A program made the position numbers and the translations under genes. 64,000 nt of DNA from Sphingosinicella sp. YJ22 (GTDB taxonomy: Bacteria > Pseudomonadota > Alphaproteobacteria > Sphingomonadales > Sphingomonadaceae), in contig NZ_JAANPA010000008.1 in assembly GCF_011320075.1 (NCBI RefSeq), forward strand, positions 1 through 64,000, read 5' to 3'. This document shows positions 1 to 64,000 of this stretch, one piece after another (the first letter of the stretch is position 1; every line of letters begins with the position of its first letter). A model generated the notes under the pieces. That model was not told the DNA's origin, searched no databases, and saw only the letters and a list, made by a program, of their open reading frames with translations.

Positions 1-575
1 GGCGCGGGACGCGCGACCGGCGTGAAGCGGACGGGACGGTCCTCGCGCGCGGCCGGAGCCGCGGCAGTCTCGGCGGGCTTGGGCGCGGCGGCTTCGGCCT
101 CGGCGGCCTTGCGGGCTTCTTCGGCAGCCTGGCGCGCGGCCTCGGCGGCGGCCTCCTCGGCCTTGCGATTCTCTTCGGCGCGGCGCTTCTCGTCCTCGGT
201 CGCGGCCTTGGCGTCGCGATCCTCGCGGCGGCGCGCTTCCTCGAGCGCCTGCATGCGCTGCTCCTCGGCCTCGCGCAGCAGGCGCGCCTGGCGCTCCTGC
301 GGAGTCTCGTTCGAGACCGGGCGCTTCGGCGGGGCCGGGCGCGGGGCCGGCTCAGGCGCGGGCGCGGGGGCCGGCGCCGCCTCGACGACCTCGGGCTTCG
401 GCGCTTCGACGGTCTCGCCCGGGCGGCCGAGCACTCGGCGCTTCTTCACCTCGACCACGACCGTGTTCGAGCGGCCATGGCTGAAGCTCTGCTTCACCTT
501 GCCCGCCTCGACGGTGCGCTTGATGCCGAGCGGTGCGCGCGCTCCCAGCTTCGGCTTGTCGGTCGTATCGCTCAT
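1..575 (-). CDS. infB: Translation initiation factor IF-2, N-terminal part (cut by window edge)
   Basis: IF-2 is the GTPase that places initiator fMet-tRNA on the 30S subunit. Only the first ~190 residues are present, running leftwards off the window. The start (ATG at 575) is followed by [20 protein letters not shown] and a VVVEVKKRR stretch, typical of the alphaproteobacterial IF-2 N-terminal region. Next come a Pro/Ala-rich linker and a long Arg/Glu/Ala-rich charged segment, as in other IF-2 proteins. The GTPase domain lies outside. The start overlaps the stop of the YlxR-like gene by four bases (ATGA), suggesting translational coupling as last visible gene of the rimP-nusA-ylxR-infB operon. 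Identification rests on N-terminal sequence plus operon position. Confidence 0.93.
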
Positions 576-1306
576 TCTTGTCCTTCGTGTCGTTCAGCCG
601 CCCCGTGATGGGCGGAAGCGCCGGAAGCCGCGGAAGCGGCCTCTAGCGCAGCATCTCTTCCGATAAAAGCGCCCCACCTGCTCAGCAGGTCGCGAACCCG
701 CGCGGCGGCCGCGGGGTCCAGGATGGCGACATGTACCACATTCTGCCGGCCGAGGGCCAACGACAATATGGTTCTGTCGGCCGGAAAAACCAGCCCTTGC
801 CGCTCTTCCCCGTCCGTCCCGACGCGCAGCGCCTGGTCGCGCTTGCCGCGTCCGTCGGCCGCCGCATCCGACGCGTGGATGAGCAAGCGGACCTCGCCGC
901 GGCGCAAGGCCACGTCGATCTTCTCGCCGCCCGTTACCAGATTTCCGGCACGCGCCTCGAGCCCGAGCCGGTCGAGCACCGCCTGGCGCAACGCCGCCTC
1001 GATCCGCGCGCCGAGATCGTCGGGAATGGTGACCGCGCCGGTCTTGAACGCTCGGGCCAGCGCGGCCTTCAATTTGCCCTTGGCCTGCGCTGCTTCGAGC
1101 GCCGCCCGATCTACCCCGATCCACGCGCCGCGCCCCGGCGCCTTGGCGCGCACGTCGGGCGCGACGGTGCCGTCAGGCCCGAGCGCGAGCCGGATCAGCG
1201 ACGCCCGCGGCGCCGCTTCCCGGGTCAGGATGCAGGTGCGCTCGGGGACGTGCCCCGAGCTTCCGTCGTCGCTTAGCTCAAGCGTCTCATTGGGAGGTTT
1301 CCGCAA
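572..1306 (-). CDS. YlxR (DUF448) RNA-binding protein with C-terminal L7Ae-like domain
   Basis: Predicted 244-residue RNA-binding protein. The N-terminal third carries the YlxR/DUF448 signature ([10 protein letters not shown], then [10 protein letters not shown] and PGRGAWI). After a linker, the segment around [19 protein letters not shown] resembles the ribosomal L7Ae/YlxQ fold, so the two proteins that are separate in Bacillus appear fused, as is common in alphaproteobacteria. No ATG lies in frame near the end of nusA. The chosen start is TTG at 1306, six bases after a strong AGGAGG and overlapping the last 20 bases of nusA. An ATG at 1381 would give 269 residues but is buried deeper in nusA. 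The stop overlaps infB (ATGA). Exact role is not established; the family is linked to RNA/ribosome assembly. Confidence 0.85.
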
Positions 1307-2909
1307 CCGCGTCCTCCTCTTCGAACCAATGGGCGCGGGCGGCCATGATGATCTCGTTGCCCTGCTCGTCGCTGAGGCCATATTCGGCGAGGATTCCGCC
1401 CTTGTCCTCGGGCCGCTCGGCGCGCTCGCGCTGGCGGCGCTGCTCGGGCCGCTTCTTCTGGACCAGCTCGTCGGTGGCGAGGTCGGCGAGGTCGTCGAGC
1501 GTCTTGATGCCCGCCTTGCCCAGCGTCACCAGCATCGCCTCGGTGAGGTAGGGCATCTCGGCCAGAGCGTCGTCGACGCCCATCGCGCGCCGCTCCTCGC
1601 GGGACGCGGCCTCGCGGCGCTCGAGCGCCTCGCCGGCGCGGCTCTGCAGCTCGGCGGCGAGCTCGTCGTCGAAGCCTTCGATCGAGGCGATCTCGTCCGG
1701 CTCGACATAGGCCACTTCCTCCAGCGCGCCGAAGCCTTCGGCGACGAGCAGCTGGGCGAGCGTCTCGTCGACGTCGAGCTCCTCCTGGAACATGGTCGAG
1801 CGCTCGACGAACTCGCGCTGGCGCTTTTCGCTCGCGTCGGCCTCGGTCATGATGTCGATCTGCGAGCCGGTCAGCTGCGACGCCAGGCGCACATTCTGGC
1901 CGCGGCGGCCGATGGCGAGGCTGAGCTGGTCGTCCGGCACCACCACCTCGATCCGGCCTTCCTCCTCGTCGATGACCACTCGGCTAACGGTCGCCGGCTG
2001 GAGGCCGTTGACGACGAACGTCGCGAGGTCCTCGGACCAGGGGATGATGTCGATCTTCTCGCCCTGCATTTCCTGCACGACGGCCTGCACACGGCTGCCC
2101 TTCATGCCGACGCAGGCGCCGACCGGATCGATCGAGCTGTCATGCGAAATGACGCCGATCTTGGCGCGGCTGCCCGGATCGCGGGCGGCGGCCTTGATCT
2201 CGATGATGCCGTCGTAAATCTCGGGCACTTCCTGGGCGAACAGCTTCTTCATGAAGTCGGGGTGGGCGCGCGACAGGAAGATCTGCGGACCGCGGGTCTC
2301 GCGGCGGACGTTGAGGATCAGGCTGCGGGTGCGGTCGCCGACGCGCAGCACCTCGCGCGGGATCTGCTGGTCGCGGCGGATGACGCCCTCGGCGCGGCCG
2401 AGGTCGACGACGACATGGCCGAACTCGACGCGCTTGACGACTCCGGTGATGATCTCGCCGACGCGGTCCTTGAACTCCTCATGCTGGCGCTCGCGCTCGG
2501 CGTCGCGGACCTTCTGGAAGATGACCTGCTTGGCGGCCTGGGCGGCGATCCGGCCGAACTCGATCGGCGGCAGCGGGTCGACGATATAGTCGCCGACGAC
2601 CGCGCCCTTCTGGAGCTTCTGGGCGTCGTCCAGGCTGACCTGCTTGAAATAGTCCTCGACCTCCTCGACCACCTCGACGACTCGCCACAGGCGAAGGTCG
2701 CCGGAGACCGGGTCGAGCTTGGCGCGGATGTCGTTCTCGGCGCCGTAGCGGGCGCGTGCGGCGCGCTGGATCGCGTCCTCCATCGCCTCGATGACGATGC
2801 CCTTGTCGATCAGCTTCTCGCGCGCGACGGCGTCGGCGATCGCGATCAGCTCGGCCTTGTTGGCGGAGACGGCGCCCGGAGCGGCGGGGTTGGGGGCGGT
2901 GGTCGCCAT
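1287..2909 (-). CDS. nusA: Transcription termination/antitermination factor NusA
   Basis: NusA binds RNA polymerase and nascent RNA, promoting pausing, termination and rRNA antitermination. The 540-residue product has the expected order: an N-terminal RNAP-binding domain after a short Ala/Pro extension, an S1 domain around residues 145-210 (GEIITGVVKRVEFG), two KH domains around 240-370 (including VGACVGMKGSRV and LAIGRRGQNV), and C-terminal acidic helix-hairpin repeats around 380-510 as in proteobacterial NusA. ATG at 2909 follows the rimP stop by one base with an AGGA-type Shine-Dalgarno inside the rimP end. It sits in the classic rimP-nusA-ylxR-infB operon. Confidence 0.97.
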   Translation of the reverse strand: MATTAPNPAAPGAVSANKAELIAIADAVAREKLIDKGIVIEAMEDAIQRAARARYGAENDIRAKLDPVSGDLRLWRVVEVVEEVEDYFKQVSLDDAQKLQKGAVVGDYIVDPLPPIEFGRIAAQAAKQVIFQKVRDAERERQHEEFKDRVGEIITGVVKRVEFGHVVVDLGRAEGVIRRDQQIPREVLRVGDRTRSLILNVRRETRGPQIFLSRAHPDFMKKLFAQEVPEIYDGIIEIKAAARDPGSRAKIGVISHDSSIDPVGACVGMKGSRVQAVVQEMQGEKIDIIPWSEDLATFVVNGLQPATVSRVVIDEEEGRIEVVVPDDQLSLAIGRRGQNVRLASQLTGSQIDIMTEADASEKRQREFVERSTMFQEELDVDETLAQLLVAEGFGALEEVAYVEPDEIASIEGFDDELAAELQSRAGEALERREAASREERRAMGVDDALAEMPYLTEAMLVTLGKAGIKTLDDLADLATDELVQKKRPEQRRQRERAERPEDKGGILAEYGLSDEQGNEIIMAARAHWFEEEDAVAETSQ

Positions 2910-2910
2910 G

Positions 2911-3459
2911 TTAGCTATCCTGTCCTTCCACTTGAATTCGATCGGCGCCTTCCGCGGAGAGCGGCGCGGTCGCCTCGATGAGCTTGTCGGTCATGACCAG
3001 CTTGGCGCTGCGGATGTTGGCGAGCGTCACCCACATCTCGCCATGGCCGGGAACGTCGATTCCGACCAGCTCGCGCTCGACCCCGAGCAGCGGTCCGGCG
3101 ACCTGCTTGCGCTCCGCCACCGGGTCCTCGAGCGCGACGCGGGCGTCATGGCCCTTCCAGTCCTCGAAATCCTGGAGCCGGGTCAGCGGCCGGTCGATTC
3201 CGGGCGAGCTGACCTCGAGCCGGTAGGCATGGTCGAACGGGTCGTTGCCCTCGGCCTCGAGCGCGTCGAGCATCTCGGACAGCCGCCGCGACAGCCGCGC
3301 GCAATCGTCGAGGGTGAGCTGGCGGGTCGCCGGGTCCTCGGCCATGACCTGCAGCGTCGGGTCCGACTTGCCGCCGGTCATCTTGACGCGCACCAGCGCG
3401 AGCCCCTCCGCCTCGACGGCGGGCTCGATCAGCTGCTGCAATGCGGCAAGGTCGGCCAA
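2911..3459 (-). CDS. rimP: Ribosome maturation factor RimP
   Basis: RimP assists 30S subunit maturation. The product matches the family: an N-terminal domain (LIEPAVEAEGLALVRVKM, LEVSSPGIDRPL) and an SH3-like C-terminal domain (GEMWVTLANIRSAKLV). I chose TTG at 3459, five bases after GGGAG, giving 182 residues beginning MADLAALQQLI, which fits the usual RimP N terminus. An upstream ATG at 3528 would add 23 Gly/Ala/Pro-rich residues that do not look like RimP and may be untranslated leader. First gene of the rimP-nusA-ylxR-infB operon. The ~200 bases upstream separate it from the divergent quinoprotein gene and presumably hold both promoters. Confidence 0.93.
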   Translation of the reverse strand: MADLAALQQLIEPAVEAEGLALVRVKMTGGKSDPTLQVMAEDPATRQLTLDDCARLSRRLSEMLDALEAEGNDPFDHAYRLEVSSPGIDRPLTRLQDFEDWKGHDARVALEDPVAERKQVAGPLLGVERELVGIDVPGHGEMWVTLANIRSAKLVMTDKLIEATAPLSAEGADRIQVEGQDS

Positions 3460-3660
3460 GGAAAGCTCCCACGCGAAAAAACCAAGTCCTCCCGCGCCGG
3501 CCCCGACCCCGGGACCAGCCTCAGGCATCTGACGATGTCGAGGAGGTAGTCGTCATATATGCGCGAGGAGCCGGCGCGGCAACCGCTTTCGCGGCGGGCC
3601 GCTTGACCTCGGCTCGCGCTCTCTCGATTGAGGTCGCCAGACATTCCGGGAGCTCGATCC

Positions 3661-4824
3661 ATGCGCCGCATCGTCCACGCCGCCCTTCCCCTCCTCGCTT
3701 TGGTCGGCTGCGCCGGCAATGGCGACGCCGCCGGAACCGCAACCGCCGACGGCGGCGCTATCCAGGCATCCGGCCAGCCGTTCACCGTCGAGGCGATCGC
3801 CGATTTCGAGTCGCCCTGGGCGCTGGCCTTCCTCCCCGACGGCTCGGCGCTGATCACCGAGAAGAGCGGACGCCTCATCCACTGGAGCCGCGCCGGCGGG
3901 CAGAACCGGCCGGTCGATGTCGCCGGCGTGCCGCAGGTCGACGCCGGCGGCCAGGGCGGCCTCGGCGACGTCGTCCTCCACCCGCAATTCGCCAGCAACC
4001 GCCTTGTCTATCTGAGCTTCGCCGAGGCCGGCGAGGGCGGCACGCGCGGCGCCGCGGTCGGCCGCGGCCGCCTCGTCGTCGACGGCGGCACGCCGCGCAT
4101 CGAAGGCTGGCAGGTGATCTGGCGCCAGGTGCCGAAGTTCGACGGCCGCGGCCATTATGGCCACCGCATCGCCTTCGCGCCCGACGGCCACCTGTTCATC
4201 AGCTCCGGCGAGCGCCAGGAATTCGATCCCGCCCAGGACATGAACTCCAACGCCGGCAAGATCCTGCGCTTGCGCGACGACGGCTCAGTCCCGGCCGACA
4301 ATCCCTTCGCCGACCGCGGCGGAGTCACCGCTCAGATCTGGTCGCTGGGCCACCGCAACCCGCTCGGCCTCGCCTTCGCCCCGGACGGGCGCCTGTGGGA
4401 GAATGAGATGGGCCCGGCCGGCGGCGACGAGTTCAACCTGATCGAGCGCGGCTCCAACTACGGCTACCCGATCGTGTCGAACGGCGACCATTATGACGGC
4501 CGGCCGATTCCGGACCACGACACTCGGCCCGAGTTCAACGCGCCGGAGATCACCTGGACCCCGGTCATCTCGCCTTCCAGCCTGATCTTCTACACCGGCG
4601 ACCAGTTCGCCGACTGGCGCGGCAACGCGCTGATCGGCGGCCTGTCCGGCCAGGCGCTGATCCGCGTCGCGATCGACGGCAACAACGCTCGCGAGGTCGC
4701 CCGCTATCCGATGGGCGCCCGAATCCGCGCGGTCGACCAGGGCCCGGATGGCTCCCTTTACCTGCTCGAGGATGGCGGCCGCGATTCGCAGGGCCGGCTG
4801 CTCCGGCTGACCCCGGCGCGATGA
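3661..4824 (+). CDS. PQQ-dependent sugar dehydrogenase-type lipoprotein (GSDH family)
   Basis: A 387-residue six-bladed beta-propeller of the soluble aldose sugar dehydrogenase (Asd/YliI, glucose/sorbosone dehydrogenase) family, expected to oxidise sugars with PQQ. Family marks include ESPWALAFLPDG at the start of the propeller, GQGGLGDVVLHP, GHYGHRIAFAPDGHLFIS, a WSLGHRNPLGLAF segment and a GGDEFNLIERGSNYGYP segment. The N terminus is a lipoprotein signal with lipobox L14-V-G-C17, so the protein should be anchored in the outer membrane facing the periplasm. ATG at 3661 is preferred over upstream starts because it directly begins the signal peptide. Stop and next start overlap (ATGA). Confidence 0.9.
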   Translation: MRRIVHAALPLLALVGCAGNGDAAGTATADGGAIQASGQPFTVEAIADFESPWALAFLPDGSALITEKSGRLIHWSRAGGQNRPVDVAGVPQVDAGGQGGLGDVVLHPQFASNRLVYLSFAEAGEGGTRGAAVGRGRLVVDGGTPRIEGWQVIWRQVPKFDGRGHYGHRIAFAPDGHLFISSGERQEFDPAQDMNSNAGKILRLRDDGSVPADNPFADRGGVTAQIWSLGHRNPLGLAFAPDGRLWENEMGPAGGDEFNLIERGSNYGYPIVSNGDHYDGRPIPDHDTRPEFNAPEITWTPVISPSSLIFYTGDQFADWRGNALIGGLSGQALIRVAIDGNNAREVARYPMGARIRAVDQGPDGSLYLLEDGGRDSQGRLLRLTPAR

Positions 4825-5216
4825 CGGCCCGCACCGCCTCCTGCCTGTGCGGCCAGCTCAAGGCGGAATGCACCGGCGATCCCTTCCGCATCTCCGTCTG
4901 CCACTGCCTCGACTGCAAGAAGCGCAGCGGCAGCGCCTTCGCCTACCAGGCGCGCTGGCCCGAGGCGCAGGTCAGGATCAGCGGCGAGCATATGGAATGG
5001 GAGCGCGTCTCAGACGCCGGCAACAAGACCCGCTTCTATTTCTGTCCGCAGTGCGGCGGCACCATCGCCTACCGCAACGAGGGCTTCCCCGACGCGCTCG
5101 CGATTCCCGTGGGAGGCTTCGCCGACGTCGACTTCCCAGCGCCGGGGGTCTCGGTCTTCGAGGAGCGCAAGCCCGGCTGGCTCGAGATCAAGGGCGACGG
5201 CATCGAGCGCGAATAG
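4821..5216 (+). CDS. GFA family (CENP-V/GFA domain) protein
   Basis: A 131-residue zinc-binding protein of the GFA fold, the family containing glutathione-dependent formaldehyde-activating enzyme. Zinc ligands are visible: C8-x-C10, C27-x-C29-x2-C32 (CHCLDC), and a CPQC pair after FYF. Most family members have no proven activity, so formaldehyde or glutathione chemistry should not be assumed. It overlaps the quinoprotein gene by four bases and is probably co-translated with it. Confidence 0.9.
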   Translation: MTARTASCLCGQLKAECTGDPFRISVCHCLDCKKRSGSAFAYQARWPEAQVRISGEHMEWERVSDAGNKTRFYFCPQCGGTIAYRNEGFPDALAIPVGGFADVDFPAPGVSVFEERKPGWLEIKGDGIERE

Positions 5217-5226
5217 CGACGCCGAG

Positions 5227-5907
5227 TCACACCCGCTGGTAGCGGAAGTACCAGACCTCGTGGCCCTTGCGGCGGGCCTTGGCTTCGTAGCGCGTCTCCG
5301 GCCAGCCGCCGGGACGAGTGAGAAAGTCCGACGCCTTCTCGACGATCCAGCGGAAGTCCTCGCGCTGGTGCATGATCATCATCGACCAGCGGCAATAGAC
5401 GGGATCGTCGGTGCCGAGGCGGAACTCGCCGTCCGGCTGGAGCTTGGCGGCGATCAGGTCGAGCGGGCCGTGATTGACCATCCGCCTTTTGGCGTGACGC
5501 GCCTTCGGCCAGGGATCGGGGTGGAGCAGATAGACGAATCGCAGGCTCGCGTCGGGCAGCCGCTCGAGCACGTCGAGCGCGTCGCCCATGTGCAGGCGGA
5601 CGTTCGTCAAATGTTTGTCGCGGACCTGGATGAGCCCCCCGACCACGCCGTTGATGAACGGCTCGGCGCCGATGAAGCCGTGGTCCGGCAGCATGTCGGC
5701 GCGGTAGCCGAGATGCTCGCCCGAGCCGAAGCCGATCTCGAAATGGAGCGGGCGGTCGTCGCCGAACAGCAGCTGCGCCGACAGCGGCCCCTCCTCCGGC
5801 ACCGAAATCTGCGGCAGCAATTTCTCGACCAGCTCGGCCTGGCCGACCCGAAGCTTGTGCCCGGAGCGGCGGCCGTACAGGCGGCGGATGGTAATGGGAT
5901 CGTTCAC
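5227..5907 (-). CDS. trmB: tRNA (guanine-N7-)-methyltransferase
   Basis: TrmB forms m7G46 in tRNA using SAM. Motifs visible in the 226-residue product: the SAM site E57-I-G-F-G-S-G-E64, the DPWPK motif (131-135) followed by basic RHAKRRMV, and GTDDP near residue 166. I used GTG at 5907 (VNDPITIRRLYGRR), which matches the normal TrmB N terminus. A TTG at 5943 would add 12 atypical residues; neither start has a clear Shine-Dalgarno. Convergent with the GFA gene (10 bases apart) and divergent from a small secreted protein. Confidence 0.95.
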   Translation of the reverse strand: MNDPITIRRLYGRRSGHKLRVGQAELVEKLLPQISVPEEGPLSAQLLFGDDRPLHFEIGFGSGEHLGYRADMLPDHGFIGAEPFINGVVGGLIQVRDKHLTNVRLHMGDALDVLERLPDASLRFVYLLHPDPWPKARHAKRRMVNHGPLDLIAAKLQPDGEFRLGTDDPVYCRWSMMIMHQREDFRWIVEKASDFLTRPGGWPETRYEAKARRKGHEVWYFRYQRV

Positions 5908-5958
5908 GTGGCGCGCGTTAATCGCGCAAGGACAAAGAGCCAAGCCGGAGAGAGAAGA

Positions 5959-6333
5959 ATGAGATCAGCCGCAGCAGCCTTCGTGACCGCCGCCCTGATG
6001 ACCAGCGCCACTCCGGCGCTCGCCACCGGCAGCGCGAGCTGTCGCGGCACCATCAACCCCGAGATCACACTTGACCTCGTCATCGGCCACATGGTCGGCC
6101 CGGTGATCGCCCAGGCGCGGTTCGGCGACGGCACCGTCACCGGTGACGGCGGCGCGACGATCGCCCAGTCCTGGCTCGACGCGCAGGCGCTCCACGTCGA
6201 CATCGTCGATGCCAACGGCAGCCAATATATCGCGCGCCTGCGCACGACTCGCCCGAGCGAGCGCGGCCAATATGCCGGCACCCTGCGCTATGGCGGCCGG
6301 CAATATCAGGTCCGCTGCCGGGTCGAGGGCTAG
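5959..6333 (+). CDS. Uncharacterised secreted protein, 124 aa
   Basis: A signal peptide (MRSAAAAFVTAALMTSATPALA, cleavage after ALA) is followed by ~100 residues with two Cys (SCRG and VRCRVEG), probably disulfide-bonded in the periplasm. The sequence is rich in Gly, Thr and Asp and contains no motif I recognise. ATG at 5959 has a good GGAGAGAG ribosome site. It is divergent from trmB and convergent with the EamA transporter gene, so it appears to be a single-gene unit. Confidence 0.75.
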   Translation: MRSAAAAFVTAALMTSATPALATGSASCRGTINPEITLDLVIGHMVGPVIAQARFGDGTVTGDGGATIAQSWLDAQALHVDIVDANGSQYIARLRTTRPSERGQYAGTLRYGGRQYQVRCRVEG

Positions 6334-6338
6334 GCCGC

Positions 6339-7277
6339 TCAGTCGATGATGACGGGGGTCGGCCGCCGCGCGCTGAGCGCGACGACGAGCCCGGCCATGG
6401 CGAGGATTCCGCCCGCCGCGGCGAGCACGGTCCAGCGATAATCCTCGAAGATCGTCGACAGCAGCATCGCCACGATCGGCACCAGCACGCTCGAATAGGC
6501 CGCCTTGCCCGGGCCGATGGCGCGCAGGATGCGGTAGTAGAAGAAGAAGGCCAGCGCCGAGGCGACGAGGCCGAGATAGAGCAGGCCGAGCCAATAGCCC
6601 GGCCGGCTCTCGACCACCGGGGGCCCATATAGGGCCAACGCGATCCCCGCATTGGTGATGGTGCCGTAGAGCATCGACCAGGCGAGCAGGCTCGCCACCG
6701 GCATCTTCTTCACCTCGTCGACCAGCTGCAGCAAATTTCCCGCCGACGCCGACAGGATGGCGATCAGGGTGAAGCCGATGCCGAGCATCACCTGTCCCGG
6801 CCGCGCCTCCGACACGCGCAGCTCGGCGACGAACAGCATGACCACGCCGACCATCGCCACCGCCGAGCCGACGAGGAATCGCCGGCTCAGCTCATGGCCG
6901 AAAAACAATTTGGCGAAGCCGGCATTGGGCACGACCAGAAGCGCGAACACCACCGCGACGATGCCGGACGTCACATATTGCTCGGCCGCGTAGACGAAGT
7001 TGAAGTTGAGCACGAATTGCGGGATCCCGATCGCGAGCGCGAGGAGATGCCCCTTGCGGCCGAGCCTGAGCGGCGCGCCGCTGATCCGCGCCATCGCGAA
7101 CATCGCGAGGCTCGCGAAGGCGAAGCGGTAGGCGACCGACCAGGACGGCGGCACCGCGTCCGCCCCGGCGCCCAGCTGGTCCTTGATGACGATCCAGGTC
7201 GAGCTCCAGATCAGCGAGATCAGGATGAACGGGATCAGGATCGACGGGGTCGAAAGGCCCGGCTCGCGTTGCTCCAC
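6339..7277 (-). CDS. EamA/DMT family permease
   Basis: A 312-residue inner-membrane protein with about ten hydrophobic helices in two repeated halves, the pattern of the drug/metabolite transporter (EamA) superfamily. The first helix carries LIWSSTWIVIK, a typical DMT start, and the second half has ALAFFFYYRILRAIGPGKA. The substrate cannot be read from sequence. The start is GTG at 7277 with GAGGTAAGG upstream. It begins eight bases after the stop of the threonine-aldolase-like gene, so the two are likely one transcript. Confidence 0.9.
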   Translation of the reverse strand: MEQREPGLSTPSILIPFILISLIWSSTWIVIKDQLGAGADAVPPSWSVAYRFAFASLAMFAMARISGAPLRLGRKGHLLALAIGIPQFVLNFNFVYAAEQYVTSGIVAVVFALLVVPNAGFAKLFFGHELSRRFLVGSAVAMVGVVMLFVAELRVSEARPGQVMLGIGFTLIAILSASAGNLLQLVDEVKKMPVASLLAWSMLYGTITNAGIALALYGPPVVESRPGYWLGLLYLGLVASALAFFFYYRILRAIGPGKAAYSSVLVPIVAMLLSTIFEDYRWTVLAAAGGILAMAGLVVALSARRPTPVIID

Positions 7278-7285
7278 CCCTTACC

Positions 7286-8290
7286 TCAGAGCGCGCGGAT
7301 CGCGGCGGCGAGCGCGTCGACATGGCCGGGATCGCTGTCCCAGCTGGTCACCAGTCGAACCTCGCCCGGCGCCCAGTCGTAGAAGTCGAATCCCTGCGCA
7401 CGCAGCGCCGCCGCTTCGTCCGCGTTCACCTTGAGGAACAGCTCGTTGGCCTCGACCGGCTCGACCAGCCGCTCCGTCCCGGCCGCCGCGGCTATCCTGT
7501 CGGCGGCATCGTTGGCGAGGCGGCCGTTGCGCAGCCACAAATCGTCCTTGAGCATCGCGTGGATCTGGGCGGCGAGATAGCGGCCCTTGGACAGCAGGTG
7601 GCCGGCGCGCTTGCGGCGATAATGGGTCGCGGCGGCGCGCTCGGGATCGAAGAAGACCAGGGCCTCGGCCGACATGCCGCCATTCTTGACGAAGCCGAAC
7701 GAGAGGATGTCGACCCCGGCGCGCCAGGTCAGGTCGGCGGGCGCGCAGCCCAATCGCGCCACCGCATTGGCAAAGCGCGCGCCGTCGAGATGGAGGCCGA
7801 GCCCGCGCTCGCGGCACAGCGCGCCGATCGCCGCGGTCTCGTCCGGCGTGTAGACCCGGCCATATTCGGTCGCGTTGGTGATCGACACGGCGTGCGCCTT
7901 CATCCAGTGGACGCCGTCCGGCACCAGGTCGAGCCGCTCAGCCAGCGTCGCCGGCGTCAGCTTCGCCCCCGGCCCGTCGACCGTCAGAAGCTTGGCGCCA
8001 TGGGTGTAGAATTCTGGCGCGCCGCACTCGTCATTGTTGATGTGCGCGTCCTTGTGGCAGATCACCGCGCCGTGCGGCGGGCACAGCTCGGCGAGCGCGA
8101 GCGAATTGGCCGCCGTCCCCGTGCCCACCCAGAGCGCCGCGACCTGCGTCTCGAACAGCGCGCAGAAGGCCGCGGACAGGCTCTGGCTGAGCGCATCGCC
8201 GTCATAGGCGGTGTCGAGCCGGTTGGCCGCGGCGATCGCCGCCATCACCTCGGGGCAGACGGCGGCGGCATTGTCGGAAAAGAAGCGCAT
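7286..8290 (-). CDS. Threonine aldolase / beta-eliminating lyase family PLP enzyme
   Basis: A 334-residue fold-type I PLP enzyme of the low-specificity L-threonine aldolase group, which cleaves L-threonine (and allo forms) to glycine and acetaldehyde. Visible marks: FFSDNAAAVCPEV at the N terminus, VGTGTAANSLAL, the H167-L-D169-G-A-R172 cofactor site, and K202 in SFGFVKNGG as the probable Schiff-base lysine. ATG at 8290 follows AAGGGAG by six bases; an upstream start adds a non-conserved extension. Lies directly upstream of the EamA transporter gene. Confidence 0.88.
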   Translation of the reverse strand: MRFFSDNAAAVCPEVMAAIAAANRLDTAYDGDALSQSLSAAFCALFETQVAALWVGTGTAANSLALAELCPPHGAVICHKDAHINNDECGAPEFYTHGAKLLTVDGPGAKLTPATLAERLDLVPDGVHWMKAHAVSITNATEYGRVYTPDETAAIGALCRERGLGLHLDGARFANAVARLGCAPADLTWRAGVDILSFGFVKNGGMSAEALVFFDPERAAATHYRRKRAGHLLSKGRYLAAQIHAMLKDDLWLRNGRLANDAADRIAAAAGTERLVEPVEANELFLKVNADEAAALRAQGFDFYDWAPGEVRLVTSWDSDPGHVDALAAAIRAL

Positions 8291-8429
8291 GGCGGCTCCC
8301 TTGCGAGGGTTCGACGGGCGCGTCAACGCGCGCGATTTTCCCACAGAAATCCCGCCTTTCGCGAACCCCGATTTAACTCTCCATTAGGGACGAACGACCT
8401 AGGGTGGCGTGAGCATGCGAGGCTGAAGA

Positions 8430-8864
8430 ATGGGCGTAGAGAATTTCACGGCGGCTCCGGGCGCAGGCACCCGCAGGGCGAAGCGTGCCCGGGTGCTGCT
8501 CGCCGCCAAGTTGCAGACTCCCTATGGCGAGATCGACGCGCGGTTGCGCGACCTGTCGCAGAAGGGCGCGCTGGTCGAATGTTCGCCGACTCCGCCGCAA
8601 GGCAGCGAGGTCGTGTTCTCGCGCGGGCCGATCACCGTCCCGGCGCGCGTCGCCTGGTCCGGCGAAGGCCGCGTCGGGCTCGAATTCCACTATCGGATCG
8701 ACGAGAACGAGATGCTGGTGCAGCTCAAGCGAGTCTCCAACCTGCAGGCGCGCGAGCGCTTCCGCCGCCCCGGCATCAAGGAAAGCGCGAGCGAGAAGGA
8801 GCGCGCCCTCGCCGCCGCCTGGGGAGTCCAGGTCGGCATCAACATTTCCGACGGCGATTTCTGA
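8430..8864 (+). CDS. PilZ domain protein (first of a pair)
   Basis: A 144-residue protein with a PilZ domain at about residues 17-95. The c-di-GMP-binding signature is present in outline: an Arg-rich RRAKRAR stretch and a D-L-S-Q-K-G segment matching DxSxxG, then GLEFHY. PilZ proteins bind c-di-GMP and act on motility, polysaccharide or surface functions; the effector here is unknown. A charged C-terminal tail follows. Eight bases precede the next gene, which is also PilZ. Confidence 0.85.
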   Translation: MGVENFTAAPGAGTRRAKRARVLLAAKLQTPYGEIDARLRDLSQKGALVECSPTPPQGSEVVFSRGPITVPARVAWSGEGRVGLEFHYRIDENEMLVQLKRVSNLQARERFRRPGIKESASEKERALAAAWGVQVGINISDGDF

Positions 8865-8872
8865 GACCCGCG

Positions 8873-9262
8873 GTGGACGCGATCGGCACCCCCTGGCAAT
8901 CGTGCATCGGCAGCGACGGCAACGGCTTCGAGGCCGAGCTGTCGCACTGGCCCGCCGGCAACCAGGACCGCAAGGCGCGCAAGTCCGAGCGAGTCGCGGT
9001 CGAGGTCAGCGCCGGCCTGCGCCAGCGCGGCGCGTCCGGCGTGTCGGTGCGCGTGCTCGACCTGTCGCCGGAGGGCTTCCGCGCCTCGACTCATCTCGAG
9101 CTCAACAATGGAGTGGATGTGTGGCTTCGACTGCCGGGCCTCGAGCCGCTCCATGCCACCGTCGCGTGGAGTGCCGGCCATTTCGTCGGCTGCGCGTTCG
9201 AGCGGCCGCTTCACCCGGCCGTGGTCGACATGATCGTGAGGCAGGCGGGCGGCCGCGCCTGA
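8873..9262 (+). CDS. PilZ domain protein (second of a pair)
   Basis: A 129-residue PilZ protein beginning at GTG 8873, the only reasonable in-frame start after the previous gene. The c-di-GMP signature is seen as KARKSER and D-L-S-P-E-G, followed by strands ending HFVGCAFERPL. It differs substantially from its neighbour, so an ancient rather than recent duplication is likely. No enzymatic domain accompanies it. The pair is probably transcribed together. Confidence 0.78.
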   Translation: MDAIGTPWQSCIGSDGNGFEAELSHWPAGNQDRKARKSERVAVEVSAGLRQRGASGVSVRVLDLSPEGFRASTHLELNNGVDVWLRLPGLEPLHATVAWSAGHFVGCAFERPLHPAVVDMIVRQAGGRA

Positions 9263-9285
9263 GCCGCGGCCGCCCGGCCTGATTG

Positions 9286-9528
9286 CTAGCCCAGTCCGAG
9301 CGCCGCCTTGTAGGTCTCGAGCAGAGCCTCGGCCTCGTCGCGGGCGTTCTTTTCCATCTTGCGAAGCCGCACGATGGTGCGCATCGTCTTGGGATCGTAG
9401 CCGCGCGCCTTCGCCTCGGCGTAGACGTCGCGGACATCGTCGGCGATGCCCTTCTTCTCTTCTTCCAGCCGCTCGATCCGTTCGATCAGGAGCCGCAATT
9501 CGTCGGCCGCGACCGATCCTTCCGCCAT
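9286..9528 (-). CDS. gapR: DUF2312 protein, GapR-type nucleoid-associated protein
   Basis: An 80-residue all-helical protein matching DUF2312, the family of Caulobacter GapR, which binds overtwisted AT-rich DNA ahead of replication and transcription. The sequence has the expected long coiled coil (LLIERIERLEEEKK, then DVRDVYAEAKARGYD) and ends with a short helix (LLETYKAAL). Length is normal. A GATTC (GANTC, the CcrM methylation target) lies just upstream of the start, as seen for many cell-cycle genes, though one site alone proves nothing. Confidence 0.9.
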   Translation of the reverse strand: MAEGSVAADELRLLIERIERLEEEKKGIADDVRDVYAEAKARGYDPKTMRTIVRLRKMEKNARDEAEALLETYKAALGLG

Positions 9529-9634
9529 GTGATTCTAATCCCCGCAAAAAAGGTGAGCGGCGCGTCTAGGCAAACGACCGGCCCGGCTCAACCCCGCCTT
9601 GCACTGTTGTCCACAGCGGTTATGCGCGGCACCC

Positions 9635-11125
9635 ATGCCGACGCGAGAATCCACGCCGAGCCGTTTCGTCCCGCGCACCCGCAAGGTCCGCATCCTGGCC
9701 ACTTTGGGTCCGGCGAGCGAGACCCCCGAGATGATCCGAGCGCTCGCCGAGGCGGGCGCCGATGCCTTCCGGCTCAACATGAGCCATGGCGACCATGACG
9801 GGCACAAGAGGCGAATCGAGGCGATCCGGGCGCTCGAGAGCGAGCTCGACCGGCCGACCACGATCCTGGTCGACCTGCAGGGCCCGAAGCTGCGCGTCGG
9901 CCGCTTCGAGAACGGCAAGGCCGAGATCAGGAAGGGCCAGATCTTCCAGTTCGACCGCGATCCCGCGCCGGGCGACGACACCCGGGTCGAGCTTCCCCAC
10001 AAGGAGATCTTCGAGGCGCTCCAGCCGGGCACCCGCCTTCTCGTCGACGACGGCAAGCTCGTCTTCCGGGTCGCCGAGATCACCCCGGACAAGATCGAGG
10101 CCTATGTCGAGGTCGGCGGCACCATCTCCAACAACAAGGGCCTCAACGTCCCCGACGTGGTGCTGCCGCTCGCCGCGCTGACCGAGAAGGACCGCCGCGA
10201 CCTCTCCTTCGCACTCGACCAGAATGTCGACTGGATCGCTTTGTCCTTCGTACAGCGGCCCGAGGACGTCGCCGAGGCGCGGCGGCTGATCGGCGGCAAG
10301 GCGGCGCTCCTCGTCAAGATCGAGAAGCCGCAGGCGGTCGCTCGCCTCAACGAGATCCTCGAGCTCGCCGACGCCTGCATGGTCGCGCGCGGCGACCTCG
10401 GCGTCGAGATGCGCCCCGAGCAGGTCCCGCCTTTCCAGAAGAAGATCGTCGAGACGGCGCGGCAGATGGGCAAGCCGGTGGTCGTCGCCACCCAGATGCT
10501 CGAATCGATGATCACCTCGCCGTCGCCGACCCGCGCCGAGGTCTCGGACGTCGCGACCGCGGTCTATGATGGCGCCGACGCGATCATGCTGTCGGCGGAA
10601 AGCGCGAGCGGCGACTGGCCGATCGAGGCGGTGACGATCATGAACCGAATCGGCACCGAGGTCGAAGCCGACCCCAGCCACCATGCCCGGGTCCATTTCA
10701 CCGAGACTCCGGCCGACCCGACCACCAACGACGCCATCGCCGAGGCGGCGGGCGCGATGGTCAACGTCGTCAACGCGGCCGGCATCGTCTGCTTCACCGC
10801 GTCGGGCAGCACCGCGCGCCGGGTTGCGCGCGAGCGGCCGACCGTGCCGCTGCTGGTGCTGACCCCGTCGCTGCGCACCGCGCGGCGCATGGGCCTGCTG
10901 TGGGGCGCGCATGCGGTGCGCACCCGCGACGTCGCCAATTTCGAGGAGATGGTCGGCAAGTCGAAGCGCATGGCGCTTCGCCACGGACTCGTCTCGGGCG
11001 GCCAGCGCATCATCATCACCGCCGGCGTTCCGTTCGGCACGCCGGGCTCGACCAACGTGCTTCACATCGTCCGCCTCGTCGGCGACGAGCTCGAGCGCTA
11101 CCACCGCGAGACCAACGGCGACTGA
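9635..11125 (+). CDS. pyk: Pyruvate kinase
   Basis: Converts phosphoenolpyruvate and ADP to pyruvate and ATP. The 496-residue product carries the family motifs in order: RKVRILATLGPAS, FRLNMSHGD, VDLQGPKLRVG, the KIEK lysine, ARGDLGVE, ATQMLESM and MLSAESASGDWP, followed by the C-terminal domain (FTASGSTARRVARERP). ATG at 9635 gives the normal N terminus; the nearest upstream ATG adds unrelated residues. It is divergent from gapR with about 100 bases between them. Confidence 0.97.
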   Translation: MPTRESTPSRFVPRTRKVRILATLGPASETPEMIRALAEAGADAFRLNMSHGDHDGHKRRIEAIRALESELDRPTTILVDLQGPKLRVGRFENGKAEIRKGQIFQFDRDPAPGDDTRVELPHKEIFEALQPGTRLLVDDGKLVFRVAEITPDKIEAYVEVGGTISNNKGLNVPDVVLPLAALTEKDRRDLSFALDQNVDWIALSFVQRPEDVAEARRLIGGKAALLVKIEKPQAVARLNEILELADACMVARGDLGVEMRPEQVPPFQKKIVETARQMGKPVVVATQMLESMITSPSPTRAEVSDVATAVYDGADAIMLSAESASGDWPIEAVTIMNRIGTEVEADPSHHARVHFTETPADPTTNDAIAEAAGAMVNVVNAAGIVCFTASGSTARRVARERPTVPLLVLTPSLRTARRMGLLWGAHAVRTRDVANFEEMVGKSKRMALRHGLVSGGQRIIITAGVPFGTPGSTNVLHIVRLVGDELERYHRETNGD

Positions 11126-11209
11126 GGCCGGCGGCGCTGCCTCCAGAACGGCGCCGAAGCGGATCAGCCTGTTTGCCGATCGTTAGCCATCGCCGGCTAC
11201 GCCGGTGAC

Positions 11210-11686
11210 ATGGGCGACTTGCTACCATTCCGCCGCCGCTCAAAACGCGGACGCTGGCGCGAAACTCGGCTGATGGTCGAGGCCGGGCTGCTTATCGGGC
11301 TGTCCGTCTTCGGCTTGACCCAGTTCGCGGGTGCCCAGCTGGCCACTCCGGTCGCGGCGTCGTCGGTCTCGACGCCCGCCGTCGTCCGAGTGATCGACGG
11401 GGACACGTTCGACTATGCCGGCGATCGCATCCGCATCGCCGACATCGACACGCCCGAAGTGCGCGGCCGCTGCCCGGAGGAACGGGCGCGGGCGGCGCGG
11501 GCGACTCAAAGGCTGAGGACGCTGCTCGCCGCCGGCCCGTTCGAGCTGGTGCGCAGCGGCCGCGACGAGGACCGCTACGGCCGCAAGCTCAGGGTCGTGG
11601 TGCGCGACGGCCGCTCGATCGGCGACATGCTGGTCGCCGAAGGCCTCGCTCGGACCTGGGCGGGCCGCCGCGAACCGTGGTGCTAG
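11210..11686 (+). CDS. Membrane-anchored thermonuclease-like (SNase) protein
   Basis: A 158-residue protein with a basic N terminus, one hydrophobic segment at about residues 22-42, and then a staphylococcal-nuclease fold. Active-site elements are visible: VIDGDTF, RIADIDTPE (metal Asp and catalytic Glu), and DRYGRKL (second Arg). It probably cleaves DNA/RNA with Ca2+ on the periplasmic side of the membrane. It converges on the mgtC-like gene with a four-base overlap of the stop codons. Confidence 0.88.
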   Translation: MGDLLPFRRRSKRGRWRETRLMVEAGLLIGLSVFGLTQFAGAQLATPVAASSVSTPAVVRVIDGDTFDYAGDRIRIADIDTPEVRGRCPEERARAARATQRLRTLLAAGPFELVRSGRDEDRYGRKLRVVVRDGRSIGDMLVAEGLARTWAGRREPWC

Positions 11687-12138
11687 TCGGCATCGGCTGA
11701 CTTCTTGCTCGCATTCTTTTGAGCGAGGCCGAGCCGCTTCTCGATCAGCCCGACCACGACCAGCAGGACGAGCCCGAAGCCGGTGGCGACGACCACCACG
11801 TCGAAATGCGCGGCGCCGGCGGCGATTCCGAGCGCCGAGGCGAGCCAGATATTGGCGGCCGTGGTCGTATTGTGGACGGTGTCGCGGGCGGCGAAGATGA
11901 GGCCGGCGGCGATGAAGCCGATCGCCTGGGCGAGGCCTTGGATGGCGCGCAGCGGGTCGGCGTCGCCGAATGTCTCGGTCAGCTTGAGGGCGCTGACCAT
12001 GACCGCGGCGGAGCTCAATGCGACGAGCGCATGGGTGCGGATTCCTGCGGGGAAGCCGCGGACCTCGCGGTCGAGGCCGAGCAGAAGGCCGACGAGGGTG
12101 GCGACGCCGAGGCGGACGAGGACCTGTTCGAGGGGCAT
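11683..12138 (-). CDS. MgtC/SapB family membrane protein
   Basis: A 151-residue protein with four to five hydrophobic helices matching the MgtC/SapB/SrpB/YhiD domain: LVGLLLGLDREVRG, GIRTHALVAL, GFIAAGLIF and TTAANIWLASALG are characteristic. MgtC in pathogens supports survival at low Mg2+ and in macrophages by acting on the F-ATPase; the role in this organism is unknown. The C-terminal soluble domain of full MgtC is absent, as in many short members. Confidence 0.88.
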   Translation of the reverse strand: MPLEQVLVRLGVATLVGLLLGLDREVRGFPAGIRTHALVALSSAAVMVSALKLTETFGDADPLRAIQGLAQAIGFIAAGLIFAARDTVHNTTTAANIWLASALGIAAGAAHFDVVVVATGFGLVLLVVVGLIEKRLGLAQKNASKKSADAD

Positions 12139-12189
12139 TGTTGCGCCCCTAAAACGTGAAAGGGCCTCCGGGTTCCGCGCCGGTGCGGA

Positions 12190-12594
12190 TCAGGCCGCGC
12201 CGGTCGCCCGCGCGACGGCGAGCGTGTCGACATATTGCCGAAAGCTGGTGATTCGCCCGTCCGTGACCCGCAGGACATGGGCCATTTGCGGGTTCATCGC
12301 ATTGCCGGTGGCGACGCAGCTGCCGCTGTAGCGGCCGAGCACGACGATCGTGTCGCCGCCGTCGATAAACTCCTCGGGGTGGGCTCCGAAGCCGTGCCAC
12401 TCGGTACCGAGCCGTCCGAACACCCCGGTCAGCACCGCCTCAGGACCGTGATAGGGGCTGTTGTCGGCGTAAGGAAAATTCTCCGCCTCGCTCCACTCGA
12501 TGTCGGGGCTCATCAGAGTGATGATCGTGTCGACGTCGCCGGCGGCGAAGGCGTCGTAGAGGCGGCGCACCGTGGCGACATTTTCCTGCGACAT
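12190..12594 (-). CDS. NTF2-fold (SnoaL-like) protein
   Basis: A 134-residue protein of the SnoaL/ketosteroid-isomerase-like NTF2 superfamily: the N terminus TVRRLYDAFAAGDVDTI, SPDIEW, GPEAVL and VLGRYSG are typical. Members range from cyclases to stress proteins, so no reaction is assigned. ATG at 12594 is used because upstream sequence in the same frame is not conserved and a purine-rich GGGAGGGGAG lies before it. It may share a transcript with the KTSC gene upstream. Confidence 0.8.
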   Translation of the reverse strand: MSQENVATVRRLYDAFAAGDVDTIITLMSPDIEWSEAENFPYADNSPYHGPEAVLTGVFGRLGTEWHGFGAHPEEFIDGGDTIVVLGRYSGSCVATGNAMNPQMAHVLRVTDGRITSFRQYVDTLAVARATGAA

Positions 12595-12618
12595 GAACGA
12601 CTTCTCCCCTCCCCCGAA

Positions 12619-12645
12619 GATCCCGTAGCTTAATGCCACGGGATC
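12619..12645 (-). terminator. Hairpin between the KTSC and SnoaL-like genes
   Basis: A perfect 8-bp inverted repeat (GATCCCGT / ACGGGATC, 11-base loop) lies between the two minus-strand genes. It lacks a T run, so it may be a weak terminator or a 5'-leader structure for the SnoaL-like gene. Confidence 0.35.
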
Positions 12646-12664
12646 GTGGCGCGGGGAAGGCCGA

Positions 12665-12874
12665 TCAATCCGGCGCCGGCTCGCGCTCCTCATAGGGGTA
12701 GCGGCCGCGGATTTTGGCGTTGAAGTAGCGGCCCTTGGCGAAGGCGCTGCGGAAGGCCTCGGCCGCTTGCGGAGGGACGTCGCGATAGACGTAGCGGCGA
12801 CCGGTGGTGAACAGCACATCGAGCTCGCGCGAGGCCGGGCGATAGTCGAACGCGCGGATGATCGTCGACGGCAT
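12665..12874 (-). CDS. KTSC domain protein
   Basis: A 69-residue single-domain protein matching the KTSC domain: an FDYRPASRELDVLF segment, RRYVYRDVPP, and FNAKIRGRYPY at the C terminus. The domain is common in small bacterial proteins and next to lysyl-tRNA-synthetase-like domains; its function is not established. Start ATG at 12874 with no strong ribosome site visible. Confidence 0.85.
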   Translation of the reverse strand: MPSTIIRAFDYRPASRELDVLFTTGRRYVYRDVPPQAAEAFRSAFAKGRYFNAKIRGRYPYEEREPAPD

Positions 12875-12969
12875 GAGCGACTAACGCCGCCGCCGGGCGA
12901 AAGCTGCGCCGAGCCTCGGCCTTGACCCGGCCGCGAATGGGATCATTCTCCCGGCGAAGGGGGACCACC

Positions 12970-13512
12970 ATGCGCGCTGCCGTCTTGCTGCTTCCGATCG
13001 TCGCGACCGCCGCCGCCGCGGTGTCGAGCGCGCCGCCGGGCGGCGATTACAATACCGCCACGACGGTGGACACCGTCATGGACATGAATGCCGCGGACAT
13101 GGACGCCACCGCTGGAAGGCCGCTCCCTCCCGCCTGGGCAATGGGCGACGACTGGCTCTATGGCGGGACCGAGGAGTCTGGCGTGAACTGGTATATCGAC
13201 CAGCGCGCGTCCGACTTCGAGGCGCGGCCGGCACGGGTCATCGTGCGCTCGGACGATTCGGCGATCGAAGGCAGCCGCTACGGCTTCACCGAGCGCGAGC
13301 TGGCGCTCGACTGCGCCAAGATGCGCTACCGGGTCACCCGCACCCGCCATTACGACCGCGAGGGTAATGCGACCGGTCCGGTCCAGCCTGGTGGCGGGCC
13401 GCTGATTCGCGCAGGGACGGACGGGATCTATGGCCACGTCGTGCAGACCGCCTGCGTCGAGGCGATGCTCTCGCAAGGGCTCGCCAACATGGTCTCCATG
13501 AACGGGATGTAG
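12970..13512 (+). CDS. Uncharacterised secreted protein, 180 aa
   Basis: The N terminus is a signal peptide (LLLPIVATAAAAVSSA). The mature part contains a negatively charged, Met/Asp-rich segment (VDTVMDMNAADMD) and a compact region with two Cys (LALDCAKM and VVQTACVEA) that could form a disulfide. No family was recognised. ATG at 12970 with a purine-rich leader (GAAGGGGGA) is the natural start; an upstream ATG at 12922 would destroy the signal peptide. Confidence 0.72.
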   Translation: MRAAVLLLPIVATAAAAVSSAPPGGDYNTATTVDTVMDMNAADMDATAGRPLPPAWAMGDDWLYGGTEESGVNWYIDQRASDFEARPARVIVRSDDSAIEGSRYGFTERELALDCAKMRYRVTRTRHYDREGNATGPVQPGGGPLIRAGTDGIYGHVVQTACVEAMLSQGLANMVSMNGM

Positions 13513-13521
13513 GATCGCCGG

Positions 13522-13950
13522 TCAGTCGCGGTCCTGAGCGGCCCCGGCCGGGGCGGCGGCAATCGCGTCGCTGAGCAGGGCGAGCGACAGGAACAGCCGC
13601 TCGCGCGCGTCGGCGCCCAGCATTTCGGCGGTCAGCCGGTCGAAGCCCGGCCGGTCGTCCGCCGCGGCGGCGCCAGCCATCGCCGCGATCAGCGCCTCGT
13701 CATGGCTTGTGCGCCGGCAGCAAAGCGGGCTGAGGTGGAACGCCTCTGGCCAGGCGAGGCCGATCTCCTCGATCAGCAATTGGAGATGCGCCGCGGCACG
13801 GCCGCATCCCAGATGGTCCTGGAGCGCGCCCACCGGCCAGCGCCCGAATCGGTGCGCCGCCGCCCAATGGCGAAGCCCGGTGACGAGCCGCTGTTGCACC
13901 GGCGCGAAGCTGGCGAGGGGAACGGGCTGGGCGAGCCAGGCAAGGGACAT
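13522..13950 (-). CDS. Uncharacterised protein, 142 aa
   Basis: No known family is recognised. The product (MSLAWLAQPVPLASF...) is mostly helical with His/Trp-rich HWAAAHRFGRWPV and paired Cys (LCCRR). ATG at 13950 is chosen because GGAGG stands six bases upstream; an ATG at 13968 would add six residues but has no ribosome site. It is divergent from nrdA, with a ~340-base intergenic region between them. Confidence 0.65.
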   Translation of the reverse strand: MSLAWLAQPVPLASFAPVQQRLVTGLRHWAAAHRFGRWPVGALQDHLGCGRAAAHLQLLIEEIGLAWPEAFHLSPLCCRRTSHDEALIAAMAGAAAADDRPGFDRLTAEMLGADARERLFLSLALLSDAIAAAPAGAAQDRD

Positions 13951-14287
13951 CGGGAACCTCCAGGCCATGTTATTATTGCGAACAGTTCGCATTAGCAAGA
14001 CTGTCCGAAGCCCCCCGGAACGGCTCCGCACCATCCACAGAAATGCGGCGGGCGGAGTCCTTTCCACAACATTAACGGCTTGCGGGCGAGTCGCCTGTGC
14101 CACAAGATGATGCGGTTGAATGGCTGGGGCGGCCCCATACATGGTGTTGATGGACAGGATTTGATCCACCGTTTTCGTCCCCTGTGGATATCGGGGGCGA
14201 AGCGAGGGAAGTCCGCCGCTGCCCCTTCCATTCGGCTAAGCTGGCGGTAGATGCCGCTGGAACGTAAGAAGAACGAGGGGTAGAGTG
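13951..14287. promoter_or_regulatory. Intergenic control region upstream of nrdA with DnaA-box-like sites
   Basis: The longest gene-free stretch near here (~337 bases) holds three matches to the DnaA box consensus TTWTNCACA: CCATCCACA at 14031 (7 of 9), CTTTCCACA at 14060 (8 of 9) and, on the other strand, TGTGGATAT at 14183 (8 of 9). Ribonucleotide reductase genes are known DnaA targets in E. coli. I saw no convincing NrdR box. The sites are inexact, so function is inference. Confidence 0.4.
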
Positions 14288-16216
14288 ATGGATCTGTCAG
14301 GCAGCAGCGAGTCGGGAGTATCCGACGTCATGAACGCAACCATCGAGGCTACCGAGGCGACCGCCAAGGCTCGCAAGAAGGGCGCCAAGGCCGCCGACAC
14401 CGATTCGAAGGCGGTCGCGCCCGTCGTCTATCCGGTCGAGGTCGACCACAGCCGCGATTCGCTCCTCACCGAGTTCGGCAAGGACACGCTGAACGACCGC
14501 TACCTGCTGCCCGGCGAGACCTTCCAGGACCTCTTCGTGCGGGTCGCCTCGGCCTATGCCGACGACGCCGCCCACGCCCAGCGCCTCTACGACTATATCT
14601 CCAAGCTGTGGTTCATGCCGGCCACGCCCGTCCTCTCGAACGGCGGCACCGGCCGCGGCCTTCCGATCAGCTGCTACCTCAACAGCGTCGACGACAGCCT
14701 CGGCGGGATCGTCGACACCTGGAACGAGAATGTCTGGCTCGCCTCGCGCGGCGGCGGCATCGGCACCTATTGGGGCAATGTCCGCGGCATCGGCGAGCCG
14801 GTCGGCCTCAACGGCAAGACCAGCGGAATCATCCCCTTCGTCCGCGTGATGGACTCGCTGACCCTCGCCATCTCGCAGGGCTCGCTGCGCCGCGGATCGG
14901 CCGCCTGCTATCTCGACATCTCCCACCCGGAGATCGAGGAGTTCCTCGAGATCCGCAAGCCGTCGGGCGACTTCAACCGCAAGGCGCTGAACCTCCACCA
15001 CGGCGTTCTCGTCACCGACGAGTTCATGGAGGCGGTGCGCGAGGGGTCCGAGTTCACCCTCCGCTCGCCCAAGGACCAGTCGGAGCGCGGCAAGGTCGAC
15101 GCCCGCGCCCTGTTCCAGAAGCTGGTCGAGACCCGCCTCGCGACCGGCGAGCCCTACATCATCTTCATCGACCAGGTGAACCGGTCGATGCCGAAGCATC
15201 ACCGCGATCTCGGCCTCAAGGTCTCCACTTCGAACCTGTGCTCCGAGATCACCCTTCCGACCGGCAAGGACCATTTGGGCGCCGATCGCACCGCGGTGTG
15301 CTGCCTGTCGTCGCTCAACCTCGAGACCTGGGACGAGTGGAACGGCGACAAGATGTTCATCGAGGACATCATGCGCTTCCTCGACAACGTCCTCACCGAC
15401 TATATCGACCGCGCGCCCGACGAGATGGCCCGCGCCAAATATAGCGCGATGCGCGAGCGTTCGGTTGGCCTCGGCGTGATGGGCTTCCACTCCTTCCTCC
15501 AGGCCCGCTCGATCCCGTTCGAGGGCGCCATGGCCAAGTCGTGGAACCTTCGGATGTTCAAGCACATCCGCGCCCAAGTCGACGAAGCCTCGATGATGCT
15601 CGCCAACGAGCGCGGCCCCTGTCCGGACGCCGCCGACCAGGGCGTGATGGAGCGCTTCTCCTGCAAGATGGCGATCGCCCCGACCGCGAGCATCTCGATC
15701 ATCGCCGGCGGCACCTCCGCCTGCATCGAGCCGATCCCGGCCAACATCTACACCCACAAGACCCTGTCGGGGAGCTTCTCGATCAAGAACCCCTATCTCG
15801 AGAAGCTGCTCATCTCGAAGAGCAAGAACTCCGACGCCGTGTGGAACTCGATCCTAGAGCGGGGCGGCTCGGTCCAGCATCTCGACTTCCTCACCCCCGA
15901 GGAGAAGGCGGTCTACAAGACCAGCTTCGAGATCGACCAGCGCTGGCTGATCGAGCTCGCCGCCGACCGCACGCCCTATATCGACCAGGCCCAGTCGCTG
16001 AACCTGTTCATCCCGGCCGACGTCGACAAATGGGACCTTCTGATGCTCCACTTCCGCGCTTGGGAGCTCGGCATCAAGAGCCTGTACTATCTGCGCTCCA
16101 AGTCGGTTCAGCGCGCGGGCTTCGCCGGCGGGGTCGAGGCGGACAACACCCCCGACCTCAAGGAAATCCAGCTCGCCGCGACCACCGACTATGACGAATG
16201 CCTGGCCTGCCAGTGA
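14288..16216 (+). CDS. nrdA: Ribonucleoside-diphosphate reductase, alpha subunit (class I)
   Basis: Catalytic subunit that makes deoxyribonucleotides. The 642-residue product has the barrel motifs: C129 in GLPISCYLNS, NLCSEITLP, the paired Cys of VCCLSSLNL, and PTASISIIAGGTSACIEP. The C-terminal tail carries the thioredoxin-reducible pair C638-x2-C641 (ECLACQ). The N terminus is a poorly conserved charged extension and there is no ATP cone, so dATP activity control of the classic type appears absent. ATG at 14288 is preferred over the adjacent GTG at 14285. Operon with four small membrane-protein genes and nrdB. Confidence 0.96.
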   Translation: MDLSGSSESGVSDVMNATIEATEATAKARKKGAKAADTDSKAVAPVVYPVEVDHSRDSLLTEFGKDTLNDRYLLPGETFQDLFVRVASAYADDAAHAQRLYDYISKLWFMPATPVLSNGGTGRGLPISCYLNSVDDSLGGIVDTWNENVWLASRGGGIGTYWGNVRGIGEPVGLNGKTSGIIPFVRVMDSLTLAISQGSLRRGSAACYLDISHPEIEEFLEIRKPSGDFNRKALNLHHGVLVTDEFMEAVREGSEFTLRSPKDQSERGKVDARALFQKLVETRLATGEPYIIFIDQVNRSMPKHHRDLGLKVSTSNLCSEITLPTGKDHLGADRTAVCCLSSLNLETWDEWNGDKMFIEDIMRFLDNVLTDYIDRAPDEMARAKYSAMRERSVGLGVMGFHSFLQARSIPFEGAMAKSWNLRMFKHIRAQVDEASMMLANERGPCPDAADQGVMERFSCKMAIAPTASISIIAGGTSACIEPIPANIYTHKTLSGSFSIKNPYLEKLLISKSKNSDAVWNSILERGGSVQHLDFLTPEEKAVYKTSFEIDQRWLIELAADRTPYIDQAQSLNLFIPADVDKWDLLMLHFRAWELGIKSLYYLRSKSVQRAGFAGGVEADNTPDLKEIQLAATTDYDECLACQ

Positions 16217-16241
16217 GCCACGGCGAAACGGAGGCGGAGGC

Positions 16242-16427
16242 GTGAACGCGCTCTACATCGCGCTCGGAGCGGTCTTCCTGGCCTTGGCCATGGCGTCGTT
16301 CGGCCGCGCCCGGAAGGCCGCGACGCCGCAGGCCGCGCGCTCGGCGCACTTCAGCAGCGCCCTCATGACGGTCGCCGCCATCGCCTTCTTCGTCGCCGGC
16401 GCGCTCAGCGCCTGGAACGCCGGTTGA
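16242..16427 (+). CDS. Small membrane protein between nrdA and nrdB (1 of 4), 61 aa
   Basis: GTG at 16242 has a strong GGAGGCGGAGG site and lies 25 bases after nrdA. The product has two hydrophobic helices (ALYIALGAVFLALAMASF and MTVAAIAFFVAGALSA) joined by a short basic loop. No family was recognised. Its ribosome site and position inside the nrd transcript support a real gene. Confidence 0.6.
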   Translation: MNALYIALGAVFLALAMASFGRARKAATPQAARSAHFSSALMTVAAIAFFVAGALSAWNAG

Positions 16428-16503
16428 GCGATGGACATGCGCGCATCCCTTCTTTGCACCGGCCCGCAAGGGAACGGGGGCGCGCGCCGTTCGCTCATCG
16501 CTC

Positions 16504-16764
16504 ATGAGCCTGTCGAGCGGCGTCCTGATCACCGACGCGCTGGCGATCGTCGCGGCGGTCGCCGGCTTCCACATCGCGTTCCGCCAGAATTGGGTGCGGC
16601 GCTGGCTGGCGCGCCTGTCCAACCGCCCGCCGCCCGCGGCGCCGGTCCCGGCCGAGGACCCAGCCCACTATGCGATGATCATCGCCGGAACGATGCTGAT
16701 GGCGTTCGGCCTGATCATGTTCGCTTTCACCACCTCCTACGCGCTGCTGACCGCCTCCCCCTGA
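16504..16764 (+). CDS. Small membrane protein between nrdA and nrdB (2 of 4), 86 aa
   Basis: Two hydrophobic helices (LITDALAIVAAVAGFHIAF at the N terminus and MIIAGTMLMAFGLIMFAF near the C terminus) flank a basic, Pro-rich loop (RRWLARLSNRPPPAAP). Function unknown. The ribosome site is weak. Follows the previous small gene by 76 bases in the same direction. Confidence 0.6.
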   Translation: MSLSSGVLITDALAIVAAVAGFHIAFRQNWVRRWLARLSNRPPPAAPVPAEDPAHYAMIIAGTMLMAFGLIMFAFTTSYALLTASP

Positions 16765-16774
16765 GGAGGGCGGC

Positions 16775-17020
16775 ATGATGGCCGCCTCCCCCGTCCTCTG
16801 GATCGTCGTCGGCCTCGTCCTCGCCGGCGTCGGCGCCTATATGTGGAGCGCGCCGCGCCGCCTGTTCACCCGGCCCGAGGACCCGTCCGAATATCGCCCC
16901 CAGGCGGTCGAGCTCGACTCCGAGCAGGGCCGCTGGCTGACCCGCACCTATCCGCGCCTGCTGATCCTCTTCGGCCTCGCGCTCGTCGCCATCCAGATCG
17001 TCAAGTTACTGTCGGAGTGA
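16775..17020 (+). CDS. Small membrane protein between nrdA and nrdB (3 of 4), 81 aa
   Basis: Begins at ATG 16775 (or 16778) after GAGGAGGG. Two hydrophobic helices, VLWIVVGLVLAGVGAYMW and LLILFGLALVAIQIVKLL, enclose a polar segment with RPEDPSEYRPQAVEL. No known family. Ten bases after the preceding gene and six before the next, so co-translation is likely. Confidence 0.6.
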   Translation: MMAASPVLWIVVGLVLAGVGAYMWSAPRRLFTRPEDPSEYRPQAVELDSEQGRWLTRTYPRLLILFGLALVAIQIVKLLSE

Positions 17021-17025
17021 GGACG

Positions 17026-17307
17026 ATGACGAACTTGGCTCGACCGATCGCACTCACGGCAGTCGCCGTCCTGACTCTGCTCGCCTTCGTCCAGGACAAG
17101 GTGGGCTTCTTTGGCCTGGCGATCGTCGCCGTCGTCGTCCTGGCCCTCATGTACCTACCACCGCTCGAGGGGGCGTTGGAGCCCGGTCGCGCGTCTTGGC
17201 GCAGGTCCGAGCGCCAGATCGTCACGGTCCTCGGCGTCCTGTTCCTGATCTTCTTCGGGATCCTCGCCGTCTTCGCTTACCTGTCCGCAAAAGGGAACGG
17301 CTACTGA
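17026..17307 (+). CDS. Small membrane protein between nrdA and nrdB (4 of 4), 93 aa
   Basis: ATG at 17026 follows GGAGTGAGGA. Three hydrophobic segments: IALTAVAVLTLLAFVQ, FGLAIVAVVVLALMYL and VLGVLFLIFFGILAVFAYL, with a charged loop PGRASWRRSERQ between the last two. Unrecognised. Ends 22 bases before nrdB. Confidence 0.6.
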   Translation: MTNLARPIALTAVAVLTLLAFVQDKVGFFGLAIVAVVVLALMYLPPLEGALEPGRASWRRSERQIVTVLGVLFLIFFGILAVFAYLSAKGNGY

Positions 17308-17329
17308 GCCGGCCGCCTAGGAGAACAAC

Positions 17330-18382
17330 ATGCCCCTTCTCGAAGCATCCAAGCAGTACAAGCCGTTCGAGTACCCCTGGGCGTTCGACTTCTGGAAGCG
17401 TCAGCAGCAGATCCACTGGATGCCCGAGGAAGTGCCCTTGGGCGAGGATTGCCGCGACTGGGCCCAGAAGCTCACCCCGCACGAGCGCAACCTGCTCACC
17501 CAGATCTTCCGCTTCTTCACCCAGGCCGACGTCGAGGTGCAGGATTGCTACCACGACAAATATGGCCGCGTGTTCAAGCCGACCGAGATCAAGATGATGC
17601 TGACCGCCTTCTCCAACATGGAGACGGTGCACATCGCGGCTTATTCCCACCTCCTCGACACGATCGGCATGCCCGAGAGCGAGTACGGCATGTTCATGCA
17701 GTACAAGGAGATGAAGGATAAGCACGACTACCTTCAGCAGTTCGGCGTCGACACCGACGAGGACATCGCCAAGACGCTCGCCATGTTCGGCGGCTTCACC
17801 GAGGGGCTTCAGCTGTTCGCCTCGTTCGCGATGCTGATGAACTTCCCGCGCTTCAACAAGATGAAGGGCATGGGCCAGATCATCTCGTGGAGCGTGCGCG
17901 ACGAGAGCCTCCATTGCGAGGGCATCACCAAGCTGTTCCACGCCTTCGTCAAGGAGCGCGACTGCCTGACCCCCGCGGTCAAGAAGGACATCCGCGACGT
18001 CTGCCACCACACCGTCGACCTCGAGGACGCTTTCATCGACCTGGCGTTCGAGGAAGGCCCGGTCACAGGCATGACCCCGAAGGAGATCAAGAAGTACATC
18101 CGCTACATCGCCGACTGGCGCCTCGGCCAGCTCGGCCTCAGGCCGATGTTCATGGTCGACGAGCACCCGCTCCCCTGGCTCGCCCCGCTCCTCAACGGAG
18201 TCGAGCACGCCAACTTCTTCGAGACCCGCGCGACCGAGTACAGCAAGGCCGCGACCAAGGGGAACTGGAACGAAGTCTGGGACAATTTCGACCGCCGCAA
18301 GCAGGCCAAGGCCGCCAACGACACGCCGGAAGGCGACGGCGGCGAGGACATGTTCGCGCGGGCGGGGGTGGCTGCGGAGTAA
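17330..18382 (+). CDS. nrdB: Ribonucleoside-diphosphate reductase, beta subunit (class I)
   Basis: Radical-generating small subunit, 350 residues. Metal-ligand and radical positions are visible: a probable D67, E98-x2-H101 with the radical tyrosine Y105 (METVHIAAY), E158 and E192-x2-H195 (DESLH). It is therefore a conventional tyrosyl-radical di-metal subunit. A disordered acidic tail (EGDGGEDMFA) ends the protein, where the C terminus docks on NrdA. AGGAG lies before the ATG. Confidence 0.96.
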   Translation: MPLLEASKQYKPFEYPWAFDFWKRQQQIHWMPEEVPLGEDCRDWAQKLTPHERNLLTQIFRFFTQADVEVQDCYHDKYGRVFKPTEIKMMLTAFSNMETVHIAAYSHLLDTIGMPESEYGMFMQYKEMKDKHDYLQQFGVDTDEDIAKTLAMFGGFTEGLQLFASFAMLMNFPRFNKMKGMGQIISWSVRDESLHCEGITKLFHAFVKERDCLTPAVKKDIRDVCHHTVDLEDAFIDLAFEEGPVTGMTPKEIKKYIRYIADWRLGQLGLRPMFMVDEHPLPWLAPLLNGVEHANFFETRATEYSKAATKGNWNEVWDNFDRRKQAKAANDTPEGDGGEDMFARAGVAAE

Positions 18383-18396
18383 GCATGAGGCCCGAG

Positions 18397-18503
18397 CCTA
18401 AGCGCGCTGGAGCGAAGCAAAGCGCGCTTAGGTGAGGACCAGCCGAATGCCGGCCGGCCTCGCGTCAGCGAGGTTCGACGTCACGGAATTTACTTCCGTG
18501 ACG
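18397..18503 (+). terminator. Three consecutive hairpins after nrdB
   Basis: Three perfect inverted repeats follow the nrdB stop: a 12-bp stem (CCTAAGCGCGCT, loop of 12) at 18397-18432, a 6-bp stem (CCTCGC/GCGAGG) at 18458-18473, and a 10-bp stem (CGTCACGGAA/TTCCGTGACG, loop of 5) at 18479-18503. None is followed by a T run. They probably end or stabilise the nrd transcript. Confidence 0.5.
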
Positions 18504-18574
18504 GCTTGGAGGAGGAGATGCCTGTCGTTTTCCGCTGGAATAACGGCCGCTTGATTAAGGTAAGAGTGCGCCAA

Positions 18575-19732
18575 TCACGCGTGGAAGCGCTCAGTCCTAT
18601 GCCATTCCAAATAGCGCGTCTGCGGCCTGTGCGCGGCTGAGTGGGGTAGCCGCGCCTTGCGGTCGGCGTAGATCAGCTTCTGGACCCCATCGATATCGTT
18701 GATCTTACGCGACAGCAGAATGTCGCCCTCGTCGCTGAGCGAGATCAGCCCGCGATCGAACATCCAATGCACGGTACCGGAAAGCGCGATGCCGTTGGTA
18801 ACCACGTCAGGACCGCCGGCTTCCACGCTCATGATGTGCGCGGCCTGCGCTTCGGCCCTGCCACCGCCGTTGATCAGCTGCATGCCCGTTAGCGCACACC
18901 GGCGGTCGTAAACATCGAGGACTCGCTTGCGGAACTGCCGGTTCCGAACGGTGCGGTTGACCAGCATCGTCGCTCGATCGACCGGCCCTTCCCATGGAAC
19001 CCGCTCCTCGAGGAGGAGTGACGATGCCGGTTCGTCCTCATCGACCCGCGGGAGAAGTTCGTCCTCCTCGACCAGGCCGAGGGCGACGATGCGGTTGAAA
19101 TCCTCGTTCGAGATCGGCCGGATGGATTGAATCGCCCGCCCGTTGTTCAACCGACCATCGGGATTGAGCAGCCCGCGCTCGACAGCCTGACCGTCCAACT
19201 GAAAGGGCACGTCCCGTCCGAACTCCAGGTAACTGCCCGGCTGGATCAACGCCAAGTACATGCTGGCATCGGCCGGATCGGGAATGATCCGCTCCGCCTT
19301 CGCCACGGCGTAATAGCCGCGCTGGCCAGCGCGGCGAGGCTCCTGATAGATGATCCAGTTGCCAACCACTTTGGATGCATTCGCCATCCACCGGGAAGGG
19401 AAGCGATAGAAGCGCTCCGGCTCATCCTCGTAAATTGAATGAGAGCCGATAACGAAGACACCTTTGCTCGCGCCGGATTGTAGCGACTCCCACGGGGCGC
19501 CCAGCCAGCGGTAGGTACCGGCATCGATGAACTCCATGAACCCAACGTCGCGCAGTTGCTGGAGTTCGCGGCTGAGGGTCTGATGCGGCGTCGCACCAGC
19601 GGAGCCGGTATCGGCCACGATTGCGTCCAGCTCGGCATCGATCAGTGCCTGGCGCGTGAAGACGAGGCTTCCTGTCCGCCCGACGACGCGACGCACCGCC
19701 GCCTCGACGGCCTCACTCCAACTCCGCGCCAT
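18575..19732 (-). CDS. HNH endonuclease with N-terminal winged-helix-like and PUA-like domains
   Basis: A 385-residue protein with three visible parts. Residues ~1-75 end in LSRELQQLRDVGFMEF, like the winged-helix domain at the end of DpnI/Dam-replacing proteins. Residues ~90-185 (YRFPSRW, GNWIIYQEPRR, GYYAVAKAERI) resemble the PUA/EVE-like domains used to read modified bases. Residues ~265-345 are an HNH_2 nuclease: CALTG at 279-283, AAHI (H299), TNGIAL (N313) and VHWMFDRGL (H322). I infer a modification-dependent (type IV-like) restriction enzyme; no methyltransferase is adjacent. Base composition looks less GC-rich than the flanks, suggesting acquisition. Confidence 0.8.
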   Translation of the reverse strand: MARSWSEAVEAAVRRVVGRTGSLVFTRQALIDAELDAIVADTGSAGATPHQTLSRELQQLRDVGFMEFIDAGTYRWLGAPWESLQSGASKGVFVIGSHSIYEDEPERFYRFPSRWMANASKVVGNWIIYQEPRRAGQRGYYAVAKAERIIPDPADASMYLALIQPGSYLEFGRDVPFQLDGQAVERGLLNPDGRLNNGRAIQSIRPISNEDFNRIVALGLVEEDELLPRVDEDEPASSLLLEERVPWEGPVDRATMLVNRTVRNRQFRKRVLDVYDRRCALTGMQLINGGGRAEAQAAHIMSVEAGGPDVVTNGIALSGTVHWMFDRGLISLSDEGDILLSRKINDIDGVQKLIYADRKARLPHSAAHRPQTRYLEWHRTERFHA

Positions 19733-19805
19733 GCCTCCCCCTTGCTAAGCACTTGATTCAGATCCACTCTGCCGCTGGCAATCCAGTCCGGCAAGGAGGT
19801 GGAGC

Positions 19806-20006
19806 ATGCCCGTCACCTATGTCTGTAGCACGTGCGGCAGCAATGATGTGAGCCGCGACGCCTGGGCGGAGTGGAGCGTTGAAGATCAACAATGGGTGCT
19901 CCGCACCGAGTTCGACTACGCGCACTGCCACCGCTGCGATCGTGAGACGAACTTGGTCGAGGTCCAGTTGAACCCGCCCGAAACGGTCGTACTCGGATCA
20001 GAGTGA
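19806..20006 (+). CDS. Small zinc-ribbon-like protein, 66 aa
   Basis: Two Cys pairs (VCSTCGS near the N terminus, CHRCDRET in the C-terminal half) flank a segment DAWAEWSVEDQQWVL that I recognise from short accessory-genome proteins of alphaproteobacteria. A single zinc ribbon is likely. GGAGGTGGAG precedes the ATG. It diverges from the HNH endonuclease gene with ~70 bases between starts. Function unknown. Confidence 0.72.
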   Translation: MPVTYVCSTCGSNDVSRDAWAEWSVEDQQWVLRTEFDYAHCHRCDRETNLVEVQLNPPETVVLGSE

Positions 20007-20234
20007 AGCGCAGTGATTGACCGGACACCAAGAGCAAGAATCTTTTCTCATTGTAAGCACCGTCTCAACCGCAACACCTCATTAAACCCTCCCACCTGGC
20101 CTCCGGCTGAAAAGCGGGGGAGAGTTCGTCCAGGGCTCGTGAGATGGATCGCGGTCGCCCTCCACCGTGGCCAGCGCGACCCTCCTTCCGCTCATGTTTC
20201 GCAGCGCCCGCGCGCCTGTGCTATCGGGTCGGCC

Positions 20235-20438
20235 ATGAGTCTCCTGTGCCGCTTCGGATTGCACCGCGCCGCGCCCGGCGAGGTCTGGAACAAGGGCTGG
20301 TATTTCGGCCGGTGCCGCGGCTGCGGAGTCGATCTGGTGCGCACGCCGTCGGGCAAGTGGCACCGCCCCAAGGGCCGCAAGGTGGTGTGGAAGCCGCACC
20401 GCCCCCATCGCATCGAGCGCCCCGACAAGCAGCCCTGA
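20235..20438 (+). CDS. Small conserved-looking protein, 67 aa
   Basis: MSLLCRFGLHRA, WNKGWYFGRCRGCGVDLVRT and GKWHRPKGRKVVWK resemble a short protein family frequent in sphingomonads. The Cys-x2-Cys (CRGC) plus Cys5 may bind metal. Basic C terminus (KPHRPHRIERP). ATG at 20235 starts the conserved part; the upstream in-frame sequence is not protein-like. The 228 bases before it show no gene. Confidence 0.65.
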   Translation: MSLLCRFGLHRAAPGEVWNKGWYFGRCRGCGVDLVRTPSGKWHRPKGRKVVWKPHRPHRIERPDKQP

Positions 20439-20564
20439 CCGCTCCGGCCCCGCGCCGCGCCCGTCGGGCTCCGAACCGTCCGATCCGGCGCCGCCGCGGA
20501 GTCGACTCGCCTCTCGCCCGCCCGCGCCGTCGGCTAGGCTTCCCCTTTCCGCGGGGAGGGACTC

Positions 20565-20765
20565 ATGGCGTCCTATTATGTCAACGACAACGCCCAGCCG
20601 AACGGCGACCATGAGGTGCATGTGTCGGCCTGCGCCTACTTCCCCTCGAACCGCACCTATCTCGGCGAGTATGGCAGCTGCGCCCCCGCCGTCGCCGAGG
20701 CCAGGAAGACGTGGAGCCAGTCGAACGGCTGCTACCATTGCTGCCGCCCGTGCCACACGAGCTGA
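20565..20765 (+). CDS. Small conserved-looking Cys-rich protein, 66 aa
   Basis: The product starts with YVNDNAQPNGDHEVH and ends with NGCYHCCRPCHTS. It resembles a widespread short protein found in many bacterial accessory regions that has the same NDNAQ-NGDHEVH start and a C-terminal Cys cluster, probably metal-binding. A GGGGAGGGA ribosome site precedes ATG 20565. Function unknown. Confidence 0.72.
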   Translation: MASYYVNDNAQPNGDHEVHVSACAYFPSNRTYLGEYGSCAPAVAEARKTWSQSNGCYHCCRPCHTS

Positions 20766-20816
20766 CCGTCAAAAGAAACCATTTTCCTACAGGGTACCAG
20801 ATAGGATAAGTAGTCG

Positions 20817-20838
20817 GCTCCTTTTAAACCAAAGGAGC
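20817..20838 (+). promoter_or_regulatory. Hairpin that buries the ribosome site of the next gene
   Basis: Perfect 8-bp stem GCTCCTTT / AAAGGAGC with loop TAAACC. The 3' arm contains the AAAGGAG Shine-Dalgarno, seven bases before the ATG at 20846. Translation should therefore depend on opening of this hairpin, by heat, a protein or a small RNA. Confidence 0.55.
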
Positions 20839-20845
20839 AATTCGC

Positions 20846-21619
20846 ATGTCCGATCCCCTTGCCCTGCCCGCTCCGGGAGCTGGCGCAGTCCCGGCCGGTG
20901 AAGTCGGCCCGCAGGCCGCGACCGATAACTCCGGCGGCTATCCGTGGGACGAGGCGCCGCCGGCCGGAGCGGCCGACACCGCACCCGGCGACGCCCCGCG
21001 CGAGCGTCACGACGGCTTTACCGAGGCTCGCAAGCGCCTGTTCCTCACCGCTTTGGTCAAGACGGGCTGCATCGCCGCCGCGGCGCGCAAGGCCGGAATC
21101 GCCGTGCGCACCGTCTATCGCCACCAGGACAGCGACGCCCTCTTCTCGGACCATTGCGCCATCGCTCTTCGGATGAGCGCCACGCCGATCGAGCTCGCCG
21201 CCTGGCAGCGCGCGGTCGAGGGCGTCGAGGAACATTATGTCGCCGGCGGCCAGGTGCGCATCCGGGTGCGCCATTCGGACAGCCTTCTGCGCCTTCTCCT
21301 CCAGGGCGCCGACCCGAAGAGATACGGCCCCCGCCCCGGCTTCAAGCGCAAGCGCCTGCTCAAGCACGAGCGCAAGCAGATGGAGCGCGAGATCAGGGCC
21401 GAGATCGCCGCCGAGCAGAAGCCGTGGACGTTCGAGGAATCGATCGCCCTGCTCGACAAGAAGCTCAAAGCGCTGGGCAGCGAGGAGGACCGCAAGAAGC
21501 TCGCCGAGGGCTGGACCATGACCGACGAGGGCCACTGGATCCCGCCCGGCTACGGCCCGGTCGGATCGGCTCCCGGCCGCGGGGCCGAGCGGGACGGCGA
21601 CCCCCGCGATTCCATGTGA
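20846..21619 (+). CDS. Helix-turn-helix protein, terminase-small-subunit-like
   Basis: A 257-residue soluble protein. After a disordered Pro/Ala-rich N terminus, residues ~65-90 form a helix-turn-helix (LVKTGCIAAAARKAGIAVRT) of the type in transposase-like regulators and phage terminase small subunits. The rest is highly charged and helical (KHERKQMEREIRAEIAAEQ), ending in a Gly/Pro-rich tail. No other phage genes are present. It may be a domesticated DNA-binding protein; the assignment is tentative. Its ribosome site lies in a hairpin. Confidence 0.68.
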   Translation: MSDPLALPAPGAGAVPAGEVGPQAATDNSGGYPWDEAPPAGAADTAPGDAPRERHDGFTEARKRLFLTALVKTGCIAAAARKAGIAVRTVYRHQDSDALFSDHCAIALRMSATPIELAAWQRAVEGVEEHYVAGGQVRIRVRHSDSLLRLLLQGADPKRYGPRPGFKRKRLLKHERKQMEREIRAEIAAEQKPWTFEESIALLDKKLKALGSEEDRKKLAEGWTMTDEGHWIPPGYGPVGSAPGRGAERDGDPRDSM

Positions 21620-21667
21620 CTTTCGTGCCAGTCGTGACTTTCGAAAGCCGCAGCTATCCCGCCCGCC

Positions 21668-22828
21668 TCACTTCATCAGTCCGGCCGAGCGAAGCGCGTC
21701 CTCGATCGTCTTCTGGATGACGCTGACCGGGCTCGGCGTCGGGGCCGGCCGCTTGGGCCTCGGCGCCCGCAGGCGCACAGCCGCGCCGCTCAGTTTCGCG
21801 CCGGCCGGCGCCTTGAGGCCCGCCTTCCCCGCCTTTCTCTTCCGAGCCGCCACTTCCGGCCCGATCCCGAAGAAGGCGGCAATTCGGTCGGTCGAGCTCA
21901 GGCCGACGTCGAGCATGTGCGCCTGCGCCTCGCCGGATTCGCCCTCGCCCGTGCCCGGCATCAGCGGCGTTCCGTGCGCCATCCCGGCGACGTCGTAATG
22001 CTCGATCAGCTCCTGCCCCTCGCGGCCGAGCCACACCCGGCGCCGATGGCCGTCGACCGTTTCGGTCCGGTCCGGCTTCAGCCCGAGCCCGTGAAGGCCC
22101 GTCCATTGCGCGACCAGCGCGTCGGCGTTGGCGGGGACGACGGTCCGGTCGGCGCTTCCGTGCCACACCGACAGCCGCGGCCACGCGCCGCGGTGGCGAG
22201 AGCCGGCGCGCACCTTGTCGGCCAGCGCTCCGGGCTCGGCGGTCCCGCGCCCCGCCATCAGGTCGAACGCCTGGGCGAGGTTCGACGCGCAGCCATAGGG
22301 CATTCCGGCGATGATCGCTCCGCCGGCGAACAGCTCCGGATAGGTCGCCAGCATCACCGCCGCCATCGCCCCGCCGGCCGACAGCCCGGTGACGAAGATA
22401 CGGTCCGGGTCGATTCCGTGCGACGCCCGCATCGCCTCGACCATTGCGGCGATCGACGCCGCCTCGCCGGAGCCGCGACGCGAGTCGCCGGCCTGGTACC
22501 AGTTGAAGCACAGGTTCGGGTTGTTCTCCCGTTTCTGCTCCGGATAGAGCAGGGCGAAGCCGTGGCGGTCGGCGAGCGCCGACCATCCGGCGCCCTGGTC
22601 GTAGCCTGCGGCATTCTGGGTGCAGCCGTGGAGCACCACCAGAAGCGCCGCCGGCCGCTCCAGCCGGTCCGGCAGGTAGCAGCGCGCGCGCAGATTGCCT
22701 GGATTGACGAACCTCGCTTCGAGCTCGCTCAGGCGGTCGTCCGTCGCTTCATGTCGGGTGGCGGGAAATGCGGCAGCGAAAGCCCCGCGGCCCCGCGACA
22801 GGCGGGACAGGGTGTCGGACAGTGACAT
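21668..22828 (-). CDS. PHB depolymerase family esterase
   Basis: A 386-residue alpha/beta hydrolase of the extracellular PHB depolymerase catalytic-domain type 1 (LpqC-like) family. The triad is visible: S150 in the box GLSAGG, D227 (HGSADRTV) and H285 (GMAHGTPL), with the oxyanion motif LHGCTQNA near residue 67. No signal peptide is seen at the N terminus, and the C-terminal ~90 residues are basic and Pro-rich, so it may act inside the cell or bind granules. Substrate could be PHB oligomers or feruloyl-type esters. ATG at 22828 follows AAGGAAG. Confidence 0.88.
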   Translation of the reverse strand: MSLSDTLSRLSRGRGAFAAAFPATRHEATDDRLSELEARFVNPGNLRARCYLPDRLERPAALLVVLHGCTQNAAGYDQGAGWSALADRHGFALLYPEQKRENNPNLCFNWYQAGDSRRGSGEAASIAAMVEAMRASHGIDPDRIFVTGLSAGGAMAAVMLATYPELFAGGAIIAGMPYGCASNLAQAFDLMAGRGTAEPGALADKVRAGSRHRGAWPRLSVWHGSADRTVVPANADALVAQWTGLHGLGLKPDRTETVDGHRRRVWLGREGQELIEHYDVAGMAHGTPLMPGTGEGESGEAQAHMLDVGLSSTDRIAAFFGIGPEVAARKRKAGKAGLKAPAGAKLSGAAVRLRAPRPKRPAPTPSPVSVIQKTIEDALRSAGLMK

Positions 22829-23019
22829 GGGCTTCCTTTTTTGCAGCACCGCAACGAGGCGCAGACGGACCATAACGCCGGGCCGGCGGGATCGTTGCTG
22901 CACTGCAGCAAAATAGCCTCGGCGCCTAACCTATTGATCGCGCTTCCCGATCCCTCGGACGGCACCCCCCTCGGGTCTCTAAACCCCCGATGAACGCGAG
23001 GTAGTTTGGGGTTCATGCA

Positions 23020-23075
23020 ACGGGGCGCATCATCCGGCCGTTTAGCCGGGGTGAGTCCGCCAGCGGACGCCCCGT
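23020..23075 (+). ncRNA. Candidate three-way-junction leader RNA
   Basis: Outer stem ACGGGGC (23020-23026) / GCCCCGT (23069-23075) encloses two hairpins: CCGGC/GCCGG (23034-23049) and GTCCG/CGGAC with a CCAG loop (23055-23068). It ends 18 bases before the next gene's start. It matches no riboswitch class that I recognise. Confidence 0.4.
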
Positions 23076-23093
23076 TCCCTGGGAGAAATCGTG

Positions 23094-23408
23094 ATGCGTA
23101 CTCTGCTCATTGCCGCGGCGGGCCTCGCCGCCGTCATGCTGCCCACCGCCGCCTCGGCGCAGGGCCGTTATTATCCGCAGCCGCCTTATGCCTATGGCCA
23201 TTACGACCGCGACGTCGCCCGCGAGATGCGCGAGTGCCGCCGCGAGCTGCGCCGCGCCGACAGCCGCCGCGAATATCGCCGCGAGCTTCGCGAGTGCCGC
23301 CGCGAGATCGCCCGCGCCCAGCGCAACAACCGCTACGACGACCGCTACCATCGTTACGATCGCCGGGACCGCTACGACCGCTACGATCGCCGCGGCCGCC
23401 GCTGGTAG
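23094..23408 (+). CDS. Secreted Arg/Tyr-rich small protein, 104 aa
   Basis: A signal peptide ([19 protein letters not shown]) is followed by a mature chain made largely of Arg, Tyr, Asp and Glu. There are internal near-repeats (ECRRELRRADSRREYRRELR, then repeated DRYDRR units at the C terminus) and two Cys. Such extremely basic, aromatic periplasmic proteins are common in sphingomonads and of unknown role. ATG 23094 directly follows an overlapping GTG 23091; GGGAGAA is the ribosome site. A structured leader stands just upstream. Confidence 0.75.
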   Translation: MRTLLIAAAGLAAVMLPTAASAQGRYYPQPPYAYGHYDRDVAREMRECRRELRRADSRREYRRELRECRREIARAQRNNRYDDRYHRYDRRDRYDRYDRRGRRW

Positions 23409-23417
23409 GCCGGCTTC

Positions 23418-23447
23418 GCTCCGGGCGCGGTTCCCTGCGCCCGGAGC
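23418..23447 (+). terminator. Terminator-like hairpin
   Basis: Perfect 11-bp stem GCTCCGGGCGC / GCGCCCGGAGC with an 8-base loop, ten bases after the stop of the preceding secreted-protein gene. No T run follows. Confidence 0.55.
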
Positions 23448-23677
23448 CTTCAACCCGCCGGGCGCCCCTGCGGAAAACCCGGTAGTCCTGCATTAACAGC
23501 CGCTTACGCCGGCATTCAGACGCCGCTCAACGCGAGTCGGCCAATAGGCCCGCAGCGGACCCGTCAGGCGTGCTTGTGCTTTGCCCGTCTTCCCACCGCG
23601 GGTTCGACTGTTCCCTCGCGTAGCGTATCGAGGGAGGGGTCGGCGTGTGGCGCGACCAGGCGCCGGCCCCACCATTC

Positions 23678-25357
23678 TCAGCCGCCGTGGAGGTCCTTGT
23701 AGCGCTGGCGCAAGGTGACCTTGTCGAACTTGCCGGTGCCGAGCTTGGGCAAAGGCTCGGCCGAGATCACGATCGCCGCGGGCACCTTGAACGGCGCCAG
23801 CAGCCCGGCGACATGGTCGCGAAGCTCGTCCTCGGTCGCGGCCTGGCCGTCGGCGAGATGGACGACGGCCACCGGCACCTCGCCCAGCCTCTCGTCGGGA
23901 ATTCCGAACACGCTCGCCTCGTCCACCCCGGCATGGCTGTAGAGCGCCGCCTCGACCTCCGGGCAGGCAATATTCTCGCCGCCGCGGATGATGATGTCCT
24001 TCTTGCGGTCGACGATGAACAGATAATCGTCTTCGTCGAGATAGCCGATGTCTCCGCTGCGCACATAGCCGTCGGCGGTGAACGCCGCCGCCGTCGCCGC
24101 CGCGTCGCGCCAATATTCCTTGAAGTTCGCCGCCGAGCGGATCGCGATCTCGCCGCGCTCGCCGGCCGGCAGCGGCCGGTCATCCGGGCCGAGGATCACG
24201 AGGTCGACCAGCGGCCGCTGCGGCCTGCCGGTCGAATCGGGCTTGGCGGCATAATTGGACCAGACGTTGCCGCAGCCGACCGCATTGGTCTCGGTGAGCC
24301 CGTAGCCGAGCGCCGGCTGGGCGGTCTTGAACGCCTCGCGAAGCCGGGCGACGTGCGCCGCCGGCCGCGGTGCTCCGCCGGCGGCAAGGTCGGTCAGGGT
24401 CGACAGGTCGTATGTCTCGCGGTCGGGATGCTGCATGAGCTCGAGGCTCATCGTCGGCACGCCGACGAAATAGGTGATCTTCTCGTCCTGGATCAGCCGC
24501 AGCGCCTCGCCCGCGTCCCACTTCTTCATCAGCACCATGCAGCGGTTGATGACGAAGGAGTTGAGCATCACCGGCACCTCGCCGGTGACGTGGAACAGCG
24601 GCACGTTGATCAGCGTGCGCGGCGGGTTGGCCGGCGGCCGGCCTTCGCTCTCGAGGATCGCCTTCAGCGCCGCGAGCGAGGCCGAGTAGGTGTAGGTCCC
24701 GGTCGTCACCGCCCGGTGGGTCGACAGCGCGCCCTTGGCGGTGCCGGTCGAGCCCGAGGTGAACAGGATCGTGGCGTCGTCGTCGGGGCCAATCTGGGGC
24801 AACTCCGCGTCGCCGCCGCGATCGAGCAGCGGCGCCAGAGCCTCGGCGGCGGGCCGGTCGACCGGCAGGGTGACGGTTTCGATGCCGAGCCCCGTCGCAG
24901 CGACCCGCTCCGCCCGCGCGGCATCGGCGATGACCAGCTTCGGCTCGGTCAGCTTCAGCCCGTGCTCGAGCTCGTGCGGCTGCCACCAGCCGTTGATCAG
25001 CGTGGCGACTCCGCCCGCCTTGACCACCGCCATGTAGGTCAGGATCCAGGCTGGGCAGTTGCGCATCGCGATGGCGACTCGGTCGCCCTTGTTGATTCCG
25101 AACCCGCCGGCGAGCACCGGCGCCAGCCGGTTTGCATAGGCGAGGAGATCGCCGAAGGTCAGCCGCTCGCCGTCGGCGACGATCGCCTCCGACGACTGGT
25201 TGAGCATGCAGAAGGCGTCGAAGAAGATCGGCAGCGTCGGCGGCAGGTTGGTGACGATCACACGGCCCTGGTCGTCCGTTCCAAGCTTGATAGGGCCACC
25301 CTCGCCGGTCACGGCGGCGATCATCTGGTCCATCTTGCGGTCAAGCTCGGTGGGCAT
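23678..25357 (-). CDS. Acyl-CoA synthetase (AMP-forming), class I adenylate-forming enzyme
   Basis: A 559-residue ligase that activates a carboxylic acid as acyl-AMP and transfers it to CoA. The core motifs are present: the P-loop TSGSTGTAKGA, GYGLTETNAV, SGDIGYLDEDDYLFIVDRKKD and the C-terminal lysine region PKLGTGKFDK. Sequence order and length fit medium/long-chain acyl-CoA ligases; the true acid is unknown. The gene stands alone, divergent from lgt with about 85 bases between starts, which must contain both promoters. The 230 bases beyond its stop hold no gene. Confidence 0.92.
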   Translation of the reverse strand: MPTELDRKMDQMIAAVTGEGGPIKLGTDDQGRVIVTNLPPTLPIFFDAFCMLNQSSEAIVADGERLTFGDLLAYANRLAPVLAGGFGINKGDRVAIAMRNCPAWILTYMAVVKAGGVATLINGWWQPHELEHGLKLTEPKLVIADAARAERVAATGLGIETVTLPVDRPAAEALAPLLDRGGDAELPQIGPDDDATILFTSGSTGTAKGALSTHRAVTTGTYTYSASLAALKAILESEGRPPANPPRTLINVPLFHVTGEVPVMLNSFVINRCMVLMKKWDAGEALRLIQDEKITYFVGVPTMSLELMQHPDRETYDLSTLTDLAAGGAPRPAAHVARLREAFKTAQPALGYGLTETNAVGCGNVWSNYAAKPDSTGRPQRPLVDLVILGPDDRPLPAGERGEIAIRSAANFKEYWRDAAATAAAFTADGYVRSGDIGYLDEDDYLFIVDRKKDIIIRGGENIACPEVEAALYSHAGVDEASVFGIPDERLGEVPVAVVHLADGQAATEDELRDHVAGLLAPFKVPAAIVISAEPLPKLGTGKFDKVTLRQRYKDLHGG

Positions 25358-25442
25358 CGTGAGATCGGCTCCTCTCGTGGCTTTTCGCTTTGCTTTGCTC
25401 CCTCTATGAGGGCGGCAGGCTCAAGGGGGAAGCCCTCGCGAT

Positions 25443-26357
25443 ATGACTGTCATGACCACTCTTCCGGCCGCGCCGGCCACCGGCTCTCACTGGGTCCACA
25501 ATCTCGATCCGGTGGCGCTCGATCTCGGCTTCTTCCAGCTGCGCTGGTACAGCCTCGCCTATCTGGCCGGGATCGTCATCGGCTACATGTACCTGCTCAG
25601 GCTGGTGAAGCAGCCGGGATCGCCGATGGCGCGGCGCCATGCCGACGACATGGTCTTCTACGCGACGCTGGGAATCATCCTCGGCGGACGGCTCGGCTAC
25701 GTCCTGTTCTACAAGCCGATGGATTATCTGAACGACCCGCTGGCGATCGTGAAACTGTGGGACGGCGGCATGTCCTTCCACGGCGGCCTCCTCGGCACGA
25801 TCCTCGCGATGCTCTACCTTGCGCGCAAGAACGGGCTCTCCTTCCTGCGCGTGTCCGATTATGTCGCCTGCTGCGTGCCCTTCGGCCTGTTCTTCGGCCG
25901 CCTCGCCAATTTCGTAAACGGCGAATTGTGGGGCCGGCCAAGCGACGTCGCCTGGGCCGTGCAGTTCCGTGAGCTCGTGGGCCCCGGCAGGGTCGAGGTC
26001 GGCCCGCCGCGCCATCCGAGCCAGCTCTACGAGGCGGGCCTGGAGGGGATACTCCTGTTCCTCGTCCTGTTCGTCCTCTTCTGGTGGACCCGCGCGCGCT
26101 ACAAGCCCGGCCTGCTCGCCGGCGTGTTCACGCTCGGCTACGGCCTCAGCCGCTTCGTCGTGGAATATTTCCGCGAGCCGGATGCGCACCTGATGTGGCT
26201 GGCCGAGCAGACCGGGCTGTCGATGGGCCAGTGGCTGACCGTGCCGATGATCCTGATCGGCCTCTATCTGATCGTCACGGCGCGTACGCGCGAACCGATC
26301 CACACCCCTTCCGGCGAACCGCCTGCCGATGCGGTCAAGGCGCGGGAAGCCGCCTGA
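25443..26357 (+). CDS. lgt: Prolipoprotein diacylglyceryl transferase
   Basis: Lgt attaches diacylglycerol from phosphatidylglycerol to the lipobox cysteine, the first step of lipoprotein maturation. The 304-residue protein has seven membrane helices and the family motifs [31 protein letters not shown] and [13 protein letters not shown] (the Lgt signature with the essential Arg and Asn). HPSQLYEA precedes the last helices. A cytosolic tail ([13 protein letters not shown]-like) ends the protein. Followed four bases later by a MidA-like methyltransferase gene. Lnt, the last step of the same pathway, is also in this window. Confidence 0.96.
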
Positions 26358-26361
26358 TGCC

Positions 26362-27384
26362 ATGTCGATCGCCGACGCGCTGAGGGCGCGGATCGCGACC
26401 GAGGGGCCGATCAGCGTCGCTGATTATATGGGGGCGGCCAACGCGGCTTATTATGCCAGCCGCGACCCCCTCGGCGCGGCCGGCGACTTCGTCACCGCGC
26501 CGGAGATCAGCCAGATGTTCGGCGAGCTGATCGGACTGTGGCTGGCGGATCTGTGGCTGCGCGCCGGCAAGCCCGGCGGAGTCCATTATGCCGAGCTTGG
26601 CCCCGGCCGCGGAACGCTCGCGGCCGACGCGCTGCGCGCGATGCGCGGCATCGGACTTCAGCCACCGGTCGAGCTGGTCGAGACCAGCCCCGCTCTGAGG
26701 GACGAGCAACTCAGCCGCATCGCCGCGGCGCGCTGGCACGACGATGTCGACGGGCTGCCGACGCAGGGCCCGCTGCTGATCGTCGCCAACGAATTCTTCG
26801 ATGCTCTGCCGGTGCACCAGTTCGTCCGCGAAGATGACGGATGGCGCGAGTTGGTCGTGGCCACCGAGGGCGAAGGCTTCCGCCGCGAGAGCGGGCCAGC
26901 AGCAACCGAGGCGCTTCCTCACGCCGAGACCGGCGCGATCGTCGAGCGCTCGCCGGCCTCGGCCGGGATCGCGGCCAAGCTGGCGCGGCGGCTGGCAGCC
27001 CATGGCGGCGCTGCGTTGTTTATCGATTACGGCCATGAGCGCCGCGGCATCGGTGACACCCTGCAAGCCGTGTCGAACCATGGCTATGCCGACCCGTGGG
27101 AAGCGCCGGGCACCCGCGACCTCACCGCCCATGTCGACTTCGAGGCGCTTCACGACGCCGCACGGGCGGAGGGCGTGCGGGTGTATGGCGCGATCGGGCA
27201 AGGCGCGTTCCTCCGCGCCATGGGTATCGATCTGCGCGCGGCGCAGCTTGCCAAGGCCGCGCCGGAGCGGACCGAGGAGATCGTCGCGGCGCGCGAGCGG
27301 CTCGCCGCACCCGAGCAGATGGGGCGTCTGTTCAAGGTCATGGCGCTGGTCGCGCCGCGCTGGCCCGAGCCGGAAGGATTTTAG
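26362..27384 (+). CDS. MidA/NDUFAF7-like SAM-dependent methyltransferase
   Basis: A 340-residue class I methyltransferase of the DUF185/MidA family, whose mitochondrial member NDUFAF7 dimethylates an arginine of complex I. The SAM site is YAELGPGRGTL near residue 85; ISVADYMGAANA, GDFVTAPEISQMFGE and VANEFFDALPVHQF are family signatures. ATG at 26362 is used; it begins four bases after the lgt stop. A role in complex I assembly is inference from the family. Confidence 0.92.
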   Translation: MSIADALRARIATEGPISVADYMGAANAAYYASRDPLGAAGDFVTAPEISQMFGELIGLWLADLWLRAGKPGGVHYAELGPGRGTLAADALRAMRGIGLQPPVELVETSPALRDEQLSRIAAARWHDDVDGLPTQGPLLIVANEFFDALPVHQFVREDDGWRELVVATEGEGFRRESGPAATEALPHAETGAIVERSPASAGIAAKLARRLAAHGGAALFIDYGHERRGIGDTLQAVSNHGYADPWEAPGTRDLTAHVDFEALHDAARAEGVRVYGAIGQGAFLRAMGIDLRAAQLAKAAPERTEEIVAARERLAAPEQMGRLFKVMALVAPRWPEPEGF

Positions 27385-27386
27385 AC

Positions 27387-27893
27387 GTGATCGCTTACAG
27401 GGACGGAACCCCCGGCGACGCCGCGTTGATGTCGCGCCTCGGCAAGCAGACTTTCGTCGAGACGTTCGGCCATCTCTACACGCCCGAGAATCTGGCGGCG
27501 TTCCTCGACAATCATAGCGAGGAGAATTGGCGGGGAGAGCTGTCGAACCCGGCTTTCGCGATCCGTATCGCCAAGGATGCGGGCGAGGCGGCGGGCTTCG
27601 CCAAGGTCGGTCCCCCGTCGCTTCCGTTCGAGCCGACCGGGCCGACTGCGGAGCTTCGCCAGCTCTACGTGCTCAAGCCCTGGCACGGCGTCGGCATCGC
27701 CCATGCGCTGATGGACTGGGTGATCGCCGAGGCGAAGAGGCGCGGCGCCGAGCAACTCTACCTCTCCGTCTTTGTCGACAACCACCGCGCCCGCCGCTTC
27801 TACGACCGCTACGGCTTCGAGGCGGTCGGCACCTACGACTTCATGGTCGGTACCCATGCCGACCTCGACATCATCATGCGCAAGCAGCTGTAG
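27387..27893 (+). CDS. GNAT family N-acetyltransferase
   Basis: A 168-residue acetyl-CoA-dependent acyltransferase. The fold is recognised from AELRQLYVLKPWHGVGIAHALM (the beta4-alpha3 acetyl-CoA site with the G-x-G-x-A pattern) and YLSVFVDNHRARRFYDRYGFE. Substrate unknown. GTG at 27387 comes two bases after the preceding stop, so it is likely translationally coupled. Confidence 0.9.
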   Translation: MIAYRDGTPGDAALMSRLGKQTFVETFGHLYTPENLAAFLDNHSEENWRGELSNPAFAIRIAKDAGEAAGFAKVGPPSLPFEPTGPTAELRQLYVLKPWHGVGIAHALMDWVIAEAKRRGAEQLYLSVFVDNHRARRFYDRYGFEAVGTYDFMVGTHADLDIIMRKQL

Positions 27894-27935
27894 CGCGGGT
27901 GGCGCGGCGGCCCCCGCGTCGCTACATGCGCGGCG

Positions 27936-29033
27936 ATGAGCGATGTCCGTCAATTCACGGTGAGCGAGGAGGATGACGGAATCCGCCTCGACCGCTGGTT
28001 CAAGCGCAACCTCCCGGAAGCCAATTTCACCGCCGTCGCCCGAATGGCGCGGACCGGCCAGCTGCGCGTCGACGGCAAGCGCGCCACGCCCGGCGACCGG
28101 ATCGAGGCCGGCCAGGTCATCCGAATCCCGCCGATCACTCCCGAGGAGCATGCGCCGGCGCCGCGGAAGCAGGTCCGCAAGCTGACCGACGAGGAAGTCG
28201 CCTTTGCGCGCTCGATGGTGATTAGCGAGGATCCGGCAGCGATCGTGCTCAACAAGCCGCCGGGCCTCGCCACGCAGGGCGGGACCAAGACGACCGAGCA
28301 TGTCGACGGCCTGCTCGGCGGGCTGGTCGACGAGGATGCGGCTCGGCCCAAGCTCGTCCACCGGCTCGACAAGGACACGTCGGGTGCTCTGCTGGTGGCG
28401 CGCACGCCGCGGGCAGCGGCCTTCTTGTCCAAATCCTTCTCCGGACGGACGGCGCGCAAGATCTACTGGGCGGTGGTGATGGGCGTGCCGTCGATCGACG
28501 ACGGAATGATCGAGCTGCCGATCGCCAAGCAGCCTGGCACCGGCGGCGAGAAGATGCATGTCGATGAGGAGAACGGCCAGGTGGCACGCACCCGCTACCG
28601 GGTGATCGAGCGCGCCGGCAACCGCGCCGCCTTCGTCGAGCTCCAGCCGTTCACCGGCCGAACCCACCAGCTGCGCGTGCACATGGCGGCGATCGGGCAC
28701 CCGATTGTCGGCGACGGCAAATATGCCGGGCAGGAGAGCTATCTGACCGGCTCGATCAGCCGCAAGCTGCACCTCCACGCGCGGCGGCTGCGCATCGATC
28801 ATCCCGACGGCGGACGAATCGACGTGACGGCTGAGCCGCCCGAGCATTTCGCCGCGACCCTCGCTTCGCTCGGCTTCGATGCCGCCGCCGGGGACCTCGA
28901 GATCGAGGACGCGCCGCCGCCGAGCCGCACGGAGCAGAAGGCGCGGGCCAAGCAGCACGCAAAGCAGGTCCGCAAGGAACGCCGCGGCGAGCGCCGCAAC
29001 CGCGGCGGTGGCGCTACCAGCCGGCGGCGCTGA
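27936..29033 (+). CDS. RluA-family pseudouridine synthase (RluC/RluD type)
   Basis: A 365-residue RNA pseudouridine synthase. An N-terminal S4 domain (residues ~14-75, RLDRWFKRNLP) is followed by the catalytic domain with H-R-L-D145-K-D-T-S-G, the aspartate that attacks uridine, and GRTHQLRVHMAAIGHPIVGD. The C-terminal ~60 residues form a very basic Lys/Arg-rich tail (KERRGERRNRGGG). Most similar in layout to RluC, which modifies 23S rRNA; the target is not certain. The stop shares one base with the next start (TGATG). Confidence 0.93.
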   Translation: MSDVRQFTVSEEDDGIRLDRWFKRNLPEANFTAVARMARTGQLRVDGKRATPGDRIEAGQVIRIPPITPEEHAPAPRKQVRKLTDEEVAFARSMVISEDPAAIVLNKPPGLATQGGTKTTEHVDGLLGGLVDEDAARPKLVHRLDKDTSGALLVARTPRAAAFLSKSFSGRTARKIYWAVVMGVPSIDDGMIELPIAKQPGTGGEKMHVDEENGQVARTRYRVIERAGNRAAFVELQPFTGRTHQLRVHMAAIGHPIVGDGKYAGQESYLTGSISRKLHLHARRLRIDHPDGGRIDVTAEPPEHFAATLASLGFDAAAGDLEIEDAPPPSRTEQKARAKQHAKQVRKERRGERRNRGGGATSRRR

Positions 29034-29617
29034 TGCACCCCAACCGCGTCTTTCACTGGACCGACGAGCAGGAGATGCTCGCCTTGGTCGGGCAGGTGTC
29101 GTTCGCGACGATCTGCGTCGACGGGCCGGCGGTGGTGCATGCGCCTGTGGTGGTCGCGGGGCGGGACCGGCTGCTGTTCCATGTCTCGCGGAGCAACCCG
29201 GCGGCGGCGAAGCTGGAAGGCGCCCGGGCAATCGCTTCGGTGATGGGCCCGGATTTCTATGTGAGCCCGGACTGGTACGGCACGCCCGACCGGGTGCCGA
29301 CCTGGAACTATCTCGTGGTCGAGGCGGAAGGCCCGTTGCGCCGGCTCGACGAAGCGGAGCTTGCGGCGCTGCTCGACCGCTTGAGCGCAGAGCATGAACA
29401 ACGGCTCGCGCCCAAGAAGCCCTGGACCCGCGACAAGATGACGCCCGGCCGCTTCGAGGCGATGCTCAAGGCGATCGTCGGCTTCGAGCTCAGCATCGAA
29501 GCGCTGCGCGGCAACCGCAAGCTCGGCCAGAACAAGAAAGCCGAGGAGCGCGAACGCGTCGCCGAAGCGCTCGCCGCTCTCGGTCGCCACGATCATGCGG
29601 GGCTGATGCGCCCGTGA
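29033..29617 (+). CDS. FMN-binding PaiB-like protein
   Basis: A 194-residue protein of the FMN-binding negative transcriptional regulator (PaiB) family, a split-barrel flavin-binding fold. Recognisable segments: HPNRVFHWTDEQEM near the N terminus, a GPDFYVSPDWYG segment with VPTWNYLVVEAEG, and FELSIEALRGNRKLGQNK at the C terminus. PaiB represses sporulation genes in Bacillus; in proteobacteria its role is undefined. Tightly packed between the rluA-like and HAD genes. Confidence 0.9.
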   Translation: MHPNRVFHWTDEQEMLALVGQVSFATICVDGPAVVHAPVVVAGRDRLLFHVSRSNPAAAKLEGARAIASVMGPDFYVSPDWYGTPDRVPTWNYLVVEAEGPLRRLDEAELAALLDRLSAEHEQRLAPKKPWTRDKMTPGRFEAMLKAIVGFELSIEALRGNRKLGQNKKAEERERVAEALAALGRHDHAGLMRP

Positions 29618-30273
29618 ACCGCCTCGCCCTCTTCGACTGCGACGGCACCCTGGTCGACAGCCAGCACAATATCTGCGCGGCAATGGACGCCTGCTTCGAC
29701 GCGGTCGGCCTGCCGCGCCCGCCTCAGGAAAAGACCCGGCGGGTCGTCGGCCTCAGTCTCATCGAGGCGATGCAGGTGATGGCGCCCGATGCGGCGTCGG
29801 CGATGCACGTCGAGATGGCCGAGGAATATAAGACCGCGTTCCAGCGCATGCGGCTGACCGGCTCGGTCGACGAGCCCCTGTTCGACGGAGTCGCCGAACT
29901 GCTCGAGGCGCTGGAGGCAGACGGCTTCCTGCTCGGGGTCGCCACCGGCAAGTCGGACCGCGGCCTCAACCTGTGCCTCGACTGCCACGGCCTTGCCCAC
30001 CGCTTCGTCACGCTTCAGACGGCCGACCGCCATCCGTCCAAGCCGCACCCGAGCATGATCGAGCAGGCGATGGCCGACGCCGGCGCGGCGCCGGAGACGA
30101 CCTGGATGATCGGCGACACCAGCTATGACATCGCCATGGCGCGCGCCGCCGGCGTTACCGCTATCGGCGTCGCCTGGGGCTATCACTTGGAAGAGGAATT
30201 GTGGGACGCGGGCGCGCATCATGTCGCGGCCCATCCGCGGGAGATTATCGAACTGATGAGGAAGCCGGCATGA
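29614..30273 (+). CDS. HAD hydrolase, phosphoglycolate-phosphatase-like
   Basis: A 219-residue haloacid-dehalogenase phosphatase. Motif I is FDCDGTLVDS (D8/D10), motif II is the T of VATGKSDRGL, and motifs III/IV are KPHP and MIGDTSYD. A helical cap domain lies between motif I and II. It resembles phosphoglycolate phosphatase/Gph relatives; the substrate is unproven. GTG at 29614 overlaps the upstream gene by four bases, and its end overlaps the next gene by four. Confidence 0.9.
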   Translation: MNRLALFDCDGTLVDSQHNICAAMDACFDAVGLPRPPQEKTRRVVGLSLIEAMQVMAPDAASAMHVEMAEEYKTAFQRMRLTGSVDEPLFDGVAELLEALEADGFLLGVATGKSDRGLNLCLDCHGLAHRFVTLQTADRHPSKPHPSMIEQAMADAGAAPETTWMIGDTSYDIAMARAAGVTAIGVAWGYHLEEELWDAGAHHVAAHPREIIELMRKPA

Positions 30274-30497
30274 ACGAGGTCGACGAGCGCACCTGGCGCA
30301 ACCGGTTCATCCTCATCAACCTGGCCCAGATCGGCGGCACCGTCGTCGTGCTGCTCGCCTTGCTCCTGTGGCAGACCAACGTCTTCGTCGCCGGCGGCCA
30401 CTGGATCGGCTTCCCGATCGCGCTCGTTGGCCTGGCGGCCAGCTTCCTCGCGCCGCGCATGTTGGCCAGGAGGTGGAAGCGGCCGCCCGGGTCATGA
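30270..30497 (+). CDS. Small membrane protein, 75 aa
   Basis: A short protein with two hydrophobic helices (FILINLAQIGGTVVVLLALLL and WIGFPIALVGLAASFLA) and a basic C terminus (RRWKRPPGS). It overlaps both neighbours by four bases (ATGA), which strongly supports translation. Immediately followed by the ATP12 chaperone gene, and its conserved-looking placement suggests a linked role, but no function is known. Confidence 0.7.
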   Translation: MNEVDERTWRNRFILINLAQIGGTVVVLLALLLWQTNVFVAGGHWIGFPIALVGLAASFLAPRMLARRWKRPPGS

Positions 30498-31186
30498 AGC
30501 GTTTCTACAAGGATGTGGGCGTCGCCGCGCAAGACCCCGGCTTCGCCCTGCTGCTCGACGGCAGGGCGGTGAAGACTCCGGCGCGGGCCGGGCTGGTCGT
30601 GCCGGGCGAGGCCCTTGCCGAGGCGATGGCGGAGGAATGGGCGGCGCAGGGAGACGAGATCGATCCCCGCTCGATGCCGCTCACCGGCCTTGCCAATGCG
30701 GCGATCGACCGAGTCGCGCCGGATCCGCAGACGTTCGCCGCGCGGCTCGCCGAATATGCCGAGAGCGACCTGCTCTGCTACCGCGCCGAGAGTCCCGACA
30801 AGCTGGTTGCGCGCCAGGCGGAGCGCTGGGACCCGATTCTCGCCTGGGCGCGCCAGCGCTTCGACATCGAACTCCACGTGGTCAGCGGGATCATGCACCA
30901 GCCGCAGAGCGAGTCGGCGGTGCGACAACTGGCCCGTGCCGTGACGGCCCGGTCTTCCTTCGAGCTGGCCGGACTGTCGCCGCTCGTCACGGTGAGCGGC
31001 TCGCTGGTCACCGCCCTGGCCCTGGCGGAAGGCGCGATCGACCTGGAGCAGGCGTGGGACGCGGCGAGCCTCGACGAGCAATGGCAGCTCGAACAATGGG
31101 GCGAGGATTCCGAAGCGAGCGCGGCGCTGGCGGCGCGTCAGCGGGACTTCGCGGCGGGCGCCCGCTTCCTCGACCTGCTTCGCTAG
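30494..31186 (+). CDS. ATP12-family F1-ATPase assembly chaperone
   Basis: A 230-residue protein of the ATP12 family, which in mitochondria binds the alpha subunit during F1 assembly. The family features FYKDVGV, LLDGRAVKTPAR, AEEWAAQGDEIDPRSMPLT and YAESDLLCYRAE are clear, followed by the C-terminal helical domain (ALAEGAIDLEQAW). Found in alphaproteobacteria and mitochondria. ATG at 30494 overlaps the small membrane-protein gene. Confidence 0.93.
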   Translation: MKRFYKDVGVAAQDPGFALLLDGRAVKTPARAGLVVPGEALAEAMAEEWAAQGDEIDPRSMPLTGLANAAIDRVAPDPQTFAARLAEYAESDLLCYRAESPDKLVARQAERWDPILAWARQRFDIELHVVSGIMHQPQSESAVRQLARAVTARSSFELAGLSPLVTVSGSLVTALALAEGAIDLEQAWDAASLDEQWQLEQWGEDSEASAALAARQRDFAAGARFLDLLR

Positions 31187-31761
31187 ACGTCGGTCGGCGC
31201 ATCCGCGGGGGCGGCCGCGCGGTGGTGCGGGACGAACCAGGCGACGATCAACCCGCCGACGACCAGCGCCAGCGCATTGCCGAACAGGCTGTAGATCGCA
31301 TTGCCCCAATCGTGGTGGAGATAGATCGGCTCGCCGAGGTGAATGAACGCCGCCGCGGCGATCGCGAGGGGAACGAGCAGGCGCGCGCGCGAGGCGAAGT
31401 CGGGCACTCGGCGGTCGATTCCGAGAAGGCCGAGGCCGATCAGCAGGGCGGTGATGAAGTTGAGCACGACGCCGTAGACGATCATCGTCGGATCGCCCGC
31501 GGCATAGCCCCCGGTATTGTAATGCACGGTGGCGACCGGGCCCTGGCCGTACATCACGGTCTGCTCGGCGGTGTTGGGATCAGGCACCGCATAGGTGCCG
31601 GTGCGCGGCAGGTTCAATGCCAGCGCGCTTTGCAGCTGGGCGGCCTCGGCATTGCCGACATTGCCAGTGCCGAGCCCGTTGAGGGGCGTCGCGAACAACA
31701 GGAAGCCGACGATCAGCATCGCAATCGCGGCCACCGCCGCACCGATGATCACCCGCACCAT
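31183..31761 (-). CDS. Uncharacterised membrane protein, 192 aa
   Basis: An N-terminal helix (VIIGAAVAAIAMLIVGFLL), a ~65-residue periplasmic-type segment, then three more helices (VVLNFITALLIGLGLLGI, LLVPLAIAAAAFIHLGEP, ALALVVGGLIVAWF). No family recognised. It converges on the ATP12 gene with a four-base overlap of ends. Start ATG at 31761 with GGGAGAGC upstream. Confidence 0.75.
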   Translation of the reverse strand: MVRVIIGAAVAAIAMLIVGFLLFATPLNGLGTGNVGNAEAAQLQSALALNLPRTGTYAVPDPNTAEQTVMYGQGPVATVHYNTGGYAAGDPTMIVYGVVLNFITALLIGLGLLGIDRRVPDFASRARLLVPLAIAAAAFIHLGEPIYLHHDWGNAIYSLFGNALALVVGGLIVAWFVPHHRAAAPADAPTDV

Positions 31762-31832
31762 GGCGCTCTCCCTCGGTTGTTTCGGATCAACCTAGAGCAA
31801 CAACCGACGGGGCGAAATGTCGTTGCGACAGA

Positions 31833-32477
31833 CTAGGCCGGGCGGCCGGCGATCAGCTCGCGGACGAAGTCGTGGAGGAAGACTCGGCGGGTCGCCTTCA
31901 GCCGCTCGGCCTTGAGGATGTTGTGGACGAGCTCGCGGCATTTTTCCGCGTTGTTGTTGATGAGGACGTAATCGTACTCGGCCCAGTGGCTGATCTCGGC
32001 CGTCGCCCGCGACATGCGGTTGGCGATGACCTCCTCGCTGTCGGTGCCGCGGCTCTTCAGCCGCCGCTCCAGCTCGGTCATTGACGGCGGCAGGATGAAC
32101 ACGCGGACGATGTCCGGGTCGACCTGCTTCAGCTGCTGGGTGCCCTGCCAGTCGATGTCGAGCAGCACGTCGCGGCCGTTCTCGATCGCCTTGATGACCT
32201 CGTTCCTGAGCGTGCCGTAGCGGTAGCCGAAGACATGCGCCCATTCGAGGAAGGCGCCGGTCTCGCGCATCCGGTCGAATTCCGCGTCGGTGACGAAGTG
32301 ATAGTCGACGCCCTCGACCTCGCCCGGCCGCTTGGGACGAGTCGTCGCGGACACCGACATGGCGATGCCGTCGTCGGCTTCGAGGATCATTCGGGCGATG
32401 GTGGACTTGCCCGCGCCGCTCGGGCTGGACAGGACGAACAGCAGGCCGCGGCGCTGGAAGGCGGATGCGATTTCCAT
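31833..32477 (-). CDS. gmk: Guanylate kinase
   Basis: Phosphorylates GMP to GDP. The 214-residue product has the P-loop SSPSGAGKST near residue 17, the GMP-binding segment SATTRPKRPGEVEG-V-DYHF, and DIDWQGTQQL with a lid containing RLKSRGTD. Length and motif order are those of bacterial Gmk. Stands alone, divergent from the DUF1697 gene. Confidence 0.96.
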   Translation of the reverse strand: MEIASAFQRRGLLFVLSSPSGAGKSTIARMILEADDGIAMSVSATTRPKRPGEVEGVDYHFVTDAEFDRMRETGAFLEWAHVFGYRYGTLRNEVIKAIENGRDVLLDIDWQGTQQLKQVDPDIVRVFILPPSMTELERRLKSRGTDSEEVIANRMSRATAEISHWAEYDYVLINNNAEKCRELVHNILKAERLKATRRVFLHDFVRELIAGRPA

Positions 32478-32521
32478 GAGGGCTAGTGGCTGAAGCGCGT
32501 GGCGGAGGTCAAGGAGGGACG

Positions 32522-33055
32522 ATGCGATACGTCGCTTTGTTGCGTGCTGTGAACGTTGGCGGCTGCAAGCTGCCGATGGCGGAGCTGCGCGAAGTCTGCG
32601 CCGAGCTCGGATGGGAAAATGTCGCGACCTACATCCAGAGCGGCAACGTGGTGTTCGAGGCGGCGGACAAGCCGGCGTCGCTGGAGGCGGCGCTCGAAAA
32701 AGCCGTAGCGAAACGATTCGGCTTCGAGCGGCCGGTCATCATCCGCAGCGCCAACCAGTGGGCAGCCTATGCCAAGGGCTCGCCCTTTCCCGAGGCGGCG
32801 CGGGACGAGCCCAACCGGCTGATGCTTGGCTTGTCCAAATCGCCGCCCAAGGCAGACGCGTCCAAGCTGCTTGAGGCGAAGGCGGTTGCGGGTGAGCGGG
32901 TGAAACTGGAGGGCGACGCCTTGTGGATCCACTATCCGGCGGGGGCCGGCACTTCGAAGCTGACTCCCGCCCTGTTCGACAAGGCGGCGGGCTCGCCGGT
33001 AACCCAGCGCAACTGGCGCACCGTGCTCAAGCTTCAGGAAATGCTGCAGGCCTGA
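32522..33055 (+). CDS. DUF1697 family protein
   Basis: A 177-residue protein of the widespread DUF1697 family: LLRAVNVGG at the N terminus, AELREVCAELGW, TYIQSGNVVFE and the C-terminal TQRNWRTVLKL are the hallmarks. Function is unknown; the fold is ferredoxin-like. ATG 32522 is preceded by GGAGG. Convergent with the 54-residue zinc-ribbon gene two bases beyond. Confidence 0.93.
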   Translation: MRYVALLRAVNVGGCKLPMAELREVCAELGWENVATYIQSGNVVFEAADKPASLEAALEKAVAKRFGFERPVIIRSANQWAAYAKGSPFPEAARDEPNRLMLGLSKSPPKADASKLLEAKAVAGERVKLEGDALWIHYPAGAGTSKLTPALFDKAAGSPVTQRNWRTVLKLQEMLQA

Positions 33056-33056
33056 C

Positions 33057-33221
33057 CTAGGCCCCGCCGACTCCCTCGATCAGCCGGCCGGTGCCGAGAC
33101 AGGTCGGGCAGGTGCCGCCGTCGACCTGGCCCGAGCCGTTGCAGTCGGGGCAGACATTCTCGCCGGTGCCCGGAGCGCCCGGAGGCGCCATGTCTCCGGG
33201 AGCGATCTCGTCCTTGGTCAT
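33057..33221 (-). CDS. Small DnaJ-type zinc-ribbon protein, 54 aa
   Basis: A very short gene: the product begins MTKDEIAPGD and carries two CxxCxGxG units, CPDCNGSG and CPTCLGTG, the repeat of the DnaJ cysteine-rich zinc domain. AGGAGG stands seven bases before ATG 33221. It lies 59 bases downstream of fumC in the same direction and may be co-transcribed. Function unknown; similar small Cys-motif proteins occur in sphingomonads. Confidence 0.72.
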   Translation of the reverse strand: MTKDEIAPGDMAPPGAPGTGENVCPDCNGSGQVDGGTCPTCLGTGRLIEGVGGA

Positions 33222-33280
33222 GTTCGGCCTCCTGCCTTTCCCGCAGGAGAAGCGCGGGGGACCCCACGCGGTTCCCTGAC

Positions 33281-34687
<1,407 letters not shown>

Positions 34688-34788
34688 GGTTCCCCCCTAT
34701 GAAATTGCGTCGCCTCGGCGCAAGTCAGGGTCTCGGGGCGCACGCGACTGGGTTACGAATTCCCGACGCTGCCGGGATCGCCACGAAG

Positions 34789-35274
34789 CTATTTCTTTCG
34801 GCTGAAATCCACCGACACGACGTTGCTGCCGTCCTCGACCGGCTCCGCGGCCGGCCGGTCGTTCTCCGCGGCGCCGTGCGCCTCCTCCTCGTCCTCGTCG
34901 TCTTCCGACGCCTGGAACTGGAGCTGGAACTTGACCTCGGGGTCGAAGAAGACGGTGATCGCCGAGAAGGGGATGTGGAGCTTGGCCGGCATCTGGTTGA
35001 AGCTGAGGCCGACCTCGAAGCGGTCCTCCTGCACCTTGAGGTCCCAGAAGCGATTCTGGATGACGATGGTCATCTCGTCCGGGAAGCGATCCGACAGGTG
35101 CTTGGGGATGTCGACGCCCGCCGCGCCGGTCTTGAACGTGATGTAGAAATGGTGGCCGCCGGGCAGGCCGCCATTCTTCTCGACCTCGCCGAGGACTCGG
35201 CCGACGACGGCGCGCAGTGCCTCCTGGACGATCTCGTCATAGGGAATCAGGCTGTCGGGCGTCTCTTCGGTCAT
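34789..35274 (-). CDS. SspB-family ClpXP adaptor
   Basis: A 161-residue protein of the alphaproteobacterial SspB-alpha (DUF1321-type) family that delivers ssrA-tagged proteins to ClpXP. The N-terminal substrate-binding domain (PYDEIVQEALRAVV, HHFYITFKT, LSFNQMPAKLHIPF) is followed by an acidic linker (EDDEDEEEAH) and a short C-terminal motif ending VVSVDFSRKK, the ClpX-binding tail. ATG 35274 is preferred over 35337. Confidence 0.9.
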   Translation of the reverse strand: MTEETPDSLIPYDEIVQEALRAVVGRVLGEVEKNGGLPGGHHFYITFKTGAAGVDIPKHLSDRFPDEMTIVIQNRFWDLKVQEDRFEVGLSFNQMPAKLHIPFSAITVFFDPEVKFQLQFQASEDDEDEEEAHGAAENDRPAAEPVEDGSNVVSVDFSRKK

Positions 35275-35400
35275 CGCCGCCGACGGTAGCGCCGCCGGTG
35301 GGAGGGTCAACCCGGTTGGAACCGCAGATTTTGCCAATCAGGGTTAGGATCGAGATAGGTTGTCACCGAAGCGCAAGCTGGGGTCTACGCGTCCCCGGCT

Positions 35401-35438
35401 CTGGCAGATGCCAACCTTCGCTGGCATGAAGGTGCCAG
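35401..35438 (+). promoter_or_regulatory. Hairpin in the leader of the HIT gene
   Basis: Nested inverted repeat: CTGGC (35401-35405) pairs with GCCAG (35434-35438) and ACCTTC (35414-35419) with GAAGGT (35428-35433), leaving an eight-base one-sided bulge. It stands 16 bases before the HIT start and has no T run, so it is a leader structure rather than a clear terminator. Confidence 0.35.
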
Positions 35439-35453
35439 TTGTGGAGCCTACCG

Positions 35454-35831
35454 ATGCCGATCGACCCGACCCTGCCCTATGACGACACCAACATCTTCGC
35501 GCGCATCCTGCGCGGCGAGATGCCCTGCTCGAAAGTCTATGAGGACGAGCATGCGCTCGCCTTCAATGACATCTTCCCGCAGGCGCCGACCCATGTCCTG
35601 GTGATCCCCAAGGGGCGCTACGTATCGTGGGACGACTTCTCGGAGCGGGCGAGCGCCGAAGAGATCGCCGGCTTCGTCCGAGCGGTCGCGAAGGTGGCGC
35701 GCGACAAGGGCCTGGTCGCCGACGGCTATCGCCTGCTTGCCAATGTCGGCCAGCATAGCGGCCAGGAAGTGGCGCACCTCCACGTCCACATCTTCGCGGG
35801 CGGCCCATTGGGCCCGATGCTGTCCAGGTGA
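35454..35831 (+). CDS. HIT family protein (HinT type)
   Basis: A 125-residue histidine-triad nucleotide-binding protein. The active site H108-L-H-V-H112 in VAHLHVHIF and the GRYVSW segment fit HinT, which hydrolyses purine nucleoside phosphoramidates. FARILRGEMPCSKVYEDE and FNDIFPQAPTHVLVIPK are also family-typical. ATG 35454 is chosen as the normal start. Confidence 0.93.
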   Translation: MPIDPTLPYDDTNIFARILRGEMPCSKVYEDEHALAFNDIFPQAPTHVLVIPKGRYVSWDDFSERASAEEIAGFVRAVAKVARDKGLVADGYRLLANVGQHSGQEVAHLHVHIFAGGPLGPMLSR

Positions 35832-35936
35832 CGCCGCGGACAGCGCGTTTTCCATATTGCGCCTCCGTCACAAGCCACTAGGCTCCCCGCCCACGAAGCG
35901 GCGGGCGTGCAATGCCGCGGACTTAAGGGGACGACG

Positions 35937-37541
35937 ATGATTTTTGGGCGGGTAAAGCCTCTCGACGCCATCTTGGCGACGGCGGAAAAGAAATCGCTGA
36001 AGCGCTCGCTGGGTGCGATTCAGCTGACACTGTTCGGTGTCGGCTGCATCATCGGCACCGGAATCTTCGTGCTGACATCGGTCGGCGCGCAGAAGGCCGG
36101 CCCTGGCCTCACCATCGCCTTCATCGTCGCCGGCGCGGTCTGCGTCGTCGCGGCGCTCTGCTATGCCGAGATCGCCTCGATGGTCCCCGTCGCCGGCTCG
36201 GCCTACACCTATAGTTACGCGGTCCAGGGCGAGTTCCTCGCCTGGACCGTCGGCTGGGCCCTCCTGCTCGAATATGCGGTGGGCGCGTCCGCCGTCTCGG
36301 TCGGCTGGTCCAACTACTTTACCGACACGGTCATGGCCCGAAGTTGGGGAATAGAATTGCCCGCGGCCCTCAAGGCCGGGCCGCTGATCCTGGGCGGCCA
36401 GCCAGGGGGCTTCATCAATCTTCCGGCGGCGATCATCGCCCTTCTGATGACGTCGTTGCTGGTGGTCGGAACGTCGGAGAGCGCCAAGTTCAATGCGGTG
36501 CTGGTCGCGATCAAGGTCACCGCGCTCACCGCCTTCGTGATCCTGACCCTGCCGGTCATGGAGAGCGAGAATTTCACCCCGTTCGCTCCGGGCGGCCTGT
36601 TCGGCGGGTTCGGCTCGGGCGTCGGTATCGTCGGCGCAGCCGCCACGATGTTCTTCGCCTATGTCGGCTTCGACGCGGTGTCGACCGCCGCCGAGGAGAC
36701 CAAGAACCCGCAGCGCAACGTGCCGATCGGCCTGATCGGCTCGCTGGCCATCTGCACCATCTTCTACATCCTGGTCGCGGCCGGCGCGATCGGCGCGATG
36801 GGCGGCCAGCCGGTCATGGGCCCCGACGGCACGCCTCTCGGCACCGGCACCCCCGAACTGGCGCGGATGTGTGCGACCCCGCAATATGCCGAGGCGCTGG
36901 TCTGCTCCCGCGAGCCGCTCGCCCACGTGCTCCACACGATCGGATTCGGAACGATCGGCAACCTGATCGGCTATGCGGCCTTTATTGCGCTTCCGTCGGT
37001 CATCCTGATCCTGCTGTTCGGCCAGACCCGCATCTTCTTCGTGATGTCGCGCGACGGCCTGTTGCCGGAGGCGCTGTCGCGGGTGCATCCGCGCTGGAAG
37101 ACCCCGCACGTCGTGACTCTGATCACCGGCGTGATCGTCGCCGCCGCTGCCGCCTTCTTCCCGGTCGGGCAGCTCGCCGACATTGCCAATGCGGGCACGC
37201 TCTACGCCTTCCTGATGGTGGCGATTGCGGTGTGGATGCTGCGCAAGCGCGATCCGGGCCGGGCGCGATCCTTCCGGGTGCCTGCGCTGTGGCTGGTGGC
37301 GCCGTTGACGGTTCTCGGTTGCCTGTTCCTGTTCTTCAACCTGCCGGTTGAAGCGATGCTGGTGCTTCCGATCTGGACGGCGATCGGAATGGTGATCTAC
37401 TTCGCCTACTCCTATCGCAAGAGCCATCTCGGCCGCGGCCTCGTCGAGGTGCACGAGCCGGAGATCCACGACATCCAGCCGCCGATCCCGGGCGTCGACG
37501 AGGATCGTGCGCACGATCCCAACGCCAACCAGCCGCTCTGA
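35937..37541 (+). CDS. Amino acid permease, APC superfamily (CAT-like)
   Basis: A 534-residue inner-membrane transporter with about twelve helices. The first helix has FGVGCIIGTGIFVLT, the APC substrate motif, followed by AGPGLTIAFIVAG and CYAEIASMVPVAGSAYTY, typical of cationic amino acid transporters. FDAVSTAAEETKNPQR is the loop motif of that group. Substrate is not certain. AAGGGGA precedes ATG 35937; a strong terminator lies just after the stop. Confidence 0.93.
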   Translation: MIFGRVKPLDAILATAEKKSLKRSLGAIQLTLFGVGCIIGTGIFVLTSVGAQKAGPGLTIAFIVAGAVCVVAALCYAEIASMVPVAGSAYTYSYAVQGEFLAWTVGWALLLEYAVGASAVSVGWSNYFTDTVMARSWGIELPAALKAGPLILGGQPGGFINLPAAIIALLMTSLLVVGTSESAKFNAVLVAIKVTALTAFVILTLPVMESENFTPFAPGGLFGGFGSGVGIVGAAATMFFAYVGFDAVSTAAEETKNPQRNVPIGLIGSLAICTIFYILVAAGAIGAMGGQPVMGPDGTPLGTGTPELARMCATPQYAEALVCSREPLAHVLHTIGFGTIGNLIGYAAFIALPSVILILLFGQTRIFFVMSRDGLLPEALSRVHPRWKTPHVVTLITGVIVAAAAAFFPVGQLADIANAGTLYAFLMVAIAVWMLRKRDPGRARSFRVPALWLVAPLTVLGCLFLFFNLPVEAMLVLPIWTAIGMVIYFAYSYRKSHLGRGLVEVHEPEIHDIQPPIPGVDEDRAHDPNANQPL

Positions 37542-37564
37542 TCGGCTGAGGCTGAATGAAGAAG

Positions 37565-37596
37565 CGGGCGGTCCCACCAGGTGGGGCCGCCCGTTT
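37565..37596 (+). terminator. Rho-independent-type terminator after the permease gene
   Basis: Near-perfect 14-bp stem CGGGCGGTCCCACC / GGTGGGGCCGCCCG (one G-T pair) followed by TTT, 24 bases after the permease stop. Confidence 0.72.
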
Positions 37597-37646
37597 CGCA
37601 ACTGGGAGAGGTGAAGCGGCGTTCAGAGCGGGTGAGGAGACAAGAA

Positions 37647-37805
37647 TTGGCCACTCAACCGCCGCCCGAGACGCCCGCACCGGCTCAACCGGGTCAGCCG
37701 ACCCAGCCGCCGCCCGAGATCGTCCCCCCGGCGCCCGACATCGACCAGCCCGATCCCGGGCCGGCACAGACGCCCGGGACGGCGCCCGGTCAGCCGATAG
37801 ACTGA
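37647..37805 (+). CDS. Possible small Pro-rich protein, 52 aa
   Basis: Low-complexity product of Pro, Gln, Asp and Thr (PPPETPAPAQPGQPTQPPPE) from a TTG at 37647 preceded by GAGGAGACAAGAA. Short Pro-rich proteins of this kind are common in sphingomonads. It sits between two terminators, as an independent unit. The composition makes homology hard to judge, and no promoter is evident. Confidence 0.4.
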   Translation: MATQPPPETPAPAQPGQPTQPPPEIVPPAPDIDQPDPGPAQTPGTAPGQPID

Positions 37806-37810
37806 CAACA

Positions 37811-37843
37811 AAAAGGCCCCCGCTCACCCGAGCGGAGGCCTTT
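37811..37843. terminator. Bidirectional terminator
   Basis: Stem AAAAGGCCCCCGCTC / GAGCGGAGGCCTTT with loop ACCC, one mismatch, flanked by A on the left and T on the right. It lies between the convergent small Pro-rich gene and the adenosine-kinase-like gene and can serve both. Confidence 0.72.
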
Positions 37844-37864
37844 AGCTTCTGGCGAAATTGGCGT

Positions 37865-38854
37865 TTACCCCAGCTTCTGCTTGACCAGCGCCTTGAGGTC
37901 CGCCTCGGGGCGGGCGCCGTAGTGGGAGATGACCTCGGCCGCGGCGATGGCGCCGATGCGCAGGCACTCTTCGAGGCCGCGGCCCTGGACGTGGCCGTAG
38001 AGGAAGCCGGAGGCGAACAGGTCGCCGGCGCCGGTCGTGTCGACGACCCGGTCGACCGGCTCGGGCTTGATCTCGACCCGCTCGCCGCCTTGGACGGCGA
38101 CGGCGCCCTTCTCGCCGCGGGTGACGACGACCAGGGGAACGTCGCGGGCGAGCGATTCGATGGCCGCCTCGGCGTCGGTCCCTTCCAAGATCGCGGCTTC
38201 TTCGTCGTTGGCGAACAGCATGTCGATCAGGCCCTCATTGATGAGGGTGCGGAAGTCGCCGCGGTGCATGTGCACGCAGAAGTCGGCGCAGGTCGCCAGC
38301 GCGACCTTGCGGCCGGCCTTGCGGGCGATGTCGATCGCGCGGCGCATCGCGGCGCGCGGCTCGGGCGGATCCCACAGATAGCCTTCGAGCAGGAGGATCG
38401 AGGCGCTGGCCACCAGTTCGTCGTCAATCGCGTCGGCGGGCAGGTAATGGGACGCGCCGAGAAGGGTGTTCATGGTGCGCTGGCCGTCCGGCGAGACGAG
38501 GATCAGGCAGCGGCCGGTCGGCTCGCCTTCGCGCGCGGGCGTGTCGAACTGGACTCCGGCGGCGGTGAGGTCGTGGCGATAGATGGCGCCGAGCTGGTCG
38601 TCGGCGACCTGGCCGACGAACGCGGTGCGCGCGCCCAGAGTCGCGAGGCCGGCCAGGGTGTTGGCGGCGGCGCCGCCGCTGATCTCGCGGCCCGGTCCCA
38701 TCTTTTCGTAGAGCTCGACCGCACGGGTCGCGTCGATCAGCCGCATCGAGCCGGCGGGCAGGCCCTCGCGCTCGAGGAAGGCGGCGTCGGTGTCGGCGAT
38801 GACGTCGACGATGGCGTTGCCGATCGCAAGGACGTCGAGGCTGGCTGCGGTCAA
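37865..38854 (-). CDS. Adenosine kinase-like PfkB-family kinase (copy 1)
   Basis: A 329-residue ribokinase-family enzyme, probably phosphorylating adenosine or a related nucleoside/sugar. GNAIVDVIA, SGGAAANTLAGLA and the anion-hole/catalytic motif D272-TTGAGD278 are clear. I used TTG 38854 (preceded by CAGGAG), which gives MTAASLDVLAIGNA, matching the paralogue at 49733. An upstream GTG at 38968 adds 38 unconserved residues. Divergent from lnt with ~125 bases between starts. Confidence 0.88.
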   Translation of the reverse strand: MTAASLDVLAIGNAIVDVIADTDAAFLEREGLPAGSMRLIDATRAVELYEKMGPGREISGGAAANTLAGLATLGARTAFVGQVADDQLGAIYRHDLTAAGVQFDTPAREGEPTGRCLILVSPDGQRTMNTLLGASHYLPADAIDDELVASASILLLEGYLWDPPEPRAAMRRAIDIARKAGRKVALATCADFCVHMHRGDFRTLINEGLIDMLFANDEEAAILEGTDAEAAIESLARDVPLVVVTRGEKGAVAVQGGERVEIKPEPVDRVVDTTGAGDLFASGFLYGHVQGRGLEECLRIGAIAAAEVISHYGARPEADLKALVKQKLG

Positions 38855-38979
38855 GACTTGTGGCTCCTGCTGGAAAGCGCCGCGCCTAGCGGGGGTTAGG
38901 GCGCGGGGCAACCGTTCGCCGACTCTCGGGAACGGGGCTGGCTTGCATGGTTGCCTGGCCACCCCCATAGCTCGGCGCG

Positions 38980-40491
38980 ATGAAATGGTTCCTGGCCTGC
39001 GTCGCGGCGGGGGCGGCGAGCGCCTGCGGCTTCGCTCCCCTCAATCTGTGGCCGCTGACCTTGGTCGGCGTCGCGTTCCTCTTGTGGGCGCTCGAGAGCG
39101 CTCCGAGCCTGCGCAGCGCCCTGCTTCGTGGCTGGGGCTTCGGGCTCGGCCAATTCGTGCTCGGATTGAACTGGATCGCGACCGCCTTCACCTACCAGTC
39201 GAACATGCCGGCCTGGCTCGGCTGGATCGCGGTGGTCCTGCTCTCGCTCTATCTGGCGGTCTATCCCGCGGCGGCCGCCGGCCTGGCGTGGCGCTGGGCG
39301 GGTGGGGACCGGCTGCGGATGGTTCTGATCTTCGCAGCGGCATGGATCGTGACGGAATATCTGCGCGCGGTGATGTTCACCGGCTTCCCGTGGAATCCGC
39401 TCGGCGTCTCGCTGCTGCTCACTCCGGCCTCCCTGTTCGCAGCCCTGTTCGGCACCTACGGCCTCAGCGGCCTCGCGGCGCTGATCGCCGGCGGTCTCTA
39501 TCTGCTCGCGCGGCGCGGCTGGAAGGACGGCGGCGGACTGGCTGTTGCGGTGGCGGCACTGGTCGGCATCGCCTGGCTTGCAACGCCGGCGCCGAGCGGT
39601 GAACCCGGACCCGCCGTTCGCATCGTTCAGCCGAACGTCAGCCAGGACCAGAAGCACGAAGAAGGCTACGGCCCGCAGCTGCTCCGATTCCGCGAGTCCG
39701 CGGTGAACACGACCGGCGAGCCGCGACTCCTGCTGTGGCCGGAGGATGGCGTTCCGTTCCTCCTCGACGAGAGACCGTCCGACGCGCGGATGATCGGCAG
39801 CTGGCTCGGCGAGGACGACCTGCTGCTCACCGGCGGGTTTAAGATCGAGCGCGACTCCGCCGGCCGCGCGACCGGCGCCCGCAACAGCGCCTGGGTGATC
39901 GATCCCGCGGGCCGCTTGCTTGGCCGCTACGACAAGGCGCATCTCGTGCCCTATGGCGAATATCTGCCGATGCGCGCCCTGCTTGAGCCGATCGGCCTGT
40001 CGCGCCTCGTGCCGGGAACGCTCGACACCTGGGAAGGGCCGGGCCCGCGCACGCTCGACCTGCCCCGGTTCGGCCGGGTCGGGCTGCAGATCTGCTACGA
40101 GATCGTTTTCTCAGGGCAAGTGGTCGACCGCGCCAACCGCCCCGACTTCATCTTCAATCCCTCCAACGACGCCTGGTTCGGCCGCTGGGGCCCGCCCCAG
40201 CATTTCGCCCAGGCGCGGCTTCGCGCCCTTGAGGAAGGCCTGCCGGTGCTGCGTTCGACCCCGACCGGGATCTCGGGCGTGATCGATGCGCGCGGCCGAG
40301 TCCTCGCCTCGTTGCCCTGGCAGGAGCTTGGCGTCATCGACACCCGCCTGCCGCCGCCCGCGCCGCCGACCCTGTTCGCCCGCGCCGGCAACTGGATGCC
40401 CTTCGTCTTCGCACTGCTGCTGGTCATCGCGGCGGCTGGGCTCGCGGCGTTGCAGTCGCGCCCAAAGCGGGCTAGTGAGCGCCGCACATAA
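38980..40491 (+). CDS. lnt: Apolipoprotein N-acyltransferase
   Basis: Lnt adds the third acyl chain to lipoproteins in the inner membrane. The 503-residue product has six to eight N-terminal helices and a nitrilase-type domain with the catalytic triad: E255 (LLWPEDG), K319 ([13 protein letters not shown]) and C372 (LQICYE). NPSNDAWFG is another hallmark. Ends with a membrane helix. Partner of lgt at 25443. metK follows. Confidence 0.96.
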
Positions 40492-40503
40492 AGACATCCT
40501 TAT
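40488..40503 (+). promoter_or_regulatory. Imperfect palindrome in the metK upstream region
   Basis: ATAAAGACATCCTTAT is 12 of 16 self-complementary, overlaps the lnt stop and lies 44 bases before the metK ATG. It resembles the AT-rich operators described for ArsR-type SAM/SAH-responsive regulators (SahR type) of alphaproteobacterial methionine genes, but the match is from memory and the regulator is not in this window. Confidence 0.35.
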
Positions 40504-40547
40504 ATCCGCATAACCACCAATCTCAGAGCGAAAAGGCCGTTCTCGCA

Positions 40548-41789
40548 ATGCGCAGCAACTACATCTTCACGTCCGAATCGGTGTCGGAAGGCCATCCGGA
40601 CAAGGTTGCCGACCAGATTTCCGACGCGATCGTCGACCTGTTCATCGGCAAGGACCCGGAGGCGCGAGTCGCCTGCGAGACGCTGGTGACCACGCAGCGC
40701 ATCGTCGTCGGCGGCGAGATCCGCTGCAAGGGCGTCTATGACGAGACCGAATTCGCCGACACCCATGGCTGGGCCCCCGGAGTGCGCGACGAGATCGAGC
40801 AGGTCGTCCGCCACACCGTCGAGAAGATCGGCTACGAGCAGGACGGCTTCCACTGGCAGACCGCCAGCTTCGAGAACCATCTTCACGGCCAGTCCGCGCA
40901 CATCGCTCAGGGCGTCGACGAGAGCGGCAACAAGGACGAAGGCGCCGGCGACCAGGGCATCATGTTCGGCTACGCCACCGACGAGACCCCCGACCTGCTC
41001 CCCGCCACCCTCTATTACTCGCACCGCATCCTCGAGCGGATGGCGGCCGATCGCCATTCGAACAAGGTCGACTTCCTCGAGCCGGACGCCAAGAGCCAGG
41101 TGACGCTTCGCTACGAGAATGGCGAGCCGGTCGCCGCGACAGCTCTGGTCGTCTCGACCCAGCACGCGCCGGGCTATTGCGACGACGGCCGCGAAGGCTC
41201 GAATCCCGAGAAGTATGCCGAGCTTCGCGACTATGTCGTCGGCGTGTTCAACGACGTGCTTCCGAAGGGCTTCATCACCGACGAGACCAAGATCTACGTC
41301 AACCCGACCGGCCGCTTCGAGATCGGCGGCCCGGACGGCGACGCCGGCCTCACCGGCCGCAAGATCATCGTCGACACCTATGGCGGCGCGGCCCCGCACG
41401 GCGGCGGCGCCTTCTCGGGCAAGGACCCGACGAAGGTCGACCGCTCGGCCGCTTACGTGGCGCGCTACCTCGCCAAGAACGTCGTCGCGGCGGGCCTCGC
41501 CAAGCGCTGCACCATCCAGCTCTCCTACGCGATCGGCATCGCCGAGCCGCTCTCGCTCTATGTCGACCTCCACGGCACCGAGAAGAACGGCGTCAGCGCC
41601 GAGAAGCTCGAGCAGGTGCTCCCGACTCTGGTGCGCCTGACCCCGAAGGGCATCCGTACCCATCTCGGCCTCAACAAGCCGATCTATTCGCCGACCGCGG
41701 CCTACGGCCATTTCGGCCGCAAGGCGGAAGGCGACCTGTTCAGCTGGGAAAAGACCGACCTGGTCGATCAGTTGAAGGCGGCGCTTTAA
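40548..41789 (+). CDS. metK: S-adenosylmethionine synthetase
   Basis: Makes SAM from methionine and ATP. The 413-residue protein has the conserved [19 protein letters not shown] start, the [12 protein letters not shown] signature and the [16 protein letters not shown] loop. A long insertion and GYEQDGFHW are typical of alphaproteobacterial MetK. Followed by a strong terminator. A possible operator lies upstream. Confidence 0.97.
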
Positions 41790-41798
41790 GACAGGACG

Positions 41799-41822
41799 GC
41801 CCGCCCGGACGGCCGGGCGGGC
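41799..41822 (+). terminator. Terminator after metK
   Basis: Perfect 10-bp stem GCCCGCCCGG / CCGGGCGGGC with loop ACGG, ten bases after the metK stop, followed by GCTCTT. The T content is low. Confidence 0.65.
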
Positions 41823-41877
41823 GCTCTTGCCGACGACTCCATTTGCGAGTCCCCGCCGGGCGGCCTAAATCCCGGCC

Positions 41878-44460
41878 ATGCTCGACGCCCGAAGCGCCCC
41901 TGCGGCTCCGCCCGCGGCGACCCGCCGCGAAGACTATCGCCCGCCGGCCTGGGCCGTCCCCGAGATCGCGCTGGAATTCGAGCTCGGCGCCGAGCGCACG
42001 ATCGTGCGCAGCCGACTCACCGTCGAGCGTAACGGCGATGCGCCGCTGACTCTCAACACCGAGGCGGGCAAGATTCTCAGCGTCAAGGTCGACGGCGCGC
42101 CGGTCGACGCCCAGCCCGCCGACGACAAGCTCGTCATCCCGCTCACCGGCGCCGCCCATGTCGTCGAGACCGAGACTGAGATCTCGCCCGCCGCCAACAC
42201 CCAGCTCATGGGCCTCTACGCATCGGGCGGCCTGCTCTGCACCCAGTGCGAGGCCGAGGGCTTCCGGCGGATCACGCCGTTCCCCGACCGCCCCGACGTG
42301 CTCAGCCGCTACCGGGTCAGGATGATCGCCGACAAGGCGACCTACCCCATCCTCCTTTCCAACGGCGATCCGGTCGGCAGCGGCGACCTGGACGGCGGCC
42401 GCCACTGGGCCGAGTGGCACGATCCCTTCCCCAAGCCCTGCTATCTGTTCGCGCTCGTGGCCGGCGACCTCAAGGCGCGCAAGGACCAGTTCGTCACCCG
42501 CTCGGGCCGCGCCGTCGACCTCGGCATCTGGGTGCGCGAGGAAGATCTGCCGCGCACCGAGCACGCCATGAACGCATTGAAGCAGTCGATGAAGTGGGAC
42601 GAGGACACCTACGGCCGCGAGTACGACCTCGACGTGTTCAACATCGTCGCGGTCGCCGATTTCAATTTCGGCGCGATGGAGAACAAGGGCCTCAACATCT
42701 TCAACTCGCGCTACGTGCTGGCCGATCCCGACATCGCCACCGACGCCGATTATGACGCGGTCGCCGGAGTCGTCGCTCACGAATATTTCCACAATTGGTC
42801 GGGCAACCGGGTCACCTGCCGGGACTGGTTCCAGCTGTCGCTGAAGGAAGGCTTCACCGTCTTCCGCGACCAGCAATTCTCCGCCGACATGGGCAGCGCC
42901 GCGGTCAAGCGCATCGAGGACGTCCGCGCCCTTCGCGCCGCCCAGTTTCCCGAGGATGGCGGCCCCCTCGCCCACCCGGTGCGCCCCGATTCCTACATTG
43001 AGATCAGCAACTTCTACACCGCGACCGTCTACAACAAGGGCGCCGAGCTGATCCGCATGATGCGCACCATCCTCGGCCCCGAGCAGTTCCGCGCCGGCAG
43101 CGATCTCTATTTCGATCGCCACGACGGCGAGGCGGTGACCTGCGAGGATTTCGTCCGGGCGATGGAGGAGGCGAGCGGAGTCGACCTGTCGCGCTTCCGC
43201 CTCTGGTACGGCCAGGCCGGCACGCCCAGGGTCCGCGCCGAGCTCACCCATGAGCCGGGCGACGGCCGCGCCCATCTCGTGCTCGAGCAGGAAGTGCCGG
43301 CGACCCCCGGCCAGCCGACCAAGAAGCCCATGCCGATCCCAATCGGCCTTGCCCTCTTCGGCGAGCGCAGCGGCGAGAAGCATGAGGACCGCCTGGTCAT
43401 GCTCGAGGAGGCCCGAACCGAGCTGGTGTTCGACGGACTCGGCGAGCGGCCGATTCTATCGATCAATCGCGGCTTCTCCGCGCCGATCATCGTCGAATCG
43501 AACCGTAGCGCCGCCGACCTCGCTTTCCTGTCGGCGCGCGACGATGACCCCTTCGCCCGCTACGAGGCGATGCAGCAGCTGATGCTCGACACTCTGATCG
43601 CGTCGATCAACGGCGGTGGCGACCACTTGGCCGTCGTCGAGGCGGTCGAGCAGACCCTTCGCGACCCGGCGCTCGATCCGGCCTTCGTCGGCGAGGCGGT
43701 GCTTCTGCCAAGCGAGGCGTTCATCGGCGACAATCTCCCGGTGGTCGATCCCGAGGCCGTCCACGCCGCGCGCGAATCGCTGCGCCGCGCCCTGGGTGAG
43801 CAGCTCGAGGATCTGTGGCGCTCCGCCTACGGGTCGTCGACCGCGAACCGCTACGAGCTGTCGCCCGCCGCCAAGGGCCGCCGCCGCCTGCGTACGGTGT
43901 CGCTCGGCTACATCGCCGCCGCCAGCGCCGACGATGCGCCGCGGATGGCGCTTCAGCAGTTCGACGAGGCCGACAACATGACCGACCGCCAGGGCGCGCT
44001 GGGCATCCTGGTCAACAGCCATGCGCCCGAGCGCGAAACCGCGCTCGACGCCTTCTACGAGCGTTATCGCGACAACGCGCTGGTTCTCGACAAATGGTTC
44101 ACTGCCCAGGCGCTGGCGACTCGCGACGACACCGTCGACTCGGTCGAGCAACTTGCCCGGCATCCCGATTTCACGCTGACCAATCCCAACCGGCTGCGCT
44201 CGCTGGTCGGCGCGTTCGCCGCCAACCAGCGCGCCTTCCACCACGAATCGGGCCGCGGCTACCGCTTCCTCGGCGAGATGATCGCGGCCGCCGACAAGCT
44301 CAATCCGCAGACCGCGGCGAAGCTGGTGCCGCCGCTCGGCCGCTGGCGCCGTTTCGGCGAGCCCCGAGCCGCCCTGATGCGCGCCGAGCTCCAGCGTATC
44401 GTCGACCAGCCCGGCACGTCGAAGGACGTGTTCGAGCAAGCGAGCAAGAGCTTGGTTTAA
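41878..44460 (+). CDS. pepN: Aminopeptidase N (M1 family)
   Basis: An 860-residue zinc aminopeptidase that trims N-terminal residues of peptides. The GAMEN motif is at residues 265-269, and the zinc site H301-E-x2-H305 with E324 (LKEGFTVF) is complete. The N-terminal bowl, thermolysin-like domain, and the long C-terminal helical domain (VLDKWFTAQA, AFAANQRAFH) are in normal order. No signal peptide, so it is cytoplasmic. A terminator hairpin follows. Confidence 0.97.
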   Translation: MLDARSAPAAPPAATRREDYRPPAWAVPEIALEFELGAERTIVRSRLTVERNGDAPLTLNTEAGKILSVKVDGAPVDAQPADDKLVIPLTGAAHVVETETEISPAANTQLMGLYASGGLLCTQCEAEGFRRITPFPDRPDVLSRYRVRMIADKATYPILLSNGDPVGSGDLDGGRHWAEWHDPFPKPCYLFALVAGDLKARKDQFVTRSGRAVDLGIWVREEDLPRTEHAMNALKQSMKWDEDTYGREYDLDVFNIVAVADFNFGAMENKGLNIFNSRYVLADPDIATDADYDAVAGVVAHEYFHNWSGNRVTCRDWFQLSLKEGFTVFRDQQFSADMGSAAVKRIEDVRALRAAQFPEDGGPLAHPVRPDSYIEISNFYTATVYNKGAELIRMMRTILGPEQFRAGSDLYFDRHDGEAVTCEDFVRAMEEASGVDLSRFRLWYGQAGTPRVRAELTHEPGDGRAHLVLEQEVPATPGQPTKKPMPIPIGLALFGERSGEKHEDRLVMLEEARTELVFDGLGERPILSINRGFSAPIIVESNRSAADLAFLSARDDDPFARYEAMQQLMLDTLIASINGGGDHLAVVEAVEQTLRDPALDPAFVGEAVLLPSEAFIGDNLPVVDPEAVHAARESLRRALGEQLEDLWRSAYGSSTANRYELSPAAKGRRRLRTVSLGYIAAASADDAPRMALQQFDEADNMTDRQGALGILVNSHAPERETALDAFYERYRDNALVLDKWFTAQALATRDDTVDSVEQLARHPDFTLTNPNRLRSLVGAFAANQRAFHHESGRGYRFLGEMIAAADKLNPQTAAKLVPPLGRWRRFGEPRAALMRAELQRIVDQPGTSKDVFEQASKSLV

Positions 44461-44462
44461 AG

Positions 44463-44484
44463 CCCTCTCCCAGCGGGGAGAGGG
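44463..44484. terminator. Bidirectional terminator hairpin
   Basis: Perfect 9-bp stem CCCTCTCCC / GGGAGAGGG with loop AGCG between the convergent pepN and HAD genes. This type of hairpin is a common dispersed palindrome in GC-rich proteobacteria. Confidence 0.6.
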
Positions 44485-44488
44485 AGCT

Positions 44489-45112
44489 CTACAGCAGCCC
44501 CTCTGCGGCCAGCCGGGCGCGCAGGTCCTCGGCGCCGGTGAAGAGGTGCGCGCGCATCCCCACCGCGAGCGCGCCGTCGACGTTAATCTGGCGGTCGTCG
44601 ATGAACAGGGCATCGCGCGCCGCGACGCCGAAGCGGTCGAGCGCGAGATAGTAGATCGCCGGGTCGGGCTTCATCATCTTCTCGACGCCCGATACGACGA
44701 TGTCGCGGAAGCGGCTGAAGAAGGCCTGCTCACGCTGGACGAAGGGCGGCCAGAAGTCGGCAGAGAAATTGGTGATAGCGAAGAGCGGAACGCCCATCTG
44801 ATCCAGGTCGGCGACTATTTCATGCACACCGAGAACCGGATCGGTGATCGTCTCGCCGAAGCGGCTGCCCCAGGCGGAGATCATCTCGGCATAGGCTGGG
44901 AACGTCTCGCTGAGCTCGGCCGCGGCCTCGTCGAACGGCCGTCCGCCGTCCAGAGTATCGTGCCAGGCGTAGAGGTTGGTGTCCTCGATGAAGCGGAGAC
45001 GCTCCGAATCGTCGGCAATCTGCCGGACGAGGAAGCTTTCGGGGTCCCAACCGTAGAGGACGTTGCCGACGTCGAAGATGACGGCGGTGGGAGGAGCGAC
45101 GCGATCCGTCAT
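44489..45112 (-). CDS. HAD hydrolase (YihX/epoxide-hydrolase-N-terminal-like)
   Basis: A 207-residue haloacid-dehalogenase superfamily protein. Motif I is FDVGNVLYGWD (nucleophile Asp with N in place of the usual second Asp, as in YihX), motif II is ITNFS, and motifs III/IV are MKPDP and FIDDRQIN. Substrate unknown; YihX is a glucose-1-phosphate phosphatase. Monocistronic. Confidence 0.88.
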   Translation of the reverse strand: MTDRVAPPTAVIFDVGNVLYGWDPESFLVRQIADDSERLRFIEDTNLYAWHDTLDGGRPFDEAAAELSETFPAYAEMISAWGSRFGETITDPVLGVHEIVADLDQMGVPLFAITNFSADFWPPFVQREQAFFSRFRDIVVSGVEKMMKPDPAIYYLALDRFGVAARDALFIDDRQINVDGALAVGMRAHLFTGAEDLRARLAAEGLL

Positions 45113-45203
45113 GCCGAACCTGCTTCAGCGCCGCGCGATGCGCACACGAAAACCCACCCTGAACCCGAGGCCAGGGTGCGCGGTCGCAGCAGACGCGGGG
45201 CTA

Positions 45204-45329
45204 TTAGCCCTGGCGCGCCTTGAAGCGGCGGTTCGTCTTGTTGATGACGTAGGTGCGGCCCCGACGGCGGATGACGCGGTTGTCGCGGTGGCGCTCCTTG
45301 AGCGACTTCAGAGAGTTGCGGATCTTCAT
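45204..45329 (-). CDS. rpmJ: Ribosomal protein bL36, type B (zinc-free)
   Basis: A 41-residue protein, [17 protein letters not shown] followed by the [10 protein letters not shown] and RRFKARQG segments, which is the long bL36 form (YkgO-like). It has no cysteine, so it cannot bind the zinc held by classical L36. Zinc-free versions replace the zinc form during zinc limitation in some bacteria; in many alphaproteobacteria it is the only copy. About 50 bases from the peroxidase terminator. Confidence 0.92.
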
Positions 45330-45387
45330 GGCGCGACGACCTGACCTATTCCTAAACGGAAGTGAATTGAGTTGCCTGGAAAAGCGA

Positions 45388-45413
45388 GGCGCCCACCTAG
45401 GCAAGTGGGCGCC
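45388..45413 (-). terminator. Rho-independent terminator of the peroxidase gene
   Basis: Perfect 9-bp stem GGCGCCCAC / GTGGGCGCC with loop of eight, followed on the minus strand by a CTTTT tract, six bases after the peroxidase stop. Confidence 0.75.
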
Positions 45414-45418
45414 CGTAG

Positions 45419-47056
45419 TCAACCCGCAGGCGTGGGCATCACCGGCTTGCGAACCTGGAAGCCGACCTTGGCCGGATTCTGTATCCCGGTGTTGCACACG
45501 ATGATGTCGGCCAGGGTGCGATTCTGCTGGATGATCTCCAGCCCTTCCTTGGAGAAGGTGTCCTCGCAATAGACCGCCTTGGCGAGCAGCGGGTTGGTCA
45601 GCGCCTGGGTGAAGGCGTCGTTGGCGACCATCGTGACGAGCAGCTCGCCCATCATCGAATCCTCGTCATAGCCTTCGGCGAACAGGCCGACGAACCATTC
45701 GAGCCGGTCGATGTCGCCGTACAGCGCCTCGAGCTTGCCGGCGAGCGCGCTGTCCCCGGTCAGTGCCTGGAACGAGGTCTTGGGCTTGAGGCCGTAATAT
45801 TTGCGATAGGCATTGTAGCTCGGCAGCCGGCAGGCGCGCGCCATGTCCATGCTGAGCCGCTTCACCTCGAGCAGGAAATCGGCGGTGTTGCCGATGCCGA
45901 TCTTGCCGGCATATTGGCGGCTGGCGTCGTCGAGCAGGCGGTCGAGACCGACCTCGACCAGCAGCTTGTTGGCCCGCATCAGGTCCCTGCCGTGATGCTC
46001 CTCGATTGTGCCGTCCTCGCGGGTCACCCCGAATCGGTCCGGGATGAGGTCGTGCCAGCGGTACAGAAGCGCGAATTCGACGGCCATCCAGTTGGTCCGG
46101 TACCAGCGCTCGCGCTCGGCCATCCCCGGCACCGCCTCGATCTTGATGTCGATCGGCGCGATGTGGACGATATAGTCGCTGATCACGACGTTGAGCAGCT
46201 CGACGATCACGACGTTGCGCGCAGTCTGGAACACGCGCTCGTCGTCCCAATCGGGATGCGCCGCCTCGATGATCCCCGCGACGCGATTGTGCTCGCGGAC
46301 GAACAGGGTGTTCATGATCGAATTGCCGAGCGTCGAGCTGCCATGCTCGAGCCCGACCGCGAAGGCATGGAGTTTCTGTTCGTCGTTCCACGCGCGGGTC
46401 GGGTCGGGGGGATTGTAGACCCGGTCGAAATTGGCTCTCGTGTAGAGCGTGTCATAGGCGTCGATCAGCCCGACCGTCCCGTCCGCCTTCCTCTCGAACA
46501 GAGCGGGCGGATATTCCTCGCCACCGATGACCTGGGTGCGCAGGCGCCCGCGGCGGCCTGAGTCTTCACTCTTCTCGCGCAGGATCTGGGTCTGCGCCTC
46601 GGTCATCCCGTAGATCGAGCACAGGTCGATCTCGTGGTTGCTCTCATTCTCCTGGAAATGGCGGTCCTTGGTCGGATCCTCCCACTTGGTCCTGAGGAAG
46701 CTGTCGACGAACCATTGCGCGAAGAAGGGGAACAGCAGGCTGGTGTCGTTCGCCGGCCGAAATTCCTTGCGCGCGAACAGCGCAAGCACGTCCTCCATCG
46801 CCGGCTTCTTCGGCGAGACGTCGTCCTTGGGCACCGGCAGGTGCCGGCCCGAATAGCGGCGGTCGGTGAGCCCGCGCCAGGTGACATAGTCGGCCGCCAT
46901 CGACACCGGCCGCGGCCGCGGCGGCGCCGCATAGCCGTAGCGGTTGATGGTCTTCTTGCTGACCCAGCGGCGGATCGGCGTCGTATTGTTGACGATGTTG
47001 ATCAGAACCGGCCGCACCGGCCGCGGAATCCAGGACAAAGGTCCGCCGTTCGCCAT
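45419..47056 (-). CDS. Cyclooxygenase-like haem peroxidase with altered distal site
   Basis: A 545-residue protein of the animal haem-peroxidase superfamily, closest by eye to prostaglandin H synthases (COX-1/2). The catalytic tyrosine and proximal haem ligand are present in Y332-R-W-H335, equal to COX Tyr385/His388 (LYHWH). Also matching are VDL.. IYG (EIDLCSIYG), [16 protein letters not shown] and [12 protein letters not shown]. The segment FAQWFVD (112-118) aligns without gaps to COX FAQHFTH; the distal His207 position is Asp118. There is no EGF domain or signal peptide. An oxygenase or fatty-acid dioxygenase role, without normal peroxidase turnover, is inference. ATG 47056 has GGGAGG upstream; an upstream start at 47083 is less likely. 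Confidence 0.88.
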
Positions 47057-47212
47057 GACACCCTCCCAAGTCGAGTCGAACAATTGGAGCTTCTTCTACT
47101 TACCTCTTTTGGCAGCTCCGTGGGAGCGTCTATTCGCTCGCCGCGAAAATGATTGGGTTTGCTCTATGCTACCGGCCGGCGCCCAGCCCACTCGCCCTGT
47201 CGCGTCATGGCC

Positions 47213-47238
47213 GCGGCGCGCGCCGGCGTGCGCGCCGC
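47213..47238. repeat. GC-rich inverted repeat
   Basis: A 9-bp perfect inverted repeat GCGGCGCGC / GCGCGCCGC around an eight-base loop, in the 250-base region between the divergent peroxidase and DUF4136 genes. No gene is seen in that region; the repeat may be a regulator site or random GC structure. Confidence 0.4.
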
Positions 47239-47306
47239 GCGTGCAGCAAAAATCCGGGATGATCGTTACACCACCGATAGGGTTCACGTGACGACGAGAG
47301 GGTAAG

Positions 47307-47912
47307 ATGAAACTCATGCTCGTGCGCGGCGCCGCGATCGGCCTGGCCGCCCTGATCGCCGGATGCGCCACCAATGGCGGCATGGTCAGCTCCGGCGTCG
47401 ACGTCACCCGCTTCCATCTCGGCCACGAGCCGGCGCGCGGCACCATCTCGGTCGAGCCAATCGACGCGACCCAGGCGGGCAGCTTCGAGTTCAACCGCTT
47501 CGCCAATGCCGTCGAGCGCGAGCTCACCCGGCTCGGCTGGCAGGTCACCCGCGGCAATGTCCGTTCGGAGCAGGTTGCCCTCGTGCGGGTGAACCAGGGC
47601 GCCCGCCAAGGGGCCCGCCGCTCCGGCCTCAGCATCGGCCTCGGCGGCGGCTATCTCGGCGGCGGCTTCGGAGCAGGCGGCGGCGTGCAAGTCCCGATCG
47701 GCGGCTCGCGTCCCAACATGGTCGTGGACACCGAGCTGGCGGTAAGGCTGCAGCGCCGCTCCGACGGCAGTGCGATCTGGGAAGGCCGGGCGCAGATGGA
47801 AGCGCTCGGCAACTCGCCGCTGGCCAATGCCGCGAATGCGGTCGACCGACTCGCGCCGGCGCTCTTTCAAGGCTTCCCAGGAGAATCCGGGCGCACTATC
47901 CGCGTGCCATGA
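47307..47912 (+). CDS. DUF4136 lipoprotein
   Basis: A 201-residue outer-membrane-type lipoprotein: signal ending in the lipobox LIAGC20, then a DUF4136 domain (SFEFNRFANAVERELTRLGW, VRVNQGA, IWEGRAQ). A Gly-rich loop (GGGYLGGGFGAGGG) sits mid-way. The DUF4136 fold is a periplasmic domain of unknown function. Its stop overlaps the M14 carboxypeptidase start by four bases. Confidence 0.85.
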   Translation: MKLMLVRGAAIGLAALIAGCATNGGMVSSGVDVTRFHLGHEPARGTISVEPIDATQAGSFEFNRFANAVERELTRLGWQVTRGNVRSEQVALVRVNQGARQGARRSGLSIGLGGGYLGGGFGAGGGVQVPIGGSRPNMVVDTELAVRLQRRSDGSAIWEGRAQMEALGNSPLANAANAVDRLAPALFQGFPGESGRTIRVP

Positions 47913-49042
47913 GTCTTTCCATCAGCAGCCCCTTCGACGGCGGCAACATCAAGCTGGTCACCGTCGAAGGTGACCGAATCGACCTCGAGATCGTCAAGGA
48001 TCACCAGTCGGATTTCTACCAGTGGTTCTACTTCCGCGTGACCGGCGCGGCGGGCCGCGACCTCGAGCTTCGGATTCTCAACGCCGCCGGCTCGGCCTAT
48101 CCGAACGGCTGGGAGGGCTACCGCGCCTGCGTGTCCTACGACCGCGACGAATGGGAGCGCACCGACACGTCCTATGACGACGGAATCCTCACCATCCGGG
48201 TGAGCCCGGCCGCCGACAGCGTCTGGATCGCCTATTTCGCGCCCTACACGATGGAGCGCCACCACGACCTCATCGCCTCGGTGATCGAGCATCCCGGAGT
48301 CGCCTACCGCTCGCTCGGCCAGACCCTCGACGGTCAGGAGATCGACTATCTGCGCATGGGCGATGGGCCTCTGCAGGTGTGGATCTACGGACGCCAGCAT
48401 CCCGGCGAGACCATGGCCGAGTGGTGGATGGAAGGCGCGCTCGAGAAGCTGCTCGATCCGGCCGACCCGGTCGCCCGCCAGCTTCGCCAGCGCACGACGC
48501 TTCACATCGTCCCGAACCTGAACCCGGATGGTTCGCGGCGCGGACACCTTCGTACTAACGCGGCGGGCGTCAACCTCAACCGCGAATGGCACGCACCGAG
48601 CCTCGAGAAGAGCCCCGAGGTCGTCCACATCCTCAAGGCGATGGACGCGACCGGCGTCGATTTCGCCATGGACGTCCATGGCGACGAGGCGATCCCGCAC
48701 AACTTCCTCGCCGGGTTCGAGGGCATTCCGAGCATCAAGGAGGAGCAGCTCGAGCTGTTCCACCGCTTCGGTAACGAGCTCGTCGCCCGTTCGCCCGACT
48801 TCCAGAAGAAGCATGGCTATGAGGTCGCCAAGCCGGGCCAGGCAAACATGTCGATGTCGACCGCGCAGCTCGCCGAGCGGTTCGGCGCGGTGTCGATGAC
48901 CCTGGAAATGCCGTTCAAGGACAATGCCGACCTGCCCGATCCGGAATATGGCTGGTCGCCCGACCGCTGCCGACTGCTGGCGCGCGCCTGCCTCGACTCG
49001 CTCCATGGCATGCTCGACGAGCTCGCGGACTATCGCGCCTGA
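47909..49042 (+). CDS. M14 zinc carboxypeptidase (cytosolic CCP/AGBL-like)
   Basis: A 377-residue metallocarboxypeptidase with an N-terminal beta domain (residues ~1-120) and a M14 catalytic domain. Zinc ligands are H164/E167 (RQHPGET) and H257 (DVHGDE); the catalytic Glu is probably E333 (TLEMPFKD). PNLNPDGS and NLNREW are further M14 marks. The overall plan matches the CCP (deglutamylase) subfamily. No signal peptide. ATG 47909 overlaps the DUF4136 gene; its stop overlaps gpmA by one base (TGATG). Confidence 0.9.
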
Positions 49043-49728
49043 TGCCGAAGCTCGTCCTGATCCGCCACGGCCAGTCGGCGTGGAATCTCGAGAACCGCTT
49101 CACCGGTTGGTGGGACGTCGACCTCACCGAGCAGGGCGAGCGCGAGGCCTGGGCCGCGGGCGAGCTGATGCGCGACCGCGGGCTCGACTTCGACCAGTGC
49201 TTCACCAGCTTCCAGACCCGGGCGATCAAGACCCTGCATCTGGCGCTTGAGGCGATGGGCCGGCTGTGGCTTCCGGAAGAGAAGGACTGGCGGCTCAACG
49301 AGCGCCATTATGGCGGCCTCACCGGTCTCGATAAGAACGAGATGCGCGCCCGGCATGGCGAGGAGCAGGTCCATATCTGGCGCCGAAGCTTCGACATCCC
49401 GCCGCCGCTGCCGGAAGAGGGCAATCCCTGGGACCTCGCCAAGGACGTGCGCTACAAGGGCGTTCCGATCCCGCAGACCGAGAGCCTCAAGGACACGATC
49501 GCCCGAGTCCTTCCCTATTGGGAGGAGCGCATCGCGCCGGCTTTGCGCGATGGCCAGCGGGTGCTGATCTCGGCGCACGGCAATTCGCTTCGCGCCCTCG
49601 TGAAGCACCTCTCCAACATCCCGGACGACGAGATCACCGGCCTCGAGATTCCGACCGGCCAGCCGATCGTCTACGAACTGGACGACGATCTGAACGCGCT
49701 GGAGCGCTACTACCTCAAGGATCGGTAG
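49042..49728 (+). CDS. gpmA: 2,3-bisphosphoglycerate-dependent phosphoglycerate mutase
   Basis: Interconverts 3- and 2-phosphoglycerate in glycolysis. The 228-residue product has the catalytic [10 protein letters not shown] (His9) near the start, [22 protein letters not shown], and the second catalytic [13 protein letters not shown]. Length and motif order are those of GpmA. Confidence 0.96.
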
Positions 49729-49732
49729 CGCC

Positions 49733-50719
49733 GTGGCCGCCGCCCGGCTCGACGTCCTCGCGATCGGCAACGCCATCGTCGACGTGATCGCCCCCGCCGA
49801 CGAGGCGCTGGTCGAGGGCGCCGGCCTCGTCAAAGGCTCGATGCGCCTTCTCTGTGAGGCCGAGGCGCTCGACCTCCACGCCCGGATGACCGGCGCGCGC
49901 GAGATCAGCGGCGGCTCGGCCGCCAACACCGCCGTCGGCCTCGCTGCGCTCGGCGGCAAGGTCGGCTTCGTCGGCCAGGTCGGCAATGACCGGCTCGGTG
50001 CCCTGTTCACCCGCGAGCTTCACGATGCCGGCATCGAATATGCGACGCCGCCCGACGCGGACGGAGCCGCCACCGCCCGCTGCCTGATCCTGGTCACCGA
50101 CGACGCCCAGCGATCGATGTGCACCTTCGGAGGCGCCGCTCACCTTCTCTCGCCGGAGATGATCGACGAGCAACAGGTCCGCGACTCCGCCATCCTCTAT
50201 CTCGAAGGCTATTTGTGGGATTCGCCGATCGCCCGCGCGGCGATGGAACATGCGATCGCAATCGCCCATGAGGCGGGGCGCAAGGTCGCGCTGACCCCGT
50301 CCGACATCGCCTGCATCCGCCGCGAGCATGACCGCTTCGTCCGGCTCCTCGCCGACGGCAAGATCGACATGCTGTTCCTCAACGAGATCGAGCTTGCCGC
50401 GCTCGCCGACATCGACGACGTCGAAGCGGCCACCGAAAAGCTGGCGGCGCAGGTCGATCTGCTCGTCGTCACCCATGGCGCGTCGGGGGCCACCGCCGTC
50501 CACCGCGGCGAGCGCGTCTCCGCCCCCGCGCAGCCGATCGAGCGCGTCGTCGACACGACCGGCGCCGGCGACCTGTTCGCCGCCGGCTGCCTGTTCGGCC
50601 ACGCCCGCGGCGAACCGCTCGCCGAGTGCCTGCGTCTCGGCGCGATCGCGGCGGCCGAGGTGATCTCCCATTTCGGTGCCCGGCCGCAGTCGGACCTCAA
50701 GGCTCTGATCGCGCGCTGA
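49733..50719 (+). CDS. Adenosine kinase-like PfkB-family kinase (copy 2)
   Basis: A 328-residue paralogue of the kinase at 37865-38854 with the same N terminus (ARLDVLAIGNAIVDVIA), SGGSAANTAVGLAALGG and D274-TTGAGD280. Similarity runs end to end, including the closing AAAEVISHFGARPQSDLKAL. The start is GTG 49733, four bases after gpmA. A difference in nucleoside specificity between copies is possible. A ~60-base gap with GGGTGAGAG leads to the LOG gene. Confidence 0.88.
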   Translation: MAAARLDVLAIGNAIVDVIAPADEALVEGAGLVKGSMRLLCEAEALDLHARMTGAREISGGSAANTAVGLAALGGKVGFVGQVGNDRLGALFTRELHDAGIEYATPPDADGAATARCLILVTDDAQRSMCTFGGAAHLLSPEMIDEQQVRDSAILYLEGYLWDSPIARAAMEHAIAIAHEAGRKVALTPSDIACIRREHDRFVRLLADGKIDMLFLNEIELAALADIDDVEAATEKLAAQVDLLVVTHGASGATAVHRGERVSAPAQPIERVVDTTGAGDLFAAGCLFGHARGEPLAECLRLGAIAAAEVISHFGARPQSDLKALIAR

Positions 50720-50780
50720 CGCTTTACTTGGGCCCGCGCCGGGCCCATGCGTCCGCCGCATTTCGAAGGGTGAGAGACAA

Positions 50781-51350
50781 GTGAAGCGACTGGCGGTCTA
50801 TTGCGGCTCATCGATGGGCACCGACCCGGCCCATGAAGACCTCGCGCGCCGGCTCGGCACGCGCATGGCCGAGCGCGGCATCGGCCTCGTCTATGGCGGC
50901 GGCCATCGCGGCCTGATGGGCGTAATCGCCGATTCGGTGCTGGCGGCCGGCGGCGAGGCGTTCGGAGTGATCCCGCAGGCGCTGGTCGATCTCGAGGTTG
51001 CCCATACCAGCCTCACCGAGCTCCACGTCGTCACCACGATGCACCAGCGAAAGGCGCTGATGACCGAGCTGACCGACGCCTTCGTGGCGATTCCCGGCGG
51101 CATCGGAACGCTCGACGAGCTGTTCGAAGCGTGGAGCTGGAACGCGCTCGGCTACCACGCCAAGCCGTTCGCGGTGCTTGCCGAGGATGGCTTCTGGGAT
51201 TCGATGCTCGCGTTCCTCGACACCGCGGTCGAGGCCGGCTTCATTTCGCCGGCCCGGCGCGCCCAGCTGCTCGTGACGCGCGGGCCGGACGACGCGATCG
51301 AACAGCTGTCCGCCGCCTCCGGCGCGACCGAGCGCGGGATGGTCTGGTAG
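50781..51350 (+). CDS. LOG-family protein (TIGR00730)
   Basis: A 189-residue protein of the Rossmann-like LOG family (lonely guy, cytokinin riboside 5'-monophosphate phosphoribohydrolase). The signatures VYGGGHRGLMG and PGGIGTLDELFE (motif PGGxGTxxE) are clear. In bacteria such enzymes hydrolyse AMP or modified nucleotides to base and ribose 5-phosphate. Start GTG 50781. Placement next to an adenosine-kinase-like gene hints at shared nucleoside metabolism. Confidence 0.92.
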   Translation: MKRLAVYCGSSMGTDPAHEDLARRLGTRMAERGIGLVYGGGHRGLMGVIADSVLAAGGEAFGVIPQALVDLEVAHTSLTELHVVTTMHQRKALMTELTDAFVAIPGGIGTLDELFEAWSWNALGYHAKPFAVLAEDGFWDSMLAFLDTAVEAGFISPARRAQLLVTRGPDDAIEQLSAASGATERGMVW

Positions 51351-51356
51351 CGGCTG

Positions 51357-52016
51357 TTAACGGCCGTTGTTGACGATCAACGCCACTTCCGAGCCGCCCT
51401 GTGCGGGCGTCACGATCAGGTAATAGGCGCCGTCGGTACGCGGATTGACGCCGGCCAGGATCTGGTCGCCGCCGCGCGACTGCTGCTCGGCGTCGAAGCC
51501 GGCGCGGACCGCGACCTCGCGATACCAGCCGACCACCTGCTGCCAATTGTGCCCGGTGGTGAAGGTGACCACGCGCATCCGGCAATTGCCGTGATTGACG
51601 CCCGCCGCCTCGGTCACGCGTCCGCCCGGATAAGCGGGGAATTCGGGCGGCAGTCGCTCGGCCCATTCGGGGCCATACTGGATCGGAACGCCGCAGGCCC
51701 CCGCGATCGGTGCCTCGGGATTGGCTGCGGAGCCGCCCTGCCCGGAGGCGCCGACGCGGCTCGGCGGATATTGCGCGGTCAGCGGCCGTTCGGGCTGGCG
51801 CACAGCGTTGGCGTTCGACTGCTGGACCAAGGCGGGGTCGACGAGGATGTCGTCCTGCAGAGCGCTGGTCAGCGCCGGATCGGCGTCGGCCGCCGCGATC
51901 ACGTTGTCGAGTTGGGCCAGATTATTGGCCTCGGTCGACCCGCCGCACCCGGCGAGCAGGAGGAGGCCGGCGGAAGCGGCGCAGAACAGCATCATATGGC
52001 CTTTACGGTCGCGCAT
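51357..52016 (-). CDS. Uncharacterised lipoprotein, 219 aa
   Basis: Lipoprotein signal ending in LLLAGC24. The mature chain has Gln/Asn/Pro-rich linkers, paired Cys (GACGV and NCRMR) and a C-terminal domain with NWQQVVGWYREVAVRAGF and YYLIVTPAQGGSEVALIVN. That C-terminal part resembles the end of the lipoprotein at 52453 (LLAWYRAEERDF, TSGMLLF), suggesting related folds. Function unknown. Confidence 0.75.
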   Translation of the reverse strand: MRDRKGHMMLFCAASAGLLLLAGCGGSTEANNLAQLDNVIAAADADPALTSALQDDILVDPALVQQSNANAVRQPERPLTAQYPPSRVGASGQGGSAANPEAPIAGACGVPIQYGPEWAERLPPEFPAYPGGRVTEAAGVNHGNCRMRVVTFTTGHNWQQVVGWYREVAVRAGFDAEQQSRGGDQILAGVNPRTDGAYYLIVTPAQGGSEVALIVNNGR

Positions 52017-52067
52017 CAGGATCAGGCTTATGCCTCATGCGACGCGCCAATGGGTGAGCGCTTGTGG

Positions 52068-52451
52068 TTAACCGCCGTCTCTTGGCGGGACCGTCCCGGC
52101 GCGGGACGTCCAGAAAGCGAAGCATTGCGCCTGAAGACCGGCGATGAAGCGGCTCGCTTCGGGCCCCTCCCAAGGGCCCTTGTAGCCGTAGCGCTCGCTC
52201 AAGCCGATCCACCAGCCCTGGCCCGGCAGCCCGTCCGACTGGCGGACCACCAGCACCGCGAGCTCTGGCTCGCCCTTCGCTTCGCCGATCGAATCGACCT
52301 CGCCGAGAAGCACGCAGAGCTGCCGCATGCGCGGACGCGAGAAGGGATAGCCGAGCCGTTCGAGCAGCTCCGAATAAGTGAGCGGCGTGCTGGCGGCCGC
52401 GGCGCCGATCAGGTGAGCGCGCACTTCTTCCGCATCTGCGAGCGCAGCCAT
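52068..52451 (-). CDS. Uncharacterised protein, 127 aa
   Basis: A soluble protein with a small helical N-terminal domain (VRAHLIGAAAASTPLTYSEL, LLERLGYPFSRPRM) and a C-terminal region PELAVLVVRQSDGLPGQGWW. Similar short proteins occur in sphingomonads and are sometimes labelled ribose-phosphate pyrophosphokinase, but nothing here supports that activity: no PRPP-binding motif is visible. Starts one base after the stop of the upstream lipoprotein gene. Confidence 0.72.
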   Translation of the reverse strand: MAALADAEEVRAHLIGAAAASTPLTYSELLERLGYPFSRPRMRQLCVLLGEVDSIGEAKGEPELAVLVVRQSDGLPGQGWWIGLSERYGYKGPWEGPEASRFIAGLQAQCFAFWTSRAGTVPPRDGG

Positions 52452-52452
52452 T

Positions 52453-52884
52453 CTAGCGGTCCGTGAACAGCAGCATGCCGCTGGTGCCGCCGTTCCGGCC
52501 GGGCGCGAGCCGGATCGTGAAGTCGCGGTCGGGCGCGTCGGTCGAGCCGCTCAGCACATATTCGGCGCCTTCCTGAAGCTCGCTGCCGAGACGAAAGTCC
52601 CGCTCCTCGGCGCGGTACCAGGCGAGCAGCCGCGACGGCGGATTGCGGCTGTCGAAAGCGATCGTCTCGGCGTCTTCCGTCTGCGAGTCGCCGCCGATCA
52701 CGGCGTCGGGCGGGAGCAGGTCGGCGCGCTCGGCGCTGCGCGCCGACTCCTCCAGCGGGGGCAAGCCGTTCGCCGAGGGTGACGCCTCGGTCGAAGGCTG
52801 CTGCTCATTGCGCGGCGGGGGCGCACCGCAGCTGGCAACGGCGACGAGAGCCAGAAGAGCTGAGATCAGGCCGAAGCTTCGCAT
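52453..52884 (-). CDS. Uncharacterised lipoprotein, 143 aa
   Basis: Lipobox VASC19 followed by a Pro/Ser-rich tether and a short C-terminal domain (RLLAWYRAEERDFRLGSELQ, DFTIRLAPGRNGGTSGMLLF). It heads a three-gene minus-strand group with two uncharacterised genes. No function known. Confidence 0.72.
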   Translation of the reverse strand: MRSFGLISALLALVAVASCGAPPPRNEQQPSTEASPSANGLPPLEESARSAERADLLPPDAVIGGDSQTEDAETIAFDSRNPPSRLLAWYRAEERDFRLGSELQEGAEYVLSGSTDAPDRDFTIRLAPGRNGGTSGMLLFTDR

Positions 52885-52959
52885 AAATCCAGCTTATCAA
52901 GTTGCAACGTAAAACGGGGTTGTGACTCCCCGGCCCCTGCTCTACTCGCTCGCCGCCTC

Positions 52960-53892
52960 ATGAGCACCACTCCGACCGCAGATGCCGCGCAGGAGCGCAG
53001 GGCCGGCCTAATCTACGGCCTCTCCGCCTATCTGCTGTGGGGCGTACTGCCGCTCTATTTCAAGGCGCTGGCGCATGTCTCGCCGGGCGAGATCCTCGCG
53101 CACCGGATCATCTGGTCGCTGATCTTCCTCGCGGTGCTCGTCGCCCTGTGGCGGCGCTGGACCTCGGTGAAGGCGGCCCTCGCCAGCCGGCGCGTGTTCC
53201 TCACGCTGGTGGCGAGCGCGGTGCTGATCGCGGTGAACTGGCTCGTGTACATCATGGCGGTGGTGAGCGGGCATGTGCTCGAGGGCAGCCTCGGCTATTA
53301 TCTCAATCCGCTGGTCAACATCCTGCTCGGCGTGGCGCTGCTCGGCGAACGGCTGAGCAAGGCGCAGATCTTCGCCACCGGACTCGCCGCGGCGGGAGTC
53401 GCGGTGCTCGCCGTGGGCGCGGCGTCGGGCCTGTGGATCAGCCTGACGCTGGCGGCGAGCTTCGCGCTCTACGGCTATCTCCGCAAGATCGTCGCGGTCG
53501 ACGCGCTCGAGGGGCTGTCGATCGAAACCGCGATGCTCGCGCCGATCGCGCTCGGCTGGATTCTGTTCATCGACTCGACCGGCCAGGGCGGCTTCGACAG
53601 CTGGAGCTGGGGGACGATCGTCCTGCTGGTGGCGGGCGGCGCGATCACCGCGATCCCGCTGCTCCTGTTCACCGCGGCGGCGCGGCGACTGCCTTTGTCG
53701 ACCATAGGCTTCCTCCAATATATCGCGCCGTCGCTGCAGTTCCTGTTCGCGGTGCTGTTGTTCGGCGAAGCGCTGACCACCGCCCACCTCGTCTGCTTCG
53801 GCGCGATCTGGACGGCGCTTGCGATCGTTACATTCGACGGTTGGCGGCGGGCGGTGCGCTCGCGGCGGGTGCCGGTCGAATCGCTTGCCTGA
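52960..53892 (+). CDS. rarD: EamA family transporter RarD
   Basis: A 310-residue membrane protein of the RarD branch of the DMT superfamily: YGLSAYLLWGVLPLYFK, HRIIWSLIFL, VNWLVYIMAVVSGHVLEGSLGYYLNPL and LQYIAPSLQFLFAV are characteristic. Ten helices in two halves. RarD proteins are linked to export of chloramphenicol or amino-acid derivatives, but the physiological substrate is unsettled. Convergent/divergent with its neighbours, so single-gene. Confidence 0.92.
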   Translation: MSTTPTADAAQERRAGLIYGLSAYLLWGVLPLYFKALAHVSPGEILAHRIIWSLIFLAVLVALWRRWTSVKAALASRRVFLTLVASAVLIAVNWLVYIMAVVSGHVLEGSLGYYLNPLVNILLGVALLGERLSKAQIFATGLAAAGVAVLAVGAASGLWISLTLAASFALYGYLRKIVAVDALEGLSIETAMLAPIALGWILFIDSTGQGGFDSWSWGTIVLLVAGGAITAIPLLLFTAAARRLPLSTIGFLQYIAPSLQFLFAVLLFGEALTTAHLVCFGAIWTALAIVTFDGWRRAVRSRRVPVESLA

Positions 53893-53922
53893 GGCGTTGG
53901 GCGGGGGCATCCTCTCCGCCCG

Positions 53923-54513
53923 ATGAGCCGGGATCCTCGAATCGACGAATATATCGGGAGGCAGGCGGAGTTCGCCCGGCCGATCCTCGCTCATATTCGC
54001 GACACGCTCCACGAAGCCGGCGAGATCGAGGAATCGATCAAGTGGAGCATGCCTGCCTTCCTCTACAAGGGCCGGCCGCTCGCCAACATGGCGGCGTTCA
54101 AAGCGCATGCGGTGATGGGCTTCTGGCAGGGCCAGCAGCTTCGCGAAGGCGACGCGAAGAACGGCGCGATGGGCGAGTTCGGACGGCTCACCAGGGTCGA
54201 GGATCTGCCCGAGCGGGCGGCGCTGATCGACATGACCCGCAAGGCGATGGCTCTGATCGACGAGGGCGTGAAACCGGTCCGCAACAAGACCGTCAAGGAG
54301 CCGATCCCCATGCCCGACGATCTGGCGCAGGCGCTCGCCGCCAACCCGCCGGCGCGGGCGACCTATGACGGATTCCCGCCGAGCGCGCAGCGGGACTATA
54401 TGCAATGGGTGGTGGAATCGAAGCGGCCCGAGACCCGGGCCAGGCGCGTCGCCCAGGCCGTCGAGTGGATGGCCGAGGGCAAGCGGCGCCACTGGAAATA
54501 TGAATCCTGCTGA
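53923..54513 (+). CDS. YdeI/OmpD-associated family protein with DUF1801-like domain
   Basis: A 196-residue protein. The N-terminal half (ILAHIRDTLHEAG, EESIKWSMPAFLYKG) has the DUF1801/YdhG-like fold. The C-terminal half (MPDDLAQALAANPPARATYDGFPPSAQRDYMQWV) has the YdeI pattern, found in proteins protecting from bacteriocins and cationic peptides. Function here unproven. Its end overlaps the next gene's start. Confidence 0.88.
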   Translation: MSRDPRIDEYIGRQAEFARPILAHIRDTLHEAGEIEESIKWSMPAFLYKGRPLANMAAFKAHAVMGFWQGQQLREGDAKNGAMGEFGRLTRVEDLPERAALIDMTRKAMALIDEGVKPVRNKTVKEPIPMPDDLAQALAANPPARATYDGFPPSAQRDYMQWVVESKRPETRARRVAQAVEWMAEGKRRHWKYESC

Positions 54514-55165
54514 CGAACCCTCGGGCCTCATGCCGGCCGGCGCGGGCGGCACGCCGCCGATTCGGCACAACAGCAGGGAGCATTTCGAAGCATTGTTGGA
54601 CGCCATGGTCGCGCGCCCGGACGAGCGTTCGCGCATCGCCGCGCAGATCGAGCGCGACTTCGGCGAGGTGCGCGCGGTGATGGTGCTCGACATGAGCGGC
54701 TTCTCGATCACCACCCAATGCCACGGCATCGCCTGCTTCCTGCTGATGATTCACCAGCTTCGCGCGGTGGCCAAGCCGGCGGTCGAGATGGCCGGCGGGC
54801 TGGTCGTCAAGGCGGAGGCCGACAATCTCTACTGCATGTTCGAGGACGTCCCCCAGGCGGTCGCCGCCGCGCGCGAGATCAACGCGCGCCTCGAGCAGGT
54901 GCCGCCCGTCTATCCGGACAGCCCGCCGATCAGCGTCGCGACCGGGATCGGCTACGGCCACATCCTCAACATCGACGAGAAGGACATGTTCGGGGACGAG
55001 CTTAACCTCGCGTCGAAGCTCGGCGAGGACGTCGCCGAGCCGGGCCAGATTCTGCTCACAGAGGCAGCGAGCGCGCGGGCCCGTGCACTCGGAATCAAAA
55101 CTCGCGAGTGCGGCCGCGACATGCATGCGTCGAGCCTCGTCCTCGCCCGGTTCGAGCTGCGCTGA
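54500..55165 (+). CDS. Lone class III adenylate/guanylate-cyclase-homology domain protein
   Basis: A 221-residue protein consisting of a helical N terminus and a cyclase-homology domain without a sensor or membrane part. The two metal Asp are visible, D64 (VMVLDMSGFS) and D108 (VKAEADNL); K104 is in the substrate-lysine position. In GDELNLASKL, N169 is kept but the transition-state Arg is replaced by K173, which may weaken or abolish cyclase activity. ATG 54500 overlaps the YdeI-like gene by 14 bases. Confidence 0.82.
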   Translation: MNPADEPSGLMPAGAGGTPPIRHNSREHFEALLDAMVARPDERSRIAAQIERDFGEVRAVMVLDMSGFSITTQCHGIACFLLMIHQLRAVAKPAVEMAGGLVVKAEADNLYCMFEDVPQAVAAAREINARLEQVPPVYPDSPPISVATGIGYGHILNIDEKDMFGDELNLASKLGEDVAEPGQILLTEAASARARALGIKTRECGRDMHASSLVLARFELR

Positions 55166-55168
55166 GCC

Positions 55169-56305
55169 CTACCAGCCGTTGAAGCGCGGCCAGCGGGCGA
55201 CGACCGCGCCGTCCTCGACCACCTGATAGTCGCCGAACTGCGCCGCGGTCGCGCAGGCGTGGTTTGGAAGGATGCGCAGCCGCGTGCCGAAGGGCAGGTC
55301 CGGCAATCGCGCGGACGAGCCGTCGCGGATGGCGAGGATGCCATGCTCCTGGTTGGCCGAGATCATGACGAGATCGACGAACGGATTGCCTTCGAGGTCG
55401 CAGACCAGGCCGTAGCCCTGGTCGACCGCTTGGCTCGCGGTGCCGCGGTCGCGCGACATCGCCATCCAGCCGGCATCGACCAAAATCCATCCCTTGTCGC
55501 GCTGGTGGCCGATGACGGTGGTCAGCACCGACAGGGCGATCTCGTCCACCGACGCCACGCCGATGCCGGCCATGACCAGATCGAAGAACAGATAGACGCC
55601 GGCGCGAACCTCGGTGACGCCGTCGAGCCCGGTGGCGCTGAGCGCGGTCGGCGTCGAGCCTATGCTGACCACCGGCGCGGCGAAGCCCGCGCCGCGCAAT
55701 ATCGCCGCGCAGGCGACCGCCGAGTCCCGTTCCTGCGCCGCGGCGCGGACGAGCTCGGCCGGCGTGCGGGCCTCATAGGAACCGCCGGCATGGGTCATGA
55801 TTCCGCGCAGCTCGGCGCCGTCGGACAAGGCGCGGGCGATGGCGACGAGGAGGTCGGGCTGGTCGGGCCGGACGCCAGCCCGGTGGCCGTCGCTGTCGAT
55901 CTCGATCAGCACCGGGATTCGCTCGCGCGCGTCGCGCGCCGCCGCCGCGACGGCCCCGGCCGCTTCGACATTGTCGGTGACGATGGCGAGGTCGATCCCG
56001 CGCCGCCGAAGCGCGATCACCCGGTCGAGCTTATTGGGCGCTATGCCGACCGCGTAGAGGATGTCGGTAAAGCCGGCTTCGCCAAATCGCTCGGCTTCGA
56101 GCAGGGTCGATACGGTGATCGGGCCACCGTCCCGACCGACCACGCGCCGTGCGACCTCGATGCTCTTGGCGGTCTTGAGATGAGGTCGCTGGCCGACGCG
56201 GAGGCCATCGAGCTGAGTCCGCATGCGCGCGATGTTGCGGTCGAGCTGGGTGCGATCGAGCAGCAGCGCCGGCGTTTCGAGGTCGGTCAGCCGCATGGGC
56301 GTCAC
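55169..56305 (-). CDS. DSD1/D-threonine-aldolase-like PLP enzyme
   Basis: A 378-residue fold-type III PLP enzyme (alanine-racemase-like N terminus). The cofactor lysine is K44 in RPHLKTAKS. The Zn site typical of D-serine dehydratase (DSD1) and D-threonine aldolase is H349-A-C351 in NHACAT. D-amino-acid cleavage or dehydration is expected, though the exact D-amino acid is uncertain. GTG 56305 overlaps the previous lipoprotein stop by four bases; ATG 56296 is an alternative. Confidence 0.9.
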   Translation of the reverse strand: MTPMRLTDLETPALLLDRTQLDRNIARMRTQLDGLRVGQRPHLKTAKSIEVARRVVGRDGGPITVSTLLEAERFGEAGFTDILYAVGIAPNKLDRVIALRRRGIDLAIVTDNVEAAGAVAAAARDARERIPVLIEIDSDGHRAGVRPDQPDLLVAIARALSDGAELRGIMTHAGGSYEARTPAELVRAAAQERDSAVACAAILRGAGFAAPVVSIGSTPTALSATGLDGVTEVRAGVYLFFDLVMAGIGVASVDEIALSVLTTVIGHQRDKGWILVDAGWMAMSRDRGTASQAVDQGYGLVCDLEGNPFVDLVMISANQEHGILAIRDGSSARLPDLPFGTRLRILPNHACATAAQFGDYQVVEDGAVVARWPRFNGW

Positions 56306-56760
56306 ATCCCGTTGCGGTAGGCCTTATCCGACGCGCCTTCCTGGAACATGTTCTCGGTCGGGGTCGCCGGCGGCAGCCCCTCGCAGCGCGGCAGCGAGAG
56401 CTGGCCGGCCTGGGCGCAGTCGCGCACCTGAACGTCGCCATTGGGCGCGATGTAGACGGCGAACATTTTCTCCTCGACGCCGCACTGCGCGACCCACATG
56501 CGCATGTTGAGATGTTCCTGCTGATAGCCGGCATTGTCGACGCGCTGGCAGCGATTGCCGGTGCGGCGGACCGCCCGCATCATCGCCAGCCGCTGCGCAT
56601 CGGGCGGCAGCTGCAGAAGCTGCTCGTGATATTCGTTGAGCATGGTGATGCGCTGCTCGTTCTGCGCATTCGCCTCTTCGGTGGGCAGCTCCGCGTCGCG
56701 GCCGTCGGCGCAGGCGGCAAGCGCCAGCAAGGAGCCGAGAATGATCGTCCGCGCGCGCAT
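56302..56760 (-). CDS. Uncharacterised lipoprotein, 152 aa
   Basis: Signal with lipobox LAAC17, then a chain with an N-terminal helical part (ITMLNEYHEQLLQLPPDAQ) and several Cys (NRCQRV, AQCGVEE, DCAQAG, PRCEG) suggesting two disulfides. FAVYIAPNGDVQVRDC is well structured. Unrecognised. ATG 56760 is preceded by GGAGACC; a longer start adds unconserved residues. Overlaps the PLP gene. Confidence 0.72.
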   Translation of the reverse strand: MRARTIILGSLLALAACADGRDAELPTEEANAQNEQRITMLNEYHEQLLQLPPDAQRLAMMRAVRRTGNRCQRVDNAGYQQEHLNMRMWVAQCGVEEKMFAVYIAPNGDVQVRDCAQAGQLSLPRCEGLPPATPTENMFQEGASDKAYRNGM

Positions 56761-56821
56761 GCAGGTCTCCGTCAATGCCCAAGGCGACAATGCGCGCGGG
56801 AGAGCGCGGGTTGCAAGGGCG

Positions 56822-57415
56822 CTAGCGGCCGATCCAGTCGGCAACCTGCTCGGCGACGTCGTTGGCGGCCTGGTTGAGCGCCGGAGCGACGGCCGCGGTC
56901 ACCGGCTGAGCCACCGGCACGCGCGATTCGAAGCGCTGGGTCTGCACCGACTGGGCACCGCGGGCGAGCGCCGCCTCGAAAGTGACCACCACCGACGCCT
57001 GGGCCGGGTCGTAGCCGAACTGAATAAGCTGGCCGGTCAGCGTCGGGCCCTGCACCTCGGTGTAGAGATCGGGGTTGAGGACGAGGCGGCCGGTGCGGCC
57101 GGCGATCGTCTCGGCGAGCAGGCGGCGGAACAGATCCTTGGGCGGCGCCACCCAGGTCGCGTTCTGGAGATACTGGATCGTGGTCGGATTGACGTAGACC
57201 GGGATTCGCGTGGTGCTGAGCGCCTGCGGCACGCTCGGGGTGAGCACCGCAAGCCCGTCGCCGACGCCGCCGGACCGGGCCGCGCCCGCCGCGGGCGGGT
57301 CGTTCGGAGTCAGCGTCAGCAGCTCGCTCGGCACGTTCCCGCCGCCGAGGCAGCCGGCAAGCGACAGCGCCAGGGCGACGATCACGCCCGCTTTTGCAGA
57401 AAGCCGTTCACGCAT
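56822..57415 (-). CDS. ABC-type transport auxiliary lipoprotein (PqiC/DUF330-like)
   Basis: A 197-residue lipoprotein with lipobox LAGC22. The domain (LLTLTPNDPP, VYVNPTTIQYLQNATWV, VTFEAALARG) matches the ABC-type transport auxiliary (PqiC-like) family, which pairs with MCE proteins as periplasmic/outer-membrane partner. It immediately follows mlaD. ATG 57415 with GAGGGT eight bases upstream is preferred over GTG 57424. Confidence 0.88.
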   Translation of the reverse strand: MRERLSAKAGVIVALALSLAGCLGGGNVPSELLTLTPNDPPAAGAARSGGVGDGLAVLTPSVPQALSTTRIPVYVNPTTIQYLQNATWVAPPKDLFRRLLAETIAGRTGRLVLNPDLYTEVQGPTLTGQLIQFGYDPAQASVVVTFEAALARGAQSVQTQRFESRVPVAQPVTAAVAPALNQAANDVAEQVADWIGR

Positions 57416-57426
57416 GCTCGTCACCC

Positions 57427-58443
57427 TCAGTCCGGATTGTAATCGGGCAGCCGCTCGCCGCCCAGGATCCCGCCGACGCCGCGCTGATCGAGCCGCTCCG
57501 ACACGTTGCGTAGCGATTCCGACGTGGCGCGCAGGTCGCGGATCAGCGCGCCCACTTCCGGCAACGTCCGCGTCGAGAAGGTCTGGATGCCCGGCCGCGC
57601 GTCGTTGACCGCCGCTTCAAGCGCCTGGAGGGACGCCGAGGCGGACTGGATCGACTGCCTGAGGTCCGCCGTCAGTGCCGGGCCTTCCTGGTTGATCAGC
57701 CGGTCGGTCGAAGCGGCGAGCTGGCCCATCTGCTCGACCGCAGTTCCGGCCTGGCGCAAGGTGTTGCGGGTTTCGGCCAGGGTCGCGGCGATCTCCGGCC
57801 CGCGCTCGCCGAGCGAGCCGGTCAGCTGTTCGACATTGTCGAGGATCTGGGCGATCGACTGCTGGTTGCGGTCGGAGAAGACCGCGGTCAGCCGTTCGGT
57901 CAGCGAGGTCACCCGCTCGAGCAGCTCCGGAGCGCTGTTGAGGATCGCCGCGAATCCGCCCGGCCGCGGCGGGATCACCGGCACGCCATAGGGGCAGACC
58001 GGGCTGGGACCGTCATTGGGACAGGTGAGCAGGGCGCGCTGGCCCGGTGCGCGCGCCGAATCCGGCAGGGTCAGCTGGATCTCGGAAACGCCGGTGAAGC
58101 CGACTCCGGAAATGGTCGCGGTGGTGCCGTCATTGGCGGACTCACCGTTGGGCAGCCGCGTCGGCGCGAGGACCGGCGTGGTGTCCTTAACCGTGATACG
58201 CACCCGAACGAACTGGGGGTTGCGCGGGTCGAGCTCGATCAGGTCGACCTCGCCCACCGGAACGCCCGAATAGGTGACTCGGCTGCCCTTGTTGAGGCCT
58301 TCGACCGACTGCTGGAAGAAGACGTCGTAGCTCTTGCGGCCGCCTTCCGAGAGCTGGCTCAGCCAGATCATGAACACGACGACGGCGAGAAGGAGGCCGA
58401 GCACGACGGCGCCGACCAGGATCTGGTTGGAACGGGTTTCCAT
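57427..58443 (-). CDS. MlaD-family MCE protein
   Basis: A 338-residue protein with one N-terminal membrane helix (LVGAVVLGLLLAVVVFMIWL), an MCE domain at about residues 38-150 (YDVFFQQSVEGLNKGSRVTYSGVPVGEV) and a long helical C terminus (LTERLTAVFSDRN, SIQSASASLQALEA) that in MCE proteins forms a needle or ring across the periplasm. Part of the Mla-type transporter moving phospholipids between membranes. No mlaC was found nearby. Confidence 0.92.
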   Translation of the reverse strand: METRSNQILVGAVVLGLLLAVVVFMIWLSQLSEGGRKSYDVFFQQSVEGLNKGSRVTYSGVPVGEVDLIELDPRNPQFVRVRITVKDTTPVLAPTRLPNGESANDGTTATISGVGFTGVSEIQLTLPDSARAPGQRALLTCPNDGPSPVCPYGVPVIPPRPGGFAAILNSAPELLERVTSLTERLTAVFSDRNQQSIAQILDNVEQLTGSLGERGPEIAATLAETRNTLRQAGTAVEQMGQLAASTDRLINQEGPALTADLRQSIQSASASLQALEAAVNDARPGIQTFSTRTLPEVGALIRDLRATSESLRNVSERLDQRGVGGILGGERLPDYNPD

Positions 58444-58462
58444 CAGCCGGTCTTGCCTCGCT

Positions 58463-59299
58463 TCATTGTCCCGGTCTCCTGACGCCCGAATGCTCGGTCA
58501 CGGCCCGGCCGCGCGGACCGCGGAAATATTCCTGGATCCAGGGATGGTCCAGCGCGAGCAACTCGTCGATCGTTCCCACCGCGATCACCTTCCTGTCCGC
58601 GAGCACCGCCACTCGGTCGCAGATCGCGTACAAAGTGTCGAGATCATGAGTGATCAGAAACACGGTAAGATGGAGTGCGTTGCGCAGGTCGAGGATCAGC
58701 TCGTCGAACGCCGCCGCGCCGATCGGGTCGAGGCCGGCGGTGGGCTCGTCGAGGAACAGCAGGTCGGGGTCGAGCGCGAGGGCGCGGGAGACTCCGGCGC
58801 GCTTCTTCATGCCGCCCGACAGCTCCGCCGGATATTTGGCTCCGGCATCGTCGGCGAGGCCCGACATCGCGATCTTATAGGCCGCGATCTCGTCCATCAT
58901 ATCCTGGTCGAGGCCGGGGAAATATTCGCGGATCGGCAGCTGGACATTCTCGGCTACGGTCAATGTCGAGAACAGGGCGGCGGCCTGGAACAGCACGCCC
59001 CAGCGGCGGCGGATGTTGCGCGCCTCGGTCTCGTCCTTGCCGATCATCGAGGTGCCGAACACCTTGATCTCGCCCTCGACCGGAGTTTGCAGGCCGATGA
59101 TCGAGCGCATCAGCACCGACTTGCCGGTGCCCGAGCCGCCGACCACGCCCAATATCTCGCCGCGGCGGACGTCGAGGTCGAGGCCTTCGTGAACGACCTG
59201 CTCGCCGAAGCAGTTCTTGAGATCGCGCACGCAGATGACGATGTCGTCATCGGGCTCCCCGACCGGATCGGCCGCCTTGGCGAGATCGGCTTCGGCCAT
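58463..59299 (-). CDS. MlaF-type ABC transporter ATPase
   Basis: The 278-residue cytoplasmic ATPase of the lipid transporter. The Walker A VVGGSGTGKSVL, the signature PAELSGGMKKRAG, and Walker B LLFLDEPTAGLDP are present, with the ITHDLDTLYAICD switch region. ATG 59299 is two bases after the mlaE stop. Confidence 0.94.
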   Translation of the reverse strand: MAEADLAKAADPVGEPDDDIVICVRDLKNCFGEQVVHEGLDLDVRRGEILGVVGGSGTGKSVLMRSIIGLQTPVEGEIKVFGTSMIGKDETEARNIRRRWGVLFQAAALFSTLTVAENVQLPIREYFPGLDQDMMDEIAAYKIAMSGLADDAGAKYPAELSGGMKKRAGVSRALALDPDLLFLDEPTAGLDPIGAAAFDELILDLRNALHLTVFLITHDLDTLYAICDRVAVLADRKVIAVGTIDELLALDHPWIQEYFRGPRGRAVTEHSGVRRPGQ

Positions 59300-59301
59300 C
59301 G

Positions 59302-60414
59302 TCAGATCCACCCGATCGAGCTGAAGAAGACCGCGAAGAAGGCGTCGAGAACGATCACCAGGAAGATCGCCTGGACCACCGCGGCGGTGGTCCGGAAGCC
59401 GACTTCCTCATTGTTGTTCCTGACCTGCATGCCCTGGAAGCAGCCGGACACGGCGATGATGATTCCGAACACCGGCGCCTTGATCAGGCAGATGAAGAGG
59501 TCGTTGACCGGAGTCGCCTCGCGCGCGCGCTGGATGAAGGTGATCGGGGTGATGTCGAGCTGCGCCCAGGCGAGCATCATTCCCCCGAAGATCGCCATGA
59601 TCGAGGCGTAGAAGGCGAGCAGCGGCATCGCCAGAACCGTCGCCATCACGCGCGGGAAGACCAAGGCCTCCATCGGCGACACGCCGATCGTGCGCATCGC
59701 ATCGACCTCCTCGGCGAGCTTCATCGAGCCCAGCTGGGCGGCGAAGGCGCTGCCCGAGCGGCCGGCAACCATGATCGCGGTCATCAGCACGCCCAATTCG
59801 CGGAAGCTGATCCGGCTGACCAGGTTGATCGTGTAGAATTCGGCGCCGAACTGGCGGAGCTGCACCGCGCCCTGCTGGGCGATGACGATGCCGACGAGGA
59901 AGCTCATCAGGCCGATGATGCCGAGCGCGTGGACTCCGACGATCTCCAGGCGCTGGACAACCGCGTGCCAGCGCAGCTTGCGCGGCCGCATGATGATCTC
60001 GCCGGTGGTGATCAGAAGCGCGCCGAAGAAGCCGAGCAGGCCGAGCAGGGTTCGGCCCGCCTGGAGGACGGCCTCGCCGATCATCGCGATCACGCGCGAG
60101 AAAGGCGGCGGCGCGTCGGGGCGAAGCTTGGCCGGGCGGTCGGCCGCCGCCGCGACGGTGTCGAGCAGATCGAGCTGCTCCTGGCTCGCGCCGGTCAGCT
60201 CGACCTCATGGTCGCGCCGCAGCCGATGGATGAACCAGGCGCCGACCGTGTCCATGCGGTCGACCTCGGACAGGTCGACGATCAGGCGCTCGCCGGGCTG
60301 AACGTCGACGTCGCGGGTGATGCTTCGGATGCGCGCGAGCGTCATGTTTCCGGAGAAGCTCAGGACCCTGGGCTCGCCCGCGGCGACTTGGCTTGGTTCG
60401 GCGAGTTCGCTCAT
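59302..60414 (-). CDS. MlaE-type permease with N-terminal STAS domain
   Basis: A 370-residue membrane protein. Residues ~1-95 are a STAS-like domain (GERLIVDLSEVDRMDTVGAWFI), which in E. coli is the separate MlaB. Residues ~115-370 form the MlaE permease (QRLEIVGVHALGIIGLMSFLVG, MVAGRSGSAFAAQLGSMKLAEEVDAM). The MlaB-MlaE fusion is a common alphaproteobacterial arrangement. First gene of the operon, divergent from the HAD-IB gene. Confidence 0.93.
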   Translation of the reverse strand: MSELAEPSQVAAGEPRVLSFSGNMTLARIRSITRDVDVQPGERLIVDLSEVDRMDTVGAWFIHRLRRDHEVELTGASQEQLDLLDTVAAAADRPAKLRPDAPPPFSRVIAMIGEAVLQAGRTLLGLLGFFGALLITTGEIIMRPRKLRWHAVVQRLEIVGVHALGIIGLMSFLVGIVIAQQGAVQLRQFGAEFYTINLVSRISFRELGVLMTAIMVAGRSGSAFAAQLGSMKLAEEVDAMRTIGVSPMEALVFPRVMATVLAMPLLAFYASIMAIFGGMMLAWAQLDITPITFIQRAREATPVNDLFICLIKAPVFGIIIAVSGCFQGMQVRNNNEEVGFRTTAAVVQAIFLVIVLDAFFAVFFSSIGWI

Positions 60415-60493
60415 TCGGGCGCGACCCTGCGTTAATTCGGGTTTCGCGGCAAGCGGCTAGACAGGGGGCGGGCGTCATGCTTGGCGGCGGGCC

Positions 60494-61171
60494 ATGACCA
60501 AGGCCGCGCTCGCCATCTACGACATGGACAAGACGGTGACCCGGCGCGCGACCTTCACGCCATTCCTGCTCCATGCGGCGCGGCGGCTGGCGCCGTGGCG
60601 GCTGCTGCTGCTTCCCGGGGTGGCGGTGACCGGCCTCGGCTATGCCTTGAAGCTCTACGACCGGGCGCGCCTGAAGGAGCTCAACTACCGGCTGCTGATC
60701 GGGCACGTCTCACCGGAACGGCTGGAACCGGTGATCCAGAGTTTTGCGGATGCGCAGGTCCGGACGAACATCCTTCGGGGCGCGCGCGAGCGGCTCGCCG
60801 AGGACAGGGCGGCGGGGCGGCGGCTGGTGATGGCGACCGCCTCCTACCGGCTCTACGCGGCGGCGATCGCGCAGCGCCTGGGCTTCGACGACGTCATCGG
60901 CACCGAACAGGCGCTCGACCGCAAAGGCCGGGTGCTGGCGCGGATCGACGGCGCCAATTGCTACGGCGCGGCCAAGCACGACATGATCCTCGCCTGGCTG
61001 GAGCGCGAAGGGCTGGAGCGCGGCGCGCTGCACATCCGCTTCTATTCCGACCATGTCTCGGACGCTGTCGTCCATCACTGGGCCGACGAGGCCTTCGCGA
61101 CCAACGCCCACCAGCGCCTGATCGACGTCGCCAAGGTCGAGGGCTGGGAAGTGCTCGACTGGCGGGAGTAA
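60494..61171 (+). CDS. HAD-IB family phosphatase
   Basis: A 225-residue HAD subfamily IB hydrolase (SerB/CicA-like). Motif I is YDMDKTVT, motif II MATASYRLY, motif III near AAKHDM, and motif IV FYSDHVSD. The first acidic pair D10/D12 is intact. Phosphoserine-type or other phosphate ester substrates are possible. Followed by a large palindromic element. Confidence 0.87.
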   Translation: MTKAALAIYDMDKTVTRRATFTPFLLHAARRLAPWRLLLLPGVAVTGLGYALKLYDRARLKELNYRLLIGHVSPERLEPVIQSFADAQVRTNILRGARERLAEDRAAGRRLVMATASYRLYAAAIAQRLGFDDVIGTEQALDRKGRVLARIDGANCYGAAKHDMILAWLEREGLERGALHIRFYSDHVSDAVVHHWADEAFATNAHQRLIDVAKVEGWEVLDWRE

Positions 61172-61172
61172 G

Positions 61173-61307
61173 AATCCTCCCAGTCCGCGCAGCGGATGGG
61201 GAGGGGGACCGCCGAAGGCGGTGGAGGGGCTGGCGCGGAGATTGCCCCTCCACCACTCGCTTCGCGAGCGGTCCCCCTCCCCATCGCCCTCGGCGACAGG
61301 GAGGATT
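61173..61307. repeat. 135-bp palindromic (cruciform-forming) element
   Basis: Nested inverted repeats: AATCCTCCC/GGGAGGATT at the ends, an 18-bp perfect arm (61195-61212 with 61268-61285), and an inner 11-bp arm (61220-61230 with 61244-61254). Small side hairpins CCGCC-gaa-GGCGG and CTCGC-ttc-GCGAG complete a branched fold. No coding potential, between convergent genes, so it also serves as terminator. It resembles dispersed REP/MITE-type elements of sphingomonads. Confidence 0.75.
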
Positions 61308-61311
61308 GAAG

Positions 61312-62625
61312 TCAGACCGCCCCGAGCGCTTGGTCGAAGTCGGCGATGAGGTCGTCGGGGTCCTCGACGCCGATCGAGATACGGACGAGATTGTCGGTGA
61401 TTCCGAGCGCCTGCTTGCGCTCGTCGGGCACCGACAGGTGGGTCATCGCCGCGGGTGCGCTCGCCAGAGTCTCGGTGCCGCCGAGGCTGACCGCGAGATG
61501 GGCGATCTTGAGCGCGTCGAGGAAGGCGAAGGACTCGCGCTCGCCGCCCTTGAGGTAAAGCGAGAAGGTCGAGCCGGCGCCGGTGCAGTGGCGGCGGTAG
61601 ATGTCGGCCTGGCGGGCGTCGCCGCCATCCTCGAGGAAGCCCAGATAGCCGACGCTCTCCACCTTGGCGTGGTCGCGCAGGAAGGCGCAGACCTTGGCGG
61701 CATTCTCGCCGGCGCGGGTCATGCGCAGCTCAAGGGTCTCCAGCGAGCGGAGCAGCATCCAGGCGGTGTTGGGGTCGGTGATCGTGCCGATCGTGTTGCG
61801 GAGCATGCGGATCTGGTTGATCAGCCCCTTCGAGCCGGTGATCCCGCCCGCGACGAGGTCCGAGTGGCCGCCGGCATATTTGGTCAGCGAATAGACCGAC
61901 AAATCGGCGCCCTGGCGCAGCGGCTGCGCCCACAAAGGCCCGAGGAAGGTGTTGTCGATCGCGATCGGCGGGCGCTCGTCCTCGCCAAACGCGGCGTCGC
62001 GGGCGGCGCGCACCGCCTCGACATCGACGAGGGCGTTGGTCGGGTTGGCCGGGCTTTCGAGATAGATGAGCGACAGGCGGCCCTGCTGCTTGGCGCGGTC
62101 GATCACCGCGGCGATCTCGTCGCCGGTCGCGCCGGCCGGGAAATCGAGCCAGGTCACTCCGAAGCGGCCGAGGATTCGGCCGATCAGAGTCTCGGTCGCG
62201 GCGTAGAGCGGGCCCGAATGGACGATGACGTCGCCGGGCTGGACGAAGGCCAGCAGAAGCGTGGCGATCGCCGACATGCCGCTCGAGAAAGTGAGCGCGT
62301 CCTCGGCATCTTCCCAGACGCTCAGGCGATCCTCGAGGATCTCCTGGTTGGGGCCGTTGAAGCGCGAATAGACGAGGCCCTCGGCGCCACCGGGGCGCTT
62401 GCCGGTGACGCCTTCGAAGTGGCGTTTGCCGGCCGCCGCATTCTCGAACACGAAGGTCGAGGTGAGGAAGATCGGCGGCTTCAGCGAGCCTTCGGACAGG
62501 GCCGGGTCGAAGCCGTGGCCCATCATCAGGGTCGACGGCTTCAGCCGGCGGCCGTTGATCTCGAGAACGTCGCGCTTGGGGCGCCGCCGCGGGGTGGCGC
62601 CGGTCAGTTCGGATTCGTCTTCCAT
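61312..62625 (-). CDS. Trans-sulfuration PLP enzyme (cystathionine gamma-synthase/lyase or methionine gamma-lyase family)
   Basis: A 437-residue PLP enzyme of the Cys/Met-metabolism family. The Schiff-base lysine is K249 in YSLTKYAGGHSD; SSGMSAIATLLLA, YLESPANPTN and DNTFLGPLWAQP are family hallmarks. The specific reaction (gamma-lyase, gamma-synthase or sulfhydrylase) cannot be told from sequence alone. The N terminus has a ~40-residue extension. AGGAGGC is the ribosome site, preceded by a structured leader. Confidence 0.9.
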   Translation of the reverse strand: MEDESELTGATPRRRPKRDVLEINGRRLKPSTLMMGHGFDPALSEGSLKPPIFLTSTFVFENAAAGKRHFEGVTGKRPGGAEGLVYSRFNGPNQEILEDRLSVWEDAEDALTFSSGMSAIATLLLAFVQPGDVIVHSGPLYAATETLIGRILGRFGVTWLDFPAGATGDEIAAVIDRAKQQGRLSLIYLESPANPTNALVDVEAVRAARDAAFGEDERPPIAIDNTFLGPLWAQPLRQGADLSVYSLTKYAGGHSDLVAGGITGSKGLINQIRMLRNTIGTITDPNTAWMLLRSLETLELRMTRAGENAAKVCAFLRDHAKVESVGYLGFLEDGGDARQADIYRRHCTGAGSTFSLYLKGGERESFAFLDALKIAHLAVSLGGTETLASAPAAMTHLSVPDERKQALGITDNLVRISIGVEDPDDLIADFDQALGAV

Positions 62626-62645
62626 GTAAATTGCCTCCTATTCAG

Positions 62646-62730
62646 CCACTCGCATTCGCTGCGTGGAGACCGAGCCTGCCGGAGGTCAGGCTCACCGGCC
62701 GCATCAGGTCGTGCGGCCCCGGGGGGTGAG
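62646..62730 (-). promoter_or_regulatory. Structured 5' leader of the trans-sulfuration gene
   Basis: On the minus strand the leader can form stem CTCACC/GGTGAG (62725-62730 with 62691-62696) enclosing hairpin GGCCGCA/TGCGGCC (62697-62718), then hairpin GAGCCTG/CAGGCTC (62672-62693), then a smaller hairpin at 62646-62666. The enclosing stem and the third-placed hairpin share bases 62691-62693, so they compete. The last hairpin ends ~10 bases before the AGGAGG site. No known SAM riboswitch consensus was matched. Confidence 0.45.
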
Positions 62731-62853
62731 GTCATTTGCCCGCGCGCTCCCTAGACCAACAGGCGGGCACGCCGCTAGCCGCAATGTCGAATAGAATGGC
62801 CGGAGCGGCACTGCACTTGTCGTCGAGCATGGGCCGCTGGTAAGCTCGGCGGC

Positions 62854-63456
62854 ATGCGCGTGGTGCTGACCATCTTCGGCGCAATCCTGGCCTGCTCCGT
62901 GCCGCTTGCGGCGCAGGAGGGCCCCCAAGAACGCTTCAAGGCCTGCCCCGGCGACCCGCGCTGCCCCAGGCAGGTAGATGACCTCATCGAAGCCCTGACC
63001 GGCGAGACCGCCGCGACGGCCGAGGAGGAGGCCGAACCGAGAGTTTCCGCCACGCGCGGATTTTCGCTCAGCCGACCGTCGCCCGCCCGAGTCGGCGCCG
63101 TTTCGGGCGTCGGCGCGACAACACCGCCCACCCTCTATTTCGCGCCCAACAGCGCCGCGCTCGATGCGGCCGCGCGGGGACGACTTGACCAGATGCTCGC
63201 CGTGCTGGTCCGCCAGCCGCAGGTTGCGATCGACATAGAGGGGCATGGCGACAGCAGCGGTCCGGCTGCGCGGAACATGGCGTTGGCCAGTCGCCGAGCC
63301 GAGGCGGTCCGCGACTATCTGTTGTCCGGCGGGCTGCCCGCGTCGGCCATGCGCGCGGTCGGCTACGGCGAATCCCGTCCGGTGGTGGCGACCGCCGACG
63401 GCGTGCGCGAGCCCCTGAACCGCCGGGTGGAGATCGTCTTCCGGATCGCCGAATAG
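62854..63456 (+). CDS. OmpA-family C-terminal domain protein
   Basis: A 200-residue envelope protein: signal peptide (VVLTIFGAILACSVPLAAQ), a linker with two Cys (KACPGDPRCPR), and an OmpA-like peptidoglycan-binding domain at about residues 90-198 (LYFAPNSAALDAAARGRLD, IEGHGDSSGPAARNMALASRRAEAVRDYL, NRRVEIVF). No outer-membrane barrel, so it is probably periplasmic and peptidoglycan-associated. Confidence 0.9.
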   Translation: MRVVLTIFGAILACSVPLAAQEGPQERFKACPGDPRCPRQVDDLIEALTGETAATAEEEAEPRVSATRGFSLSRPSPARVGAVSGVGATTPPTLYFAPNSAALDAAARGRLDQMLAVLVRQPQVAIDIEGHGDSSGPAARNMALASRRAEAVRDYLLSGGLPASAMRAVGYGESRPVVATADGVREPLNRRVEIVFRIAE

Positions 63457-63483
63457 GAGCGTGCCGTACCCCGGCCGCGTCGG

Positions 63484-64000
63484 TCAGCAGCGCCGTTCGA
63501 CGCCGCCTTCGAAGCCGCAGCGCACCATTCCCAGCTCGAACCGCCAGCCGCCCGCGCGCGCCGCCTCGGCGAGCCTCGCCAGCATGGCCGGCGTATCGGG
63601 CCGCTCCTCAGGCACGACCGGGTCCAGGGCCAGCGGCCGGTCGGCCAATGCCAGGATGAGGGCGACGTTGCGCACGTTGTCGCCTTCGTCGGTGAACAGG
63701 ATGTTGTAGACCCTCCGCTCGCCCTCGGTTCGGGCGGGCGGATGATCGCGAAGGTTGGGAATCAGCACCTCGAGCCCCCAGCGGTCGTCGAGGCCGAGCA
63801 GCGCGACCTGTGGCGGCAGGCCGGAATAGTCGACCTCCACCTCGACCAGCCCGAACAGCTCGCCCGAGTCACGCGCGAGAGGGCCTCGCTCCGGCACCAG
63901 GTTGAAGCGGCCGTTGCCGCTCTCCCGGAACGGGCGAAGGTGGTTGAGCTGCGGGCACACCGCCTGAGGCACCTCGGCGACGCGGCTGATGTCGACGTCT
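63484..64000 (-). CDS. Uncharacterised protein, C-terminal part (cut by window edge)
   Basis: At least 172 residues of an open frame reaching the right edge; the start is outside the window, although a GTG at 63972 exists. Visible parts: ISRVAEVPQAVCPQLNHL, VEVEVDYSGLPPQVALLGLDD, NILFTDEGDNVRNVALILALAD and a C terminus ending in GGVERRC. Two of the Cys may be paired. No family recognised. It converges with the ompA-like gene about 27 bases away. Confidence 0.65.
   Translation of the reverse strand, partial: DVDISRVAEVPQAVCPQLNHLRPFRESGNGRFNLVPERGPLARDSGELFGLVEVEVDYSGLPPQVALLGLDDRWGLEVLIPNLRDHPPARTEGERRVYNILFTDEGDNVRNVALILALADRPLALDPVVPEERPDTPAMLARLAEAARAGGWRFELGMVRCGFEGGVERRC

Follow-up and report, generated by a model that had tools for sequence, protein, structure and literature searches.

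The window, i.e., the whole 64,000-nucleotide stretch of Sphingosinicella sp. YJ22 DNA that we analyzed, carries a gene for a cyclooxygenase (COX)-like haem protein on its reverse strand (Table 1). Its translation runs through 545 amino acids with no internal stop and matched the peroxidase-cyclooxygenase superfamily model PF03098 at 145.7 bits (cutoff, 25); no NCBIfam family model was matched by the protein. The Shine-Dalgarno-like sequence ahead of the ATG favors that start over an in-frame TTG at 47083. Downstream of the gene, a hairpin is a plausible terminator, and the gene that follows on this strand presumably encodes ribosomal protein L36. A terminator of its own had been assigned to the gene in a preliminary description of this DNA. 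The hairpin and its T-rich tail are indeed visible, but a terminator scan returned 3 terminator-like sites against 1.6 in shuffled sequences, which is hardly above chance.

Table 1. Features of the COX-like gene and its flanks, in window coordinates
Feature	Position	Strand	Basis
COX-like haem protein CDS, 545 aa	45419..47056	-	translation, homology, fold
Shine-Dalgarno-like GGGAGG	47062..47067	-	5 nt 5' of the ATG, read from the sequence
Asp118 codon (GAC), position of COX distal His207	46703..46705	-	alignment; Asp in 41/41 clade members
His238 codon (CAT), position of COX Val291	46343..46345	-	alignment; Arg in 26/41, His in 12/41
Tyr332 codon, position of COX radical Tyr385	46061..46063	-	alignment; 41/41
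His335 codon, proximal haem ligand, position of COX His388	46052..46054	-	alignment; 40/41
Terminator-like hairpin, arms 45388-45395/45406-45413, T-rich tail	45388..45413	-	downstream of the COX-like gene, sequence

The closest PDB sequences identified with phmmer were COX-2 and COX-1 (E values of 1.5e-64 to 1.1e-60, with COX-2 entry 3krk at 1.5e-64). The alignment was gap free over the distal stretch, where COX reads FFAQHFTHQFF, and over the block from residue 231 through LLYRWH. A 24-row profile that included the window protein gave an identical register (E value of 1.1e-100), and this agreement between the single-sequence and profile alignments ruled out a shifted alignment concealing a distal His. 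The predicted structure (mean pLDDT, 86.9; pTM, 0.90) superposed on COX-2 with a Z score of 42 and an rmsd of 2.0 A over 486 residues, spanning COX residues 85 to 583, and the peroxidases and plant alpha-dioxygenases listed in the fold comparison reached Z scores of 25 to 30. The 545-amino-acid protein is a full-length COX homologue. The structural alignment begins at COX residue 85, which we take to lie beyond the EGF part, and the stretch containing the later membrane-binding helices is retained. A viral structure library yielded three matches at an E value of 0.001 or better (13 to 20% identity), including a giant-virus haem peroxidase and an alpha-dioxygenase.

Residues were mapped onto COX-1 with a numbering offset anchored on the presumed place of Tyr385, which is consistent with the L531F residue of 3krk. 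On the distal side, Q203, H207, and V291 of COX-1 correspond to Q114, D118, and H238, respectively. Further equivalents are Y295 (Y348), I302 (Y355), Y332 (Y385), W334 (W387), and H335 (H388), followed toward the C terminus by F455 (Y504), V477 (G526), and A481 (S530). COX R120 pairs with Y40 in a weakly aligned stretch, and Arg39 lies one residue off, so this position is unsure. The preliminary description had claimed a gap-free fit to COX at both haem faces, conservation of the radical Tyr and the proximal His, replacement of the distal His by Asp118, and absence of the EGF region. All four claims were borne out.

Relatives were gathered into a clade set of 41 distinct members, the window protein included. 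The sources were 23 relatives from named genomes, 6 near-full-length members from named plasmids, 1 member from a viral contig, and 10 distinct members obtained by whole-profile genome searches. Left out of the counts were L001, L004, and L038 (the window itself), L028 (a near-copy of L029), L037 (a duplicate of L014), and the distant superfamily members L002, L003, L036, and L049 to L054. The viral copies L067 to L075 stand outside the 41, and alignment A1 was made without L024 and L028. Seven of the 13 plasmid matches were taken (H2, H5, H6, H7, H9, H12, and H13), and H1, H3, H4, H8, H10, and H11 were left out. The genome contig scan used six peptide patterns, among them FPFFAQWF, and some of the set may owe its inclusion to this motif. 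The whole-profile searches and the plasmid tblastn search involved no motif selection. The profile itself was made from Asp-bearing rows, and the 16 distinct clade members added by these searches all carry Asp at position 118.

Across the whole set, Asp fills the column of residue 118 in every member, and the possibility of a quirk or error of one gene is thereby ruled out. Conservation of the Asp within a clade, a point that the preliminary description had left to a homologue search, was thus confirmed. The columns of Tyr332, Arg333, and Trp334 and the counterpart of Tyr348 are each invariant as well (41/41), and His335 is present in all members except L015, which carries Ser. In this copy (L015:4941-6506), YRWS replaces YRWH, with loss of the proximal haem ligand, and position 238 is also Ser.

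According to the record titles, hosts of the clade include Alphaproteobacteria, Gammaproteobacteria, Actinomycetota, Cyanobacteriota, and Myxococcota, with several metagenome-assembled genomes (MAGs). With the own genome counted, the genus yielded clade members in 1 of 26 genomes, the family in 7 of 199, and the class in 3 of 385. Among 398 genomes of the phylum, 4 had clade members (own genome counted) and 6 had distant superfamily members alone, with E values near 1e-18. The closest relative of the window protein, L040, belongs to the same family and shares 61% identity, and its adjoining genes differ from those in the window. This patchy distribution and the differing neighbors would fit horizontal spread. 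One Pelagibius MAG (PL25a_bin.83) contains two distinct members, L009 and L011, of the His-bearing subclade described below.

Relatives were also found in viral sequences. Nine IMG/VR contigs of up to 52 kb carry a COX-like dioxygenase (best segment, 83 to 100% identical), and the motif FAQWFTDS is present in all nine of these loci (L067 to L075). The dioxygenase gene at L029:4938-6626 (near-copy, L028) lies among head, tail-terminator, and tail genes as assigned with PHROGs. A tblastn search of 50,697 GenBank phages gave no match at an E value of 1e-3.

Asp118 is probably not the only distal-side position at which the window protein departs from COX. In the column of COX Val291, the 41 members carry Arg (26), His (12), Ser (1, L015), Thr (1, L018), or Asn (1, L035). 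The 12 His-bearing members, among them the window protein, form one clade in a quick tree (SH-aLRT support of 93, or 95 for the 11 members without the long-branched L046, the placing of which is unsure because the tree is quick), and a single change suffices to explain His at this position. Outside the clade, the same column holds Arg in L002 and L036 and Asn or Pro in L049 to L054. The Val291 position is described as near the distal His207, and its conserved Arg in the dioxygenases (DOXs) as one that "may merit investigation" (PMC13049297); a catalytic distal Arg is described as a typical residue of the peroxidase-cyclooxygenase superfamily (PMC4420034). From the alignments, the His238-bearing branch probably has both an Asp and a His on the distal side of the haem. 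Another distal-side His, which the preliminary description had named as counting against its reading, may thus be present in part as His238, and the shifted alignment named with it was not found. Among the papers listed by the literature searches, none dealt with His at the Val291 position, which does not prove that there is none.

Genes adjoining some relatives offer clues about the chemistry. We scanned the neighbors at 42 loci, a number that includes a P450 locus from the own genome as well as a few repeats of regions already present. Catalase-related genes adjoin the dioxygenase in L017 (just downstream), L030, L033, and L035, and in L063 such a gene lies 1.4 to 1.9 kb away on the opposite strand. 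A P450 gene is located directly 5' of the dioxygenase on a Sinorhizobium medicae plasmid (L031:6616-9533) and on a Rhizobium etli plasmid (L032:6610-9512), the latter scoring 20.7 bits, just below the Pfam cutoff. Fusions of a dioxygenase with a P450 have been described in fungi (PMC13049297), and the two plasmid pairs appear to resemble a split version of them. The genes near these relatives point to fatty-acid hydroperoxides and to a possible role in hydroperoxide handling.

At most of the 42 loci, no catalase-related or P450 partner gene was found, and both catalase-related and rhizobial-type P450 genes were absent from the flanks fetched for the subclade of the window protein, in which two contigs are short. 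Among window open reading frames of at least 80 amino acids, none matched a catalase-related protein or a rhizobial-type P450 (phmmer; E value of 1e-3). The own genome (given as 99.99% complete) has one P450, located elsewhere, and had no match to the catalase model PF00199, a weak negative because 3 of the 5 catalase-related neighbors also escape detection with this model.

We propose, at a probability of roughly two in three, that the window protein is a haem fatty-acid dioxygenase of the bacterial COX-like, 10S-DOX type and not a prostaglandin-type COX. As far as found, the Nostoc punctiforme linoleate 10S-dioxygenase is the one characterized member of this type, and Tyr radical chemistry with a hydroperoxide product is inferred from this homologue. 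In the account of that enzyme (PMC13049297), it has 542 amino acids, reads F143-TDSF where COX has F205-THQF, keeps Tyr385, His388, and Tyr348, carries Phe at Tyr504 and Ala at Ser530, and makes 10S-hydroperoxides of oleate and linoleate, the linoleate product being acted on by a catalase-related lyase encoded by a separate gene. The clade member L017 (Anabaena lutea), also of 542 amino acids, is identical to the Nostoc enzyme at 10 of 10 checked published positions. The window protein shares 37% identity with L017 and falls in a separate subclade; this placement, His238 at the conserved Arg, and Ile302 at Tyr355 speak against the 10S-DOX assignment, and so does the failure to find catalase-related or rhizobial-type P450 genes in the window and in the fetched subclade flanks. 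The fatty-acid dioxygenase named as one option in the preliminary description agrees with the residues and clade of the Nostoc enzyme, and no support was found for the isomerase named beside it.

Bacterial cyclooxygenases were still termed putative in 2015 (PMC4420034). For the window protein, prostaglandin chemistry is unlikely, given that it lacks counterparts of Tyr355 and Ser530 and that Arg120 is paired with Tyr40, with Arg39 one residue off. On the features tested, a prostaglandin-type COX was rejected.

COX depends on a peroxidase step for its tyrosyl radical, and the textbook residue for this step is the distal His. In the proposed mechanism, a hydroperoxide would enter the distal pocket above a b-haem ligated by His335. 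The proton of the peroxide would be taken by Asp118 as the main base, aided by Gln114 and, in this branch, by His238 where Arg is usual, and the O-O bond would break. The oxidized haem would then produce a radical on Tyr332, which would abstract an allylic or bis-allylic hydrogen from an unsaturated C16 to C20 fatty acid, followed by addition of O2. The fatty-acid hydroperoxide released would prime further turnovers, and other hydroperoxides could serve as well. A more specific proposal, that a branch of single origin remade its distal pocket with Asp for His and His for Arg and that this Asp-His pair serves to activate peroxide and to trigger the tyrosyl radical within a COX fold, is tentative, and we regard it as possible rather than probable.

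The preliminary description had instead expected an enzyme without the distal His to be a poor peroxidase, with the Tyr radical supplied by another oxidant or partner. The Asp at the His207 position speaks for this reading, which we nevertheless consider unlikely. B-class dye-decolorizing peroxidases have an unrelated fold and serve as an analogy of mechanism only. In one such enzyme, the distal Asp is reported to deprotonate H2O2, and removal of the distal Arg to collapse the pocket (PMC6153280); a distal Asp alone is thus no defect, and poor peroxidase activity does not follow from it. In addition, His238 offers a further distal candidate, and the Nostoc enzyme, which carries Asp at the same place, is reported to be active as a dioxygenase (PMC13049297).

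Slightly less likely again is a genuine peroxidase acting on a substrate other than a lipid, in which the COX fold would be reused with Asp and His as an acid-base pair. The failure to find a lipid-hydroperoxide partner gene near the window gene and in the subclade flanks agrees with it, as does His238 where two distant superfamily members carry Arg, but the Asn or Pro of the other six means that Arg is not universal outside the clade. The counterparts of the radical Tyr, Trp387, and Tyr348 are invariant, as oxygenase chemistry expects, and the COX alignment starts in the membrane-side helices, both of which argue against such a peroxidase. A decayed or inactive copy is very improbable: the loss of the proximal His in L015 indicates that decay may occur in the clade, and the gene is rare among relatives (within the genus, in the window's own genome alone), but the frame is intact with a Shine-Dalgarno-like sequence, all catalytic columns fit, and identity to intact Pelagibius and Kiloniellaceae copies is 59 to 61%.

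A fatty-acid dioxygenase of this kind belongs to a clade that, across several phyla, has kept the COX scaffold with a distal Asp and that holds Arg or His as natural variants at a second pocket position. These variants are ready-made enzymes for asking to what extent the priming of the radical depends on the identity of the distal residues, and they bear on which oxylipins bacteria make. The distal-His loss, the headline of the preliminary description, is not special to this protein; it is clade-wide and had already been noted for the characterized Nostoc 10S-DOX (PMC13049297). The new point is the second pocket change, i.e., the Asp/His pocket, and alongside it the phage-borne and P450-paired relatives are fresh.

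Several known systems provide points of comparison. B-class dye-decolorizing peroxidases resemble the window protein in having a distal Asp, which serves there, together with an Arg, in peroxide activation (PMC6153280). The Pseudomonas "10S-DOX" PA2077, for which CXXCH haem motifs and a di-haem cytochrome c peroxidase subfamily are reported (PMC4496055), shares the name but is of a different family, and a link to it was rejected. Plant alpha-dioxygenases share the superfamily and Tyr-radical fatty-acid dioxygenation (PMC13049297) but are further off than COX in fold (Z scores of 27 to 28) and also more distant in sequence. Animal COX (PGHS-1/2) shares the fold and the counterparts of Tyr385, Trp387, His388, Tyr348, and Gln203, whereas the window protein has Asp at the distal His207 and is without Tyr355, Ser530 (the aspirin site), and the EGF part. 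Relative to the Nostoc 10S-DOX, the window protein has His238 for the Arg at the Val291 position and Val477 for Ile483, no catalase-related gene was found in the window, and Ile302 stands at COX Tyr355, a position that is Tyr in the Anabaena protein L017, used here as a stand-in. In common with that enzyme, it has a length of about 540 amino acids, a COX fold that includes the span of the later membrane-binding helices, the motif FxDSF with Asp for His207 (FVDSF in the window protein) with Y332 and H335 kept, and F455, A481, and Y295 as matches to its Phe (Tyr504), Ala (Ser530), and Tyr348.
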